The notes under the pieces: generated by a model
The model's input: only the letters and a program-made list of their open reading frames with translations
What the model was told of the DNA's origin: nothing
Databases searched by the model: none
Program-made: the position numbers and the translations under genes
Source: a virus
Virus record (IMG/VR): IMGVR_UViG_3300015245_000044
Coordinates: 1-51,988 of that record
Strand: one strand, 5' to 3'
Length of the DNA stretch: 51,988 nucleotides
Shown here: piece by piece, positions 1 through 51,988 of the stretch
How positions within the stretch are numbered: position 1 is the first letter of the stretch
How the letters are laid out: each line of letters opens with the position of its first letter

Positions 1-1
1 C

Positions 2-169
2 GACCGCTTCGGCGAAGTCCTCAAGATCACTAAGCAACGCAAGAATTTCCCGCCCGGTGCCAATGCGTCGGCAGACGCCAACGGTACGTACATCGAAATC
101 GCCCATATCAAGCTGGACAAGTCGGGCAAGGTTGCTCGCGTTGTCTATGCGGATTGCACCATCGTCTAG
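2..169 (+). CDS. 3' end of an unknown small protein (partial)
   Basis: An open frame enters from the left edge and stops with TAG at 167-169, giving the last 55 residues of a protein whose start lies outside the window. The visible part is mixed polar and hydrophobic with no membrane segment, cysteine motif or recognisable domain. It is followed directly by a structured leader and further small genes on the same strand, so it is probably one more member of that left-end series. Function unknown. Confidence 0.5.
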   Translation, partial: DRFGEVLKITKQRKNFPPGANASADANGTYIEIAHIKLDKSGKVARVVYADCTIV

Positions 170-172
170 CTC

Positions 173-245
173 TCTCGACATCGCTTTGACGGCGGGCGGC
201 AGAAATGCCTACCCGCCTCAAGGCAGTAGAGAGGCAATCATGCCG
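173..245 (+). repeat. structured intergenic leader, family 1, copy 1
   Basis: This 73-nt element recurs at 789-862. It folds as GGCGGG (191-196) with CCCGCC (212-217) enclosing an inner stem GGCA (198-201) / TGCC (206-209) with a GAAA loop. A second hairpin is GGCA (233-236) / TGCC (241-244). In the other copy the inner stem is AGCC/GGCT, so two base pairs change on both sides and pairing is kept. That favours selection on an RNA structure upstream of the gene at 281. A third hairpin, GCCC (250-253) / GGGC (260-263), has the loop GTGACG, also used at 2370-2375. Confidence 0.6.
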
Positions 246-280
246 ATCGGCCCGTGACGGGGCAAAGACGAGGGTACATC

Positions 281-565
281 ATGAAATATAGACTTGAAGT
301 TGATACCGCTTTCAACGTTCGCGCCAAGAAAGGCGAACGCAAGGAGCGCGGCACGGGTCGCCTGATCAAGTGCCAAATCTGGTTTGGCGACGACTTGCAG
401 GACTGCCTTAAGCAGGCGAGTGACAATCGCGCCGCTTGCGAGAAAATCGCCACGCCCGGTTATTCCGAAGTCTTGACGGTTCGGGGATACGATAACGAGA
501 CATTCAAGCGCGATCCGCTTAAGGCGATCCCCGTTTATCAGGCTGCAACCTTGGCGAGGGCGTAA
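281..565 (+). CDS. unknown 94-aa early protein
   Basis: Starts MKYRLEV at ATG 281, behind the ribosome-site block ACGAGGGTACA (268-278); the same block precedes the gene at 2425, which decides this start over upstream codons. The product is basic near the N-terminus (KKGERKERGTGR) and then mixed alpha/beta with no known motif. The stop is 2 nt before the next gene's ATG at 568, so the two are probably translated together. Function not recognised. Confidence 0.6.
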   Translation: MKYRLEVDTAFNVRAKKGERKERGTGRLIKCQIWFGDDLQDCLKQASDNRAACEKIATPGYSEVLTVRGYDNETFKRDPLKAIPVYQAATLARA

Positions 566-567
566 CC

Positions 568-783
568 ATGTCGCTCCTCGCTTCCATGGATGCCGCCTAC
601 TCCGCCGATCAGGCCTTTGCGCGCGCCTTGCGCGATGCCGGCTTTCCTTCTCGTTGGGAGTGGCACCTCTTTGCCAACGACACGACTAGCTCGGTCGCGC
701 AGGCTTACCGCGCCAAGCTCCTTGCCGAGATCGAAATGCGGGAAGCGTTCACGGTCAAGTATTCCGATATGGTCCCCGCTTAG
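568..783 (+). CDS. unknown 71-aa early protein
   Basis: ATG 568 follows the upstream stop by 2 nt, suggesting coupled translation. The 71-residue product is acidic to neutral, rich in alanine and aromatic residues (SRWEWHLF), and probably helical. No domain recognised. It ends just before the second copy of the family-1 leader. Confidence 0.55.
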   Translation: MSLLASMDAAYSADQAFARALRDAGFPSRWEWHLFANDTTSSVAQAYRAKLLAEIEMREAFTVKYSDMVPA

Positions 784-788
784 GGGCT

Positions 789-862
789 TATCGACATAGG
801 CTTTACGGCGGGTAGCCCCAGGGCTTTCCCGCCTTAAGGCGTTAGAGAGGCAATGACTGCCG
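789..862 (+). repeat. structured intergenic leader, family 1, copy 2
   Basis: This 74-nt copy of the 173-245 element keeps the outer stem GGCGGG (807-812) / CCCGCC (828-833). The inner stem is AGCC (814-817) / GGCT (822-825) with loop CCAG, differing from copy 1 by paired substitutions. The downstream string TAGAGAGGCAAT and a GGCA (849-852) / TGCC (858-861) hairpin are also kept. It precedes the 50-aa gene at 884. Confidence 0.6.
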
Positions 863-883
863 CTCCAAACGAGGATTAAGCGA

Positions 884-1036
884 ATGATCAAAATCACGTT
901 GAACGGTCGCGGCGGGGAACTAGATTGCCGCACGGTCGAGAGAGAGGAAGAGATCAGCAATGCGGTCAAGGACATCGCCCTTAACTGCGTTCTCGCTCCG
1001 GGAGATACGATCACTATCGAAGAAATCGACGAATAG
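884..1036 (+). CDS. unknown 50-aa early protein
   Basis: ATG 884 sits behind ACGAGGATTAAGCGA, a good GAGG ribosome site. The product MIKITLNGRG... is 50 residues with strand-helix-strand character and a very acidic end (TIEEIDE). No known family. It lies between two structured leaders, consistent with the other genes of this series. Confidence 0.6.
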   Translation: MIKITLNGRGGELDCRTVEREEEISNAVKDIALNCVLAPGDTITIEEIDE

Positions 1037-1118
1037 GCCGAAACGGCCTTCGGGCCGTAGTCCCGTCATGCGGGGCCTGACGATGGCCGTCAGCAACATC
1101 TAATCGAGGACAATATCT
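1037..1118 (+). repeat. structured intergenic leader, family 2, copy 1
   Basis: Three hairpins in a row: ACGGCC (1043-1048) / GGCCGT (1053-1058) closed by a TTCG tetraloop; CCCG/CGGG around 1062-1074; and CTGACG (1077-1082) / CGTCAG (1088-1093) with loop ATGGC. The last hairpin and its flanks (1076-1095) recur exactly at 2097-2116. It precedes the 290-aa gene at 1119. Confidence 0.55.
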
Positions 1119-1991
1119 ATGCAAATTCTTAAAGGTCATATCTCGGCGGAGACCGCTTTCGTGGTCGATGATTATCCATATGGGTTTGCGCTGCGCTGCA
1201 AAATCCGTTACTGGATTGAGTACAAGCCCAAGATGGGTTTCCGCTTCGTTAGCCAAACGACCAACCCGAAACGCCCGGGCGAGATTTGGAACAAGCCCAA
1301 AACCTCGACTTATTCGCGGTTCGGCGCGGCGCTATATCTCGACGATAAGGGCCATGTCCAATGGGCAGGCTTGTCCGAGTACTGCGATGGGAAAGAGGCC
1401 CAGGCGTTTTTGGATACCTACGGCGAGGGCGTTTCCCCCGATGGAATGACGCTCTTGCGCAAGTGGGTTGCTTCAAAGCTGGCCTATGACGCCAATCGGC
1501 AGAAAGGCGACCCGTTATCGGTTGGCTTGGTTGAGGCCCGTCGCGCGTTCGCGGAGACGGCAATTCGCGTTGTCCGGGTCTTTGATCCCCGGCAGGACAA
1601 TAAGCTGATCGCGCGACATGATCGCGTCGCCCGCGAATTGAACCATCGGGAAGTCTTGGAGCGTTTCGGCATTGCCGAGCATTTGCGGGTCACTGATGGC
1701 GATGAGATCAGCGACGGCGCCGTTATCCAGCGCGGCACGGAAGGGCAATCCGTGGTCCGATATGTCGGGACCTATGTCAACGGAGACGGCATGCGGACTC
1801 TAATGACGCCCGCGCAAGGTCGTCATACCTATGCTACGCGCGAGGAGGCGCAGGCATGGGTTGACGCGGTCACGAGCAATAATAGCGGCAGCACCATCCG
1901 CGATGTATGGGGCGATAACCCGCGTTTCGAAGTGCGGCCTTGCCCATGTTGGTCCGGTCACTTTGACCCGCAAAACGTGTGGTTTGACTGA
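1119..1991 (+). CDS. unknown 290-aa early protein
   Basis: The largest gene of the left-end series. ATG 1119 follows AATCGAGGACAATATCT, a GAGG site. The protein has no membrane segment. The N-terminal 100 residues look beta-rich (FRFVSQTTN, FGAALYLDD). Residues around 235-260 (YATREEAQAWVDAV) resemble a helical region of the kind seen in many phage and plasmid hypotheticals. The C-terminus carries a CPCW pair that could help bind a metal, though the other ligands are not evident. No function can be assigned. Confidence 0.7.
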   Translation: MQILKGHISAETAFVVDDYPYGFALRCKIRYWIEYKPKMGFRFVSQTTNPKRPGEIWNKPKTSTYSRFGAALYLDDKGHVQWAGLSEYCDGKEAQAFLDTYGEGVSPDGMTLLRKWVASKLAYDANRQKGDPLSVGLVEARRAFAETAIRVVRVFDPRQDNKLIARHDRVARELNHREVLERFGIAEHLRVTDGDEISDGAVIQRGTEGQSVVRYVGTYVNGDGMRTLMTPAQGRHTYATREEAQAWVDAVTSNNSGSTIRDVWGDNPRFEVRPCPCWSGHFDPQNVWFD

Positions 1992-1998
1992 TCGTTTG

Positions 1999-2019
1999 GG
2001 GCAGGCGTCAGGCCTGCCC
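1999..2019 (+). terminator. hairpin after the 290-aa gene
   Basis: GGGCAGGC (1999-2006) pairs with GCCTGCCC (2012-2019) across a 5-nt loop, 7 nt after the stop codon. The downstream TTAACCACTTTT is T-rich but not a clean run, so this may be a weak terminator or a processing hairpin. Confidence 0.4.
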
Positions 2020-2059
2020 TTAACCACTTTTAAACGATTTGGCATATAATGGGGCCGAA

Positions 2060-2134
2060 ATGCAGCAATGAGGCTGCATAGGGCGTTGAAATCGCCCCTG
2101 ACGATGGCCGTCAGCACGATGGGGAACATAGGCG
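2060..2134 (+). repeat. structured intergenic leader, family 2, copy 2
   Basis: Three hairpins: ATGCAGC (2060-2066) / GCTGCAT (2073-2079); GGGCG (2081-2085) / CGCCC (2093-2097); and the conserved CTGACG-ATGGC-CGTCAG. The string at 2097-2116 is identical to 1076-1095, whereas the two upstream hairpins keep only their architecture. It precedes the small membrane-protein pair. Confidence 0.5.
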
Positions 2135-2215
2135 ATGATGATAACGATTTTGGGTTATTTTATTTTGTGCGTCAGCGTTGTGTCGGTTGTCGCGATCGGT
2201 TTGGCGTTTTTCTAA
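2135..2215 (+). CDS. 26-aa membrane peptide
   Basis: A short frame starting ATG ATG at 2135 encodes one hydrophobic segment (MMITILGYFILC...) spanning nearly the whole peptide. Its TAA stop shares its last A with the ATG of the next gene (TAATG at 2213-2217), typical of translational coupling. No family recognised. The fit with the neighbour's start is the main support. Confidence 0.4.
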   Translation: MMITILGYFILCVSVVSVVAIGLAFF

Positions 2216-2352
2216 TGCGTTTCGGGTTTATTGCGTCGATGGCATTGCTGATCGCGGCTGTGATCGGGGTTTTCATCTATATCCCGATCATCAGCAATTA
2301 TGCATTTTGGTTTGTCGTGCTCGCTTATCTTCTTCTCGCGGGCAGCACCTAA
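2215..2352 (+). CDS. 45-aa membrane protein
   Basis: ATG 2215 overlaps the stop of the 26-aa frame. The product MRFGFIASMALL... has two hydrophobic stretches (about residues 4-22 and 26-42), so it is probably a two-pass inner-membrane protein. An in-frame extension back to 2068 exists but would run through the leader hairpins. Early expression argues against a holin role; exclusion or membrane modulation is possible but unproven. Confidence 0.5.
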   Translation: MRFGFIASMALLIAAVIGVFIYIPIISNYAFWFVVLAYLLLAGST

Positions 2353-2359
2353 AGAAGCG

Positions 2360-2385
2360 GCCCGGCAGGGTGACGCCTGCCGGGC
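2360..2385 (+). other. 10-bp hairpin upstream of the HTH gene
   Basis: GCCCGGCAGG (2360-2369) and CCTGCCGGGC (2376-2385) form a perfect stem with loop GTGACG, the same loop as the hairpin at 250-263. No T tract follows. It sits 39 nt before the 66-aa gene and is followed by the shared ribosome block ACGAGGGTACA (2407-2417). Confidence 0.5.
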
Positions 2386-2424
2386 CTATGTCGAGGGTCA
2401 CATCTGACGAGGGTACAAGCAGAC

Positions 2425-2625
2425 ATGACGACGACACGGGACAATAGCACGAAAGAAGCGGCCTTAAAGCTCTTATCGCAGGGGAAAATCACTTTAACCG
2501 AGGCGGCCCGGCGTTGTGGCGAATCGCGCCAGACAGTTACCTATTGGGCGCGCGGGATCGATCTTGCTGCCGCTCGGGAGATATATCTCAAACGCATATG
2601 GCGCGAGGCGCTGCGCAAGGCCTGA
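2425..2625 (+). CDS. 66-aa helix-turn-helix protein
   Basis: Residues about 13-45 (LLSQGKITLTEAARRCG, then SRQTVTYWARG) form a classic helix-turn-helix of the homeodomain-like/resolvase type, with almost nothing else in the protein. It is probably a small DNA-binding regulator of the left-end genes. The start follows the ACGAGGGTACA ribosome block. The target is unknown. Confidence 0.65.
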   Translation: MTTTRDNSTKEAALKLLSQGKITLTEAARRCGESRQTVTYWARGIDLAAAREIYLKRIWREALRKA

Positions 2626-2637
2626 TCTTGCTCGTGC

Positions 2638-2755
2638 GCGCGAGGCGCCCTAAGGCTCGCGCCCATGGAACTGCGCATGTCCTGGAATCTGGCCTTGGCG
2701 CTTGGCGCGGTCCTTCCCCGCGATGTCCATGAGCACCGCGCGATGTTACGCGCGG
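2638..2755. other. convergent gap with two hairpins
   Basis: This gap lies between the + operon ending at 2625 and the - operon ending at 2746. GCGCGAG (2638-2644) pairs with CTCGCGC (2656-2662), and CCGCGCG (2736-2742) pairs with CGCGCGG (2749-2755). The second hairpin has the TAA stop of the opposite gene in its loop. Neither has a T tract, but the position suits transcription separation. Confidence 0.35.
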
Positions 2756-2931
2756 GGGGTCACATCCGGATCAGGCTTAAGGACATGGGCGGGCTTGCGA
2801 TGTTTTGGGCGGTGGCGCCTCCCGTCGCGCATGTCTTGAACGAGAAGCCAGAAAATGGAGCCGGCGAAACCGAGTCCTAGCAGGACAACCAAGGCGCACG
2901 CCGCGTAAATCAGCCACACGCAATCATCCAT
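2746..2931 (-). CDS. 61-aa single-pass membrane protein
   Basis: ATG at 2931 gives MDDCVWLIYAACALVV..., with one long hydrophobic segment (about residues 5-31) and a basic, proline-rich tail of histidine, lysine and arginine residues. The topology suggests an outside N-terminus and a cytoplasmic tail. It is the last gene of the leftward operon, 19 nt after the TetR gene. Unknown role; an overlapping + frame from 2665 is less convincing. Confidence 0.5.
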   Translation of the reverse strand: MDDCVWLIYAACALVVLLGLGFAGSIFWLLVQDMRDGRRHRPKHRKPAHVLKPDPDVTPRA

Positions 2932-2950
2932 GAGAATGCTCGCCGAAAAG

Positions 2951-3514
2951 TCAGGCGATGAGTCGGTCAATTTGCGCATTCGAAATCCCCATGCTTCGCA
3001 ATGAAAAGGCGATGGCTGTTTCGGCAGGGCGCTTGCCCGCGCCGAAGGCAGCATAGACGGCCCGCAAGATGCCCAGAATGACCACGGTAGCGGCTTTGCG
3101 ATCTTTGGGCGACATATCGGCGCCCCGGCGGAGGAGGCCCGCCAGCTCGTCTCTAATGCCCTCGCAGTAGAGCGGGGAATCAAACATCGCAAGAACAAGG
3201 CGCGGCTGTTCGAAGCGGGCGTAAAGCGCAAAAAGAGCCTCGGCGAGAAGATGAGGGCCGGATATGGGCTTCGATATTTGCATCGCAGCAAGATGCTGCG
3301 CGAGCACGAGGGATGTCGCGGTGGCAATCATTTCGGTTTTGTCGGGGAAATAGCTATAAAGCGAGCCGGCCGAAATGCCGGCTCGTTCGGCGACATCATT
3401 GGTCGTTACCTTATCCGCGCCAACGCGCGCGATCATATCGATGGTCGCCGCGATGATTGCTTCTTTCTTAGCCTGCCCTTTGGCATGAACAAGCGCGGTT
3501 TTCCGATAGGCCAT
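2951..3514 (-). CDS. TetR-family transcriptional regulator
   Basis: A 187-aa protein with the TetR N-terminal DNA-binding domain: helix-turn-helix at residues about 37-58 (TTNDVAERAGISAGSLYSYF), ending in the family-typical SLYSYFPDKTEMI. The C-terminal two thirds are helical, as expected for the ligand/dimer domain. ATG 3514 is chosen because GGAGG (complement of 3521-3525) sits 7 nt upstream; frames starting earlier would cover the promoter. A promoter and overlapping palindrome directly upstream suggest autorepression. Ligand unknown. Confidence 0.85.
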   Translation of the reverse strand: MAYRKTALVHAKGQAKKEAIIAATIDMIARVGADKVTTNDVAERAGISAGSLYSYFPDKTEMIATATSLVLAQHLAAMQISKPISGPHLLAEALFALYARFEQPRLVLAMFDSPLYCEGIRDELAGLLRRGADMSPKDRKAATVVILGILRAVYAAFGAGKRPAETAIAFSLRSMGISNAQIDRLIA

Positions 3515-3524
3515 TTGCATCCTC

Positions 3525-3563
3525 CGTTTTGGCGATATCGCAACCAAAACGGGCATTTGTCAA
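3525..3563 (-). promoter_or_regulatory. promoter and operator of the TetR gene
   Basis: On the - strand, TTGACA (3563-3558) and CGATAT (3540-3535) are 17 nt apart, a good sigma-70-type promoter. An inverted repeat of CGTTTTGG (3525-3532) and CCAAAACG (3544-3551), with the palindrome CGATATCG between the arms, covers the -10 box and spacer. The layout fits a TetR autoregulatory operator. Confidence 0.6.
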
Positions 3564-3568
3564 GAAGT

Positions 3569-3591
3569 GAGCGTCAGTTTAGCTGACGCTC
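3569..3591 (-). terminator. hairpin after the DGQHR-domain gene
   Basis: GAGCGTCAG (3569-3577) pairs with CTGACGCTC (3583-3591), a perfect 9-bp stem with a 5-nt loop, 9 nt after the stop codon at 3601 on the - strand. The sequence beyond is ACTTCTTGAC, only weakly T-rich. It probably separates the long operon from the TetR transcription unit. Confidence 0.45.
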
Positions 3592-3600
3592 TCCCCTCTT

Positions 3601-4572
3601 CTATCGCGAGGCCCAGGAAGGAAGAGGAAGCATGACCTTGACCGATTTCGGGTCTTTTCCATCCGTAAGCCGCTTGGCAAAGATCGCCCGGAGACGAGAG
3701 TAGCACGGCGCCCGGTCGCGCTCCCCGATCTGCCTGCCGACCAGCCAATCGACATATTCGCCTGCGGCGGAGACGGCCATCAGGCATTTGCGGAAGTCTT
3801 CGGCAGAGAGGACAACGGCCTTTTTGCCACCCTTGCGGTTCTGATCGAGGACAAGCCGCCGCCAAAGCCACATTGTTATCGACAAATTGAGCGACCCCCA
3901 GAGCCGCGCATTTTCGGGATCGCTTCCCCAGGCCGACCGCGCGATTTGGAGGAAAACGATAAGTCTATCCGCCTCGCTTGTTTCAAGCATCTCGGCAAGA
4001 TCGGTTGCCGGCGGCGAGTGCCTGGCCGGCGCTTCGGCCTGTGCCATATACCAGCAGCGCAAGAGCTGGCTCATGCCGATGACGGCATGCGAGACTCCGC
4101 GCTGAATCTGGTTGTACGTGACAAAATCGCAGGACGCCCGAACCTTGCGCAATTGCGGGAGGCTCTCCTCCAACCCGCGCAGGATGTCATCGGGCCGCAT
4201 GTTGACAAGCCGGCTATTCAATTCGACAAAATCGTCTGCCATGTCCTTCATGGATGAGTAATTGCACATCCGTGCATCGGCGAGGCATTCCGGTAGGGAA
4301 GTCAGCTTAAACGCCTCCATTCGATGCTGCCCATCGACAAGATAAATCGTCTTATCGGTGCCCAATCGGCCCAGGGTCAGAACGCCGGGAATAATCCCGC
4401 CGTTTCTCCCCATCTCCTCGGATGCCTCCAAAACCTTGCCGTTAATCCGGACCGCGCGCTGAAACGGTGGAATTTTCCAGGTCAGGACCTCTTCGCGCGG
4501 GAAGATGAGCGTTTCCATCGCGCTCCGTTTCGCCTTGGGCGCTTCGCGGCCCTTTAGGTGAATGATTGTCAT
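3601..4572 (-). CDS. DGQHR-domain (ParB/Srx-fold) protein
   Basis: 323 aa. Residues 78-84 read LVDGQHR, the signature of the DGQHR family, which shares a ParB/sulfiredoxin-type fold and is found in phage and DNA-modification (DndB-like) proteins. Upstream residues (IPPFQRAVRINGKV) match the usual N-terminal strand. A helical C-terminal half follows. ATG 4572 has a strong GAGGAG site 7 nt upstream. It directly follows the cytosine methyltransferase, so a role in DNA modification or its control is plausible, but no reaction can be assigned. Confidence 0.7.
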   Translation of the reverse strand: MTIIHLKGREAPKAKRSAMETLIFPREEVLTWKIPPFQRAVRINGKVLEASEEMGRNGGIIPGVLTLGRLGTDKTIYLVDGQHRMEAFKLTSLPECLADARMCNYSSMKDMADDFVELNSRLVNMRPDDILRGLEESLPQLRKVRASCDFVTYNQIQRGVSHAVIGMSQLLRCWYMAQAEAPARHSPPATDLAEMLETSEADRLIVFLQIARSAWGSDPENARLWGSLNLSITMWLWRRLVLDQNRKGGKKAVVLSAEDFRKCLMAVSAAGEYVDWLVGRQIGERDRAPCYSRLRAIFAKRLTDGKDPKSVKVMLPLPSWASR

Positions 4573-4583
4573 AGTTTTCTCCT

Positions 4584-5297
4584 CTATGCCCCCGAATTCA
4601 TGATGGCCAACCCGATCGCCTCGGCCATGTGTGGCGGATTGCTATCGCCCAATGCCTCTATTCGATCGATCCGCGCGCGGCTAAGCGCGGCAGTCTGTTC
4701 GCCGGAAGACCGAGCATCCACGCGTAAAGCTGCGAGCTGATCCGGGTCCCAATCACCTCGGGCATTTGCTGCCCTCTTGGTTTCGTCAATCGCGCGTGCG
4801 AGCGACTGCCCGGCGATCTCCAATCGCGGCAAGCTGGTGCAGGCAACCAGGAAGACTCGCCTTCGAAGATAAGGCGCACCAATATCGCAAGCGCCAAATT
4901 CAAATCGGGCGACGTGGCGGCCAGCATTGGAAAGACTGCAAGCGACTTCGGTTTCCCATGCCGCGTTTCCCGGCGGGTGCTCCACGACAAACCAGGTTGC
5001 CCCGCTGCAAAGGCCGATATGCAGCATGTACGGCCAGAGACTTTCGCCGCTGCGATAACCGTGAACTGCGGCGGCAACGCTTGTTCTTTGGCAGGGCGGC
5101 CCGCCGATGACGATGTCGGCGGCGGGAATGGCGCGGAGGGTCCGGACATCGTCATGGAGCGGCGTCTCCGGGAACTGATGACGCAATAGCGCGCGCCGGT
5201 CCTCTTTTAGCTCGCAGAGCGCAATTGTTCTTATCCCTGCGCGCTCGAAACCGAGGGCATGGCAGCCGAGGCACGAAAAGAGGTCCAAGGATTTCAC
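4584..5297 (-). CDS. DNA (cytosine-5) methyltransferase, compact
   Basis: Starting at GTG 5297, which overlaps the upstream TGA (GTGA), the protein is 237 aa. Motif I is DLFSCLGCHALGFERAG (5-21). Motif IV is GGPPCQ (65-70) with catalytic Cys69. Motif VI is present as VEHPPG with Glu106. Motif VIII is PYLRRRVFLV (142-151). It would methylate C5 of cytosine using AdoMet. Typical enzymes are 300-400 aa; here the target-recognition region after motif VIII is short. No cognate nuclease is adjacent, so it probably protects phage DNA or marks genes. Confidence 0.85.
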   Translation of the reverse strand: MKSLDLFSCLGCHALGFERAGIRTIALCELKEDRRALLRHQFPETPLHDDVRTLRAIPAADIVIGGPPCQRTSVAAAVHGYRSGESLWPYMLHIGLCSGATWFVVEHPPGNAAWETEVACSLSNAGRHVARFEFGACDIGAPYLRRRVFLVACTSLPRLEIAGQSLARAIDETKRAANARGDWDPDQLAALRVDARSSGEQTAALSRARIDRIEALGDSNPPHMAEAIGLAIMNSGA

Positions 5298-5596
5298 TCG
5301 CCCCCCGCCCCGATGAGTTTCCATAGCGGCCACGGGCCGCGCCGCGCGCTGATCTCGACCCCGAAAGGAACGAGGCGCTTGTTCGCATGATGCGCAAAGA
5401 CCGAAACGATATTCGAGGAAGGCCATTCCTTCGGGCTATCGGCGTACATTTTCGCGAGGATTTCGGCCGCGCTTATCCCCGCGACCCCGGCATCGCGAAC
5501 GATTTCATAAAGCCGGCGCTGCTTAGGCGTCAGAAAGCCCCCGACCTCATCCGCCGGCATTGGATGGCCGCAATGCGGGCAGAGCTTCGTTTTCAT
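5294..5596 (-). CDS. zinc-ribbon plus winged-helix-like protein
   Basis: 100 aa. The N-terminus has CPHCGHP (residues 6-12), half of a zinc ribbon; no second Cys pair follows, so metal binding would need His or another chain. Residues 23-75 (LTPKQRRLYEIVRDAG, then SAAEILAKMY and NIVSVFAHHANKRL) resemble a winged helix. It overlaps both neighbours by 4 nt (ATGA/GTGA), so it is translated with the resolvase-replication operon. Probably a small DNA-binding protein. Confidence 0.6.
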   Translation of the reverse strand: MKTKLCPHCGHPMPADEVGGFLTPKQRRLYEIVRDAGVAGISAAEILAKMYADSPKEWPSSNIVSVFAHHANKRLVPFGVEISARRGPWPLWKLIGAGGE

Positions 5597-6156
5597 GCTG
5601 GCGCGTCTCCGCGATCCTGCGCGTATTCATCAGCCTTGCGGATAAGCCGCGCCAGCCGCTCGGGATTGGCGCGGTATTCCGCAATGACCTCGTCCCAGCT
5701 TTTCGCTTTCGCGGGCGGCGGCTTCGCGGCCATCGGCGCCTCAGCGAGGCCCCAGTTCTCGCCGTACTTGGCTTTCAGCTCTTCCATGCTGGGCCGCTCC
5801 TCGCGCGGCGCCTCAAGCATGGGCGCTTCGTTGCGCTTGCCCCAGGTCTGCAAGCGCGTCAGCCGGGCCTTGTCCTGCATGCGCTGGTCGCAGGCCTCGA
5901 CAATTTCCGCGATCGTCGGCGGCCATTTGCAGGAACGTTGAACGCCGGTCCTCGGGTCGGTGACCCAAACGATGACGTCATTTGGGTATTGCTCCAAGAC
6001 GACTCCAAGGCTCGTCAGGTAGCCCTCCGGGTCGCTATACTGATCGTTTCGAAACGCGGAGAATAGGATTCGCTGGCGCTGCAAGATCAGCGTCTTGCGA
6101 CTGTTCAAGCGCTCGGTCGAGCGCGGCGAGGAGACTTCCGCCTTTAGCTTTTCCAT
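5593..6156 (-). CDS. unknown replication-region protein
   Basis: From ATG 6156 (MEKLKAEVS) the product is 187 aa. A central part (FRNDQYSDPEGYLTSLGVVL and WPPTIAEIVEACDQR) resembles loader-like proteins found beside DUF1376-type initiators in phages, where they are thought to recruit helicase; this is inference from context. The start overlaps the upstream gene by about 120 nt, unusually long. A later non-ATG start is possible, but the residues before YSDPEGYL are plausible coding sequence. Confidence 0.55.
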   Translation of the reverse strand: MEKLKAEVSSPRSTERLNSRKTLILQRQRILFSAFRNDQYSDPEGYLTSLGVVLEQYPNDVIVWVTDPRTGVQRSCKWPPTIAEIVEACDQRMQDKARLTRLQTWGKRNEAPMLEAPREERPSMEELKAKYGENWGLAEAPMAAKPPPAKAKSWDEVIAEYRANPERLARLIRKADEYAQDRGDAPA

Positions 6157-6814
6157 TTGGAATTTCCGATGTCTTGAGATGGGCGGCAATCCATGCCGAT
6201 GGATTTGCGATCTGGTTTCGGGCGGCATCTTCGATCAGGCCAAGGACGACCAGTGCGTCGTCGCTCGCGGCTTTGAGACATTTTCCGACAAACGCGCGGC
6301 AGGCATCGGGACCCTTCCCCGTCATCTTGGAAAGAGTCTTCAGGCCCTCGTTGAAAAGCCGGGTTCTGGGATCGCTTGGCGCGGTCGCGCCCGACGCGTC
6401 AGCGTCGGAATGAGTCTTCTCTTCTCTAGTCTTGTCTAATAGGCTCGAAATCTTTTTAAGCGGCGCTTCGCTCGCGTCCTTATTTTTCAATGACTTGCGC
6501 GAGAGTTTGCCCCCCTTGCTTGCGTTGAATCGGTTTTGATTGATCATTTTTATCTCGATCGACGCCCGAACATTGCCGATCCGCCCCGATTCCTCGGAGA
6601 TAAGCCCCAATTCTTTCAACGTTTTCAACGAAGCGCGGTAAGTCCGCAGACTCTGCCGGCATCGGCCTGCAATGCCGCGCTCATTATTCCTGATCGGTCC
6701 CTCGTTCTGCATGATCAGTTGCACGATGACGTGGTACGCGCGGTAAGGCTCCGCATCGAGATTTTCGGTCGCGTCCATCCAATCGGGGATGTCATGCTTG
6801 TACCAATCGACCAT
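6035..6814 (-). CDS. DUF1376-type phage replication protein
   Basis: 259 aa from ATG 6814. The N-terminal 80 residues (WYKHDIPDWMDATENLD, then AYHVIVQLIMQNEGPI) match the winged-helix domain of DUF1376 proteins, which occupy the position of lambda O-like initiators in many proteobacterial prophages. The middle is lysine/serine-rich and low complexity. The C-terminal part contains a helical tail (NPSAWIAAHLK) common in replication proteins. The start overlaps the resolvase stop by 23 nt. Confidence 0.75.
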   Translation of the reverse strand: MVDWYKHDIPDWMDATENLDAEPYRAYHVIVQLIMQNEGPIRNNERGIAGRCRQSLRTYRASLKTLKELGLISEESGRIGNVRASIEIKMINQNRFNASKGGKLSRKSLKNKDASEAPLKKISSLLDKTREEKTHSDADASGATAPSDPRTRLFNEGLKTLSKMTGKGPDACRAFVGKCLKAASDDALVVLGLIEDAARNQIANPSAWIAAHLKTSEIPNGKAKGGSLLAALDRALEQSQDADLAAPANPILRVSKRSV

Positions 6815-7322
6815 GGCATTCGCGCCCCCGGAGTAGACTTGACTGGTAATCCCACAGCGCGAGTGCATCGGCGGCGTTGTCGTCGTCAGGATGCCAACCG
6901 AGATGCCGGCATCGCATGATGGTCAGCTCCTTCGCCTTCTCGCGCTTGTGCTTATTGCTTCCGAGAAAATGTATTCGAATGTCAGAGACGCGCGCCTCGC
7001 GGATGTCATAGGTTCCTCGGGAGTACAAAAGCTCTTCGACCGTGCCACAGAGCCCCATCAGTTGCCGGATGGTTACAATCGTCGTCTTGCCCTTCTTGAA
7101 TGCGGGAAGGAGTGGCGCCTCGAAGACGACAAGCTGAATCGTCGGATGGCCGTCAAGAAATTCGCCCAGCCATCGCCGGCAGCCGGATAGGACGGCGGCC
7201 ATTGATGCGCCCTCCTTGGCGAAGCGGACTGAGCCGGACGCCGGCATGTCGCCGGGACGGCCGAGCGCCCAGCCCGTTCGTGCCGCAAGGTCGAGCGCGA
7301 GGATTTGCCCGGCGTAGCTCAT
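6792..7322 (-). CDS. RuvC-like Holliday junction resolvase
   Basis: 176 aa with an RNase H-like fold. Asp11 lies in the first strand (LALDLAARTGWA), Glu68 in VVFEAPL, and an acidic cluster at 146-152 (DDDNAADALAL) supplies the remaining catalytic carboxylates. This is the arrangement of phage RuvC-type crossover endonucleases, which resolve recombination and replication branches before packaging. It overlaps the upstream gene by 4 nt. RusA is excluded by the motif pattern. Confidence 0.8.
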   Translation of the reverse strand: MSYAGQILALDLAARTGWALGRPGDMPASGSVRFAKEGASMAAVLSGCRRWLGEFLDGHPTIQLVVFEAPLLPAFKKGKTTIVTIRQLMGLCGTVEELLYSRGTYDIREARVSDIRIHFLGSNKHKREKAKELTIMRCRHLGWHPDDDNAADALALWDYQSSLLRGRECHGRLVQA

Positions 7323-7792
7323 GCGTGTGCAGCCGAAGTCCCCGTTTTGACGGAAGCTGGCGGCATTACATCCTCGATGACTGTCTCTAGGGGCCGGCCC
7401 TCAAGCTTGTCGATTTGCGTGTTTAGCCATCCTGTTTCACGCGCCCATGATTGATCTTGCGCGACCTTATTATTGTCGATGACCCTTTTGCGGCGGCGGC
7501 ATTGTTCGGTATTCATTCGCCCGCGCTTAATGCGTCGGCCATCGCCAAGGGCGATATGAGCATGGAGATTGAACAGTTCTTCTTGCCGGGGATCGATGGC
7601 GTCCTCGGCTTTTTCTACGCTATCGAGAATGCCGGTCGCAGCATCGCGCCATAGCTCGTTTTCATCATCGAGATGGCTTCGAAGCAATCCAATAACCGCC
7701 GGCAAAATTTGCCCACGTTCATATTCGGTCCTGCCGAATTGATCGCGCACATCTTCGAGTTCCGCGTAAAATTGTCTATTCAGACGACGCAT
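7319..7792 (-). CDS. unknown 157-aa protein
   Basis: Helical, charged protein beginning MRRLNRQFYAELEDVRDQF, with no membrane segment or recognised motif. It overlaps the ParB-like gene by 17 nt and the resolvase gene by 4 nt, so it belongs to the same operon. A role in replication or recombination is suggested only by context. Confidence 0.6.
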   Translation of the reverse strand: MRRLNRQFYAELEDVRDQFGRTEYERGQILPAVIGLLRSHLDDENELWRDAATGILDSVEKAEDAIDPRQEELFNLHAHIALGDGRRIKRGRMNTEQCRRRKRVIDNNKVAQDQSWARETGWLNTQIDKLEGRPLETVIEDVMPPASVKTGTSAAHA

Positions 7793-8615
7793 TTTTATTC
7801 TCCATTACGTCGGCAAGGGTTGATAGGAATGACGCAGCGCGCCGCAGCCGCTCTGGCGAGATTGTCTCGCCGCGCTGCTCTATGATTTGAGCGTCAAATT
7901 CATTGAGGATCGCGGCGGCGCTATCCGGCTCGCGATCAAGAAGGTTGAGACCATCGGCAATATTGACGGTTGCGGCCCATCGGCGCTGCTTCGCGGCATC
8001 GACATCGGCCTTGGCCTGCTTCTCGGCCTCGTCGAGCTTCAGTTCCTCGTTCTCGACCGCTTCGGCGAGATCGGGGCGATCGGCGCGGAGCTTGCGCATC
8101 CGCACGCGCTGATTGGAAAGCTCCCCACCGCGCCGCTCGGCTTCATCGTAAGCCGTATCAAAAGGCATGGAACCTTCCAGTACAGCTTGAGCGACATGCA
8201 CAGATGACCGAAGAATTACCCGAGCTTTTTTGACGTAACTGAGGGAGATAGACTCGAACTTCCGGGCCTGATCCTTCTGATGACCACCACCGCCGCCCCC
8301 GTCTGGATAGATCATGGCTACGGCAATGGCCCGCTGACCTTTAGTCATATGCCGTCGGTTGATGTTGACCGACAGGATAAACGCCTTCTGATCCTCGCCG
8401 TTGAGCTTGCGGAAGGTCGGCTTAACGCCGGCCTGCTTGCATGCGGCAAGCCGATTGCGCCCGTCGACAAGAACCTCCTGCCCGTCGTGATCGCCGGTAA
8501 TCAGCGGATGGATAAGGCCGTTGGTCTTGATGTCCTCGGCCAGCCCGGCGATCTCCTCGTCCGACATCATCGGGAAGATCGCCGCATCCGGGTGCACAGG
8601 CAGCTCTTTTGTCAT
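7776..8615 (-). CDS. ParB-like nuclease-domain protein
   Basis: 279 aa. Residues 12-60 carry the ParB/Srx core: the N-terminal strand and helix (MSDEEIAGLAEDIKTNGLIH), then VLVDGRNRLAACK with the GRNR signature at 52-55. A ParB-type helical middle domain (SYVKKARVILRSS) follows, and a coiled-coil-prone segment lies near 170-210. The family includes CTPase partition proteins and phage transcription or replication factors. No parA partner is present, so plasmid-like partition is unlikely. ATG 8615 overlaps the upstream stop (ATGA). Confidence 0.75.
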   Translation of the reverse strand: MTKELPVHPDAAIFPMMSDEEIAGLAEDIKTNGLIHPLITGDHDGQEVLVDGRNRLAACKQAGVKPTFRKLNGEDQKAFILSVNINRRHMTKGQRAIAVAMIYPDGGGGGGHQKDQARKFESISLSYVKKARVILRSSVHVAQAVLEGSMPFDTAYDEAERRGGELSNQRVRMRKLRADRPDLAEAVENEELKLDEAEKQAKADVDAAKQRRWAATVNIADGLNLLDREPDSAAAILNEFDAQIIEQRGETISPERLRRAASFLSTLADVMENKNASSE

Positions 8616-9055
8616 GCGTCATCTCGCAGCGGTTTGAAATTCGCGTGCTGTAAGCCCTGATCGAACATCGGCTCTGGATGTTGCCCGCTGCGCGCGACAT
8701 CCCAGTCCGGGACCGACTTGGCGGATGCTCGCCATAGCGGGAGGTCCGCGACCTTCTCGGTCGCGGCGAGCATGGCGAGGATATGCTGCTGATCGGCCTC
8801 AAGCTCATTGTAGAGCTTGGCGGCGGCGCGCTCCTTGTCCCGGATTTTGACCAGGATGCGGAGTTCCTTGGAGGGGACGCCGGCAGCCTTGGCCTCGTCA
8901 TAGACCGCCTTCTGGCTTTCGCGGATGTTGCGGCAGCGGCTCATATAGCTGGCGCGCTCCGTCATCAGGTCGGTATCGAAGCCGTCGATCTTGCCGAGCA
9001 GAGCGTTGACGGTAACCGGGTCGAAATCGTTAGAGGTGTGCGCGGGTTTTGCCAT
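8612..9055 (-). CDS. GapR-like (DUF2312-type) DNA-binding protein
   Basis: 147 aa. Residues about 17-75 are a charged helical region with VYDEAKAAGVPSKELRILVK, which closely parallels the core of the DUF2312/GapR family (EAKGxGFDxKxxRxIVRLRK). GapR is an alphaproteobacterial protein that clamps overtwisted DNA ahead of replication and transcription. The C-terminal half is longer than in GapR and unlike it. The start overlaps the GcrA-like gene by 26 nt. Assignment is by motif memory only. Confidence 0.55.
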   Translation of the reverse strand: MAKPAHTSNDFDPVTVNALLGKIDGFDTDLMTERASYMSRCRNIRESQKAVYDEAKAAGVPSKELRILVKIRDKERAAAKLYNELEADQQHILAMLAATEKVADLPLWRASAKSVPDWDVARSGQHPEPMFDQGLQHANFKPLRDDA

Positions 9056-9497
9056 GTCGTTCCATCCTTTCGAGGTCGATGTAGAGTCGGTAATGTTCGG
9101 CGCACCATGCCGAGGGCTGGCCGTTCATCCGCAGGGTGACCGGGCGCGCGCAAATCATCGCGAGACCCTTCTTGTCGCGCTCGGAAACAACCGAGCGGCA
9201 TTGCCAGCTCCTGGCGCGCAAGAGCGGGACCGGCTTGCAGGGCGGCAGAACGATCACGGGAACGACGCGCAGGACCGGCGTGGGCGCCTTCGCCTTGCTC
9301 GACGTCGGAGCCGGCGCGCGATGCATCGGCGCGAGCTTCATGCGGCGAACTTTTCCCGAGACCATGCTGCGCGTTATCCCCAATTCGTTGGCGATTTCCT
9401 TCAGCGAAGCCCGCTCGCCGCGCATCTTCGTCAAGATATCAATGGCTTGCTGCGGCCAGCCGGCGATTCCAAAAGCGTTGTCTGGCGGCTTATTCAT
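9030..9497 (-). CDS. GcrA-like cell-cycle regulator
   Basis: 155 aa from ATG 9497. The N-terminus has a GcrA-type helix-turn-helix (SLKEIANELGITRSMVSGKV, residues about 31-50) after a tryptophan-containing first helix. A basic proline-rich linker follows, then a cysteine-containing C-terminal region ending in WCAEHYRLYI, the usual GcrA ending (CAxH). In Caulobacter GcrA activates sigma-70 promoters at methylated GANTC sites. A phage copy could redirect host or phage promoters. It is the second gene of the leftward early operon. Confidence 0.75.
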   Translation of the reverse strand: MNKPPDNAFGIAGWPQQAIDILTKMRGERASLKEIANELGITRSMVSGKVRRMKLAPMHRAPAPTSSKAKAPTPVLRVVPVIVLPPCKPVPLLRARSWQCRSVVSERDKKGLAMICARPVTLRMNGQPSAWCAEHYRLYIDLERMERHGKTRAHL

Positions 9498-9541
9498 GCG
9501 GGCAAACCGTAAGGGAAACTTGACAAATGGCCGGCGCGAAT

Positions 9542-9793
9542 CTAACCATGTGAGGCCGCAATGCGGGTATTTCCTCTGGCTCTGCGCGGAGGCGGATACA
9601 AATCTGGACAGACCTCGTGCGGGTGAAGCTTCATGAATTTCGCGACGGCCAAGGCGTGCTCGGGCGGGACGCGTTTCCACATCCAAACAGCCGATCGGCT
9701 GATCCCGAGCCGCTCGCCGAGCCTCGTTGCAAGCCCGCGTTCGGTCCTGATCGCGACAAGAACAGGGTTGTCGGCGTCCTTGTCTTTCGGCAT
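9542..9793 (-). CDS. YdaS/Cro-like repressor
   Basis: 83 aa from ATG 9793; the AAGGA ribosome site lies 7-8 nt upstream, which favours this over a TTG at 9799. Residues 11-60 (LVAIRTERGLATRLGERLG, then ISRSAVWMWKRVPPEHALAV) form the Cro/YdaS helix-turn-helix, ending in the family-typical CPDLYPP. It is the first gene of the leftward operon, divergent from the XRE repressor, and so sits in the Cro position of a lambda-type switch. Confidence 0.75.
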   Translation of the reverse strand: MPKDKDADNPVLVAIRTERGLATRLGERLGISRSAVWMWKRVPPEHALAVAKFMKLHPHEVCPDLYPPPRRARGNTRIAASHG

Positions 9794-9837
9794 GTCCAAT
9801 TCCTTGCTCGCAGCGAACCTCGCGCGACAAACTGAAG

Positions 9838-9855
9838 TGTTAGGCTAACTTAACA
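9838..9855. promoter_or_regulatory. operator O1 of the immunity region
   Basis: TGTTAGGCTAACTTAACA is an 18-bp partial palindrome between the divergent YdaS-like and XRE genes. Its reverse-complement relative lies at 10295-10312 with 15 of 18 positions shared. It is positioned to control both divergent transcripts. Confidence 0.6.
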
Positions 9856-9907
9856 GTTCTGACGAGAGCGATAAGTCTTTCGTCGACACCGAAATTTGGG
9901 AACAGCC

Positions 9908-10177
9908 ATGCAGCCGCAATCGGATGACAACAACAAACTGGAGACCATGGGCGATCGCATCAGGGCCACCCGTCTCGCCCGTGGGCTAACCGTCACTGAT
10001 GCCGCGCGAAGCGTCGATGTCAGCCGGACTCAGTTCCATCAATGGGAGAACGGAACCGCCGAACACCCGCGTCTCAGGCCGCTGATAGCTTACGCCAAGC
10101 TGGTCGATGTCAGCCTCGATTGGCTGGTCAATCACCAGGGACCCAAGCCCAAGGGCTTGCGAAGGCCTAATCCCTGA
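9908..10177 (+). CDS. XRE-family (CI-like) repressor
   Basis: 89 aa from ATG 9908. The whole protein is one XRE/lambda-repressor-like domain (MGDRIRATRLARG, then LTVTDAARSVDVSRTQFHQW), ending DVSLDWLVNHQG, the usual family close. There is no C-terminal peptidase/dimer domain, so it is not a RecA-cleavable CI. ATG 9950, with GGAG nearby, is an alternative start giving 75 aa. Matching operators lie on both sides of the gene and an intrinsic terminator follows. Confidence 0.8.
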   Translation: MQPQSDDNNKLETMGDRIRATRLARGLTVTDAARSVDVSRTQFHQWENGTAEHPRLRPLIAYAKLVDVSLDWLVNHQGPKPKGLRRPNP

Positions 10178-10179
10178 TC

Positions 10180-10197
10180 TGTTAAGGTTACCTTGCT
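10180..10197. promoter_or_regulatory. operator-like half site after the XRE gene
   Basis: TGTTAAGGTTACCTTGCT, directly after the XRE stop, keeps the TGTTAAG half of the operator and has its own AAGGT-T-ACCTT dyad. A very similar block occurs at 25088-25105. It may be a weaker repressor site. Confidence 0.4.
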
Positions 10198-10201
10198 CTC
10201 G

Positions 10202-10225
10202 GGCGCCCCAGTCGGGCGCCTTTTT
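10202..10225 (+). terminator. intrinsic terminator of the XRE repressor gene
   Basis: GGCGCCC (10202-10208) and GGGCGCC (10214-10220) form a stem with loop CAGTC, followed immediately by TTTTT (10221-10225). Confidence 0.85.
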
Positions 10226-10312
10226 GATTCTGCTAACACCCGCGCACGTTTGGAGCCGTTGACATATTTATTGTCATGATGGCAGGTTCTCGACTGTTAA
10301 GCCAACCTAACA
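10226..10312. promoter_or_regulatory. operator O2 and rightward control region
   Basis: GATTCTGCTAACACC (10226-10240) contains an inverted TGTTAG half site and recurs at 25138-25152. TGACA-N7-TGTCA (10260-10276) is a separate dyad whose left arm overlaps a TTGACA -35-like hexamer (10259-10264). TGTTAAGCCAACCTAACA (10295-10312) is the second full operator. Together they lie upstream of the exonuclease gene at 10369 and suit repression of the rightward early promoter. The -10 box is not clear. Confidence 0.5.
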
Positions 10313-10368
10313 GATTGGCTGACGGTTCGGGAAGTCACAATGTTCAGCCCCCATGACGGATCGCGCGG

Positions 10369-11301
10369 ATGAAGGTCATTCCATGGGATGGCCAGCGCAT
10401 TTCCGTGCCGGGCCTCTACAGCAACGTTCCCCTTAAAGAGTACCATCGCGGCGACATCTGCGACGGGCCGTCGATCTCGTCCTCGGGATTGCGGATGCTC
10501 TGGAAAAGCGCGCCGGCGTACTACTGGGACAAGTCGGCGCATAACCCGGAGCGGGACGATTCCGATGATGATAACGAGAATTTCATCCTCGGCCGGGCCG
10601 CGCATCATGTGATCTGCCGCGAGGCCGGCTTCGCTAAGCATTTCATCATCCGTCCCGAGAAGGCGCCGGATGGTAAAGCGTGGCACGGCAATAACAAATC
10701 CTGCAAGGACTGGCTCAAGGCGCAGAAAGCGATCGGCAAGACCGTTCTCTCATCGGCGCAGGTCGAGCAGATCAGGGGCATGGCGGTGGCACTCGGCCGC
10801 ATGCCGCTCTTCCGCAAGGGCATCCTTGATGGCCTGATCGAACATTCGATGTTCTGGCGCGACCCGATCACTGGGATTTGGCTCAAGGCGCGTCCCGATT
10901 GCATCCCGACCGCCAGCGGGGATTACTCCGATCTCAAGACCACGGAAAGCGTCAAGCATCTCGACGTGCAGCGCGCGATCGATCCCGAATATGGCTACGG
11001 CTACATCATGCAGGGCGCGCTGGTCCTGGAAGGCGCGCTTGCGCTCGACATGGAGGTCAATTCCTTCTCGCTCGTGTGGGTCGAAAAGAAGCGGCCATTC
11101 TGCACCCGTGTCTCGACTCTCGACGACGAGGACATCGCGCGCGGCGCCGGCTGCAACCGCATAGCGCTGCGCGTTTTCCAGCGTTGCTTTACCGCGAAGT
11201 CCTGGCCCGGCCCGGGCGATGAGGAGGATGCGAGTTTCCTGCGCATGTCCGAAGCCGCCCGGCTGCGGATCGATGAGCGGCTTCTAAAGGAGGCGGCATA
11301 A
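10369..11301 (+). CDS. PD-(D/E)XK exonuclease (DUF3799, exo VIII-like)
   Basis: 310 aa. The N-terminus has the family's PSISSSGLRMLWKSAPAYYW, followed by GRAAHHVICRE. The nuclease core is Glu158 (LIEHSMFW), Asp177 in KARPDCI, and Asp188/Lys190 in YSDLKTT, the D...DxK triad of exodeoxyribonuclease VIII/YqaJ-like enzymes. It would resect DNA 5'-to-3' to give 3' single strands for the RecT-like annealase 1.4 kb downstream. It is the first gene of the rightward operon. Confidence 0.85.
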   Translation: MKVIPWDGQRISVPGLYSNVPLKEYHRGDICDGPSISSSGLRMLWKSAPAYYWDKSAHNPERDDSDDDNENFILGRAAHHVICREAGFAKHFIIRPEKAPDGKAWHGNNKSCKDWLKAQKAIGKTVLSSAQVEQIRGMAVALGRMPLFRKGILDGLIEHSMFWRDPITGIWLKARPDCIPTASGDYSDLKTTESVKHLDVQRAIDPEYGYGYIMQGALVLEGALALDMEVNSFSLVWVEKKRPFCTRVSTLDDEDIARGAGCNRIALRVFQRCFTAKSWPGPGDEEDASFLRMSEAARLRIDERLLKEAA

Positions 11302-11302
11302 A

Positions 11303-11830
11303 ATGGCGAGAAAGCGGAACGATATTACTTGCGATCTTCCTCGCACAAGGCGGGCCGCGCGATTACGCCATTGCGCTCGTTATTATACTGGCAAGCCATG
11401 CAAACATGGCCATTTCTCCCCCCGCCATGGGAGCACCGGCGTGTGCGTCATGTGCACGCGTATCAAGTGGTCGCGTCTGCCTAAGCCGTTTTTTCCCTGC
11501 ACTGTCTGCGGCAAGATGTTTATCCGGGGCCGGGATAAGGGTGCAACGCTTACTTGTTCGGATGCATGCAGGGAGTTTCGCTTTCGTTTTAAGCAGCGAC
11601 AATGCAACCGCAAAAAAAATGCTGTCGCGCCAATCTTACACAACGCGATGAAAATGCTCTTGAAAGAACAAGGACTCACGGTCCAGCAATTTACGCAGAA
11701 GAAAAATGAAACACCTCACTACCGGAAAAAAAGCGTGATCTTAATCAACGCGATGAAAATGCTCTTGAAAGAGCAGGGATTCACGATCGAACAATTCATG
11801 GAGGGAGCCGATGCGTCATCAGCAATATAA
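11303..11830 (+). CDS. Cys-rich putative zinc protein with internal duplication
   Basis: 175 aa. The N-terminal half has YYTGKPCKHGH and GVCVMC (residues 28-50), then CTVCGKMF and CSDAC, two zinc ribbons as in HNH-type and RNA/DNA-binding phage proteins, though no HNH triad is visible. The C-terminal half contains a duplicated block: NAMKMLLKEQGLTVQQF and NAMKMLLKEQGFTIEQF, about 37 codons apart and nearly identical at DNA level (11641 and 11749). Base composition is more A-rich than the flanking genes, suggesting recent acquisition. Possible homing-type or accessory gene. Confidence 0.6.
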   Translation: MARKRNDITCDLPRTRRAARLRHCARYYTGKPCKHGHFSPRHGSTGVCVMCTRIKWSRLPKPFFPCTVCGKMFIRGRDKGATLTCSDACREFRFRFKQRQCNRKKNAVAPILHNAMKMLLKEQGLTVQQFTQKKNETPHYRKKSVILINAMKMLLKEQGFTIEQFMEGADASSAI

Positions 11831-12311
11831 GGAAGGCCTACTCGGGAAACTGCGAGAATGGCGGCTATCGCAGCCCGATGGCACAATCGCAGATGCGCGC
11901 CGCGAGATGCGCCCGAAGCTCAGAAAGGAGGATATCGATCTCCTCTTCGACAATTGGCTCAATTCCAATTTCGAACGGATTGAGGTCCGGGAACTGAAGC
12001 CGGGTTCCGTCGTCGCAACCATCAAGCCGCGCAACCATGTCGATCCGGACAAGCGCCGCCGAGAGGATGTCCTCGCCCGCCGCATTTCCGAGCGCGTCAA
12101 GTCCAACATGTTCGAAGAGTTTGCCGCGCGCATCTGGGACACGGCGCTCCCGAACGGCGTCATCCTTCGCGATGCGCGCGGCAAGGACCTTAAGCATGCA
12201 ACGGGTTGGTACGCCGAGTTGGCTAAACGGCTCGCGCCTACCGAGAGGCTCTATAAGAAGTTCTCGACCAAACAATTGTTCGATCTCTCGCGGCGAGAAG
12301 CCTTTGCATGA
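11811..12311 (+). CDS. unknown 166-aa phage protein
   Basis: Starts ATG 11811, 20 nt inside the preceding gene. Highly charged, with a helical N-terminus (LREWRLSQPDGTIADARREM) and a basic centre (DPDKRRREDVLARRI). No membrane segment or cysteine motif. Placed between the exonuclease and annealase, so a recombination or replication accessory role is plausible, but the family is not recognised. Confidence 0.6.
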   Translation: MRHQQYKEGLLGKLREWRLSQPDGTIADARREMRPKLRKEDIDLLFDNWLNSNFERIEVRELKPGSVVATIKPRNHVDPDKRRREDVLARRISERVKSNMFEEFAARIWDTALPNGVILRDARGKDLKHATGWYAELAKRLAPTERLYKKFSTKQLFDLSRREAFA

Positions 12312-12499
12312 GCCGCGTCAATCGGACCAAGGTGAAGGCGCTCCACTTCACCATGACCGCCAAAGTCGACGCGGATTTCCTCGCGCGCGTCGAGGCGTGG
12401 CGATGGGCCAATCAGATCGGGAGCTTGGCCGCCGCGATGCGCCGACTGATGGAAATCGGATTGGCCCAGGGCGCAGAGCGCCGCGAGGGGGACCGTTAA
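12308..12499 (+). CDS. 63-aa small DNA-binding-like protein
   Basis: ATG 12308 overlaps the upstream stop (ATGA). The pattern KALHFTMTAKVDADFLARVE is a short basic strand followed by two helices (SLAAAMRRLMEIGLAQ), typical of ribbon-helix-helix proteins. The next gene has the same architecture. The partner and operator are not known. Confidence 0.55.
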   Translation: MSRVNRTKVKALHFTMTAKVDADFLARVEAWRWANQIGSLAAAMRRLMEIGLAQGAERREGDR

Positions 12500-12669
12500 T
12501 GCCGCGACCGTTCACGACCATCGGTGTCCGATTCGAGGCCGACGATTACGACAAGCTGATCCGATGGCAGAAATCGCAGGACGTCATTCCCTCGCTTTCG
12601 GCAGCGGTGCGCTACCTCGTCGTCAAGGGCCTTGAGGCGGAATTGAAGAAGAAAGAAAGCAATGGCTGA
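12499..12669 (+). CDS. 56-aa ribbon-helix-helix-like protein
   Basis: ATG 12499 shares a base with the previous TAA (TAATG). The sequence TTIGVRFEADDYDKLIRWQK, then SLSAAVRYLVVKGLEAEL, fits the RHH/MetJ-Arc pattern of one strand and two helices. It is adjacent to, and probably a diverged duplicate of, the 12308 gene. A longer upstream frame exists but would overlap two genes. Confidence 0.55.
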   Translation: MPRPFTTIGVRFEADDYDKLIRWQKSQDVIPSLSAAVRYLVVKGLEAELKKKESNG

Positions 12670-13399
12670 AGAAAAAGACCCCGATTTCGTTGAAGTGCGC
12701 CAGAACTCGGCTCGCGAGGCGGCGCGCGAAATGACGGTCCTTGCCGGCGGCGGCGTCCAGCTCGAAAATTGGGCGCAAGTCGTCGACCTCGCCAAGTATA
12801 TGTCGACCTCCGGCTTTTGCGTGCGCAAGGAACTGCGCCAGAATGTCGGCGCCTGCATCGCGATCATTGATCTGGCGACGCGATGGGGATTCTCGCATTG
12901 GCAGCTCGCGCGGGTTTGTTACGTCATCAATGACGTCCTGTGCTTCGAGTCGCAGGTCATTCATGCCGTGATCGAGAAGTTTGCACCGCTGAAGCAGCGG
13001 CTTCGGGTCCGATACGAAGGCGAAGGCGGCAAGCGCAAGGCGATCATTACCGGCCACTTCAAAGGCGAGCTTGATCCGGTCGAATACGAGTCGCCGGAGA
13101 TGGCCAACATCACGCCGAAGAACTCGCCGCTTTGGAAAACCGATCCGGACCAGCAGCTTTTCTATTTGGCAAGCCAGCGTTGGGCCAAGCGGTACTGCCC
13201 CGACGTCCTCCTCGGCATTCATGATGTCGACCAGGTCAGCGACGCGCCGCCGCTCGTTCCCGGTTTTGCCAACGCCAAGGATATTACGCCGAAGATCGCC
13301 GAGCGCCTTAGCGCCCAAGCCGGCGAGGACGGATTTGCCGAACAGACCATCGCCGGGATCGATGAAGCGCTCCAAGAGGCGCGGGAAACAACAAGTTAA
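12662..13399 (+). CDS. RecT-family single-strand annealing protein
   Basis: 245 aa. The region YMSTSGFCVRKELRQNVGACIAII...WGFSHWQLA (residues about 39-82) and the later LWKTDPDQQLFYLASQRWAKRYCPDVLLG are hallmarks of RecT/phage recombinase proteins. It would anneal complementary single strands exposed by the DUF3799 exonuclease and support phage recombination. ATG 12662 lies inside the previous gene's last codons. Length fits the family (240-300 aa). Confidence 0.85.
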   Translation: MAEEKDPDFVEVRQNSAREAAREMTVLAGGGVQLENWAQVVDLAKYMSTSGFCVRKELRQNVGACIAIIDLATRWGFSHWQLARVCYVINDVLCFESQVIHAVIEKFAPLKQRLRVRYEGEGGKRKAIITGHFKGELDPVEYESPEMANITPKNSPLWKTDPDQQLFYLASQRWAKRYCPDVLLGIHDVDQVSDAPPLVPGFANAKDITPKIAERLSAQAGEDGFAEQTIAGIDEALQEARETTS

Positions 13400-13409
13400 G
13401 GAGATCATT

Positions 13410-13826
13410 ATGAACCAGATCGCAACGGTTGCGCGGACTCAGACCATCATCTGGGCGGCGCGTGAATTTAAGGTTGTCACCTCGTTCGATGAGGCGACGC
13501 AAGAGCGCTATCGCAAGGCCGCCTTGTCCTATTTCCATTATTGCCGGCTGCACCCCGGCGAGAACCAATGCCGGGCCGCGCTTTTGGTCGGCTCGATTCA
13601 TTTCGAGACCAAGATCGCGGCGCTCCGCTCCGAAGACCGCGATAGCCGGCTCGCCAACATCCGCCAGCAGTTGATGGCGTTCTCGCGGGTCGTCTCAGTC
13701 GATCAGCCGAAGCAGAACTCCCTGCCCGGCATCGGCCGCGCGTTCTGCCGCAACCATGCGACCGTCATCTATGCGGTCCGGAAGTATGGCGAGGCCATCA
13801 AAGAGGCGCTCCGGATCGCATCATGA
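13410..13826 (+). CDS. DnaA C-terminal-domain-like protein
   Basis: 138 aa with a strong AAGGAG site 7 nt before ATG 13410. Residues 105-125 (LPGIGRAFCRNHATVIYAVRK) match the DNA-binding loop and helix of DnaA domain IV, where host DnaA reads (G)RDHTTV. No ATPase domain is present. It may bind an origin-like sequence or DnaA boxes to steer replication. It sits after the annealase and overlaps the next gene by 4 nt. Confidence 0.7.
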   Translation: MNQIATVARTQTIIWAAREFKVVTSFDEATQERYRKAALSYFHYCRLHPGENQCRAALLVGSIHFETKIAALRSEDRDSRLANIRQQLMAFSRVVSVDQPKQNSLPGIGRAFCRNHATVIYAVRKYGEAIKEALRIAS

Positions 13827-14266
13827 CCAATCGCCGCAGATTTCTCGCACTGCTCGGCATCGGAACGGCGTCGGCGCCGCTTGCCGCCAAGGCCGCGATG
13901 GAGGCCGAGCAGATCAATCTCACGTCGATGGGAAAGATGACGGCTCTGGCCGGCGGCCGGCAGTCGCTAAGCGTCATGGCTGCCGATGATGATGAGGACG
14001 GCGAAAACTACCAGAAAGCCCGGGATTATATCCGGTTGTTCGGGGTGCCAGCCCATATCGAGCGTTCGGTCAAAGAGCGGTCCAAATACATCGATCATCT
14101 GGATTTTGACATCGTCAACAAACGATCTTGGTCCCTGGCCGCGAAGGTTCACGAGCAGCGCCAGCGCAACTATGCGCGATCGATGGAGCATTATCGCGAT
14201 TTCAACTGGTACGGCAGCGCGCAGATCGCCTTCAAAAAGATCAGTGGGTTCAAATGGCCGTGGTGA
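13823..14266 (+). CDS. Tat-signal protein of unknown function
   Basis: 147 aa. The N-terminus TNRRRFLALLGIGTASAPLA followed by AKA is a twin-arginine (RRxFL) signal with a hydrophobic core and a cleavage-like AxA, so the folded product may be exported to the periplasm. The mature part is polar, with an acidic DDDEDGE stretch and an aromatic end. Overlaps the DnaA-like gene by 4 nt. An exported protein in a replication operon is unexpected. Signal mimicry by chance cannot be excluded. Confidence 0.6.
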   Translation: MTNRRRFLALLGIGTASAPLAAKAAMEAEQINLTSMGKMTALAGGRQSLSVMAADDDEDGENYQKARDYIRLFGVPAHIERSVKERSKYIDHLDFDIVNKRSWSLAAKVHEQRQRNYARSMEHYRDFNWYGSAQIAFKKISGFKWPW

Positions 14267-14445
14267 AAATCCTCTCGTTCAACGAGCTGCGCGAGCACGG
14301 GATTACGCTCGGTCGCCGGCAGATCGACCGGCTCGAAGCGCTTCGGCTTTTTCCCCGGCGCGTCAAGATCAGCGAACGCCGGGTCGGTTGGCTCGAAGAT
14401 GAAATCAAGGCGCACGTAGAGGCGCAAATTGAGGCGCGGGAATAA
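14254..14445 (+). CDS. AlpA/excisionase-like DNA-binding protein
   Basis: 63 aa from ATG 14254, overlapping the previous gene by 13 nt. The sequence SFNELREHGITLGRRQIDRL, then LFPRRVKISERRVGWLEDEI, is the AlpA/MerR-like winged helix (FxELxxxGI...R..L.....FP..v.is.rrvgW...EI). AlpA-type proteins act as excisionases or transcription activators. It could assist the integrase at attP or control this operon. Confidence 0.7.
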   Translation: MAVVKILSFNELREHGITLGRRQIDRLEALRLFPRRVKISERRVGWLEDEIKAHVEAQIEARE

Positions 14446-14470
14446 TCCCGCAATATGAGGAGTTAAGACA

Positions 14471-15337
14471 TTGCCAAAGAAGACAGTCGACGAGACCATC
14501 GAGATCGCACCGGTCGCGATGGGAACCATCAAATGCTATCTGGTCGGCACCTCGCCGCTCATTATGCATCGCTTCCCGCGCAAAGCCTGGGAGCAGCTCT
14601 TGTTTCCGAAGGGCCGCGCCAATGCAGCCGAGAAGGCGGACAATCTCAAGCATGATCCGCTGATGGAATATCGCGAGAGCGTCTATCGCAACCGCGATCA
14701 GCGCCAGCCGACCGCGATCCATCTCCCGGCGGGGGCATTCACCAAGGCCATCGCATCGGCGGCGCTCGATCTGCCCGGCGCAACCAAGGCGCAAATCCTG
14801 CGGCTCGTCTCGGTCAAGTCGACCCAGATCAATCTCTATGGCATCCCGCAGATGTATATGGCGATGACGCGGTCGAGCGACATCGCAAGGACGCCGGACG
14901 TTCGAACCCGCGCGGTTTTCCCGGAATGGGCCTGCGAGGTCGAGGTCGGCTTCGTCTCGACCTTGGTCAAGCAGAACCAGGTCGTCAACCTCCTTGCTGC
15001 TGCCGGCGTCATCGTCGGGATCGGCGATTGGCGTCCTCAGAAAGGCGGCGCGTTCGGCCGCTTCGATGTCGTCACGCCGGACTCGACCGACTATCAGCGC
15101 ATTGTCCGGACCCAGGCACGCGGTGCCCAGCTCGACGGGCTTGAGCAGCCCGGCTTCTATGATGTCGATACCGACGAGCTTTATTCGTGGTTCCTCGATG
15201 AGGCCGATCGCCGCGAGAAGACCGTCCCCTCGACCAAGGCGCCGCGCGGCAAAGCCATCGTTCCCTCCCCGGCCGTGATCGAGCAGGTCGCCAAGACCCG
15301 ACGCAACGGACGCGCGACAACCCGTCAGGGCAGATAA
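14471..15337 (+). CDS. conserved phage protein with glycine-rich loop
   Basis: 288 aa, starting at TTG 14471 because GAGGAG lies 8 nt upstream; the next ATG (14519) lacks a site. Residues 20-35 read IKCYLVGTSPLIMHRF, and residues about 177-195 read GIGDWRPQKGGAFGRF, a glycine/arginine loop like the G-rich loops of RAMP (Cas5/Cas7-like RRM-fold) proteins. Similar proteins with TPLLMH and GRF signatures occur in phage recombination regions, but their function is unknown to me. A RAMP relationship is inference only. The gene lies 1 nt before the next one. Confidence 0.6.
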   Translation: MPKKTVDETIEIAPVAMGTIKCYLVGTSPLIMHRFPRKAWEQLLFPKGRANAAEKADNLKHDPLMEYRESVYRNRDQRQPTAIHLPAGAFTKAIASAALDLPGATKAQILRLVSVKSTQINLYGIPQMYMAMTRSSDIARTPDVRTRAVFPEWACEVEVGFVSTLVKQNQVVNLLAAAGVIVGIGDWRPQKGGAFGRFDVVTPDSTDYQRIVRTQARGAQLDGLEQPGFYDVDTDELYSWFLDEADRREKTVPSTKAPRGKAIVPSPAVIEQVAKTRRNGRATTRQGR

Positions 15338-15338
15338 G

Positions 15339-16013
15339 ATGGCCAAGGCAGCAACGGAGCGGCTAACCAAGGAGCGGAGGGCGCAAGCCATTGCTGCCTT
15401 GCAGGATTCTCAAGGGCGGGTCACACCGCGATCGGTGTGGCAGGCGGCGCGCGATCCCTTGCACCCGCTTCACAATGAATTTGAGTGGGACCTCAAGAAG
15501 GCGGCGGAGCGGGAATGGGACCGGACCGCCGCCGGCATCATCCGCGAGGTCAAATTCGAGGTCATCTATGAAGAGACCAAGATCATCGCGCCGTACTACG
15601 TCAGCGATCCCCGCGCGACGACCTCGACCTACATCCCGACCATCCGCGTCGCCAAGAATGTCAAGCTCAAGACAAGCGTTCTGCGCGAGGAAGTCGATCG
15701 CATCGTCAGCGCGATCAATCGCGGCATCAAGCTGGCATCGGCGTTCGGCCTCGTCCGTCCCTTCGAGGCTATGCTCGAAGAGGCGCGCGGCGTCGAGATC
15801 ACGATCAACGCCTATGACGAGGATGAAGGCACGGCAGGCGCGGATAGGCTTGGCGACCGGGGTCCGGTTAGGCAAGGCAGGCGGGGAGTTGGCAAGGCGG
15901 CCCGTGGCATGGCCGAAAGGGGCAAGGCAGGCGCGGCACGGAAAGCCAAGGCAGCTCCAGTCTCGGCTGCTTCGGCTCGGCGCGGCAGGCGCGGCATGTC
16001 ATCGTCGGGATAG
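15339..16013 (+). CDS. conserved phage protein with array-encoded C-terminal tail
   Basis: 224 aa as read. Residues 1-163 look like an ordinary phage protein of a family with VTPRSVWQAARDPLHPLH and FEWDLKKAAEREWDR followed by an IIREVKFEVIYE strand, often found near recombination genes; function unknown. From about residue 164 the frame enters the G-rich repeat array and encodes a low-complexity basic tail rich in Gly, Ala, Arg and Lys until TAG 16011-16013. The tail is probably not part of the ancestral protein, and its stop appears incidental to the array. Confidence 0.65.
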   Translation: MAKAATERLTKERRAQAIAALQDSQGRVTPRSVWQAARDPLHPLHNEFEWDLKKAAEREWDRTAAGIIREVKFEVIYEETKIIAPYYVSDPRATTSTYIPTIRVAKNVKLKTSVLREEVDRIVSAINRGIKLASAFGLVRPFEAMLEEARGVEITINAYDEDEGTAGADRLGDRGPVRQGRRGVGKAARGMAERGKAGAARKAKAAPVSAASARRGRRGMSSSG

Positions 16014-17729
16014 GTGCGGCAAGGCGAGGCAGGCGTGGCCAGACAGAACTAGGCCGGGTTTGGCAGGGCAGGCAGGGCACATCTTCGTTCGGCTAGGCTC
16101 GGCTAGGCGGGGCGTGATTGGCAGGCGGGGCGGGGCACGTTTTAGGATGGGCTAGTCCAGGCGGGGCGCGGCTCGGCAGGCGTGGTCTGCTCGGGCGCAT
16201 TGGCTTGTCAGGGCACGGCGGGGGGCGGCAGGATAAGGCAGGCGCAGGCATGGAAAGGCGGGGTTTGGCTCGGTTTGGCACGGCAGGGCAGGCAAGGAGC
16301 GGCGTGTCTGGCTAGGTCTTTTCTGGCAGGGCTAGGGCGGCGCGGCAGGCGAGGCGGCAAGGAGTGTTGCTAGGCGCAGCAAGGCAAGGTCCGGCAGGCG
16401 GGGCAGTATTGGGTCGGGCAGTTTAAGGCAAGGCAGCGCGTGGCAGGCGCGGCACATACGGCACGATTAGGCAACGCAGGGCAGGTCTAGGCAAGGCGTG
16501 GCAGGCACGGCACGGCGAGCATAGCAGTGGATAGGCGAGGCCGGCGGGGATCGTTGGGCACGGAGAGGCTTGTCAGGGCACGGCGGGGGGCGGCTTGGCA
16601 GGCAGGACCAGGATAGCAGTGGATTGGCGAGGCATGGCTTAGCAGGCGTGGCTTGCCTCGGTGACCCGGGGCACGGCGGGGTCAGGCGCAATTCGGCAGG
16701 CAGGGATTGTTTGGGTAGCCTTGGCGCGGCTGGGCAGGCGAGGACAGGCCCGGCGTGATGTGATTCAGCCCGGACAGGCGTGGCTCGGCAGGCATGGATA
16801 TATTGGGGTAGCTTGGTGAGTTGAGGCGAGGCAGGCGTGGCAGGCATGGCTCGGCATGACAGGTCTTGGTGGGGTGCGGCCGGAGAGGTCTGGCTCGGTC
16901 GGGCGTGGCTTGGCAGGCAGGGCGCGTTAGCGCATGGTCGGGCTCGGCAAGGTGTGGCGGGCACTGGCAACGCAGGCGAGGCGTATAGGGGATGGGCTCG
17001 GATAGGCGTGGCAGGCGCGGCAATACGAGGACGGGTTCGGCAGAACTAGGCAGGAAGGGCTTGGCACGGCATCGCGCATCCATGCGAGGTCTGGCGGCAC
17101 CAGGATAGGCTCGGCAGGCGTGGCACGCCATGGCATGGACAGGCATGAATAGGCAGATTGTGGCGTGGCAGGCGGGGCATGAATAGGCAGGGACAGGCAC
17201 GGTAGGTCAGGCTAGGCGCGGCAGGCGAGGCCCATCATGGCACAAACAGGCGTGACGGGGCGGGCTTAGGCAGGCATGACGGCCCGGGGTCTGGCTAGGA
17301 CAGGTCCGGCATGGCGAGGCAGGCGAGGACAGGCATGCAAAGGCGGGAAGAGGCGAAATCGTGGTCGGGCTTGGCAGGCATGGTCAGGAATCGCTAGGCA
17401 CGGTTGGTCTAGGCAGGCGTGGCGGTAATAGGCGCGGACGGGCGTGGCTCGGCACGGGCGGCGGGGTCAGGCAGGCCTGGATGGGCTAGGTAAGGCCGGG
17501 TGCGGGCGGCAAGGACAGGTCCGGCGAGGCAGGCAAGCCAAGGCAAGCAAAGGCTCGGTTTGGTCCGGCATGGCACGGCAGGCGTGGTCCGGTATGGTGG
17601 GCAAGGTTGGGAGAGGCGCATCATGGCAGGCATGGACAGACAAGCAAGGGATTGGTCTGGCTAGGCAGGCATGGCATGTCAAAGCAAGGTACTTCCCGGC
17701 CCGGCATGGATGGGCGGGGCAAGGCATGG
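15828..17729 (+). repeat. G-rich GGCAGGC repeat array, apparently non-coding
   Basis: About 1.9 kb with 34 exact GGCAGGC words (first 15833, last 17664), usually in the context NNGGCAGGCRNGG. Ordinary spacings fall in classes near 39, 44, 49, 54 and 58 nt, and GG dinucleotides recur about every 5 nt between them. In three 60-nt lines I counted 27-32 G against 12-14 C. No reading frame is sustained on either strand; proline/cysteine-rich - strand frames merely reflect the composition. Internal copies include 28 identical nt at 16202-16229 and 16567-16594. It begins inside the 3' end of the 15339 gene and ends at a hairpin with a T tract. Function unknown; a structured or R-loop-forming transcript is inferred. 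Confidence 0.9.
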
Positions 17730-17764
17730 GCGCGGGATCGGGTTGATCCCGCGCATCCCTTTTT
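17730..17764 (+). terminator. hairpin closing the repeat array
   Basis: GCGCGGGATC (17730-17739) and GATCCCGCGC (17745-17754) form a perfect 10-bp stem with loop GGGTT. ATCCC then TTTTT (17760-17764) follow on the + side only, so it reads as a terminator for + transcription through the array. The 5-nt gap before the T tract makes it suboptimal. It also lies 9 nt past the stop of the opposite membrane gene. Confidence 0.6.
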
Positions 17765-18560
17765 ACCTTGTCCTCCCGACCATCAAAACAATACCGCCAA
17801 CCTGCGCAAGGACCGTGAAGAGAATAAGCCGCACCATCGAGAAGTCATCGCCGGTCGATCGCAGGAAGCCGCCGGAGAGCCATGCGACGAGGCGCGTTGC
17901 CGCCTCGGCCTGCGGATCGGCAACCGCCAATGCCGCATGACGCGCCGTCTCCAGGGCGGCAATCGCCGAGACAACGGTCGTTTCCCGCTCGCGGCAAAAT
18001 CGCCCGATGCCGCCTCGGCATTCTCGATCCCGAGCAGCCATCGCATCGCCGAGCGACAATCGCGCATCGCGAACAGCCGGCGTTTCCCGTGACGCCCGCG
18101 CCTGCGTCACATCGGCCAAGTTGGTCGAGGTAAACCCCAGACCATTGCAGATCGCGAATGAGAACGTCATCGCAAAGATTGCCCAGGCGATCAGGGAAGC
18201 GAGTTTGCGGCGCGCGATCCAGAGATCGGAGGCCTGCCGGGGAATTGCCGCCGCCGCGACATCAGAGAGCGTTCCGAGCGCCAGAAAGATATAGCCGGCC
18301 AGATCGGTCGCCCCCTGCGACATGGAAAAGTAGCCGTTGATGACGATGCCGACCATCGCCAAACCATAACCCGTCATGGTCAGCAGTGACGGCATCCGTG
18401 ACGTCACAAGGGCAGCGGGTAACGTCACAGTGACGGGTTGTGACGTCACATCTTCCTTCTGGCGAAGGCGGTAATTCCGGGTCCTCTCGGCGCCGGAAAG
18501 AGGACGTTTAACAGGGACTTGATGCAGATTGACGACTGAGGCAGAGTTGTCTTTAGCCAT
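17763..18560 (-). CDS. four-pass membrane protein
   Basis: 265 aa from ATG 18560 (MAKDNSASV). After a basic N-terminus (GAERTRNYRLRQKE) there are four hydrophobic segments: MPSLLTMTGYGLAMVGIVI, AGYIFLALGTLSDVAAAAI, LASLIAWAIFAMTFSFAIC and, at the C-terminus, LILFTVLAQVGGIVLMV. A soluble alanine-rich loop with two cysteines separates the third and fourth. No family recognised. It lies between the repeat array and the integrase, a usual place for lysogeny accessory genes. A TTG at 18584 could extend it by 8 residues. Confidence 0.65.
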   Translation of the reverse strand: MAKDNSASVVNLHQVPVKRPLSGAERTRNYRLRQKEDVTSQPVTVTLPAALVTSRMPSLLTMTGYGLAMVGIVINGYFSMSQGATDLAGYIFLALGTLSDVAAAAIPRQASDLWIARRKLASLIAWAIFAMTFSFAICNGLGFTSTNLADVTQARASRETPAVRDARLSLGDAMAARDRECRGGIGRFCRERETTVVSAIAALETARHAALAVADPQAEAATRLVAWLSGGFLRSTGDDFSMVRLILFTVLAQVGGIVLMVGRTR

Positions 18561-18627
18561 TGGATTTCGGGTCCTTTTATTCAATGGTTAGGCGCACCGG
18601 GGGTTTGCCGACCCCCGGTCGCGTCGA

Positions 18628-19863
18628 CTAGGCCGCGATGGCCAATTTCGGCTTCGCGGTAACGAGGCGTTCGACGTAGTCGCCCCAGGCCTGCATGGCC
18701 TCGCGCTTCTCGTCGATGTAGTCGGCATGATTGTAAACCCGCTTAACCCCCTTCTTGTGCTCGCCAACGTGATGCAGGCAGACGTCCGCGACCCAGGGCG
18801 CAATCTTGCACTTGTCGATGCCGAGCGATTCGAATGTCCGGCGGAAGTCATGGAACGTCCATGCGTCGACCGCATCGCCGAGCTTCTTATCGAGCCGCTC
18901 CTTGGCCTTGGTCCAGCCCGAATAGCCGCCCTCGCCTTCGCCGAATACAAAAGGCGAGCCGTGACGCGCCGTGACTTTGGCCAAGATCGCCGCCGCCTGC
19001 GGCGACAAGGCCATCCAGAATCGTTCGCGGTTCTTGGTCTTGCCGCGATCCCCGGCGTCCTGGCCGCGCTCTTCGCGGACATGAGGCGGCACGAAATCGA
19101 GCAGGCCCTTGGCGAGGTTCAATTCGGTCTTGCGGTTGAGCGAGCCGATCTGGCTCTTGCGGGCAGCCGTCAGGATTAAGAGCCGGACGATGCGATCAAA
19201 TTCGTCATCGGAGTTTGTCGCATTCCAGATCGCGACCAGTTCGGCCTCATCGAGCACCCGCTTGCGCCGGATGCTGCCGCGCTTCTCGGTTCCGGAAGCC
19301 GGATTGATGTCGAGAAAGCCCTTCTGAATGGCCCAGGCGTAGAATCGATGAACCTGCGCCCGCGCCAGCCCCGCCTGCCGGTGGCCATGCTCGGTTTCGA
19401 TCTTGTCGAGCTGTTCGGCGATCTGCGCGCGGGTAATCTCGCTGACGCCGAAACGGTGCAGCGTCTTCATGTAGCGTTCCAGATTGCGGCGATGGTCGCT
19501 GATATAGCCGGGACTCTTTCCCGCCTTTTCGATCGACGCGATATAGAGCTTGATCTTATCGCCGAAGGTAGCCGCGCTCCTGGCGGCGGCCTTGGTCCGC
19601 TCGGCCGCCGGGTCCTCGCCGCGCGCGACCATCGCAAACTTCTGCTTAGCCTCGTTCTGCGCGTCGACCAGATTGAGCTGCGAAACGCGTCCGATGGCGA
19701 GGCGCTGCTGCCGGCCGCGCAGGGAGTAGAGGATGATGAAGACGCCGGCGCCGCCATTGCGGAAGCGGATGCCGAAGCCGGCCATGTTCTCATCCCATTC
19801 CGTGTAATCGCTTTTTTCCTCGGGGCATTTGAGGGCGCGAACGTTAGATTGAGTAAACTTCAT
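18628..19863 (-). CDS. int: tyrosine recombinase (phage integrase)
   Basis: 411 aa. The N-terminus is the short beta-rich domain of P4/DUF4102-type integrases (YTEWDENMAGFGIRFR). The SAM-like core-binding domain covers about 95-190. The catalytic residues are Arg235 (LTAARKSQ), Lys275 or Lys277, His338-x-x-Arg341 (HDFRR), His365 (LHHVGEH) and nucleophile Tyr377 (KRVYNHADY). It catalyses site-specific integration and excision. The gene points away from attP, whose core lies about 170 nt from the start codon, the usual arrangement. Length matches the family. Confidence 0.95.
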   Translation of the reverse strand: MKFTQSNVRALKCPEEKSDYTEWDENMAGFGIRFRNGGAGVFIILYSLRGRQQRLAIGRVSQLNLVDAQNEAKQKFAMVARGEDPAAERTKAAARSAATFGDKIKLYIASIEKAGKSPGYISDHRRNLERYMKTLHRFGVSEITRAQIAEQLDKIETEHGHRQAGLARAQVHRFYAWAIQKGFLDINPASGTEKRGSIRRKRVLDEAELVAIWNATNSDDEFDRIVRLLILTAARKSQIGSLNRKTELNLAKGLLDFVPPHVREERGQDAGDRGKTKNRERFWMALSPQAAAILAKVTARHGSPFVFGEGEGGYSGWTKAKERLDKKLGDAVDAWTFHDFRRTFESLGIDKCKIAPWVADVCLHHVGEHKKGVKRVYNHADYIDEKREAMQAWGDYVERLVTAKPKLAIAA

Positions 19864-20351
19864 TGCTCTCCTCGGGGGTTTTTATGGGCATTGTATGGGA
19901 TTAGTTTGGAGGTCGAAATCTGACTTCTCAGGTCTCAATAATCGAATGGTATATGAGCGAAACATTAATAAAACAAGGGGTTTTTTGCATCTATGTCGGG
20001 AAATGACTGCCCACGACTTGCCCCTCAAATCGACTGTTAATCGGAGTGTCCCAGGTTCGATCCCTGGCCGAGGAGCCAAATTCTCCCACTAAATCAATCG
20101 CTTAACGAAAGGTCCGGATCGGGCTAATCCCACAAAATTGGTCGTGGGCATAGCATGGGCATAATCAGTAAAATTTTAGGAAATAACCTAAACCGTAAGC
20201 TTGTCTTGACGGCTCCCGAGCGATGGAGGACTCAACCGGTTGTTACATCTCGAAGAAAAAGCGATTCCGTCAACACCCGCGTGCGTCAGCCTATCTTTAC
20301 AAGCCCGGACCGCTGTGAAAACTAATGCCGTCTTAATGACGAGGAAATGCC
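19864..20351. other. attP region with tRNA-Asn 3'-half core
   Basis: Positions 20031-20078 read as the 3' half of a tRNA-Asn: anticodon loop CTGTTAA (GTT), a T arm of CCAGG-TTCGATC-CCTGG, acceptor strand CCGAGGA, then GCCA. No matching 5' half precedes it, so this is an integration core that would restore the host tRNA gene. TGGGCAT words at about 19884, 20145 and 20155 flank the core and could be integrase arm sites. The rest of this 488-nt gap is comparatively AT-rich, and no gene is seen in it. Confidence 0.85.
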
Positions 20352-20639
20352 GTGAACAGTTCGAAGGAGCTTGAGATCACTGAAGGCGAACCTCGCCGGA
20401 GGCTGACCGAGGTCTACCTGGCCGTCTTCTCCGACCAGGACGGCGACGAGAACGTCATTCAGGTTCGAACTCCCGGCGATGTTCTGCTCCCGCTGGTGGC
20501 CATTGATAGAAAGGCGCTCGGCATCCTGCAAAAGTTCGCCCAGGATACCGCCGACCAGACCGGCCAAAGCGTCAGCATAATTTGCTTTACCGATCGAACC
20601 GTATATGAGAGTTTCCGCCCTACTGCAACCGGAGATTAA
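20352..20639 (+). CDS. unknown 95-aa protein
   Basis: GTG 20352 follows GAGGAAATGCC, a plausible ribosome site. The product is acidic and mixed alpha/beta (RRLTEVYLAVFSDQDGDENV, then VSIICFTDRTVYESF). It resembles small single-domain phage hypotheticals, with no motif I can name. First gene of a rightward cluster beside attP. Confidence 0.6.
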   Translation: MNSSKELEITEGEPRRRLTEVYLAVFSDQDGDENVIQVRTPGDVLLPLVAIDRKALGILQKFAQDTADQTGQSVSIICFTDRTVYESFRPTATGD

Positions 20640-20645
20640 ACTCAT

Positions 20646-21341
20646 ATGACACTTGTTCCTATCACCATCAAAGTTGAGGAAGCGCAATTCTTCCCCGTCA
20701 TGCGCCTCCTGAAGAGCTTTCCTGGCGTGGTCGATCTCATCTTCAATATCGACGAGATCGAGGACGGCAAGCGCAAGCCGAAGTCCAAAGCGAACGGCTT
20801 CAATCCGCAACCCGTCGAAAAAAGCCAGCCGGGCGGACTGAAAGCGCTCATGATGGGACTGCTCTTTCGAGGTCCCCAACATCTCGCCGTCCTCAGACAA
20901 GCGGTCGTCCGGGAGGGCTTTAAGGAGAGCAGCATCAATTCCGTTCTCCACGAACTGCGCAATGATGGCGTGACCGAAAGCGGCGGCGTTGGCATCCATA
21001 AGCTGACCGACAAGGTCATGGCCGAACTTCAGGGAAATGCGCAGGCCGAGCCTCGGCGCGCGCTTCCTCCTCCAGCCAAGGCTGGATCAACCGAAAAAGG
21101 ACCCGCGAGCCCCGTAGGCGCAACCATGACAATCGTCATGCGCCTTTTGAAGGAAACTTCGGAGGGGCGGTCTTCTCGTCCCATCTTGGTCCAAGCCGTC
21201 ACCACCGCTGGATTGAGCCCTCGTTCGATCGATGGTGCCCTTTATCGCGGTTGCGAGAAGGGCCTGATCAAAGCCGAAGGCGACGGCGTTTACCAACTGA
21301 CCGCCAAAGGCCGGCGGCTAGAGCTTCCCCCCGCATCATAA
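20646..21341 (+). CDS. protein with two winged-helix-like repeats
   Basis: 231 aa. After a beta-rich N-terminal domain (VPITIKVEEAQFFPVMRLL), two similar segments follow: LRQAVVREGFKESSINSVLHEL...GVTESGGVGIHKLTDK (about 78-125) and LVQAVTTAGLSPRSIDGALYRG...GLIKAEGDGVYQLTAKG (about 180-225). Each reads helix-helix-recognition helix-wing, so this is probably a DNA-binding protein with duplicated winged helices. The segments are joined by a proline-rich linker. Target unknown. Confidence 0.6.
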   Translation: MTLVPITIKVEEAQFFPVMRLLKSFPGVVDLIFNIDEIEDGKRKPKSKANGFNPQPVEKSQPGGLKALMMGLLFRGPQHLAVLRQAVVREGFKESSINSVLHELRNDGVTESGGVGIHKLTDKVMAELQGNAQAEPRRALPPPAKAGSTEKGPASPVGATMTIVMRLLKETSEGRSSRPILVQAVTTAGLSPRSIDGALYRGCEKGLIKAEGDGVYQLTAKGRRLELPPAS

Positions 21342-21353
21342 AAGGAATGCCCA

Positions 21354-21725
21354 ATGGCGCGTTTGTTGTTTAGCCGAACCTACCAGCCGACCAAGGATGG
21401 CAAGGACCCGATGATCTTTCGGATCAAGACCATGCTTCAAGACGAGGGCTTGATCGACAAGCTTGAACTCGTCGGCGAGCTTGCCAACGTCCATCCCGCG
21501 ACGATCGACAATTGGTTCAACGGCGACACAATCAGCCCCATTCAGAGAACAACGGGCTCGGTCATCAAGGCGATCGGGTACGACATCCAAATCGTCAAAT
21601 CCAAAGACATCGATATTGAAAAAGAGCGGAAGCTCGCCGCCGCTTGGCTTCTCCGGCACGACAACACGATTTCAAAACGAACCCGAGAGAGTGCCCGCAA
21701 GAGAGTCAACGGCCGACCCAAATAG
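21354..21725 (+). CDS. helix-turn-helix regulator
   Basis: 123 aa. Residues about 37-55 (LVGELANVHPATIDNWFNG) form a helix-turn-helix like those of phage CI/Cro-type proteins, followed by SPIQRTTGSVIKAIGYDI, typical of alphaproteobacterial HTH proteins. The C-terminus is basic (SARKRVNGRPK). It lies 9 nt before another XRE gene, so the two may act together. Possible regulator of late or lysogenic genes. Confidence 0.6.
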   Translation: MARLLFSRTYQPTKDGKDPMIFRIKTMLQDEGLIDKLELVGELANVHPATIDNWFNGDTISPIQRTTGSVIKAIGYDIQIVKSKDIDIEKERKLAAAWLLRHDNTISKRTRESARKRVNGRPK

Positions 21726-21734
21726 GAGAATATC

Positions 21735-22139
21735 ATGGCCATTAAGAAACTGGGGAATGGGAGCAAGCACAAAATGCGCAGTCCGACGCCGGACGATATC
21801 GCGCTCGGGACCCGGCTGCGGCTTCGTCGCGTCGAGCAGAAAATGTCGCAGGACGAGCTGGGCTTCAAGCTGGGCGTTAGCTTTCAGCAGGTCCAGAAAT
21901 ACGAGAAGGGCGTCAATCGCATCGGCGCCGCCCGGTTGCAGCAGATCGCCAAGGCCCTCGAAGTCCCCGTCACATTTTTTTATGACCACGACAAGAAGAC
22001 ATTGGAAGTCAACAGCCTTCTTTTCCTTGATGCCAGTTTTAGTTTGCGTCTATTGCGCGCCTATTCGAAGATCAAAAGTCCGAACGTGCAACGGCAGTTC
22101 GTTTCGATGTTGGAAGCCGTATCGGAGAATCAGGCATGA
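21735..22139 (+). CDS. XRE-family transcriptional regulator
   Basis: 134 aa. Residues 22-78 are a complete XRE domain: LGTRLRLRRVEQKMSQDELG, LGVSFQQVQKYEKGVNRIGA and LQQIAKALEVPVTFFY, a very common alphaproteobacterial chromosomal and prophage type. The C-terminal helix region (SLRLLRAYSKIKSPNVQRQF) resembles the usual family tail. AGGAGAATATC precedes ATG 21735. It is a candidate for binding the repeated late operators, untested. Confidence 0.8.
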   Translation: MAIKKLGNGSKHKMRSPTPDDIALGTRLRLRRVEQKMSQDELGFKLGVSFQQVQKYEKGVNRIGAARLQQIAKALEVPVTFFYDHDKKTLEVNSLLFLDASFSLRLLRAYSKIKSPNVQRQFVSMLEAVSENQA

Positions 22140-22246
22140 CAAACAAGCCAGACTCCAAGCCGGAACCGAAGCCCGAACCAAAGCCGAAGCCCAAGCCGGC
22201 ATCGGTCCCTTCGCATTTCAGTGGCGGTGCGGGGTTCTTCGTTTAA
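22136..22246 (+). CDS. 36-aa lysine/proline-rich peptide
   Basis: ATG 22136 overlaps the XRE stop (ATGA). The peptide begins MTNKPDSKPEPKPEPKPKPK and ends SHFSGGAGFFV. Lysine-proline repeats of this kind occur as linkers or extended arms. Its overlap with the upstream gene and its own stop support translation, but the function is unknown. Confidence 0.4.
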   Translation: MTNKPDSKPEPKPEPKPKPKPASVPSHFSGGAGFFV

Positions 22247-22271
22247 CCAAGAAACCAGAGAGGAGTAACTA

Positions 22272-22520
22272 ATGCACGGCACCATGCATGTTATGGACCC
22301 AAGCGGGCATACCACGGTCACTTGGGACCCAGACAACGCCGCCTCGGTGCGCGACGCCCGCCGGCAATTCGACGATCTTCGCCGTCGCGGATATCAGGCC
22401 TTCATGATGAACAGCATTCACGAGAATGGGGCGGTCGTCGAGGAGCGCGGCGAACGGATCGACGCCTTCGATCCGAAAGCCGGCAAAGTGATGATGGTCC
22501 CGCAGTTGCGGGGCGGCTGA
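22272..22520 (+). CDS. unknown 82-aa protein
   Basis: ATG 22272 has AGAGGAG 6-7 nt upstream. The product (MHGTMHVMDPSGHTTVTWDP, then RDARRQFDDLRRRGYQAF) is strand-helix-strand and ends FDPKAGKVMMVPQLRGG. Proteins of this general form occur next to a larger protein of unknown function in phages. The stop overlaps the next start (TGATG). Confidence 0.6.
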   Translation: MHGTMHVMDPSGHTTVTWDPDNAASVRDARRQFDDLRRRGYQAFMMNSIHENGAVVEERGERIDAFDPKAGKVMMVPQLRGG

Positions 22521-23149
22521 TGCCTCTATTCGGGGGTTGGGTCACAGTAGACGGCGGGACCACAGTTGCGGTCCCGCCGTGGTTCTCGGGGGCTACCGCG
22601 CAGGGGACGGCGACGGTGTCGACCTTACAGACATTTTCGAGAGTACCAACATCCGGGCTCTATCAAGTAGCCCTGGCAAATCAGACTGCCACGACGAGCG
22701 CCTATTGGGGGGACCAAGACTTGCAGCATACGCAATATTTGCAATTGGCCCAAAATCGCGCCACATGCTACCGGCAGCGGACCGAGGCCGAGCGCGTCGC
22801 GATGGAAGAGGCGACGCGCGGCGCGCGTCGCGCCGCAGAGCAGCGCAGAGCCGCGCTCGTTCGTTCGCAAGAGTTGCTCCTGGAGCACCTGACGCCCGAG
22901 CAGCGCGACACCTTCCACAAAAACAAATGGTTTCTCGTCATCGGCGGGAAGACGAAGACGCAATATCGTATCCGCACCGAGAGCTATGCCGGCAACATCG
23001 ACGTCCTCGAAGCCGGCAAGGTGACCGCGCGCCTTTGCGTCCATTGCTCTGATATCCCGCTCTATGACCATCATCTCGCGCAGAAGATAACGCTTGAGTA
23101 TGACGAGGAGAGCCTCCTCAAGCTCGCGAATAGGACGCGGGTGGCATGA
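22520..23149 (+). CDS. unknown 209-aa protein with coiled-coil centre
   Basis: ATG 22520 shares its A with the previous TGA. The N-terminus is glycine/threonine-rich and beta-like. Residues about 85-120 are a charged, arginine-rich helix (RTEAERVAMEEATRGARRAA). The C-terminal third (WFLVIGGKTKTQYRIRTESY...LCVHCSD) resembles a compact domain seen in hypothetical proteins that display structured data on phage and plasmid elements, but I cannot name it. Four genes in a row overlap here, indicating one operon. Confidence 0.55.
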   Translation: MPLFGGWVTVDGGTTVAVPPWFSGATAQGTATVSTLQTFSRVPTSGLYQVALANQTATTSAYWGDQDLQHTQYLQLAQNRATCYRQRTEAERVAMEEATRGARRAAEQRRAALVRSQELLLEHLTPEQRDTFHKNKWFLVIGGKTKTQYRIRTESYAGNIDVLEAGKVTARLCVHCSDIPLYDHHLAQKITLEYDEESLLKLANRTRVA

Positions 23150-23469
23150 CCGAGCATACCTACCCTGCCAACATGCCGAGGGACGATCCGCGCGCATCCG
23201 TGCGGATCGCCTGGGAAATCATGGATACCGTTCGGCCGGGGCGCATCCCTCCGATCCTGCGCTTCATGCTCGCCAAACAGATCGCCAACGCGGTCGCTGC
23301 CATCGATCCAATCCAGCGGGTCGCCGCTCATGCGATTGCGCTGCAAGCTTTCTTCATGAAGATGGACTCGGACGCTATCCGCCAGATCGCGGAGATATCG
23401 CCGGGTCTGGTCGAACATATTGTCCGGCTTTCATTTCACGCCACGCCGAACGACAACAATAAAGAATGA
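23146..23469 (+). CDS. unknown 107-aa protein
   Basis: Overlaps the previous gene by 4 nt (ATGA). Mostly helical (SVRIAWEIMDTVRPGRIPPI, then FMLAKQIANAVAAIDPIQRV), with no membrane segment or cysteine. Not recognised. Confidence 0.55.
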   Translation: MTEHTYPANMPRDDPRASVRIAWEIMDTVRPGRIPPILRFMLAKQIANAVAAIDPIQRVAAHAIALQAFFMKMDSDAIRQIAEISPGLVEHIVRLSFHATPNDNNKE

Positions 23470-23544
23470 GTTTCGCCGGCTGCTTCAGGGCGCGGGAGCC
23501 GGACAATCGGGGGGAATCGTCGCTCAACAAAGAGGAGTTAATCT

Positions 23545-23973
23545 ATGAAGCATGTAGACGTCGAGCAGGCAGTCACCGCCGCCGTTCCTGTTCGCAAGGC
23601 CATGACGCGTTCGGAAAAACTGATGCATTGGGCCGGACTGGTCCGGGCGCATCAGGGAAATCTCGCCCTTTATCATCTGCTTGAGCATGTTGCTGCGCGC
23701 GAGCTGGATATCTATAACATCCTGCATGCCCGCACCGCTCTTGGCGTCGCCGCTGGCGATCCGGTGCTGACCGAGCAGGGCTTCACGGACAAGACGGTCG
23801 GGGGCGCCCTGCGGTTCTTCGATATGTCGATCGACCAGTTGCACGCGTTCTCCTGCAACTGCGGCGGCGAGATCGGCAATGCCGATCAGGCTGCCCGGAT
23901 CGAGCGCCTTGCCGCCCAGACCGGCGGCGGCGGCGTGTTCGGCCGCGCGGCCAGCATGTTCTTTCGCCGCTAA
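23545..23973 (+). CDS. unknown 142-aa helical protein
   Basis: ATG 23545 follows AAAGAGGAGTTAATCT, a strong site. The sequence is all-helical (KAMTRSEKLMHWAGLVRAH, then LYHLLEHVAARELDIYNIL), with a CNC pair near residue 105 and a glycine-rich, basic end. It is preceded by a 75-nt gap and followed by a terminator, so it closes the rightward operon. Function unknown. Confidence 0.6.
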   Translation: MKHVDVEQAVTAAVPVRKAMTRSEKLMHWAGLVRAHQGNLALYHLLEHVAARELDIYNILHARTALGVAAGDPVLTEQGFTDKTVGGALRFFDMSIDQLHAFSCNCGGEIGNADQAARIERLAAQTGGGGVFGRAASMFFRR

Positions 23974-24047
23974 CGACTTTCGAGGCCATCTCGGGGGGTG
24001 ATGCTTAACCCAGAACCCCAGCACCCACATGGGGAGGCCTCGGAACG

Positions 24048-24095
24048 GCGCGAGCATGGAACGTTAAACCTCCCATGCTCGCGCTCGTCCTTTTT
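24048..24095 (+). terminator. strong intrinsic terminator
   Basis: GCGCGAGCATGG (24048-24059) pairs with CCATGCTCGCGC (24073-24084), a perfect 12-bp stem. TCGTCC and TTTTT (24091-24095) follow. It ends the 20352-23973 operon. Confidence 0.85.
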
Positions 24096-24120
24096 GATTT
24101 TTCCTCATTGATTTTTCCCC

Positions 24121-24510
24121 ATGCCACTCCGGACCGAGAAATTCATCACGCGCGCAATGCTGCGCGCCGAACCCGAAACGCTGTTCGTGTTCGGCGATAA
24201 TATGCTGGGCAAGGGCGACGGCGGGCAGGCCTATCACATGCGCGGCGAGCCCAATGCGGTCGGCATTCCGACGAAGTGGCGGCCGACGATGCGAGATGAT
24301 GCGTTCTTCTGTGACCGCGATATCGCGCCGGTCCTCGAAGTCGTCGTTCCCATCTTTCAGAGGCTCGGCTCTCATCTTGATGCCGGCGGCACGGTTGTCT
24401 GGCCGGAAGACGGGATCGGGACCGGTCGCGCCGAGCTAAGAGAGCGTGCGCCTGCCATTTATGAAATGTTTAGGGCGTTGCGAGCGTCGCTCAAGCCAAC
24501 AGCCAGATAA
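24121..24510 (+). CDS. conserved phage/plasmid protein, GDN...GGQA type
   Basis: 129 aa. The sequence LFVFGDNMLGKGDGGQAYHM, GEPNAVGIPTKWRP and DAFFCDRD forms a well-conserved core that I have seen in phage and plasmid hypotheticals, with a nucleotide-binding look (glycine-rich loop after a strand) reminiscent of macro-like folds. No biochemical role can be given. It lies alone after the terminator and overlaps the opposite small membrane gene by 20 nt at its 3' end. Confidence 0.6.
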   Translation: MPLRTEKFITRAMLRAEPETLFVFGDNMLGKGDGGQAYHMRGEPNAVGIPTKWRPTMRDDAFFCDRDIAPVLEVVVPIFQRLGSHLDAGGTVVWPEDGIGTGRAELRERAPAIYEMFRALRASLKPTAR

Positions 24511-24637
24511 GACTGCCCCAGAAGGCAAGAACAAATGCCAAGGCGGCCAGTCTCCAGAAAGTTCCGGAGAAAGCCGCCCGGCGATCTAATCTTTGCCGGG
24601 CGGCCCGCGCTCCGCCGAAACCGTCACGCCAGACCAT
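24491..24637 (-). CDS. 48-aa small membrane protein
   Basis: ATG 24637 shares its A with the upstream TAA (TAATG on the - strand). MVWRDGFGGARAARQRLDRR is a basic N-terminus, followed by one hydrophobic helix (LAALAFVLAFWGSLIWLLA) ending the protein. It is the last gene of the lysis-proximal - operon, so it may be a lysis accessory. It partly overlaps the + gene ending at 24510. Confidence 0.45.
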   Translation of the reverse strand: MVWRDGFGGARAARQRLDRRAAFSGTFWRLAALAFVLAFWGSLIWLLA

Positions 24638-25068
24638 TACGCCGGCTCTTGCTCGACCGCAATCTTCTTTCGAAGGTCCTCGCAGGTCTTGGTGACCTCG
24701 GCAGTCAACCGCGCATGGCCCTCAAGGGTCTCGAAGCTCTTCTTGGCTTTGTCGCGATACTCCCCGGCCAAGAGTTTGCAGTCGAGCGCCGCCGCTTTCG
24801 CATCGGCAATGATCTTCTCGGCCAGCTCGACGACCCGATTGTGATCCTCGCCCATCGCATGGATCGCGGCGGCGGCCTCTTCGAACATCCGCGCCGTTGC
24901 GGCTGCGGTAAGCGCGCCGATCTGGCTGACGCCCTCGGAATGTCGGACGTAATCCGGCAGCTTGTCACGGTACTGCGGTTGCGCGTAATCGATGGCGTTG
25001 GTCTCCGGCGCAGGCGCGAGAAGCCGAATTTCCTCATCGAGACGGTCGAGGTCGATGGGATGCTGCAT
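24637..25068 (-). CDS. unknown 143-aa helical protein
   Basis: Acidic and then strongly helical (SQIGALTAAATARMFEEAAA, HNRVVELAEKIIADAKAAAL), coiled-coil-prone in the C-terminal half, without a membrane segment. It follows the lysis genes. The start codon is preceded by AGGGAAATCCC; the repressor-like site at 25088-25105 lies just upstream. Confidence 0.55.
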   Translation of the reverse strand: MQHPIDLDRLDEEIRLLAPAPETNAIDYAQPQYRDKLPDYVRHSEGVSQIGALTAAATARMFEEAAAAIHAMGEDHNRVVELAEKIIADAKAAALDCKLLAGEYRDKAKKSFETLEGHARLTAEVTKTCEDLRKKIAVEQEPA

Positions 25069-25085
25069 GGGATTTCCCTCTATGG

Positions 25086-25152
25086 TCTGTTAAGACAACC
25101 TTACTATCCGATGGGGCCGGATGGGAGGGGTTTTGTCGATTCTGCTAACACC
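25086..25152. promoter_or_regulatory. duplicated repressor-site block
   Basis: TGTTAAGACAACCTTACT (25088-25105) matches operator O2 at 15 of 18 positions. GATTCTGCTAACACC (25138-25152) is identical to 10226-10240. Order and spacing parallel the region after the XRE repressor (10178-10240), so this is probably a duplicated regulatory segment that could place the 24637 gene under repressor control. Confidence 0.5.
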
Positions 25153-25160
25153 TAAAACGG

Positions 25161-25562
25161 TTAACCATGTCCCTTGCCGTTCCGCAGCTCGTTGAGGCTG
25201 CGCTTGATATCGCGCATATCCTCGCGGATTTCCTCGCGCATCTCCTTGAAGTCGTCCTTGCGAACGAAGGTCTGCTCGGTATAGAGCCGGCCGTCATCGA
25301 TCTGGCGGCGGATGCCGGCAAAGGCCTCTTTGAACTGGCCGACCAGTTCGCCAATCCGCGCATCATGGGTCTGCTCGGCGGCAGCCAGCGATCCCTTCAT
25401 GTCTTCGATCCTTTCCAGGTAATCGTCGCGCAGCCGCTGCTCGCCTAACGCGCTATGCCGGCCCCATCGCCAAACGCCGACCAGGAGACCGGCAAAACCA
25501 GATGCCGCCGCGCCGATCGCTTCGATTGCGAGACGCGGCCATTCGAGATCAGGGGCAGCCAT
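25161..25562 (-). CDS. membrane-anchored coiled-coil protein (lysis region)
   Basis: 133 aa. One N-terminal hydrophobic segment (AIEAIGAAASGFAGLLVGVW) is followed by a long charged coiled coil (YLERIEDMKGSLAAAEQTHD...FKEMREEIREDMRDIKRSL). This layout is common for phage proteins between holin and endolysin, where spanin-like or holin-accessory roles are suggested. No lipobox is seen. It lies 4 nt after the holin gene. Confidence 0.6.
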   Translation of the reverse strand: MAAPDLEWPRLAIEAIGAAASGFAGLLVGVWRWGRHSALGEQRLRDDYLERIEDMKGSLAAAEQTHDARIGELVGQFKEAFAGIRRQIDDGRLYTEQTFVRKDDFKEMREEIREDMRDIKRSLNELRNGKGHG

Positions 25563-25566
25563 TGCG

Positions 25567-25950
25567 TCACCGCTTGATGATCCGCGCCACGTTCTCGAAT
25601 GTGCGCTTGCCGAAGTAAAATGACATCACGAGGCCCGACCACATCGAGACATCGCCCTTGAGCGCGGGCGTCGAGCCCATGCCGAGAACGGTGTCCCAAA
25701 TGATGCACTTCGCGAAGAAGACGAGAACGATGTAAAACGCGAGTTTCTCGGGCTCCCATGGATGGCCGATCTCGGCGGTCTTGAGCGCGCTATCGGCCTG
25801 AATCTCGATCTGCTGCGCGGCGATCTCCTTGGCCGCGAGATCGGCCGCGATGGTCTTGTCGCTCGTTGTCGCCGTCAGATGAAGGTTGTACGCCTGGATA
25901 AGCCCCGAGATGACGGGGCCGCCAATGAAGGACATGATCGAGAGCCACAT
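25567..25950 (-). CDS. putative holin (GTA-type three-helix)
   Basis: 127 aa with three hydrophobic stretches: residues 2-20 (WLSIMSFIGGPVISGLI), about 70-88 (LAFYIVLVFFAKCII) and about 102-113 (VSMWSGLVMSFYFG), with a charged helix between the first two. This resembles the three-TM holin of gene-transfer agents and alphaproteobacterial phages (with GS/FYFGKR near the C-terminus). Holins form inner-membrane holes for lysozyme release. Neighbouring endolysin supports the call. Confidence 0.65.
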   Translation of the reverse strand: MWLSIMSFIGGPVISGLIQAYNLHLTATTSDKTIAADLAAKEIAAQQIEIQADSALKTAEIGHPWEPEKLAFYIVLVFFAKCIIWDTVLGMGSTPALKGDVSMWSGLVMSFYFGKRTFENVARIIKR

Positions 25951-25951
25951 C

Positions 25952-26092
25952 TCATTGCCTCCAATGCGCGGCGATCATGAAACCGACGACGACGCCGCCG
26001 AAGGCGCAGGAAATCATGAAACTCATGACGATCCGCTCCGGCCACTCGTTACGCTTGCGCGTCGAGAATCCACGACGATAAAGCAAGATCAT
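25952..26092 (-). CDS. 46-aa small membrane protein
   Basis: ATG 26092 overlaps the upstream stop (ATGA), and its own TGA is 1 nt before the holin start. A basic N-terminus (LLYRRGFSTRKRNEW) is followed by one hydrophobic segment (SFMISCAFGGVVVGFMIAA). This is probably a holin accessory or antiholin-like peptide, by context only. Confidence 0.5.
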   Translation of the reverse strand: MILLYRRGFSTRKRNEWPERIVMSFMISCAFGGVVVGFMIAAHWRQ

Positions 26093-26454
26093 GGATTCCG
26101 TCCGATCGTGCGCAGCCGCGATGCCAGCGTCACTGCCGCGATGCCCATCGCGAAGTAGCCGAGAATCTTCGGATCAGAAGAAAGCGCGCTGGTTACCTGA
26201 TTATGCAGATCGGGATCGCCGAACGCGGCGGCGAGCGAATCGATGAATTGGACGAGCATGCCAAGGCCGGCGAGGAAGTAGCTCCATGCCATAGTCGCTG
26301 ACTTGCCGCAGATCGCCCAGACCTTGGCCCAGAAGCCGTCAGCCTCCGCGTAGAATTTCTGAAACTGCGGCATCGCGGCGAGGACCGGGCGAACCCAGAA
26401 GGCATAGGCGCAGACCACGCCGGGAACGATAAGGATCAACCAAAAGATGATCAT
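26089..26454 (-). CDS. 121-aa membrane protein of the lysis cassette
   Basis: Starts at ATG 26454, overlapping the endolysin stop by 4 nt. An N-terminal hydrophobic helix (MIIFWLILIVPGVVCAYAFW) is followed by two weaker hydrophobic segments (SYFLAGLGMLVQFIDSLA and ILGYFAMGIAAVTLASRL). Between them are polar helices. Likely part of the holin system, but it does not match a holin class that I recognise. Confidence 0.6.
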   Translation of the reverse strand: MIIFWLILIVPGVVCAYAFWVRPVLAAMPQFQKFYAEADGFWAKVWAICGKSATMAWSYFLAGLGMLVQFIDSLAAAFGDPDLHNQVTSALSSDPKILGYFAMGIAAVTLASRLRTIGRNP

Positions 26455-27134
26455 GAATTGCCTCGCTTGAAGAAGGAAAGGATGGCCCGAGCAATTGCGG
26501 CGAAACGGCCCGGCGCGGGCGATGGCGCCGGCTGCGCGATGATCGGTCCGGTCGGCGTAATAATCGGAGGACCCAGGAGGTCGATGCTCTTGTCGAGCTG
26601 GATCATTGCGAGCAGGAGCCCAGCGCAACCTGGCTGTTGATCGACCGCAGCGGGCTCGAAGACGCCATCGCGAATGAACTTGCCGGATTTATATTGATTG
26701 GTCCCGCTCCAGACATACGGCGATGGCAGGCCGCGCGCCGCATAGCCAAGGCCATTGTATTCTTCGAGCAAGGTAAGGAGCCCGCCGATCGACCAGTCGG
26801 TATTCCTCGCAGCATGCGGCGCGCAATTGACCAATGCATCGATCGCCGCGTCTTCCCAGGATGTGAAGGGGCCGCGCCCGGCCGGGACATGGACGGAGAC
26901 CTTATTCCAGGGATCGCCCTGCGCGAGGCTCGCGCTCCAGCTCTGCGAGGACTCACGCTCATGAACGACCGCGATGAAATACCAGGGCACGCCAGTCTTG
27001 GCCGAGACGGATTGATAGCGCGACTTCGCGGAGGAGATGACAAGAGCGCGCGCAATATTGACGAGGCTGCGTGTCGGCTTCGCGACCATCCATCGGCTGG
27101 CATTGGCCTTTCTGAGCGCGATCAGATCAACCAC
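26451..27134 (-). CDS. endolysin (lysozyme-like muramidase)
   Basis: 227 aa from GTG 27134; GGAGGG is 6 nt upstream, better than the ATG at 27139 in another frame. The core reads WYFIAVVHERESSQSW (proposed catalytic Glu in HERES), SLAQGDPWN, then LLTLLEEYNGLGYAARG and SPYVWSGTNQYKSGKF. These are the conserved blocks of an alphaproteobacterial phage peptidoglycan hydrolase with a goose-lysozyme/transglycosylase-like fold. A proline-rich tail ends with hydrophobic and basic residues (AILSFFKRGNS), perhaps for membrane contact. Confidence 0.8.
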   Translation of the reverse strand: MVDLIALRKANASRWMVAKPTRSLVNIARALVISSAKSRYQSVSAKTGVPWYFIAVVHERESSQSWSASLAQGDPWNKVSVHVPAGRGPFTSWEDAAIDALVNCAPHAARNTDWSIGGLLTLLEEYNGLGYAARGLPSPYVWSGTNQYKSGKFIRDGVFEPAAVDQQPGCAGLLLAMIQLDKSIDLLGPPIITPTGPIIAQPAPSPAPGRFAAIARAILSFFKRGNS

Positions 27135-27148
27135 GGCATCCCTCCAAT

Positions 27149-27184
27149 GAAATGAGCGTTAACTCATTTCTTGAGGTATGTCAC
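27149..27184 (-). promoter_or_regulatory. late promoter with shared inverted repeat, site 1
   Basis: On the - strand GTGACA (27184-27179), 17 nt, then TAACGC (27161-27156). The inverted repeat GAAATGAG-N6-CTCATTTC (27149-27170) covers the -10 box and much of the spacer. The same combination is found at 32767-32801 and 46615-46650. It precedes the lysis cassette. Confidence 0.5.
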
Positions 27185-28752
27185 GGCTGATATGGATTGG
27201 GAGCCATGGTCCCGTAGGGCGTTGTTACCGCCGAGCGCAGGACAAACGGCCTCGCAGTTCGGCGACCGGGAACGGGATTGGCGCGGCCTGCCGGCGAATC
27301 CATCCGGATGTTTTCCGAGAGCCGGCCGATGCGCGCGCGGGTCATGTAGTCCCCGGCCTTCTTCGCGATATAGCCGGCGGCGGGGACAAGTGCGTGCCCG
27401 ATCGGACCAAGCCCCATCGCATGGGTAAGATATTCGATCCCTGCCGCCGAGACGATGCCGGTCGCAGCCATCTTGCCGAGCAAGCGGGCTGAGTTGCGAA
27501 TTGGATTGCCGGCGACGATGTCATGCATCATGGCGCGGTCATCGGCCGTAAAATTCTTGGCCCGCTTCGGGTTGGTCAAAATCTGTTTGACTTGCTGCCG
27601 CAATGCATTGTCGATGTTGGCGCCGGAGCCCGAAGACGCCGCATTAAGCTCGCCCTTGGAAAGCGCCTGTTCGATCTGCCGCGAGCGCGACATCGCCGCC
27701 CAATTGCCGCGACCTTCCTCGGCCAGTTCTGCGGCTTGCTGCGCGATACCGCGATGCGCGGGAATTGCGTTTTGCGGATTGGCGAGGAAGTCATCGATAT
27801 GGTTGATGGCGGTGTTCGCTGCCTTCGCATCGGCGGTCAGTTTGCCGGTATGCGGATGGACTTCATCGCGGATTTCGTTGAGCGATTGGCGAACGCCTTC
27901 AATGTCGGAAAAATTGCGATTGCCGCCGGGAATCCCTGGCGTAAGCGGGTCCGGCAATTCCTTGATGCGGTTGAAGGTCCCTTCGGATTTATCTGCCCGA
28001 TGACCCTTTTGCAGAAGGTCCCTTCGGATTTGGTCGCGCAAAATGACAAGGTTGCTCGGAGTATATTCGACGCCGAGCGAACGTGCTTGGCCGTAGGCAT
28101 TATCCGCCGCTTGCCGGAGCTGCTCGGTCGTCTGAACCCCGCGCGACCGCATGATGTTCGCCGCCGTCGATGAAAGCTTGCCGGCGCCAAGGCCGCCAAG
28201 GAGGCTGCCGATAAAGCGTGCGGGACCTTCGGCGCTTTCCCCCTCAAGGGCCTGTCCGGCGGCTTCGGAGCCGGCTCCGCTTGCTGCCGCGCCAATGAGC
28301 TTGGCAGGAACGCCGCCGGGACCAATATAGCTCGCGGGATTTGCGCCGACCTCCGCGATCGAGCGGGCATACTTGCCATAGGTTGTTTCCGGCTTGTGAA
28401 ATTCGCCGGTCACTCCCTCGATGCCATGACGAACGTCCTGCGACGTCGGGCCATAGGCGAGCGGCGCGGGCGCGATCTTGGAGGCAACATCCTTGATGGT
28501 CTGAATCTTCGATGGATCAACGCCGAGCGTTCGGCCGGCGATATCGGTGGCATGCGAGGCGAGATTTCGGAGATCGCCGGCCGCGCCGAGGAAGTTAGAC
28601 ATGCCCTGGCCGGCGCCGGCCGCACCGGAGGCTGCGATATCATAGCCGGTGCCCGAAGGCTGCTTGGCGCCCGCATTCTCAAATTCGTCATTGCCCAGGA
28701 CCTTGGGCGGAGCGCCAAAGCTTTCGAAGTCCTCATTGCTAAGCGTCGGCAT
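27181..28752 (-). CDS. putative internal virion/ejection protein
   Basis: 523 aa. The N-terminus has SNEDFESFGAPPKVLGNDEF, a start type common to large podoviral internal proteins. The middle is glycine/alanine-rich (GAAASGAGSEAAGQALEG) with alternating helical segments. It lies in the position of P22 ejection-protein genes (after tail genes, before lysis). It has no catalytic motif I can point to. DNA-ejection role is inferred from size, composition and position. Confidence 0.55.
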   Translation of the reverse strand: MPTLSNEDFESFGAPPKVLGNDEFENAGAKQPSGTGYDIAASGAAGAGQGMSNFLGAAGDLRNLASHATDIAGRTLGVDPSKIQTIKDVASKIAPAPLAYGPTSQDVRHGIEGVTGEFHKPETTYGKYARSIAEVGANPASYIGPGGVPAKLIGAAASGAGSEAAGQALEGESAEGPARFIGSLLGGLGAGKLSSTAANIMRSRGVQTTEQLRQAADNAYGQARSLGVEYTPSNLVILRDQIRRDLLQKGHRADKSEGTFNRIKELPDPLTPGIPGGNRNFSDIEGVRQSLNEIRDEVHPHTGKLTADAKAANTAINHIDDFLANPQNAIPAHRGIAQQAAELAEEGRGNWAAMSRSRQIEQALSKGELNAASSGSGANIDNALRQQVKQILTNPKRAKNFTADDRAMMHDIVAGNPIRNSARLLGKMAATGIVSAAGIEYLTHAMGLGPIGHALVPAAGYIAKKAGDYMTRARIGRLSENIRMDSPAGRANPVPGRRTARPFVLRSAVTTPYGTMAPNPYQP

Positions 28753-31604
28753 TATTGAATGATCTCCCAGCCGGTGCCATTCCAGCGTCCTTTAACGCCA
28801 TGAGCATTGGTCTTGACGTCTCCGACCTGCGGCGGCGCGGCGGCGGCAGGAGCCCCGCCGGCCGGCGCTGCTGCTGGCGCCGTTTGCGCCGCTCCTCCTC
28901 CGCCGCCCCTGATCCGCTCAAGGGCACTCTTGGCCTCTGGCGAAAGAAACTCCGGCGGCTCCTGGCGCATGTTCTGGCGATAGGCATGCTGCAAGGACGT
29001 AATTCGCGCCCCGATCAGATCATCGCCGAGCAGTTTGATCACGCCCGCGAGCTGCGCTGGCGAGCCCTGATCGGCAATGTTCTTGCGCCACTCCTCGATG
29101 TCCTTCTCGGCCATCTGGCCGGTGCCGCGCAGAAGCCGCGCCGCGTCCATTGCCGCGACTTCGCGCACCGTCGCAAACTCCTTGGTGCGCGGATCGCCGG
29201 TCTGCGTCAGCCACCAGTTCTTGATGGTGTTCGCTGCCGGGTAGTTGGTATTGGCAAGCGCCATTGCCTTGTCATAGCTGGTCGCAAGATGCGGCAACAA
29301 TTGATTGGTTGCCGTTAGCATCTTGCCGGCGGTCCCGTTAGTCGACAGATCGCCGTATTGCTTGTTGCGAAGGTTCCAGACCGTTCCATCGAAACCCTTG
29401 TCATAGGCATGCAGAAGCCTATCGACCATGAAGCGCTGCCGCATTGGGACATCGCTCAATTTCGCGCGGCCCTCGTCGATCGCGCGGACCATGTTAGCCG
29501 TGCCTTCATCGACCTGCGCCAATGCGGCGGGATTGACGTTGTCCGGAACGTTCTTGCCCGGCAGCCAACCTTGCGTCGGCGACGACGTCGGAGGAAGCGC
29601 GCCGGGATCGTCGATCGGCTTACCGGAGGCATCGACCGGCTTGAAGCTTCCGTCCGGCTGCAAGGAGCCGTAAGTGGTCATCGGCATCCCGGTCAATGGA
29701 TCAACGCGCTGCCCCATCGGGACCGGCTTCTTCATCTCAAACTGCTGATATGGCGTCGCGCGAGAGTACTGATCCTCATGATGCTTGGCTTCGAGGTCCA
29801 GCCGGCGCGAGGCCTGCGCAATCGTCTCATCCTTCTGCGCCTCGCCGCGCTGCTGCTCCAGCGCCTTGAGGCCCATCAGACCGCCCTGCCCGATGTTGAC
29901 CGCCGCGAATGGCGATGTGCCGCCGGCAATGCCCAAGCCCGCCGCCATCAGCGCCATCCATGGGCTCTTGGCGAACTTCGTCGAGCTATCCTCTTCCTTG
30001 TCATGCGGCGCGATGGCATCGCGATAGGTGCCGGGCGCCAACGCGGGAGCCTGATCGGCGGCCGGAGCGGAGAGGCTGCGCGAGGGATTAGCTGCGGCCT
30101 CGGCGGCTGCGGCGGCCGGCGCATTGCCCGGCTGCGCCGTTAGGCCCATCGCCCGATCCCGATCGGCACCCTCCGCCCATTCCTTCATCGCGGCATCGCC
30201 CGGCATTCGGACCGGATCGCCCGGATTGACGCTGCTCGACTCATCCGATGGGCCGCCCTTCATGCCGGTTGGCCATGGCTGATCGATTTGCGGATCGACA
30301 ATGCCGCGCTGTGCCCGCATCTCCTGCCCGAGCTTGTCATATCCGCGCATGGTATCGGTTGGTCCGCCTACGGGTCCAACCGGCCATGCCTGATCGACGA
30401 ACGGGTCGTCATCGGATGCGCCACCCCCGGCGAACTTCGGATTGACCATGCCGCCGCGCTTCAAGAACATGCCCGCGATCTTCATGACATCGCCGGCAAC
30501 GGCGGCGGCATCGCCGCTGCCGCTCTTGCTTCCGCCACCGGCCGGCGGATTGAGATTGAGGTTCGGCATATGGACTTGCGCCGGAGCAAGCTGCTCCTGC
30601 GGAATAATGCTCTGCTGGTCGACATTGATCGGCTTGTCGTTAAGTCCCTCCGGGAGGCCGAACATGGGCGAGCCACCCTCGGCATAGCCTCCGCGCGCAA
30701 AGCCAGCGCCGTAATCCGCCGAGGTTAGACCTGGCAATGGACTGCTGCCGCTGCCGCCGTAGGCGTCGCCCTTCAAGGCGCTGCCGCCGCCATAGGATGG
30801 GCTGCCGCCGAATGCACCCGCGCCCCCGGCCGCGCCGAGGCCTGCGGTTCCGAGCCCGAGCAGTTGCGAGAACATCGATGGCGATGGGCTGGTCGTCGTG
30901 CCCTGCCCCGTCGTCGTTCCGCCAAGCGCGGGCGCCAGCGATCCCGTAATCCCGGCGAGAAATTGCGCTTGCTGATAGGGGAAAGCGGCCTGCGCGAGCT
31001 GCTGCTGATACGGCGAATTGAGCTGCGCCTGCGAAAGCTGTTGTTGCAAGCCGCCGGTCCCCAATTGCGCCTGTGCGCCCTGCAATGCGGCATTCTGCGC
31101 CTGGCTGCCGAGCGCAGCGGTCCCGTATCCCGCGCCCTGCGCTTGTTGAACGGCGCTATTCCAGAGGTTGGAATAGGTCTGGCCCGCCGCGAGTCCCTGC
31201 TGGTTGGCAAGGTTGCCCTGGCCAACCGCGATCCGATCGGCGCCGACGCCGCCCGCACTCTGCGCAAGGCTGGCATTGTTCTGCTGCTGCTGCTGGCCGA
31301 AGACGTTCTGCATCTGCGCAGTGACGGCATCGACCGCCGGATTGAAGAAACTCTGCGCGCCCTGCGGCGAAAAGAGCTGCTGCGCCTGATTGATGTAGGG
31401 CTGCGCCATGCCCTGCGCGTTGTTGACGTTCTGGAACGCGGTCTGTTGATCCTGGCTAAAGCCTGCGACCGGCGCCTGCGGAATGTTGAACGGAAGCTGC
31501 GCGGCGTTCTGCGCCTGCGTCAGCGCGCCCTGAATCTGAGACCCGCCAGCCGGGGTATAGGTCTGGTTCTGGTTGGTAGTGGTTGTATTGCTGCCCTTGC
31601 CCAT
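28752..31604 (-). CDS. large Gln/Ala/Gly-rich putative ejection protein
   Basis: 950 aa. Begins MGKGSNTTTTNQNQTYTPAG and continues with about 200 residues rich in glutamine and asparagine (QQLFSPQGAQSFFNPAVD), then glycine/proline-rich linkers and a more structured C-terminal half (KMLTATNQLLPHLATSYDKA). Long Q-rich, low-complexity proteins of this kind are internal virion proteins or tail-associated proteins in podoviruses. No enzymatic domain is clear. It shares one base with the 27181 gene (TAATG-type overlap). Confidence 0.55.
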   Translation of the reverse strand: MGKGSNTTTTNQNQTYTPAGGSQIQGALTQAQNAAQLPFNIPQAPVAGFSQDQQTAFQNVNNAQGMAQPYINQAQQLFSPQGAQSFFNPAVDAVTAQMQNVFGQQQQQNNASLAQSAGGVGADRIAVGQGNLANQQGLAAGQTYSNLWNSAVQQAQGAGYGTAALGSQAQNAALQGAQAQLGTGGLQQQLSQAQLNSPYQQQLAQAAFPYQQAQFLAGITGSLAPALGGTTTGQGTTTSPSPSMFSQLLGLGTAGLGAAGGAGAFGGSPSYGGGSALKGDAYGGSGSSPLPGLTSADYGAGFARGGYAEGGSPMFGLPEGLNDKPINVDQQSIIPQEQLAPAQVHMPNLNLNPPAGGGSKSGSGDAAAVAGDVMKIAGMFLKRGGMVNPKFAGGGASDDDPFVDQAWPVGPVGGPTDTMRGYDKLGQEMRAQRGIVDPQIDQPWPTGMKGGPSDESSSVNPGDPVRMPGDAAMKEWAEGADRDRAMGLTAQPGNAPAAAAAEAAANPSRSLSAPAADQAPALAPGTYRDAIAPHDKEEDSSTKFAKSPWMALMAAGLGIAGGTSPFAAVNIGQGGLMGLKALEQQRGEAQKDETIAQASRRLDLEAKHHEDQYSRATPYQQFEMKKPVPMGQRVDPLTGMPMTTYGSLQPDGSFKPVDASGKPIDDPGALPPTSSPTQGWLPGKNVPDNVNPAALAQVDEGTANMVRAIDEGRAKLSDVPMRQRFMVDRLLHAYDKGFDGTVWNLRNKQYGDLSTNGTAGKMLTATNQLLPHLATSYDKAMALANTNYPAANTIKNWWLTQTGDPRTKEFATVREVAAMDAARLLRGTGQMAEKDIEEWRKNIADQGSPAQLAGVIKLLGDDLIGARITSLQHAYRQNMRQEPPEFLSPEAKSALERIRGGGGGAAQTAPAAAPAGGAPAAAAPPQVGDVKTNAHGVKGRWNGTGWEIIQ

Positions 31605-32116
31605 CAGGCGAACGACGCGCTCGATGCGCTAGTCGCTCCCTTGCCGCCGTACATGAAGAAGGCGCCGACCGGCTCCAGCATCCGGCGATAGAGCCGCACC
31701 TTGGCCTCGGTGCGATGGCTAGAAATAATCCCGGTCATCAATTGCAGGCCGGTTTTATCGGTCTGCATCTTCATCCAATCGACGCATGCGCGCGCGTGGC
31801 CGGAGATGCGGCATTCCGGATCGACGTAAACAACAAATTCTTCGAGATGATGCTCGGTCGTGTACCAATACGTACCGATGGCGATGATAACGAGCGCTTC
31901 GAGCGAGCCGACATCCCCAATCACACCGATTGTCGGTCGAGGTCCCGTGTCGCTATCGGAGATCAACTCGGGATGTAGCGCGCGCTGAATCCACCAATCA
32001 CACTTCTCCGGCGCGAGCGCGAACTTGCCATTCTCGCGATGGCCCAGGAGAAAGAGCCGCCAGATTTCCATATGATCCGCAGGCTTGGCGATGCGGACAA
32101 TCGAGGGACACGCCAT
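31604..32116 (-). CDS. GNAT-like acetyltransferase fold protein
   Basis: 170 aa from ATG 32116 (AAGGAC site upstream). SIVRIAKPADHMEIWRLFLL, then LEEFVVYVDPECRISGHARA and LRLYRRMLEPVG-like ending (KVRLYRRMLEPVGAFFMY), follow the GNAT pattern of a first strand-helix, a central beta strand with the acetyl-CoA-loop region (R-I-S-G-H-A) and a late Y-R helix. Phage GNAT proteins in structural operons are frequent but their substrates are unknown. Confidence 0.6.
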   Translation of the reverse strand: MACPSIVRIAKPADHMEIWRLFLLGHRENGKFALAPEKCDWWIQRALHPELISDSDTGPRPTIGVIGDVGSLEALVIIAIGTYWYTTEHHLEEFVVYVDPECRISGHARACVDWMKMQTDKTGLQLMTGIISSHRTEAKVRLYRRMLEPVGAFFMYGGKGATSASSASFA

Positions 32117-32118
32117 CG

Positions 32119-32766
32119 TCAGTCCTTTTTCGGCGGTTTGAGATTTTTGAGGGTCTTGATGTGCTTCTTGCGGGTCGAGACGACCCAATGGTCGAGCGCC
32201 TTATGGCCGTGATCGAGATCGCCAAAGCGCTCGACGATCTTGTCTGGCGGGATGACGATCTCGCCGCCCGCGACAATGATCGGCGTCGGCTTCGCGCCAT
32301 GCTCCTCGCCGCCTTTCGCGAACTTAGGCGGCTTCCCTGGCGACGGCGCTTTCGGCGTCAGATTGAGATGCGCGCCCGGCGCCTTGCCGGCGGCATGCAG
32401 TCCGCCGAGCTGCGAGCCGTAAGGGCCCATCTTGAACATCTTGTTGACGATATTCGCCCCGGCCAACGAATTGCCTTGGCCGAGAGCTGCGACATGGTCC
32501 GCCGGTAGGACGTAGGCACCCCCATTGACCGAGATCGGTAGCTTGTCGGTCCGTCCCGGAACGTTGGAATGCAGAAAGCCTTCGTGAAAGAGCTGCCGCG
32601 AGGCATAGCGCTCGCCCATGGGCGTCGAGCCGCCATTGGCCCGGCCATACTCTCGGGCATTGCGCATCGCAGCCGCGACCGCTTGGTTCTGCGGATGTCC
32701 CGCATGGACCATCTCGGAAATATTCTCCGAGATCGCGGCTCTGCTTCCCGATTTGATCAGCGGCAT
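32119..32766 (-). CDS. conserved structural-region protein
   Basis: 215 aa. The N-terminus (KSGSRAAISENISEMVHAGH, PQNQAVAAAMRNARE) matches a family of short phage proteins with SENI..M..G..Q.QAVA. The rest is glycine/lysine/proline-rich (KAPGAHLNLTPKAPSPGKPP) and ends in a basic segment. ATG 32766 is directly after the shared inverted repeat of the late promoter and has no evident ribosome site, so the mRNA may be nearly leaderless. Function unknown. Confidence 0.6.
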   Translation of the reverse strand: MPLIKSGSRAAISENISEMVHAGHPQNQAVAAAMRNAREYGRANGGSTPMGERYASRQLFHEGFLHSNVPGRTDKLPISVNGGAYVLPADHVAALGQGNSLAGANIVNKMFKMGPYGSQLGGLHAAGKAPGAHLNLTPKAPSPGKPPKFAKGGEEHGAKPTPIIVAGGEIVIPPDKIVERFGDLDHGHKALDHWVVSTRKKHIKTLKNLKPPKKD

Positions 32767-32801
32767 GAAATGAGCATACGCTCATTTCTTTGCCGGTTCA
32801 A
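32767..32801 (-). promoter_or_regulatory. late promoter with shared inverted repeat, site 2
   Basis: On the - strand TTGAAC (32801-32796), 17 nt, TATGCT (32778-32773). GAAATGAG-N6-CTCATTTC occupies 32767-32788, covering the -10 box. It fills the gap between the tail-fibre gene stop and the 32119 gene start. Confidence 0.5.
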
Positions 32802-33740
32802 TTACCCGGCGCGGATCAGCGTCAGGCCGCCGATATAGGCCGGTGGCAATTCCGAGACCAAAGTGCTTCCGGTATTATTCGACGTGAACGTGCCGGACAT
32901 TGAGGTAACGTTCCCAAATGCCGTGCCGCCGATATGGGCGGCTCCGAGGTTGCCGCCGGAACCGGCATTGGTGTCGACAATGTTGCCCGAGGTGCCCGCA
33001 AGATTAACGCCGGGTGTAGTATTGACCGTTCCGGCCGAGGTGATCGTTGGAATCTGAGCGGCGATGAGCGTGATGGCCTGCGACCCTCCCGATGCTCCGA
33101 CACTGCTGCCGCTAAAGCCGGTCGCCGCACTTGAAATCCGGCCAGTGCCGCCGTCGAGGACGAAACGCGCACGTCCCCGAGAATCCGGCAACGTCGTGCC
33201 GCCGATAACAACCGAGAGCGCCGGATAGGTCACCGCGCTGAAAGCGCTGCCATCGCAGTTGAGATACGGGGGCACCGTACAACCGGATACCCACGCCGGA
33301 ACTGATGATCCGGCATAGTCAAAATATGAGCCAACCCGGCCGAGGTTCTTGAATTTAATGTTCAAACCATCATTGATGGCGTCAATAAACTCTCCCGGAG
33401 GAGGACAAATCGCCTGTGCTCCGGCGGCCGTGGTTTGAAGGGTTATCGTGAAGGCGCTTGACCCCGTGCAGCCATTATAAATCTCATAGCTCTTGGTGAA
33501 TGAAGCGGGAAACGTGATTACGACGTTGCCGGTTAGCGTTGAGCCAAAGACGATCGTCTTGCTCTTGAATTGCGCGGCCGACAGCACAATTGGCGAGTTA
33601 TTCAGCGGGATTGTCGCAATCGCGCCGGTCACAAGATCGATCACCGTCATATTGGAATTGACCGGAGTATCCCAGACGCCGACATCGTCGCCGCGCGCCG
33701 GTTCCTCAAGCTGAATATTTGGCGTAAAGGTCGAAACCAT
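32802..33740 (-). CDS. tail fibre with collar-type tip
   Basis: 312 aa. The N-terminal region (FTPNIQLEEPARGDDVGVWD, then PVNSNMTVIDLVTGA) is a common virion-attachment domain in short-tailed phages. Beta-rich segments follow. Residues about 155-200 (VPPYLNCDGSAFSAVTYPAL, then TTLPDSRGRARFVLDGG) match the Phage_Collar/tail-collar domain (CDG....YP.L....G...LPD.RGR). The C-terminus is glycine/serine/threonine-rich and would form the receptor tip. Confidence 0.8.
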   Translation of the reverse strand: MVSTFTPNIQLEEPARGDDVGVWDTPVNSNMTVIDLVTGAIATIPLNNSPIVLSAAQFKSKTIVFGSTLTGNVVITFPASFTKSYEIYNGCTGSSAFTITLQTTAAGAQAICPPPGEFIDAINDGLNIKFKNLGRVGSYFDYAGSSVPAWVSGCTVPPYLNCDGSAFSAVTYPALSVVIGGTTLPDSRGRARFVLDGGTGRISSAATGFSGSSVGASGGSQAITLIAAQIPTITSAGTVNTTPGVNLAGTSGNIVDTNAGSGGNLGAAHIGGTAFGNVTSMSGTFTSNNTGSTLVSELPPAYIGGLTLIRAG

Positions 33741-33747
33741 GGGTCAC

Positions 33748-33975
33748 CTATTGCGGGTAGTAAGGGAACTTGACGGTCACGCCAGAGGAGAGGGCGACCA
33801 GCAGAAAGCCGGTCGCCTCCGATGAGGTGAATGTGATCGTTCCCAGGGTCGCAGGCGCTGCCGTCGAGGACGTCGTTGCCTGCGGAAACGTATTCCGGAT
33901 CGTCGTATTCAGCGTCTGCATGGCTTGTACGCCCTGCTGTAACGTCTGAAGAATATCGCCCAGGCCGAATGCCAT
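33748..33975 (-). CDS. 75-aa virion-associated protein
   Basis: Helical N-terminus (ILQTLQQGVQAMQTLNTTI) and a beta-rich C-terminus (LGTITFTSSEATGFLLVALS). It lies between the tail fibre and the large tail protein with 2-7 nt gaps, so it is probably a small tail or assembly protein. Not recognised. Confidence 0.55.
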   Translation of the reverse strand: MAFGLGDILQTLQQGVQAMQTLNTTIRNTFPQATTSSTAAPATLGTITFTSSEATGFLLVALSSGVTVKFPYYPQ

Positions 33976-33977
33976 GG

Positions 33978-36017
33978 TTACCTCCTGCCCGACTGCGCAT
34001 AGCGAAACCGGATGCGGCCGATCCGCCAGAACTCGCTCGATGCATTGCTCTGGATCAGTGCCGACATCAGCCGATTGCGGGCGCGAATATTGATGAACTC
34101 AGTCGATTGCGTGATGTCAAAGGGCCCATAGACCATGGGCGTATCGCCGGGATAGTTGACACCGAAGAAAGTGATGTTGATCGTCGCATCCGGTGAACCG
34201 GAGCGCAGTCCGAAGACGAAATCGGGAATGATCATGTCGATATATGGAATCTCCTGTCCCTCGCCGATCGTCCACCAGCCGGTCTGAAACGATGGCAGCC
34301 CGGCGCCCGTAATCGCGGTCCCGTTCTCGTGTTGCACGAGCTGACCCGAAGTATCGACACCGATCGGCATCCCGAGGATCGAGACATCAGTCCATGCAGT
34401 TCGCGAAAGCAGGCCGTAATCCCATTCGTATTCTTGGCCCTCGATATGGACCTTGACATAGGAATCGTTTTCGCCGGTCGAATTGGCCGAGGGGTAGAAC
34501 CACGCAATCTCATTGAAGGCGGAATTGACCGCGACGCGGACCTTGCGCTGGTTCGTCGCCGATAGATTCTGGAAGACCTGATCCCATACCGTGCAGGGCA
34601 ACGGAACGACGCCCGAGGCGCCGAGCGTGAAGAAGTTATTGTTGCTCATCCAGAATGGCGTTCCCGCGAGGATGCCGCAGGCATGCGATGAAATCCAACC
34701 GCAGCCATTGCCGACGCGGGTAAAGTTGAAAATGACCACGCCGCCGACATAGGTCATGGTCCAAACGTCGACATCCGTCGAGATCAGGCCTTGCTGCGGG
34801 GCCTGAATCCCGCCGACGATGGTCGATCCGGTCGGCAAATGGAACGAGCCTGCCGAGGTCTGGTTGCTGACGGTCCAGTTGGTATAATCGGCCTGATTTG
34901 ACCAACGCACGACCAGCGGGTCCTGCACTCCCGTTGATTCCGTCGAGGCCCATGCGACCAAAATCTGCTGCGGCATCGAGATGAAGATGCCGCCATTGAA
35001 GAACGGCGCCTGATTAATGACCTGCGCATTCTGGAAACCGAAATCCGGCGCCCATGCATAGATCGGCCCATTGAAGGGACAGGAGAGATAGACCTCGCCC
35101 CAATTGTCAGTTGTCCAATCGGTCGCCGTGATCGGCGTACCAGGGACGCCAACTGCCGCCGTTCCCGTCCCGAATCCGCCCGAACCAAAGCCGCCTGCGC
35201 CGAAGCCGCTGCCGGCCGGCAGCGGTCCCAAAGTGACGTAGTAGACGATCTGCGCGAGGCTCGCGTTCATGGTCGCCTGCGCGGTCGTTGCGGATTGCGT
35301 AACCGCCGTGATCGTGAACTGCGTCGAGTCGATGATGGTCGAAATTTGGTACTTGCCTTGAACGAGGATGCCATTGCTGCTCGTTCCGACCTGCGTCGGC
35401 GCGATGAACTGCTGGAACAGGCCCGAGATGATCGGGAATGCATTATTCGACAGGGTGACGGTGATCGTTGCCGAGCCGTTGGTAATATTGAAGATCGGGA
35501 GCTTGCCGCTGGAGATGACGGTCGAGGTCGAATTGGACGGCAGCCGGATGGTATAAATCGTCGAGCCCAGAACCGAATTGATCGGGTAAGCGCCATTGAG
35601 AAGATAGGCGCCGATCGCCACGGGCGTGTTGAAATAGATGGTATTGAACACGCTGGCGTTGGCGCCCCCGTCGACCACTGTCACCAAATTACTGCCCGAC
35701 GAGATCGAGAAGTTCGGTGCCGGGTTCGTGATCGTCGTTTGCGGCGTAATATCCGTAAATGATCCGGCGGTCACGACGCCAAGGCTGGCCGTCGCGGCGA
35801 CGCCGAGATGCTTGACCCCGTTGATGTCCTGCCACGGATGCAGATCGCGCACGGTCGAGGGGATCGTCGTATTGATATAGTTGACCCAGCCGCCGACCGT
35901 CTGGATCAGACTCTCCTTGTACCGAATGAGCTGCGACTGCGAGACTCCCGCGCTGTTCGCCGAGAGCGTCAGTTGGGTATCGACACCTGGCTTCAATTGG
36001 ATCGCGCCCCAGGCCAT
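33978..36017 (-). CDS. large tail protein (P22 gp10/nozzle-like)
   Basis: 679 aa, almost all beta and rich in Ser, Thr, Asn and Gly. The C-terminal half has EIAWFYPSANSTGENDSYVK, VHIEGQEYEWDYGLLSRTAW and GQLVQHENG, which are features of the podoviral tail-hub or DNA-stabilisation proteins that form beta-propeller-like nozzles. In P22-like gene order, gp10 follows the gp4 adaptor, as here with the 36019 gene directly upstream. Assignment is by motif pattern and order. Confidence 0.65.
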   Translation of the reverse strand: MAWGAIQLKPGVDTQLTLSANSAGVSQSQLIRYKESLIQTVGGWVNYINTTIPSTVRDLHPWQDINGVKHLGVAATASLGVVTAGSFTDITPQTTITNPAPNFSISSGSNLVTVVDGGANASVFNTIYFNTPVAIGAYLLNGAYPINSVLGSTIYTIRLPSNSTSTVISSGKLPIFNITNGSATITVTLSNNAFPIISGLFQQFIAPTQVGTSSNGILVQGKYQISTIIDSTQFTITAVTQSATTAQATMNASLAQIVYYVTLGPLPAGSGFGAGGFGSGGFGTGTAAVGVPGTPITATDWTTDNWGEVYLSCPFNGPIYAWAPDFGFQNAQVINQAPFFNGGIFISMPQQILVAWASTESTGVQDPLVVRWSNQADYTNWTVSNQTSAGSFHLPTGSTIVGGIQAPQQGLISTDVDVWTMTYVGGVVIFNFTRVGNGCGWISSHACGILAGTPFWMSNNNFFTLGASGVVPLPCTVWDQVFQNLSATNQRKVRVAVNSAFNEIAWFYPSANSTGENDSYVKVHIEGQEYEWDYGLLSRTAWTDVSILGMPIGVDTSGQLVQHENGTAITGAGLPSFQTGWWTIGEGQEIPYIDMIIPDFVFGLRSGSPDATINITFFGVNYPGDTPMVYGPFDITQSTEFINIRARNRLMSALIQSNASSEFWRIGRIRFRYAQSGRR

Positions 36018-36018
36018 G

Positions 36019-36753
36019 TCAGGTCCTCGGCGAGGTCGTCTGCGGCGCCGGCTGCTGGCTGGTCCAGCCCTGGCTTTCGAACTTCATGCGCGCGCTATCT
36101 TCGTTCATCGACTTCATCAGATTCTGGTACTGGCCTTCCCAACTCTGCGACATCTGCGGATTGTCGCTCTGCGCGCCGAAGTCGCGCATGAAGCCGGTCG
36201 CGAAGATCATGCCGGCCGCGATCATCAGTTCGGGGATATTCTGCGTGAGCCATGTCGATGAGTTGCTTGCGGAAAGCGGGCTCGGCCTAATCGTCGCGAT
36301 GACCTCGGTCCCGTAAGGCTGGTCCGGCGCAGGTCCCAAGATGATCTCGGTATTGCCTAGGCGCGTAAAATAAGTCGGCTGGCCGCAATTGGATGACGCG
36401 GCGGATGGATAAATCGCATCGACCACGGCCTGCGAAGTCGGCATCAGAGGAATGCGGGTCGCGAACGAGGACGTCGCTCCCGCCGAGCTAAGCAGGTTGA
36501 GTGTCGTAATAACCAGAAGCTCGCCCTGCGTGGTCGACAGGTTGATCAGCCGGACGCCGGATGAGCAGATGACGCTGGTATCGATGACGCTGACGACCGG
36601 CAGATCAAGCTCGCGATAGAGCCGGCCCTCGGCATAGTCGATGATGCCGGGCATGATGCCGGCAAAGTTATTATCGCCATTGACGAGAACGGTCGACGAG
36701 ATGACGGTCAGCGCCGCGATCTCGGAGACGAAAGAATTATATGTGAGGCTCAT
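36019..36753 (-). CDS. head-tail adaptor (P22 gp4-like)
   Basis: 244 aa. The N-terminus is SLTYNSFVSEIAALTVISST and then GIIDYAEGRLYRELDLPVV, a pattern (YAE.RLYRELD) shared by podoviral adaptor proteins that bind beneath the portal. Later SQAVVDAIYPS...QPTYFTRLGNTEIILGPAPD is typical of the same family. It lies 1 nt from the next tail gene. The assignment to the adaptor role is inferred. Confidence 0.65.
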   Translation of the reverse strand: MSLTYNSFVSEIAALTVISSTVLVNGDNNFAGIMPGIIDYAEGRLYRELDLPVVSVIDTSVICSSGVRLINLSTTQGELLVITTLNLLSSAGATSSFATRIPLMPTSQAVVDAIYPSAASSNCGQPTYFTRLGNTEIILGPAPDQPYGTEVIATIRPSPLSASNSSTWLTQNIPELMIAAGMIFATGFMRDFGAQSDNPQMSQSWEGQYQNLMKSMNEDSARMKFESQGWTSQQPAPQTTSPRT

Positions 36754-36762
36754 CGTCTGTCC

Positions 36763-37626
36763 TCAGATGTCGTTCGGCGCAGCATCGGAGATCGCGATCG
36801 AGAGACCGGCGACGCCGACACTCGAAAAACCATCGCCTTGCAGGACGAACCGATGGAATTGATAGGCGGCGCCGATCGTCGTGTTGACCGTTAAGCTCTC
36901 GCCGACCGTCCCTGCCGTCTGCCCGCTCGAAAGCGTGGTCCAGTTGACGCCGTCCGGCGAACCTTGAAAGAGAAAGCCGGTCGCACCCGCGCGCAGGAAG
37001 GCCTGATCACTTGGCGCATAAGCCGCAAACCCGGAGACGACATGGGTCTGCAATGCCAAGGTCGACGGCGTTGTAATCGTGACGCCGCTCGGATTGACGT
37101 TCCAGTTCTTGCCGATGGTGTTCTGGAACGACGAGATCGAGATCGAAAGCGCCGCGCAGGCCGCCAACCGCTTATTGACGAGCGGCTTGGTATTCGGCGC
37201 AAAGAGCGCAGTGACCGATGTCGAGTTGACCGCCGAGGATTGGCCATTCCAGAAGAATGCGGATTGAAGTCCGGCGTTATGAATGAGGTTGCCGATATTG
37301 GCGCTCAAGCTTGAGGCCGGCGTAAAGACTTCGGCAACGTTTAGGCCGAGCGCCGAAACCGGGTTGTCTGCCGCCGCGTAATTCTCCGGTCGCGCGTTGG
37401 CGACCGGAATCGGGTCCGGCGGCAGGACGATGGTCCGGCCGCTCTCCTGCGGCACGTCAAGGCAATCCGCGCAGACGAGAATGCGCAGGTTGAAGAGGCG
37501 CGGGCCCTGAAGCCAGTCATTCTGCCATTGCAGATCGTCGAGATTATAGACAAAGCCGCAGCGGTCGCAGACGCCGAGCGCACGGGGATGGCTTTGGCTT
37601 ATCTGGGCGCGGCCATGCGGTCTCAT
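36763..37626 (-). CDS. zinc-ribbon virion protein with beta-rich C-terminus
   Basis: 287 aa from ATG 37626 (overlap of 4 nt with the upstream stop). Residues about 16-55 have VCDRCGFVYN and VCADCLDVPQ, a four-Cys zinc ribbon known in a conserved phage family near adaptors. The C-terminal two thirds are beta-rich (SFQNTIGKNWNVNPSGVTIT, VVSGFAAYAPSDQAFLRAGA, DGVNWTTLSSGQTAGTV), as in structural/decoration proteins. The longer upstream frame to 37944 overlaps the neighbouring gene and is rejected. Confidence 0.6.
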   Translation of the reverse strand: MRPHGRAQISQSHPRALGVCDRCGFVYNLDDLQWQNDWLQGPRLFNLRILVCADCLDVPQESGRTIVLPPDPIPVANARPENYAAADNPVSALGLNVAEVFTPASSLSANIGNLIHNAGLQSAFFWNGQSSAVNSTSVTALFAPNTKPLVNKRLAACAALSISISSFQNTIGKNWNVNPSGVTITTPSTLALQTHVVSGFAAYAPSDQAFLRAGATGFLFQGSPDGVNWTTLSSGQTAGTVGESLTVNTTIGAAYQFHRFVLQGDGFSSVGVAGLSIAISDAAPNDI

Positions 37627-38339
37627 CGGCGGTAATACCCCGTCAGACCCGGGGTCACATACATCGCCGTCCATTCGGTATCGTCGGTCGCAGCGATGCT
37701 CCAGGCTTCGTCGCGGTCCCCCTTGCGCTGCGCCTCCAGCTCCGGCCGATAGATGCGCGCCAAGCGATGCGCGAGATCGGCAGTCACCGCATCGAAGAAG
37801 CGATACGGCAATTCCAAATTCTGGCCGTTGACGATACCGGCGTCCTGCACTTGGCGCGCGCGGTAATAGAAGAAGTCGTAAGGGAATGCGCCGTCCGGGA
37901 CGAGATAGAACGTGATCGTCGGCGAGATCAGCCGATCGAACCAATATTGCGAGGGAAAGCCTTGTGTTGTCTTGACCGAGATCGCCGCGTACTCATCGCG
38001 GCTAATCGGAAACATATAGCGGTCGAGCGCCGGATTGGTCGAATAGCGCACGTAGGCCGAGAGGATCATGCGGGTCTCGGCGGGGATCGCATAGGTCGCC
38101 GAGCCCTGGACAAGCGGGATCGATTGCAGATCGATGGTCCAGAGGTTCTGCCCCGGCATCGTATTAAAGCGGACCAGCGCGAGATTCAGCTCCATGACGG
38201 CGCGCTGCATCTGCGTCTGCTCGATCTCGGAAGGCCGAATCTGGATGCGATCGAACGCATTGAGGATGAAGTCGCCGCCGGACGGCGAGAAATTGTAATT
38301 GCCGGAGGTTGTGACGATCGGGTTGAAGAAGGTGCTCAT
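37623..38339 (-). CDS. tail/head-completion protein
   Basis: 238 aa. The sequence DFILNAFDRIQIRPSEIEQT, then MELNLALVRFNTMPGQNLWT, LVQGSATYAIPAETRMILSA and FMPISRDEYA-type (YMFPISRDEYAAISVK) is a conserved block of podoviral structural proteins similar to tail tubular/adaptor components. Begins ATG 38339 with a 4-nt overlap at the upstream stop. Exact role is not established. Confidence 0.6.
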   Translation of the reverse strand: MSTFFNPIVTTSGNYNFSPSGGDFILNAFDRIQIRPSEIEQTQMQRAVMELNLALVRFNTMPGQNLWTIDLQSIPLVQGSATYAIPAETRMILSAYVRYSTNPALDRYMFPISRDEYAAISVKTTQGFPSQYWFDRLISPTITFYLVPDGAFPYDFFYYRARQVQDAGIVNGQNLELPYRFFDAVTADLAHRLARIYRPELEAQRKGDRDEAWSIAATDDTEWTAMYVTPGLTGYYRR

Positions 38340-38629
38340 TGGGTCAACCTCAATGTTCCGGTCGATCCTGGCGCACCGGTAACTTGTCCGGGCGCCGTGG
38401 CTGCGAAGCTCGACAGGCCGGCCGCCGCGACGCTCGACGCCCAGCTCGCCGTAAAGAACGAGCCAGCCGCCGACATATTGAGCGCCACGGAAACGGTCGC
38501 GAGGCTGTTGCTCGACGGCGGATAGGTGACTGTCAGCGTTGCCGACGTCGGCACGGTCACGGCTTGCGAGGTGTCATAGAACACCGCCGTGAATACGATT
38601 TGACGTCCCTGGGGTGCGCTGAACGGCAT
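38336..38629 (-). CDS. 97-aa Ig-like virion protein
   Basis: All-beta and small-residue-rich (QIVFTAVFYDTSQAVTVPTS, ATLTVTYPPSS), the pattern of a single immunoglobulin-like domain as in phage decoration or tail accessory proteins. Overlaps the downstream gene by 4 nt. Confidence 0.6.
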   Translation of the reverse strand: MPFSAPQGRQIVFTAVFYDTSQAVTVPTSATLTVTYPPSSNSLATVSVALNMSAAGSFFTASWASSVAAAGLSSFAATAPGQVTGAPGSTGTLRLTQ

Positions 38630-38671
38630 CAGAGCGCTATAGCACGGCGGCTCAAAGAAGTGAATGATCGC

Positions 38672-39367
38672 TCATATGATTGAGATCGAGATGCTCACGC
38701 TGGCAATCGGTCCGCCGCCGAATGTCGGGCTAACGCCAATCTCCGCTGCCGGGAAGCTGGTATCGATAATGCCGATCTCGGCCGAATTGGGCCGATTGAA
38801 GACACTGACGCTCGCCAAAAGCGCATCCTTGGTCTCCGTCGCATGAAGGATGGCGGTGATATTTGGATTTGGCCGGAGCTGGACCGGTGCGCCAGAGAAT
38901 TGCTGCCATGGCGCGCGCAGGCCGCGCCGGAAGCGGACTGGCTCCGCGAGCGGGACATCCCATGCCATGATGTTGATCGGGATGACCTGCGTATCTTGCG
39001 CACTAAACTGGATTTCGCCGGCCTTGAGTCCGCGACGGAAACGCGTGGGCTCGGTCAGCGGAATGAACCAGCCGAAGGGCGTAACCGTCGTCGGGTTCGG
39101 CGAATATGCTTCGAATTGCTGCTGGCCCGCATTGAGCCCGCGCCGCGAACGCAGCGCCGGGATCGAAAGCTCTTCAAACCATGAGAAGGAGACGAACGGG
39201 AATGGATCGGACAGTGCCGCAAATTGCTGAAGGCCAGCACGCAAACCAGGGCGAAACCGGACCGGCTCGGAGAGGGCAACGAACCATTTGTCAGGCGAAA
39301 TGACTTCGGCGGTGCCAGTGCCGACTTGGCCGATCGTAAACTGGCCGATGGTGCCAAGGCCGAGCAT
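38672..39367 (-). CDS. virion protein with four internal repeats
   Basis: 231 aa. Four copies of a W-x-x-x-L-x-x-P-x-x-x-x-R-x-G-L-x-A-x-x-x-Q-F module start near residues 28, 63, 100 and 136 (for example WFVALSEPVRFRPGLRAG and WFIPLTEPTRFRRGLKAG), a period of about 36 residues. A beta-rich unrelated C-terminus follows. The N-terminus MLGLGTIGQFTIGQ resembles phage base or fibre proteins. Repeats probably form a rod or bind a repetitive partner. Confidence 0.65.
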   Translation of the reverse strand: MLGLGTIGQFTIGQVGTGTAEVISPDKWFVALSEPVRFRPGLRAGLQQFAALSDPFPFVSFSWFEELSIPALRSRRGLNAGQQQFEAYSPNPTTVTPFGWFIPLTEPTRFRRGLKAGEIQFSAQDTQVIPINIMAWDVPLAEPVRFRRGLRAPWQQFSGAPVQLRPNPNITAILHATETKDALLASVSVFNRPNSAEIGIIDTSFPAAEIGVSPTFGGGPIASVSISISII

Positions 39368-39373
39368 GTTGGA

Positions 39374-40051
39374 TCAGAGTACCCACTCAATAATGACGGC
39401 ACCCGCCGTGCCTGGCGATCCAGCCGTTGCTAAAAGGAATGCGCCCGCGCCGCCCGCGCCAAATCCGACCGCAAGCGTCGGGTTTTGAGCGACATTGAGC
39501 GATCCAGGAATGGCGCCATAGCCGAGTGGGTTCGATCCGCCCGCGCCGCCAACTCCGAAGCTCGCGGCAGTTGACCAACCCCGGCCGCCGTGCTGGCCCG
39601 AGATAGAGAATGTAAACGGTCCGGTTGCCGTGCCGCTCGAACCACCCTCTGCGCCCGTCGTACCCGCAGCCGTATTTCCAGCGCCGCCGCCTGATCCACC
39701 CGCTGTAACGCTCACAGGAGCACCGATGATTGTATCACCGCCGCCGCCGCCAGCACCGCCAGCGGCGCTGCCAGCAGCGCCCGCCGCGCCAATCGTTATT
39801 GCAATCGCAAGCCCGGCTGGGACGCCGGTAAATGTACCTTCGCAGTAGACGCCAGCCGCACCACCGCCGCCGACCGCGCCCGCGCCATTCGTGCCGCCGC
39901 CGCCGCCGCCGCCTCCGACCATGCGAAATTTAAAGACGGTGCTTGTCGTTGTGCCGATCGGCGTCGTAAAGGTTCCGGTTGCCTGGAAGACCTGCAAATG
40001 AACCGCAAAGCGGTTGCGCTTGACGGCCCGCGAGCCCGGGGTCCTAAACAT
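39374..40051 (-). CDS. glycine-rich putative adhesin
   Basis: 225 aa. A short N-terminal beta part (VFQATGTFTTPIGTTTSTVF) is followed by KFRMVGGGGGGGG and about 110 residues of glycine-rich motifs (GAAGAAGSAAGGAGGGGGD, GGSGGGAGNTAAGTTGAEGG). It resembles the glycine-rich receptor-binding regions of phage adhesins such as T-even gp38. A final beta segment (AGAVIIEWVL) ends it. It shares one base with the upstream gene (TGATG). Confidence 0.65.
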   Translation of the reverse strand: MFRTPGSRAVKRNRFAVHLQVFQATGTFTTPIGTTTSTVFKFRMVGGGGGGGGTNGAGAVGGGGAAGVYCEGTFTGVPAGLAIAITIGAAGAAGSAAGGAGGGGGDTIIGAPVSVTAGGSGGGAGNTAAGTTGAEGGSSGTATGPFTFSISGQHGGRGWSTAASFGVGGAGGSNPLGYGAIPGSLNVAQNPTLAVGFGAGGAGAFLLATAGSPGTAGAVIIEWVL

Positions 40052-40467
40052 CAGAAATCCGCTGCCGTCACCACGACACTCACAAATCCGCCGGTAGTCG
40101 GGATGCTGCTCGTGATCGTGATATTAAGCGTCTGCGCGCTTGAGGCGAGAAACAGATACGGATTGCCATCACCATCGATCGCCTGGAATGAGCCCATCAG
40201 GGTGCCGGGGGCGAGCGCGCCGTTGATGCCGGCATTGGAGACCAACTGGACGGCATTAAAGACAAAATTGGTCGCCGCCGAATTGATCGCGCCAAGCAGA
40301 TTGATGGTCGCAGTCGAACTGTTGACCGCCGAGATCGCGGTGATTTTGGAGCCGTTGGCGCCCCCGGTATAAGCGGTGACGAAAGTGCTGGCCGTCGCCG
40401 TAGTCGTAAACTGCGTAACTCCAACATTGGGTTTCTGCGGCAGAACCGGAGAGCTTTGAACAGCCAT
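40051..40467 (-). CDS. 138-aa beta-rich virion protein
   Basis: Beta-rich with NLLGAINSAATNFVFNAVQL and FQAIDGDGNPYLFLASSA. Likely a one-domain structural or fibre-attachment protein. It overlaps both neighbours by one base and belongs to the late operon. Family not recognised. Confidence 0.55.
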   Translation of the reverse strand: MAVQSSPVLPQKPNVGVTQFTTTATASTFVTAYTGGANGSKITAISAVNSSTATINLLGAINSAATNFVFNAVQLVSNAGINGALAPGTLMGSFQAIDGDGNPYLFLASSAQTLNITITSSIPTTGGFVSVVVTAADF

Positions 40468-40811
40468 CAGACGCCTCCATAGGCGGCATGCTGCGCCGTG
40501 TTAATGGACCAGAGATTCTGAGCGGAGGGATCGCAAAAGACGTTGCAGGTCGAGGAGAGGCCCGAGAGCGCGATGGCCGCGCCGGCATTGGTCGAGGAGT
40601 AAATATTCTGCCGGGTAAGAATGCCGCCGCTGATCGGACCCGATCCCTTTTCGCTATTGGCGCCGTCATTGATGGAATACTCGATGACCGTGCCATCCAC
40701 GCCGCCGGCTCCGGAGAACGTCAGAAATCCAGAGATCGCCGGCCCGAGCGTCGCCGGGCCTGTCCCGGCGCTGGTGCTTGAAACGCGGAAAAGATTGAAG
40801 ACCTGGGCCAT
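40467..40811 (-). CDS. 114-aa beta-rich virion protein
   Basis: Begins MAQVFNLFRVSSTSAGTGPA. GTVIEYSINDGANSEKGSGP followed by ILTRQNIYSSTNAGAAIALS is a pattern recurrent in phage hypotheticals of the tail region. Beta-rich; unknown role. Confidence 0.55.
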   Translation of the reverse strand: MAQVFNLFRVSSTSAGTGPATLGPAISGFLTFSGAGGVDGTVIEYSINDGANSEKGSGPISGGILTRQNIYSSTNAGAAIALSGLSSTCNVFCDPSAQNLWSINTAQHAAYGGV

Positions 40812-40814
40812 GGC

Positions 40815-41117
40815 TCACATCCCATAGGAGCGCAGCGCACGGTCGCGCCGTTCGGCGATTTCAAGTTGCTTGAGCCACGGCAGGCAGCCCTTCGGCGCGC
40901 AGGCCGGGCAGACCATCTTCATGCAGTTGCGGCACATCGAGCCCAGCTCCTCCGGGATCGCGCCGGGTTTGACATGAACGATGCGGTTGTCATGCGCGCA
41001 GGTATACGTATCGAACTCGTGCAAGCCCTCGCCGAGGCTTTCGCACCGAATGCGATCGAACTTCGCGCGGGTCGGCTCCGGCGCGATGACCGTTGCGTAT
41101 CCGCCGGGATTTCTCAT
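40815..41117 (-). CDS. Cys-rich zinc-binding phage protein
   Basis: 100 aa from ATG 41117, overlapping the upstream stop by 4 nt. Residues about 37-80 carry CAHDN...CRNCMKMVCPACAPKGC, enough cysteines for one or two zinc sites. Conserved small phage proteins of this kind occur in structural operons; their function is unknown to me. The longer frame up to 41507 overlaps another gene and is rejected. Confidence 0.6.
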   Translation of the reverse strand: MRNPGGYATVIAPEPTRAKFDRIRCESLGEGLHEFDTYTCAHDNRIVHVKPGAIPEELGSMCRNCMKMVCPACAPKGCLPWLKQLEIAERRDRALRSYGM

Positions 41118-41656
41118 TCCGAGAGCCAGACCGTTGCGGTCGCAGTCGAGGTGTAGCCACCCGACCGCGTCCTGAGCGCGAACCCGTTTCTTCCCGTCGC
41201 CGATGAAGCGGCGGGATAGATCAAATTGGAGCCGGGATTGACGACAAGCCGGTACGTGGCGCGCTGGTTGACGCCGAAATACCATTTCTCGGTCAGCGCT
41301 CCGATGCCGACCTCGGCAGTCGAATTGATCTGGACGGCGGCCTGAAAGTTGAAGTCGGATTCGTCGAGCGCAAAGGTCGAAGAGAGACTCGAAACGAGCG
41401 TTCCCGTGATCCCCGAGGGCGTCGTGCCCAAGGTGACCATGCAGATATCCCATTCCATGAAGTTGTCGGCCGGAACGCCATTGGTACCGATCTGCCAGTC
41501 GTACCATTGGCCCCGGCGATAGCCGCCATTGGCAAAGGTCGCAGTCGATGCCGACGAGTTGCCGGTAACGATCAGCGATTTATAAACCGCCGTCAGATTC
41601 TGCTGGACGTTGCCGCCGCCGATCGCGGTCGAATTGGTCACGTTGAAATTAGCCAT
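41114..41656 (-). CDS. 180-aa beta-rich virion protein
   Basis: Beta-rich with FNVTNSTAIGGGNVQQNLTA and YRRGQWYDWQIGTNGVPADN. The C-terminus includes NSAATG/GGYTSTATATVWLSE. Probably a fibre or decoration component. Overlaps the 41649 gene by 8 nt. Confidence 0.55.
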   Translation of the reverse strand: MANFNVTNSTAIGGGNVQQNLTAVYKSLIVTGNSSASTATFANGGYRRGQWYDWQIGTNGVPADNFMEWDICMVTLGTTPSGITGTLVSSLSSTFALDESDFNFQAAVQINSTAEVGIGALTEKWYFGVNQRATYRLVVNPGSNLIYPAASSATGRNGFALRTRSGGYTSTATATVWLSE

Positions 41657-42632
41657 GGCGAGGTTTCCCCTGACGCTTGGTCGGCGATGGTTGGCTCATG
41701 GCCTGATGCATCTGCGCGAGCTGGCCATGGGCCTGCCCGAGCTGGGCCTTGAGGACATTGTTCTCATAGGCGATCTTGCCCATGTCATTGGCGACGCCGG
41801 ACCAGATGCTTTCGAAATAGTCGAGGTCTTCCTGCGCGCCCTGGAGATAGGTGATCGAATTGTTGAGCTGGTCGCGCTGCTGGACCATGCCGCCGATGCG
41901 GCCCGCAACCTCTTGCCGGCGGGCCAGAATCTTGCGGCCGAACGGCGTCGAGTCGACATAGGCATAGAGCGGCGGCGACTGCATGATGTCGCTCTCATGC
42001 GGCGCCGAGACCTTGACCCCGCGCCGCTGCGCCATATGCCGGAAGAAGTAGAACCCCGGGCGTTGCCGGATGTACTCATCCCGGCTCGCCATATCGATGC
42101 CGTAGAGCGCGATCTCGGCGGCGCCCATCTTCATCGCGAGCGCCATCATCCAGGCGAAGCTCGATGTGAAGAAATCATCGCCGAACTCGGCGACCAATTC
42201 GTCTTTGGGAAAGATCATCGCCTGCGGGACCTGGCTCTGGTCCTGCATATAAATCGGGAACTTCTGCGCCTTGAGCCATTCGATATAGGGCTTGCCGTAG
42301 CTCTCATGTTCCGGCCAGAGCAGATTGCTATGCAATTCGAACCACAGATCGACCCTCGGCAACTGGTTCATGTTGCCGGGCGAGCAGCCCCAGATTTGCC
42401 AGCTCGGATCATTGTACGGCGCCAGCATGCGCGAGGACGGCGCGGTCCCGATCAGGGCGATCTTGAGCGGCCCGGCAACGGCGGCCGGAGTTGGGGTATG
42501 AACCGCCCCGGCCGCCATGCCGATCGGGGCTGGCACTTCCCCCTCTCGCGTCGGCTCATGCGCCGGCATGATATGTAGCGCGGCGCCATTGGCCTTGATC
42601 CTATCGGCAAAGTTGGGAGTCAGAAGTGTCAT
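41649..42632 (-). CDS. Rossmann-like (DUF115/glycosyltransferase-type) phage protein
   Basis: 327 aa. Residues about 57-110 (LKIALIGTAPSSRMLAPYND, WQIWGCSPGN, VDLWFELH) and about 165-215 (SFAWMMALAMKMGAAEIALY, GIDMASRDEY) follow the pattern of DUF115/MptE-like and related Rossmann-type proteins seen in phages, sometimes linked to glycan or nucleotide-sugar handling. A coiled coil (VQQRDQLNNSITYLQGAQED) ends it. Enzymatic activity is uncertain. Located among virion genes, so a virion role is also possible. Confidence 0.55.
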   Translation of the reverse strand: MTLLTPNFADRIKANGAALHIMPAHEPTREGEVPAPIGMAAGAVHTPTPAAVAGPLKIALIGTAPSSRMLAPYNDPSWQIWGCSPGNMNQLPRVDLWFELHSNLLWPEHESYGKPYIEWLKAQKFPIYMQDQSQVPQAMIFPKDELVAEFGDDFFTSSFAWMMALAMKMGAAEIALYGIDMASRDEYIRQRPGFYFFRHMAQRRGVKVSAPHESDIMQSPPLYAYVDSTPFGRKILARRQEVAGRIGGMVQQRDQLNNSITYLQGAQEDLDYFESIWSGVANDMGKIAYENNVLKAQLGQAHGQLAQMHQAMSQPSPTKRQGKPRHG

Positions 42633-43006
42633 TAGTTTCCCGTGATCGTTGCAGCGGTCAGCGCAATGGTCTGGCCGGCGATGATGAAATTGCTCGGAGA
42701 CATCGCGATATCGGCCGATGAGCCGCCGACCGTCAGGCCGGAGATGACAATCGTCCCGGTCGAGTCCTCGACGCGCGCGGACGTCGCCGGGCCAGTGCCG
42801 GCGGCGGCGGGATCGATCAGGGAAAGCCCATTGAAGGAGAGGACATCAGCCGAGACGATGCCGCAGGGCCGCGCGAGCTGGAATGAGGAGATGACGGCAC
42901 CCGCGCTCAAAAGCCGCAAGAAGCCGCTTCCTCCGCCCGCATCAATGGCGTTCGCCACGATCTGAAGGCGGGCGTTCTCGACATTGAGATTGTAATTGAC
43001 AGACAA
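42632..43006 (-). CDS. 124-aa beta-rich virion protein
   Basis: TTG 43006 is preferred since GGGGG lies 7 nt upstream; the protein starts with SVNYNLNVENARLQIVANA. Beta-rich with PATSARVEDSTGTIVISGLT. No ATG in this frame near the 5' end. The gene overlaps the next by one base. Probably structural. Confidence 0.5.
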   Translation of the reverse strand: MSVNYNLNVENARLQIVANAIDAGGGSGFLRLLSAGAVISSFQLARPCGIVSADVLSFNGLSLIDPAAAGTGPATSARVEDSTGTIVISGLTVGGSSADIAMSPSNFIIAGQTIALTAATITGN

Positions 43007-43050
43007 AGGGAGCCCCCACAAGAAGTGAGCGCTCCCTCATAACATTGACG

Positions 43051-43073
43051 GCCCCTCCAATCAATGGAGGGGC
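43051..43073 (-). other. hairpin between virion genes
   Basis: GCCCCTCC (43051-43058) and GGAGGGGC (43066-43073) form a perfect 8-bp stem with a 7-nt loop, a few bases after the stop of the 43079 gene. Reading leftward there is no T run, so it may be a processing or weak attenuating hairpin. A degenerate form of the late inverted repeat (GAAGTGAG-N6-CTCATAAC, 43022-43043) follows. Confidence 0.4.
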
Positions 43074-43078
43074 GATGC

Positions 43079-43546
43079 TTAGCTGACGGTCGCCGCGATA
43101 TCGACGCTGGTCAGAACCTGCGGCACGGAAGTGACCGTAACATCAATCGATGCCGAGAAGCTGACGCCGCCGACCATCAGCGAGACGCTTACGGTATCGC
43201 TGCCGGCCGCGATGGCCAATTCGCTGGCGGTCAGGCCACTCGCCGCCGGAGTCAGTGTTCCCGTCGCCGGAGTAATATCGCTCCAGATCGGCGCGGCATC
43301 GGGGACCGGCGTTACGAACATTGGATTGCCATTCTGGTCCAGGAAGACCAGGGCGAAATCGACGGTATGACCGACAGTCAGGGTGACATTGCTCACGTAA
43401 ATTCTCCTATGATGATGGCGGTGATGATGCCGGACGAAGGCGACCACAAGAATGCTCGTGAGACGCTGCCGGCGATGATGACGATGACGGTTCGCCATTC
43501 GAGACCCGAACAATTGCAGGAAGAGCCAACGAAGCAGGTTATGCAT
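43079..43546 (-). CDS. Ig-like virion protein with possible dual start
   Basis: The C-terminal 105 residues (from GTG 43396, with AGGAG 7 nt upstream) form a beta-rich immunoglobulin-like domain (SNVTLTVGHTVDFALVFLDQ, then DVTVTSVPQVLTSVDIAATV). The frame continues back to ATG 43546, also with a good GAGGAA site, adding 50 residues rich in histidine and arginine (RHHHRHHHRR). The downstream GTG is the more likely start of the Ig-like protein; the upstream start may give a longer product. I keep the long interval because both signals are present. Confidence 0.5.
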   Translation of the reverse strand: MHNLLRWLFLQLFGSRMANRHRHHRRQRLTSILVVAFVRHHHRHHHRRIYVSNVTLTVGHTVDFALVFLDQNGNPMFVTPVPDAAPIWSDITPATGTLTPAASGLTASELAIAAGSDTVSVSLMVGGVSFSASIDVTVTSVPQVLTSVDIAATVS

Positions 43547-43555
43547 CGTTCCTCT

Positions 43556-43906
43556 TTAGCCGATACCATCCTGCATTGACACTAGCGTGACACGCGCGCC
43601 TGCGCTCGATTGCGAATTGAGCGTAAATCGATAGGCCGCAATCGGTCCGATCAGCGGCGTGGTCGTCGTCGAGCCCATCGAGAAGAGCGCGTTGCTCGAT
43701 CCGGTAAAGATCGTAAATGGCGTCGGCAGAGAAGAAATCGGCGATGGATAGGTATTTGTCGGGTCTTCCAGGGTGACATCAATAAAGTAGCTTGATCCGC
43801 CCGAGCTGATGACCGCGAAGCTAATCTCCTGCGGCGTGCATTGCCAATTGACTACCTTCCAAGGCGATGTGCCGGTCGACGTCAATGTCACGTAGATCGG
43901 CTGCAT
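43556..43906 (-). CDS. 116-aa beta-rich virion protein
   Basis: ATG 43906 shares its A with the preceding TAA (TAATG). MQPIYVTLTSTGTSPWKVVN, then FAVISSGGSSYFIDVTLEDP and FTLNSQSSAGARVTLVSMQD, are all-beta, typical of phage capsid decoration or tail-surface proteins; it resembles the 44411 neighbour in general type. The longer frame to 44071 overlaps the small basic protein upstream. Confidence 0.6.
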   Translation of the reverse strand: MQPIYVTLTSTGTSPWKVVNWQCTPQEISFAVISSGGSSYFIDVTLEDPTNTYPSPISSLPTPFTIFTGSSNALFSMGSTTTTPLIGPIAAYRFTLNSQSSAGARVTLVSMQDGIG

Positions 43907-44106
43907 TAGTGGTGCATCCCCTTTAGGGTCTTGGCCAGCGAGGCCATCTTGCGCAGGCGCGGGCTGCCATGGGCAGCCTTGGCCATCTTCTTCGCCGGGA
44001 TTTTCTCGCCTTCGGGGACGCCAAGAGCGCGGTGCAATGCGCCCGGATGCTTGATCGCGCCAGAAATCCAATGACCGCCGGTCTTACCGCCGGAAGCGAA
44101 GCTTAC
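43906..44106 (-). CDS. small basic phage protein lacking a canonical start
   Basis: The frame FASGGKTGGHWISGAIKHPG, then ALHRALGVPEGEKIPAKKMA and AHGSPRLRKMASLAKTLKGM, is a clearly real, conserved-looking basic phage protein of about 64 residues. It ends with TAATG overlapping the next gene. No ATG, GTG or in-position TTG precedes it in frame. The frame runs into the stop of the 44103 gene one base out of phase. A -1 frameshift near CGCGGGAAGTAA, an atypical start, or a sequence error are all possible. Start shown is only the limit of the plausible frame. Confidence 0.5.
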   Translation of the reverse strand, partial: VSFASGGKTGGHWISGAIKHPGALHRALGVPEGEKIPAKKMAKAAHGSPRLRKMASLAKTLKGMHH

Positions 44107-44399
44107 TTCCCGCGAGCCCCGACGAAAGCCCCGCCACCCGAGACGTCGCCCTTGCCGTGGTTCGCCGGATGATCATTCATGCCGCCGCCGCCGGCCGAGG
44201 AGAACGGCGACTTGTCCGCGCCGATGCCGCCGCCGCCTGCCTTCTTAATACGAGCCGGGGTTCGGCCGCCGGATGCGAATCCCATGGCCTTGACCTTGCC
44301 GCCGGTCTTCTTCTCTTCGGCTTCCTTGACGACGTTTGATCCCTGTCCGCTGTAGACGGTCCGGCCGCCCTTGGCGAATTTCTTATGACGATTTGCCAT
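44103..44399 (-). CDS. 98-aa glycine/lysine-rich virion protein
   Basis: ATG 44399 has AAGGAG 7 nt upstream. The sequence MANRHKKFAKGGRTVYSGQG, then MGFASGGRTPARIKKAGGGG, consists of short lysine/glycine-rich motifs without hydrophobic core. Similar proteins are common in late operons next to capsid genes. The next frame begins with the related string FASGGKT, suggesting a duplication or one longer ancestral protein. Confidence 0.55.
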   Translation of the reverse strand: MANRHKKFAKGGRTVYSGQGSNVVKEAEEKKTGGKVKAMGFASGGRTPARIKKAGGGGIGADKSPFSSAGGGGMNDHPANHGKGDVSGGGAFVGARGK

Positions 44400-44410
44400 A
44401 TCCAAACTCC

Positions 44411-44740
44411 TTATGCGGTGACCGACTGAAGCGCCTTGAGGGTGACGGCGCCGGTTACGGTCGTGGTCGAAGAAAGCCGCAGGCCGCCGAGCGGCGACAA
44501 CATGGTATAAGTCGCGCCAATATTCAGGTCGGCGTTCGACGAGATGATCGCCGATGAAAGGTTTGCCCAGACCAGCGTCGTTCCCGGCACGGTCGGATCA
44601 TCGAGGGTATATTGAGCGAAGATGTTTGCGCCCGAAGAGCCCGAGGCGACGGTTACTTGGATGGTCGTCGACTTTGGAACCGGGTTGAGCGTGATCGCAG
44701 TCGAGACGCCGAGCGACGAAAGGGTGGTTGTCTGAGCCAT
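44411..44740 (-). CDS. 109-aa beta-rich virion protein
   Basis: MAQTTTLSSLGVSTAITLNP followed by PKSTTIQVTVASGSSGANIF and LSPLGGLRLSSTTTVTGAVT. All-beta, Ser/Thr-rich, consistent with a decoration or minor capsid protein. It lies between the capsid gene and small basic proteins. Confidence 0.6.
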   Translation of the reverse strand: MAQTTTLSSLGVSTAITLNPVPKSTTIQVTVASGSSGANIFAQYTLDDPTVPGTTLVWANLSSAIISSNADLNIGATYTMLSPLGGLRLSSTTTVTGAVTLKALQSVTA

Positions 44741-44752
44741 ATGCTAAGCCTC

Positions 44753-44890
44753 TTAAGTGCTATAGACCGCGAGCCACTCGGTCTCATTCAAGATTTCCGC
44801 CGCCGCCGTCGCTGCGCGGCCATTCAAGACCGTAAAGCCCGGCGAGAACGCCCCGAGCGTCAGAGGAAGTTTGAAGAAGACCACGATCAT
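44753..44890 (-). CDS. 45-aa unknown late peptide
   Basis: ATG 44890 begins MIVVFFKLPLTLGAFSPGFT, then ATAAAEILNETEWLAVYST. It sits in the 160-nt space between the capsid gene and the 44411 gene and has good coding potential for its size. Possibly a tail-surface or accessory peptide; unknown. Confidence 0.45.
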   Translation of the reverse strand: MIVVFFKLPLTLGAFSPGFTVLNGRAATAAAEILNETEWLAVYST

Positions 44891-44901
44891 CGCGCTTGCC
44901 C

Positions 44902-45816
44902 TTAGCTGGTCGGATAGGTGCCCCAGAGATGGCGCCAGTCGTAGTACGTCGGGATATAACGCTGGTAGCCCTTCACGAGCAGGTTGTCGGTCGAGAACTC
45001 GACGCTCATGTCGGTCTCAAACGGCTTGCGCTGGAAGAACACGAGGCCCGGGATGTTCGTCAGGACGAACCAAGCGAACGACGAGGTCAGGTAGTCATAG
45101 ACCATGTAACCGCCCTTGAAGGACTGCTCCATTTCCTTGACCGCGTTGATGTCGTTCGTTCCCGTGCCTACGCGCAGCTCCGAGCGGAACAGACGGGCTG
45201 CGATCGGCTCCAGGTTAGCCGGAATGATGAGCTTCTCGCCGCGCGCGTGAATCTTCAGGCCGGCGTAGTTCTTCCACGTCGAGCGGATGGTGATCGCGGC
45301 ATTGAGGAGCGTCGTCTCGTTCAAAGAGACGTCCGGCGACGGCTGGTTCGCGATGGTCGTTCCGTCGATCGGGTGCGCCGTATTGATCAGTGAGACCTGA
45401 TCGCCCTGGACCGCCGGGTTAAACGTCGTTCCCGTGTTGAGGACGTTGCCCGCGTAGACCTCTTCGGTCTCCTTGAAGGCCTCCATCAGGCCGTCATTAT
45501 TCGGGCCGAACTCGGTCTTGTACAAATTGTCATCGATGGCGGGACGGGTGATCGCGTACATCAACCCGATCTCAAAGTGCTGCGCATTGTAGATAAAGCG
45601 CTGCCCCATGTTGTTGTCGGTCGCGGTCGGGGCGCCCTCGTTCTTGACCTGCGCATAGCCGAGGAAACGAACGGCGGCACGGCGCTCAAGCGCCATGTTG
45701 CTATCAATGGACTTGAAGATTTTGGTCCATTGCCGCTCGATCATCGGATATCGGCCGTCGATACCCCAGAGGCCCGGCAGGAGGAGGTCCTTGATTTGCG
45801 AAAGTGCTACGGGCAT
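44902..45816 (-). CDS. major capsid protein
   Basis: 304 aa. The middle and C-terminal parts (YAITRPAIDDNLYKTEFGPN, LIIPANLEPIAARLFRSELR, YLTSSFAWFVLTNIPGLVFF) match the coat proteins of phages with the HK97/Mu-F-like fold: a long N-terminal helix region, the A-domain, and a final strand with FQRKPFETDMSVEF. In this operon it is preceded by a decoration-like gene and the scaffold, the usual order. It would form the icosahedral shell. Confidence 0.85.
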   Translation of the reverse strand: MPVALSQIKDLLLPGLWGIDGRYPMIERQWTKIFKSIDSNMALERRAAVRFLGYAQVKNEGAPTATDNNMGQRFIYNAQHFEIGLMYAITRPAIDDNLYKTEFGPNNDGLMEAFKETEEVYAGNVLNTGTTFNPAVQGDQVSLINTAHPIDGTTIANQPSPDVSLNETTLLNAAITIRSTWKNYAGLKIHARGEKLIIPANLEPIAARLFRSELRVGTGTNDINAVKEMEQSFKGGYMVYDYLTSSFAWFVLTNIPGLVFFQRKPFETDMSVEFSTDNLLVKGYQRYIPTYYDWRHLWGTYPTS

Positions 45817-45829
45817 TTAACGTGCCTCC

Positions 45830-46510
45830 TTACGAGCTACGAGCCGTCAGATTGAGACGGTCACAGTTGTTGAGGCGGACGACGAGGATGTTCGCCGGGG
45901 ACGTGTTGTCGGTGCCGTTGATGAAGGGCGTCGTTCCCGCGCCGGCCGGACCGGCAGCGCCACCTGGCGGCGCATAGGCCGAATAGAAGTCAACGAGACG
46001 CCACGGCAGAGATGGATTGGTCGATCCGGCGGTGCTCGAAAGGAGCTGGGCGTTCGAATAGCCGGTTGCGGCGTTGCCGGTCGACGACGTCGCCGTCATG
46101 CCGATGTTCATGCCGATGAAGGACGAGGTAATCGCGGCCGAGGTCGAGCCCTGCGCAATGAAGAGCTGATCTGGATAATCGATGATGTAGGCCTTGATAT
46201 CGCCGGTCGAGCCGGTCACCGAGCCGTTATAGAAGTTGCTCCAAACCACGCGGCCGGCGGCTGGCTGGAATTGATAGCACCCTTGGAAGACGCCTCGGAT
46301 CAGGCTGATGCCAGAGGTCGCTGCGGTCACATAGGCGCCGGAGTTATTCGTGCCGCCGCCGCTCGACGTGACGACCGCATCGCCACGAAAGACAAGGTTG
46401 GCATCGGTCGATGCGATCCATACCGGCGTAAGACCTTGCGTCGTTACGGCGCCGCCAGCGGCGTCATAGGTCTGGAAACCTTGGGTCGGATTGTTAAGCG
46501 TATTTGCCAT
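45830..46510 (-). CDS. putative capsid decoration protein
   Basis: 226 aa from ATG 46510 (MANTLNNPTQGFQTYDAAGG). All-beta and Ser/Thr/Gly-rich, with the block GVFQGCYQFQPAAGRVVWSN and AYIIDYPDQLFIAQGSTSAA, which is conserved in proteins encoded next to coat genes. It probably decorates or stabilises the shell. An in-frame extension to 46543 is possible but lacks a ribosome site. Confidence 0.65.
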   Translation of the reverse strand: MANTLNNPTQGFQTYDAAGGAVTTQGLTPVWIASTDANLVFRGDAVVTSSGGGTNNSGAYVTAATSGISLIRGVFQGCYQFQPAAGRVVWSNFYNGSVTGSTGDIKAYIIDYPDQLFIAQGSTSAAITSSFIGMNIGMTATSSTGNAATGYSNAQLLSSTAGSTNPSLPWRLVDFYSAYAPPGGAAGPAGAGTTPFINGTDNTSPANILVVRLNNCDRLNLTARSS

Positions 46511-46614
46511 GGAGCGGCTCCAAAATGCGACCATCCGCGACAATCGCGATCTTGGTCATCATCTGAGCCCCCACAGCGCGCGGAGGATGTTCATTGGAAC
46601 CAGCGCGGCCCCAA

Positions 46615-46650
46615 TAAATGAGCGATACTTCATTTCTTTAAGAGATGCAA
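46615..46650 (-). promoter_or_regulatory. late promoter with shared inverted repeat, site 3
   Basis: On the - strand TTGCAT (46650-46645), 17 nt, TATCGC (46627-46622). TAAATGAG-N6-TTCATTTC (46615-46636) covers the -10 box; it deviates by two bases from sites 1 and 2. It lies directly after the terminator at 46660-46685 and before the decoration and capsid genes, so a promoter is required here. Confidence 0.6.
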
Positions 46651-46659
46651 TAGGGCAAA

Positions 46660-46685
46660 GAAATGCCGCCCGTAGGCGGCATTTC
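46660..46685 (-). terminator. intrinsic terminator before the capsid unit
   Basis: GAAATGCCGCC (46660-46670) and GGCGGCATTTC (46675-46685) form an 11-bp stem with loop CGTA. On the - strand it is followed by TTTGCCC and is preceded by the stop of the 46711 gene. It separates the scaffold/portal transcription unit from the capsid unit. Confidence 0.7.
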
Positions 46686-46710
46686 TTCATCCTCGCCACT
46701 TCGAGCGGAA

Positions 46711-47334
46711 TCAATCCTGAATTTCGATCCGCTCAAAACTCTTCTTGATCGAATTGCCGGCCCGCGCGCTCGGGTGATCGGCGCCGGTAACTCCCGGGAT
46801 GCCACGACCAAGCTGCTCCTCGACGACCTGCAACGGCCGGCGCGCTTCGCGATGGTTGGCCATCCGCGATTTGGCATCAAGCTCGACCGGGCGGGCGACC
46901 AGCATGCAGTCATCGACGCCGATAACCTCGTCCTGGCCCTTCGGCATGAAATGGCCATCGAGAATGCCATCGAAGTCCGATTGATGGACCGGGGTCCAGC
47001 CGCCGCGCGTCATTTTCGAGACCTCCTGCGGCGTCTCCATGCCTCGGATCGAGCGGGTGATCCATTGCAGGGCAATCCCGTCCCGACGTAGCGCCTCAAT
47101 GATGTGGTCGGGCACCTTCAACCGATCGACGCCATCCTCGCCGACGCCGACAAAGTCCTCGCTTTCCCAGTTCGGCCGCGCCTTCATGCGCGAAAGCATG
47201 GCCTTGGGCTCGGCGCGATCGGCGGCTGCCTTGACATCGAGCTTGCCGCGCGGCTTGCCCTTCGGCCAACCTCGGCGCCCTTTTAGGGGAACATGAGGCT
47301 CGGCGATATCGACCTTATTTTCCGAAACGGTCAT
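46711..47334 (-). CDS. unknown 207-aa protein beside the scaffold
   Basis: The N-terminus contains RRGWPKGKPRGKLD, an AT-hook-like GRP/KGKPRGK motif. The middle has VGVGEDGVDRLKVPDHIIEA and GIALQWITRSIRGMETPQEV, a pattern common in a phage family found beside capsid genes, often linked to a virion or replication role. Overlaps the scaffold-like gene by 4 nt. Confidence 0.6.
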   Translation of the reverse strand: MTVSENKVDIAEPHVPLKGRRGWPKGKPRGKLDVKAAADRAEPKAMLSRMKARPNWESEDFVGVGEDGVDRLKVPDHIIEALRRDGIALQWITRSIRGMETPQEVSKMTRGGWTPVHQSDFDGILDGHFMPKGQDEVIGVDDCMLVARPVELDAKSRMANHREARRPLQVVEEQLGRGIPGVTGADHPSARAGNSIKKSFERIEIQD

Positions 47335-48341
47335 CCTGTTTGCTCCGTCGTTTGCCGGTATTCGCCATTGGCGCGCATGCGATGGAGCTTCTGAAGGTTC
47401 AACGCGTAGAGCCGTTCCTTCTGCTCATCGGTCATGTCGCTTGCGGTGAAGCTCTTGCGCGCGATCTCGCGCTGCTCCGGGGAGAGGGTAATGCTCTTGC
47501 TACTGCGCTGCCCCGATGGGTTCGGAACATCGCGGGAAACGGGCGCGGACACTTGCATGCTCCTTCGCGGCTGTTGGGGGGGTGGATTGTCCTGCGCGAC
47601 CGGCGCCTCCTTGAGGCCGAGCTGCACGTCAATCTCGTCGAAATATTCCTTAGAGAACTCCGGGATATTCTTGACGTTGACGAGGTACCCGTGGAGCGAC
47701 TGAATCTGGCGATTTTTCTGCGGATCGCTCCAATAGTCCGGATGAGCGCGCAACCAGGTCCGGGCATCGCCGGGCAAATTGCTGATCTGCGTTTCGAAGT
47801 CCGGCGCCGTCTGCCGGCTCGGCTGCTGCGGCGCCGTCTTCGCCTGCTCTCGCCGCTGATCGAACGCGCTCTTGTTATCTTCGAGCCGGTCAATCCGGGC
47901 GGAAGCGCGGGCCATCGCGCTTTGCGCATCGCCGGCCGCCGCCCAATCGCCGACCGAGGCCGACGCGGTATAGAGTGCCTTGGCCTGCTCAAGCGCGCCC
48001 TGCTCGGCGGCAATTGCGGTCAGGACCGAATTATATTCGGCATCGACCCGATCGCCGCGCTCGCGATGCAGCTCCTCGTCGCGCTCCCGGAGAAGCCGGT
48101 TGGCCTCATCGGCGCGGCGGTTTGCTTCCGCGACATTGCGTTGCAGCTCCTCGGCGCGTTGTGTTGCCTCCAATGCCTTCTTGACGGCATCGTCATCGGC
48201 CGGCGCAGGCGCCTTCTCCGGCGCAAGCTCGATTTCGATCTCGGCCGGACTATCGTCTAGCTCGATCGTAACTGGTTGATCCGGCGCCGAGTCGACAACA
48301 ATCTCGACGGGATCATTGGGCGCTTTGCGAAGTTTTGGCAT
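47331..48341 (-). CDS. scaffolding-like protein
   Basis: 336 aa. An acidic N-terminus (EIVVDSAPDQPVTIELDDS) is followed by a long coiled coil (KKALEATQRAEELQRNVAEA, ANRLLRERDEELHRERGDRV), then a flexible Gln/Pro-rich segment and a basic C-terminus (EQREIARKSFTASDMTDEQK). This is the arrangement of podoviral scaffolding proteins, which template coat assembly and exit. Position two genes upstream of the coat supports it. Confidence 0.75.
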   Translation of the reverse strand: MPKLRKAPNDPVEIVVDSAPDQPVTIELDDSPAEIEIELAPEKAPAPADDDAVKKALEATQRAEELQRNVAEANRRADEANRLLRERDEELHRERGDRVDAEYNSVLTAIAAEQGALEQAKALYTASASVGDWAAAGDAQSAMARASARIDRLEDNKSAFDQRREQAKTAPQQPSRQTAPDFETQISNLPGDARTWLRAHPDYWSDPQKNRQIQSLHGYLVNVKNIPEFSKEYFDEIDVQLGLKEAPVAQDNPPPQQPRRSMQVSAPVSRDVPNPSGQRSSKSITLSPEQREIARKSFTASDMTDEQKERLYALNLQKLHRMRANGEYRQTTEQTG

Positions 48342-48763
48342 TAGCGGGCTCCGCTCGTTTCCATCATCGGATTGGCGACACGGGCGCGCAGTTTGTCATA
48401 GGGGACAAACCGGCAAGGGACGCCATTGAGCTGGACCGGCCAGCCATCCTTGATCGCAAAGACGACCCAGGCCCCGACCTCGGCCATGTCGCCGCGCTCG
48501 GCCGGGTCTTCCCAATCGCCGAAAGCCAATGGGCCGCACTTGAGGACGAGGCCGACCTTGCCCTGATATTCATCCTCCTGAATATTTTCCTTCGGCCGAT
48601 AGATGCCGCCAGCGGTCTTTTCCGGTCGGATGAAGACGCCGACCAGGACAAGGTCGCTGTAGACATCAATGCCATCGAGATCGCCGATCGCCGCGAGGAT
48701 GGCTTTCCTCGGGTCGAGCCCCTGGGCGATCTGTTCAATCTTGGACGCACTAGCGATCGGCAT
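48341..48763 (-). CDS. GroES-like co-chaperonin (Cpn10)
   Basis: 140 aa from ATG 48763. After a short N-terminal helix, IDVYSDLVLVGVFIRPEKTA, GGIYRPKENIQEDEYQGKVG and LVLKCGPLAF match the GroES fold, with its mobile loop at EKTAGGIYRP and a final strand (GAWVVFAIKDGWPVQLNGVP). Phage co-chaperonins (such as T4 gp31) help host GroEL fold the coat. It sits between portal and coat genes, which fits that role. Confidence 0.75.
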   Translation of the reverse strand: MPIASASKIEQIAQGLDPRKAILAAIGDLDGIDVYSDLVLVGVFIRPEKTAGGIYRPKENIQEDEYQGKVGLVLKCGPLAFGDWEDPAERGDMAEVGAWVVFAIKDGWPVQLNGVPCRFVPYDKLRARVANPMMETSGAR

Positions 48764-48956
48764 CAAAATCTCCGCTCAATTTGTAATCTGCCTCTTCGCT
48801 CATCTTGAGCGCGGCATCGAGCCCCCGAATTTCTCCGACCATCTCGCGATACATGCTATCGAGCACGCCGCCGCTGATCGCATCGACCAGCCTTTTGCGC
48901 TGCACCGCGATCAGACTTTCGAGCACGCGCGAATGATGGCTCTTGATCGCCGCCAT
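48750..48956 (-). CDS. 68-aa helical protein
   Basis: All-helical (SRVLESLIAVQRKRLVDAIS, SMYREMVGEIRGLDAALKMS) with an acidic end. It shares one base with the 48956 gene and overlaps the GroES-like start by 14 nt. Common in late operons of podoviruses; no function known to me. Confidence 0.55.
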   Translation of the reverse strand: MAAIKSHHSRVLESLIAVQRKRLVDAISGGVLDSMYREMVGEIRGLDAALKMSEEADYKLSGDFDADR

Positions 48957-49207
48957 TAGGTATCGATCTTGGCGGCGCGGATGATCGCGCGGTCGCGCTC
49001 GATCGCGCGCTTCATTTCCGCGTATTCCTTTTCACCATGCATCGCGTCCCACATGGCCTCGCGGAGGTCCCGCAACTTGGTCTCCATGGCTCCATGAGCC
49101 GCATCGACATCGTTGATCGCGAAACTGAGATTGAGCAGTTTGCCTTCATGCTCGACTTCACCGCGAATAATGATCAAGTCCGGCCACCAATCGCTCGGCA
49201 TAGTCAT
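48956..49207 (-). CDS. 83-aa unknown late protein
   Basis: MTMPSDWWPDLIIIRGEVEH, then KLLNLSFAINDVDAAHGAME and MKRAIERDRAIIRAAKIDT. Beta start followed by helices. Coupled on both sides by one-base overlaps. Not recognised. Confidence 0.55.
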   Translation of the reverse strand: MTMPSDWWPDLIIIRGEVEHEGKLLNLSFAINDVDAAHGAMETKLRDLREAMWDAMHGEKEYAEMKRAIERDRAIIRAAKIDT

Positions 49208-49788
49208 TATTTGCGCTTTCCTGCCTTCTCAAGCCGGCCCTCGCCGGTCAGCGCGCCAGCCGTCATGCCGCCGCGCGCATAAGAATTGGCATTGGCGCGC
49301 GAGGACCACTTGTCGAGATTGTCCTTGGTCGCCAAGCCTGAGATGCGACCACCTTTTGCCCGCATCGGCATCCCCGGCGGCATTCCGGGAGCGCCGCCCG
49401 GCGGCGGCATTCCTGGCGGCATGCCCGGAGGTCCGCCGGGGCCTGCGCCCATCGGCAAAGGAGGCGGGCCGCCCGGAGGAGGCGGCCCGCCAGTTGGCCC
49501 GGCCGTGGGAGGAGTCATACCTGCCGGGTGATGGGGAACGACGATCGCGATGTTGGTCTGGTGGCCCTTCTTGCCGCCCTTGACCTTGCCGCCGCGCGCA
49601 TAGCGCTTCGGGGCAGAACCGCCGGAGCAATAGTTATCGTGGTTCGCCGCCGCTGTCTTGGAAGTGACCTTTGAAAACGCGTTGCCCTTGGCATGCGTTT
49701 TTGCCTCTTCTCCGTGCTCTTCGAGAATCTTGTCGACGCGACGGTGCGAGACTTGGTGCTCGCGGTGCATGTGGTGCGAATGAGCCAT
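49207..49788 (-). CDS. Pro/Gly-rich late protein
   Basis: 193 aa from ATG 49788 (MAHSHHMHREHQVSHRRVDK). A His/Lys-rich N-terminus is followed by HAKGNAFSKVTSKTAAANHD and then about 60 residues of proline/glycine/methionine repeats (GGPPPPGGPPPLPMGAGPGG, PPGMPPGMPPPGG). The C-terminus contains KGGRISGLATKDNLDKWSSR. Low-complexity linkers of this sort occur in virion proteins. Unknown function. Confidence 0.55.
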   Translation of the reverse strand: MAHSHHMHREHQVSHRRVDKILEEHGEEAKTHAKGNAFSKVTSKTAAANHDNYCSGGSAPKRYARGGKVKGGKKGHQTNIAIVVPHHPAGMTPPTAGPTGGPPPPGGPPPLPMGAGPGGPPGMPPGMPPPGGAPGMPPGMPMRAKGGRISGLATKDNLDKWSSRANANSYARGGMTAGALTGEGRLEKAGKRK

Positions 49789-49790
49789 TG

Positions 49791-49967
49791 TTACTTCCTC
49801 ACATTGCCGAGGTTGGAAATTTGCCGAGCAGGCGCGGCGGTCCACTCCTCGACTGGCTTCTGCCCGGCGTCGTCCTGCGATTTGTACTTGCCGTAATCTT
49901 CCGAATAGCGCGCGTTAGCGCGCTCCTGGCCGGTCATAGCTTCTTGAGCGAATGGATGTGCCATCAT
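49791..49967 (-). CDS. 58-aa unknown late protein
   Basis: ATG 49967 (MMAHPFAQEAMTGQERANAR) overlaps the portal stop (ATGA type) and has GGAGG 7 nt upstream. Short, helical and polar (RYSEDYGKYKSQDDAGQKPV). Translationally coupled to the portal; function unknown. Confidence 0.5.
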   Translation of the reverse strand: MMAHPFAQEAMTGQERANARYSEDYGKYKSQDDAGQKPVEEWTAAPARQISNLGNVRK

Positions 49968-51988
49968 TTGCCTCCTGCCGGTTTCGGCTTTGGCTTGTTC
50001 ATCTGCTTGACCTTGGCCGCCGCGAGTTTCTTGCTCGCGTCGAGATCGACCTCATGCTTCTCGCCGGCCCGCTCGTGCGTCTCCTTGTCGATCTGCATCT
50101 GCTGGTCGTGCTTCTCGCCCTCGCGCGCCGACCGCTCTTGCTCCGCCGGTCCGATCGCCTGCGCCTTGGCTTCGGCGATCTTCTTCTGGTTTTCGAGGCT
50201 CGCGGCGTGTTTCTCGCGCTCAAGCTGGATTTCCTGCGCATGCTGCTCGCGCTGCGCGGCCATGGTCTGCTCGTGCTTCTGCTTCTGCGCCTCGATCTCC
50301 TGCGCCTGCTTGTGTGCATTGGCGACAACGTCGAGCTGGTGCTTCTGCGCCGCCTGCTGAAGATCGGCCTGCCCCTGGACATGCGAAGACAAAATGTCAT
50401 GCGCGGCGGTGGCATGCTTAATCTGCATGTCCTGCTGCTTCTGCTCGTTGTCGTTCTTTAGGTCATGCGCGTGGATGACCATCTCGGCCTGCACCCGGAG
50501 CTGCTCCAGATACATCTCCATCTGCTGCATCTGCTGCTTGAACTGCCGCTCCTTCTCCTTGTCGGCGAAGTTGGCCTGCGCGGTCTGCGCCTGGATCGCG
50601 ACCTTGGCCTGATCAATCTTCGCCTTCATCTGCTCGGCCTGCGCCTTGGCCTGGATCGCGACCATGCGCGGGTCCGGCGGCGGCGGCGCCGTCTGCATCT
50701 GTAACAATCCATCGCTATCGATGTCGGCGATCCGAAGGATACGCTTGAGCGAATTGCGGTGATCCATGTCCTGCGGATATTTGGTCACGAGGCTATCGAT
50801 GATGGTCGCCTTGGCGATCCGGTGCAGGGAAGTGGGATTATTCGGGTCCGCGACCGGGACCAGCTCGCGCTCATCGAGCGCCTGGCGGAACTGGTCAACC
50901 GTCCATTGCATCGCCGGCCGCTTATTGTGCTGCCAGAACGCCTCGGGATTCTCGCGGAAGCGTTCCTTGAGGAGGCCGAACTCTTCGGCCTGCGCGGCAT
51001 GAAGCCGCTTGTGAACGCTATCGGTAATCTTCGTCGACTGCTCGATAATCGCCATCGTCGTCCCGACCGGGACGTCCTGCGTTCCCTCTCCGACCTGGAC
51101 ATCGGCGGTCTGGCCGAGGCGCTGCGCGACCTCCTCGATGTGCTGCGCCAGATTCATGAAGGCCGCGCCCGTATCCTTGTACGGCATCGGCATGAAGGCA
51201 TCTTGGATACGCATTCCCGGCGGGACGTCGACCGGCATGCCCCCGCCCGGCGGGACGCGGAATTGATTGGTATTCTGCCGGCCGGCCGCTTTCGCAAAAA
51301 GGAAGCCCGGAAAGTTCGAAAACATCCCGTTGTCGATCATGATGCGCCAGATCGCGGTCAGCGCAATGACGACATTGCCCAGGATATGAATGAGACCGAG
51401 GCCATAGAAGCCGAGGCCGCGCACGAACGGGAACTGGACGAAGAACTGCTTGGCGAGCGCCTGCTCGTCGTCCTCGTCCCAGTTGCGTTTGACTTCGAGG
51501 ACCTGCCGGGACTCCTTTTCGATGGTCACGACATAGGGAAGCGGGAGCCCCTTGTCCCGAAACTGCTTCGGCGCGAACTCCTCCAAATCAAGCTCGCAAT
51601 AGCATTCGAAAATCTCGTGATCGGCGTCCTTGGGCTGCGACGGCATGGGGGAATATCCCCCAATCGCCGCTTTCTCCTTCTCCGGGGCGGTGACCGCCGA
51701 GGATGGGTTCGGCATCGAAAGGGTGACATCGCGATAGGCGCCGAGGATTTGCATGCGGCGCAAAATGGCCGGCCGCATCTTGATCCGGTGAGTTACTCTT
51801 CCGCAATTTCGGATATCGGTCGCCGCGTTAGAGACAATAATGTCCTCGGCGTCGATCGATTCCGAGACCGGACGGTTCCGGAGCGGGCAGTTATAGACCT
51901 TCTTAAAGCCGTCGCCGCCGAAGCCGACATAGAAGAGCATGCGGTCCGTGTCCGGGATGTATTCCGTCGCGGTCACGGTCAAATAATG
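49964..51988 (-). CDS. portal protein (P22-like), N-terminus outside the window
   Basis: At least 674 residues; the frame is open to the window edge, so the start is missing and the TTG at 51982 is not the true start. The blocks KQFFVQFPFVRGLGFYGLGL, IHILGNVVIALTAIWRIMID, and VQVGEGTQDVPVGTTMAIIE match P22-type portal proteins, which form the dodecameric DNA channel. The C-terminal third is a very long Gln/Glu/Lys coiled coil (KEKERQFKQQMQQMEMYLEQ), corresponding to the portal barrel. Ends KPKPKPAGGK. The terminase should lie just beyond this gene. Confidence 0.85.
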   Translation of the reverse strand, partial: HYLTVTATEYIPDTDRMLFYVGFGGDGFKKVYNCPLRNRPVSESIDAEDIIVSNAATDIRNCGRVTHRIKMRPAILRRMQILGAYRDVTLSMPNPSSAVTAPEKEKAAIGGYSPMPSQPKDADHEIFECYCELDLEEFAPKQFRDKGLPLPYVVTIEKESRQVLEVKRNWDEDDEQALAKQFFVQFPFVRGLGFYGLGLIHILGNVVIALTAIWRIMIDNGMFSNFPGFLFAKAAGRQNTNQFRVPPGGGMPVDVPPGMRIQDAFMPMPYKDTGAAFMNLAQHIEEVAQRLGQTADVQVGEGTQDVPVGTTMAIIEQSTKITDSVHKRLHAAQAEEFGLLKERFRENPEAFWQHNKRPAMQWTVDQFRQALDERELVPVADPNNPTSLHRIAKATIIDSLVTKYPQDMDHRNSLKRILRIADIDSDGLLQMQTAPPPPDPRMVAIQAKAQAEQMKAKIDQAKVAIQAQTAQANFADKEKERQFKQQMQQMEMYLEQLRVQAEMVIHAHDLKNDNEQKQQDMQIKHATAAHDILSSHVQGQADLQQAAQKHQLDVVANAHKQAQEIEAQKQKHEQTMAAQREQHAQEIQLEREKHAASLENQKKIAEAKAQAIGPAEQERSAREGEKHDQQMQIDKETHERAGEKHEVDLDASKKLAAAKVKQMNKPKPKPAGGK

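Follow-up and report, generated by a model that had tools for sequence, protein, structure and literature searches.

The question raised by this locus is what a structured repeat, set between small genes, does for the phage that carries it. The window, meaning the whole stretch of 51,988 nucleotides analysed here (IMG/VR record IMGVR_UViG_3300015245_000044), carries integrase, portal, head and tail genes and, as read from its sequence, is a temperate podovirus-like phage; its host is probably an alphaproteobacterium, to judge from the nearest plasmid-borne integrases. Named phages yielded no close DNA relatives of the window, the plasmid DNA search returned nothing or fragments at chance level only, and protein P0001 was found in none of the plasmids searched.

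The original prediction had described two intergenic copies of a left-end leader RNA, at 173-245 and 789-862, with compensatory base changes between them. Both copies are present, with stems where they had been placed, and the change of the inner stem from GGCA/TGCC to AGCC/GGCT involves two altered pairs that are both real. The further GGCA/TGCC hairpin, with loops of 4 nt (AUCA) and 5 nt (AUGAC), was likewise confirmed; it corresponds to P4, a separate second hairpin right after a UAG. Two features had been absent from that description: a basal helix, P1 (GCUUUGA/UCAAGGC in copy 1 and GCUUUA/UAAGGC in copy 2, each copy folded alone), and an invariant ACAU. Folding z-scores against shuffles are -5.0 for copy 1 and -3.2 for copy 2. 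The coordinates are collected in Table 1.

Table 1. Element copies, hammerhead-like RNAs and neighbouring genes in the window.
Feature	Position	Strand	Details
Stop codon TAG of truncated upstream gene	167-169	+	8 nt before ACAU of copy 1
Element copy 1, core	178-244	+	77.6 bits (covariance model)
Copy 1, ACAU	178-181	+
Copy 1, P1	183-189/218-224	+
Copy 1, P2	191-196/212-217	+	GGCGGG/CCCGCC
Copy 1, P3	198-201/206-209	+	GGCA/UGCC, loop GAAA
Copy 1, linker	226-229	+	GUAG
Copy 1, P4	233-236/241-244	+	GGCA/UGCC, loop AUCA (4 nt)
Gene behind copy 1	281-565	+	94 aa; no Pfam match
Gene in front of copy 2	568-783	+	71 aa; stop codon 781-783, 10 nt before ACAU
Element copy 2, core	794-861	+	77.4 bits (covariance model)
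Copy 2, ACAU	794-797	+
Copy 2, P1	800-805/835-840	+
Copy 2, P2	807-812/828-833	+
Copy 2, P3	814-817/822-825	+	AGCC/GGCU
Copy 2, linker	842-845	+	UUAG
Copy 2, P4	849-852/858-861	+	loop AUGAC (5 nt)
Gene behind copy 2	884-1036	+	50 aa
Type-II hammerhead-like RNA	1036-1093 (Rfam match 1036-1095)	+	RF02276, 27.3 bits (gathering threshold 37)
Gene behind hammerhead-like RNA	1119-1991	+	73%-identical homologue in G009 (L176)
Second type-II hammerhead-like RNA	2053-2114	+	stems I and III differ; core and 3' hairpin the same

Relatives were found through patterns and covariance models. A first pattern, the 3' core AAGGCNNTAGAGAGGCAAT, matched seven loci, one of which was real (L007); in this copy every stem letter differs from the window and the 1x2 internal loop is identical. 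The matches of the early 3' core patterns were mostly due to chance and were discarded by folding, and relaxing the GGC of the core brought no additional loci. Patterns combining the invariant ACAU with a free hairpin led to L078, L090/L116 and L105, with folding separating chance matches clearly. A covariance model built on six copies (R1) recovered additional copies in each of these contigs, and a structural pattern drawn from the R1 copies pointed to 16 more contigs, 15 of which hold copies according to the model. The total reached with the covariance model is 49 copies in 20 IMG/VR phage records, window included, with 2-5 copies in most records, and every copy is intergenic, lying between two genes of an operon. 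The covariance-model search proposed with the original prediction has accordingly returned many homologues with further compensatory changes. The element was found in viral records only: a pattern scan of genomes gave two matches, both chance, and a model designated R2, applied to 398 Pseudomonadota genomes, gave five weak partial matches of 27-29 bits that were judged chance.

The element has a constant layout: the stop codon of the preceding gene is followed, after a spacer of about 8 nt, by ACAU, and then come an irregular hairpin, NKUAG, P4, the ribosome-binding site and the start codon. The irregular hairpin consists of P1, a Y·U mismatch, a P2 of exactly 6 bp, a 1x2 internal loop and a P3 of 3-4 bp, and is usually closed by a GNRA or UUCG loop. 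Constant features are ACAU, the 6-bp P2 with its invariant or near-invariant end pairs, the Y·U mismatch below P2, the Y/(U,C)(A,U) loop above it, and NKUAG, with the sequence of P2 and P3 free and their pairing kept. In the alignment of 49 copies (48 distinct), which was fitted to the structure and so favours the covariation result, standard pairs fill 95.5% of cells; 14 of the 15 pairs show changes on both sides, a number reached by none of 500 shuffles; double-change cells number 146, where shuffles give 42.5; and covariation scores 0.604, compared with 0.192 ± 0.014 when shuffled and at most 0.149 when slid. An earlier MAFFT alignment of six copies gave the same picture, with eight pairs double-changed and 0 of 500 shuffles reaching that level. 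U-G pairs lie in the gene-sense strand (22 at columns 17-55, for example) and would be C-A mismatches on the opposite strand; the folded molecule is therefore the sense RNA. Selection for RNA structure, which two copies had first suggested, is strongly confirmed; we regard the element as a module of about 70 nt that acts in cis as RNA of the sense strand.

In most copies P4 begins directly at UAG or a short way after it, and its stem changes freely around a loop that is often AUNNC; a few copies lack P4 or deviate from ACAU/UAG. Copies within one phage tend to share a P4 loop on different stems (UUGCCG; AACACC; AUGGC, in L189, L173, L176), as if the loop were read by a phage-specific partner. 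Near position 6201 of L180, on the reverse strand, a gap contains ACAUC-CAAUC-AUUUAG-P4 with the first hairpin missing and is apparently an element that lost P1-P3.

Rfam 15 gave no matches at its gathering threshold in the window and 12 element-bearing loci, and nothing convincing at the element below that threshold; RNA-family matches elsewhere reported by 'evalue' were dismissed as noise. The element is an RNA family absent from Rfam 15, although of a known kind, the phage intercistronic structured RNA. It was rejected as a hammerhead, since the aligned copies lack the core that defines one (CUGANGA and GAAA with a UH cleavage site at a three-way junction) and have no Rfam hammerhead match, and its conserved unpaired set (ACAU, Y·U, the C/UA loop and NKUAG) matched no known ribozyme core. 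An intrinsic terminator was discarded because no U run follows P2/P3 or P4 in the copies listed. The 20-nt core had suggested a promoter for a single-subunit RNA polymerase, an idea set aside because that core is a paired, covarying strand; no polymerase of this type was identified among the large ORFs of the window. Leader peptides starting from the ATGs at 240 and 853 were also dropped, as L007 does not conserve them. A strong intergenic hairpin at 2354-2390 of the window, GGCCCGGCAGG..CCUGCCGGGCC, has no U run and is unlike both the element and the hammerhead.

The tightest constraint on the element concerns its position. In 25 copies ACAU follows the stop codon of an open frame at a distance of 8 nt, and in 12 copies at 9 nt, together 37 of the 49 copies, and nearly all remaining distances are 6-14 nt; the start codon lies anywhere between 65 and 108 nt from ACAU. 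Because the stop codon was absent from the search models, this spacing constitutes independent evidence. A ribosome whose A site holds a stop codon also covers the next 9-10 nt or so of the message, so the element starts about where the footprint ends. The genes behind elements are mostly small and mutually unrelated, one of them being, as read from sequence, an ArdC-like protein gene. Several homologues stand behind -35-like TTGAC leaders without the element (promoters judged by eye), among them the ArdC-like gene in L007, L180, L184 and L185 and P0001 in L009; the L009 homologue of the gene at 281-565 follows a TTGACA leader and lacks the element. The RNA therefore belongs to the intercistronic gap and not to a gene. 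Calling it a leader was half right: it does precede the next gene, but it is tied to the upstream stop at least as much as to the downstream gene and is absent in front of several homologous genes that follow a promoter. Its left-end location is an accident of where the linear contig starts. The two functions originally suggested, an RNase processing site or a translation-control leader, are compatible with the data, which single out neither.

The functional comparison closest at hand lies in the same window, where an Rfam scan at a relaxed threshold produced a Hammerhead_II match. This RNA combines GGCC GAAA with CUGACGA, has a predicted cleavage site between UA and G at 1059/1060, and ends in a 3' hairpin, CUGACG-AUGGC-CGUCAG. 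Self-cleavage is a known property of phage and prophage hammerheads carried by polycistronic RNAs, and bacterial polycistronic hammerheads, among them one from an ardA region of phage origin in Agrobacterium, cleave both in vitro and inside E. coli (PMC3088659). The gene at 1119-1991 has a hammerhead leader in the window and an element leader in its G009 homologue (73% amino acid identity), the only clear leader exchange found. G009 carries the element and a type-II hammerhead in one operon. Its P4 loop is AUGGC on unrelated stems in five of five copies (four extracted by script, the one at 8823 by eye), and its hammerhead terminates in CUGAUG-AUGGC-CAUCAG with the same loop, hammerhead AUGGC loops being partly ascertained by the search pattern. 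Leader exchange, shared operon and AUGGC loop are the main reason for assigning both RNA classes the same job. Like type-II hammerheads (RF02276; PMC3088659), the element is multicopy, lies between phage-operon cistrons, serves the same gene family (window and G009) and, in G009, has a 3' hairpin loop AUGGC; it differs in lacking their core and Rfam match, in having one long hairpin in place of stems I and III, and in its tighter stop-codon spacing.

From the co-location of two ribozyme classes it has been predicted that self-cleaving RNAs of any class may turn up at such sites (PMC10085705). The same argument makes the element a candidate ribozyme, or failing that a candidate processing element. 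Our tentative reading, to which we give somewhat less than an even chance, is that it would do the hammerhead's job as a processing or insulating RNA, separating the cistrons of the polycistronic message through a cleavage that we infer. Inserted between consecutive cistrons and starting just outside the ribosome footprint on the preceding stop, the element would be cut, most likely by itself and otherwise by an RNase acting on it. The upstream message would then end a short way after its stop codon, and the downstream message would carry the stable P4 hairpin at its 5' end or close to it, before the ribosome-binding site. A more specific proposal, which we regard as rather doubtful, is a new class of small self-cleaving ribozymes that would be interchangeable with type-II hammerheads and cut 8 nt behind stops, with the shared 3' hairpin (loop AUNNC) capping the downstream message. 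Should the element be self-cleaving, it would represent a new ribozyme class; as it stands, the evidence for a structured RNA family is good, and its copies occupy gaps of the kind that also hold phage hammerhead ribozymes. The leader exchange, together with the fixed 8-nt stop spacing, makes the question of why phages place ribozymes between genes directly testable.

Other explanations have to be weighed against this reading. It is unlikely that the RNA is not catalytic and is processed at this site by RNase III of the host or by some other ribonuclease of host or phage. The sites that RNase III processes in T7 are irregular hairpins between early genes, upstream of ribosome-binding sites. 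The element resembles them as an intergenic irregular hairpin, with an asymmetric internal loop, that recurs in numerous intercistronic gaps immediately ahead of ribosome-binding sites and is free to change the sequence of P2/P3 while pairing is kept. However, its exact 6-bp P2 with (near-)invariant ends, its conserved Y/UA loop and its conserved single-stranded ACAU and NKUAG go beyond the expected needs of a double-strand cutter, the helix has no more than about 15-16 bp in all, and the second hairpin also sets it apart from the T7 sites. The idea of a mere DNA repeat, or of a palindrome arisen by chance, with no function as RNA could be entertained while just two copies in the window were known, but is refuted by 49 copies with double compensatory changes, U-G pairs on one strand, operon-sense orientation and a fixed stop distance.

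An antitermination RNA of the nut or put (HK022) type, acting on RNA polymerase with P4 as a phage-specific, boxB-like hairpin, is improbable. The 5' strand of P1 in L007 and L105 is CGCUCUUA, which we take to resemble lambda boxA, and the GNRA-type hairpin loops and the P4 loops common to copies within a phage point the same way. That strand is nevertheless paired in P1, where boxA would be single-stranded, it covaries away with compensation (CGUUCCCA in L189 4724), and there is no separate boxB, so that a lambda-type nut site was rejected. Similarity to HK022 putRNA, which antiterminates via the beta' zinc-binding domain, extends to a length of about 70 nt, two adjacent hairpins of which the first is irregular, and occurrence in early-type phage operons (PMC9378689). 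Yet put sites are described as lying downstream of early promoters, one per operon on each side, whereas the element occurs 2-5 times per record inside operons, 8 nt behind stops in several gaps, and several promoter-proximal homologues lack it. Equally improbable in our view is a translational device in which a ribosome that terminates 8 nt upstream would serve to couple neighbouring genes or to insulate them. Such a role would suit the stop spacing (37 of 49 at 8-9 nt), which fits the ribosome edge, and a C-rich spacer (46% against 29% in control post-stop 8-mers). Pairing between spacer and ribosome-binding site exceeds that of the control 8-mers but not that of shuffled spacers (64 of 100 as low), and the ribosome-binding site and start codon lie outside every conserved helix. 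Masking of the ribosome-binding site by the C-rich spacer (anti-Shine-Dalgarno) was dropped, base composition being its sole support.

The hammerhead-like RNAs themselves are widespread. Forty-six viral stretches (L032-L077) contain the 18-nt string CCTGACGATGGCCGTCAG, mostly within type-II hammerhead-like RNAs just before start codons. Phage intergenic RNAs of this type score 27-31 bits against the Rfam threshold of 37, and at the gathering threshold Rfam matched none of 16 hammerhead-like loci. Many have an extra U after CUGANGA, an insert partly ascertained by the search pattern, which biases its frequency. Their 3' end can pair as CUGANG/CNUCAG, mutually exclusive with the ribozyme core, as seen at L176 ~6041-6103 (-), L069 603 (+), L045 4720 (reverse-strand count) and L076 2668 (+). 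Where C7 is replaced by U, G is replaced by A (CUGAUG/CAUCAG); in L045 and L076 the loops are larger and the pairing is still kept. It may represent a hairpin of the cleaved product, which would prevent reversal of the cleavage and cap the downstream message.
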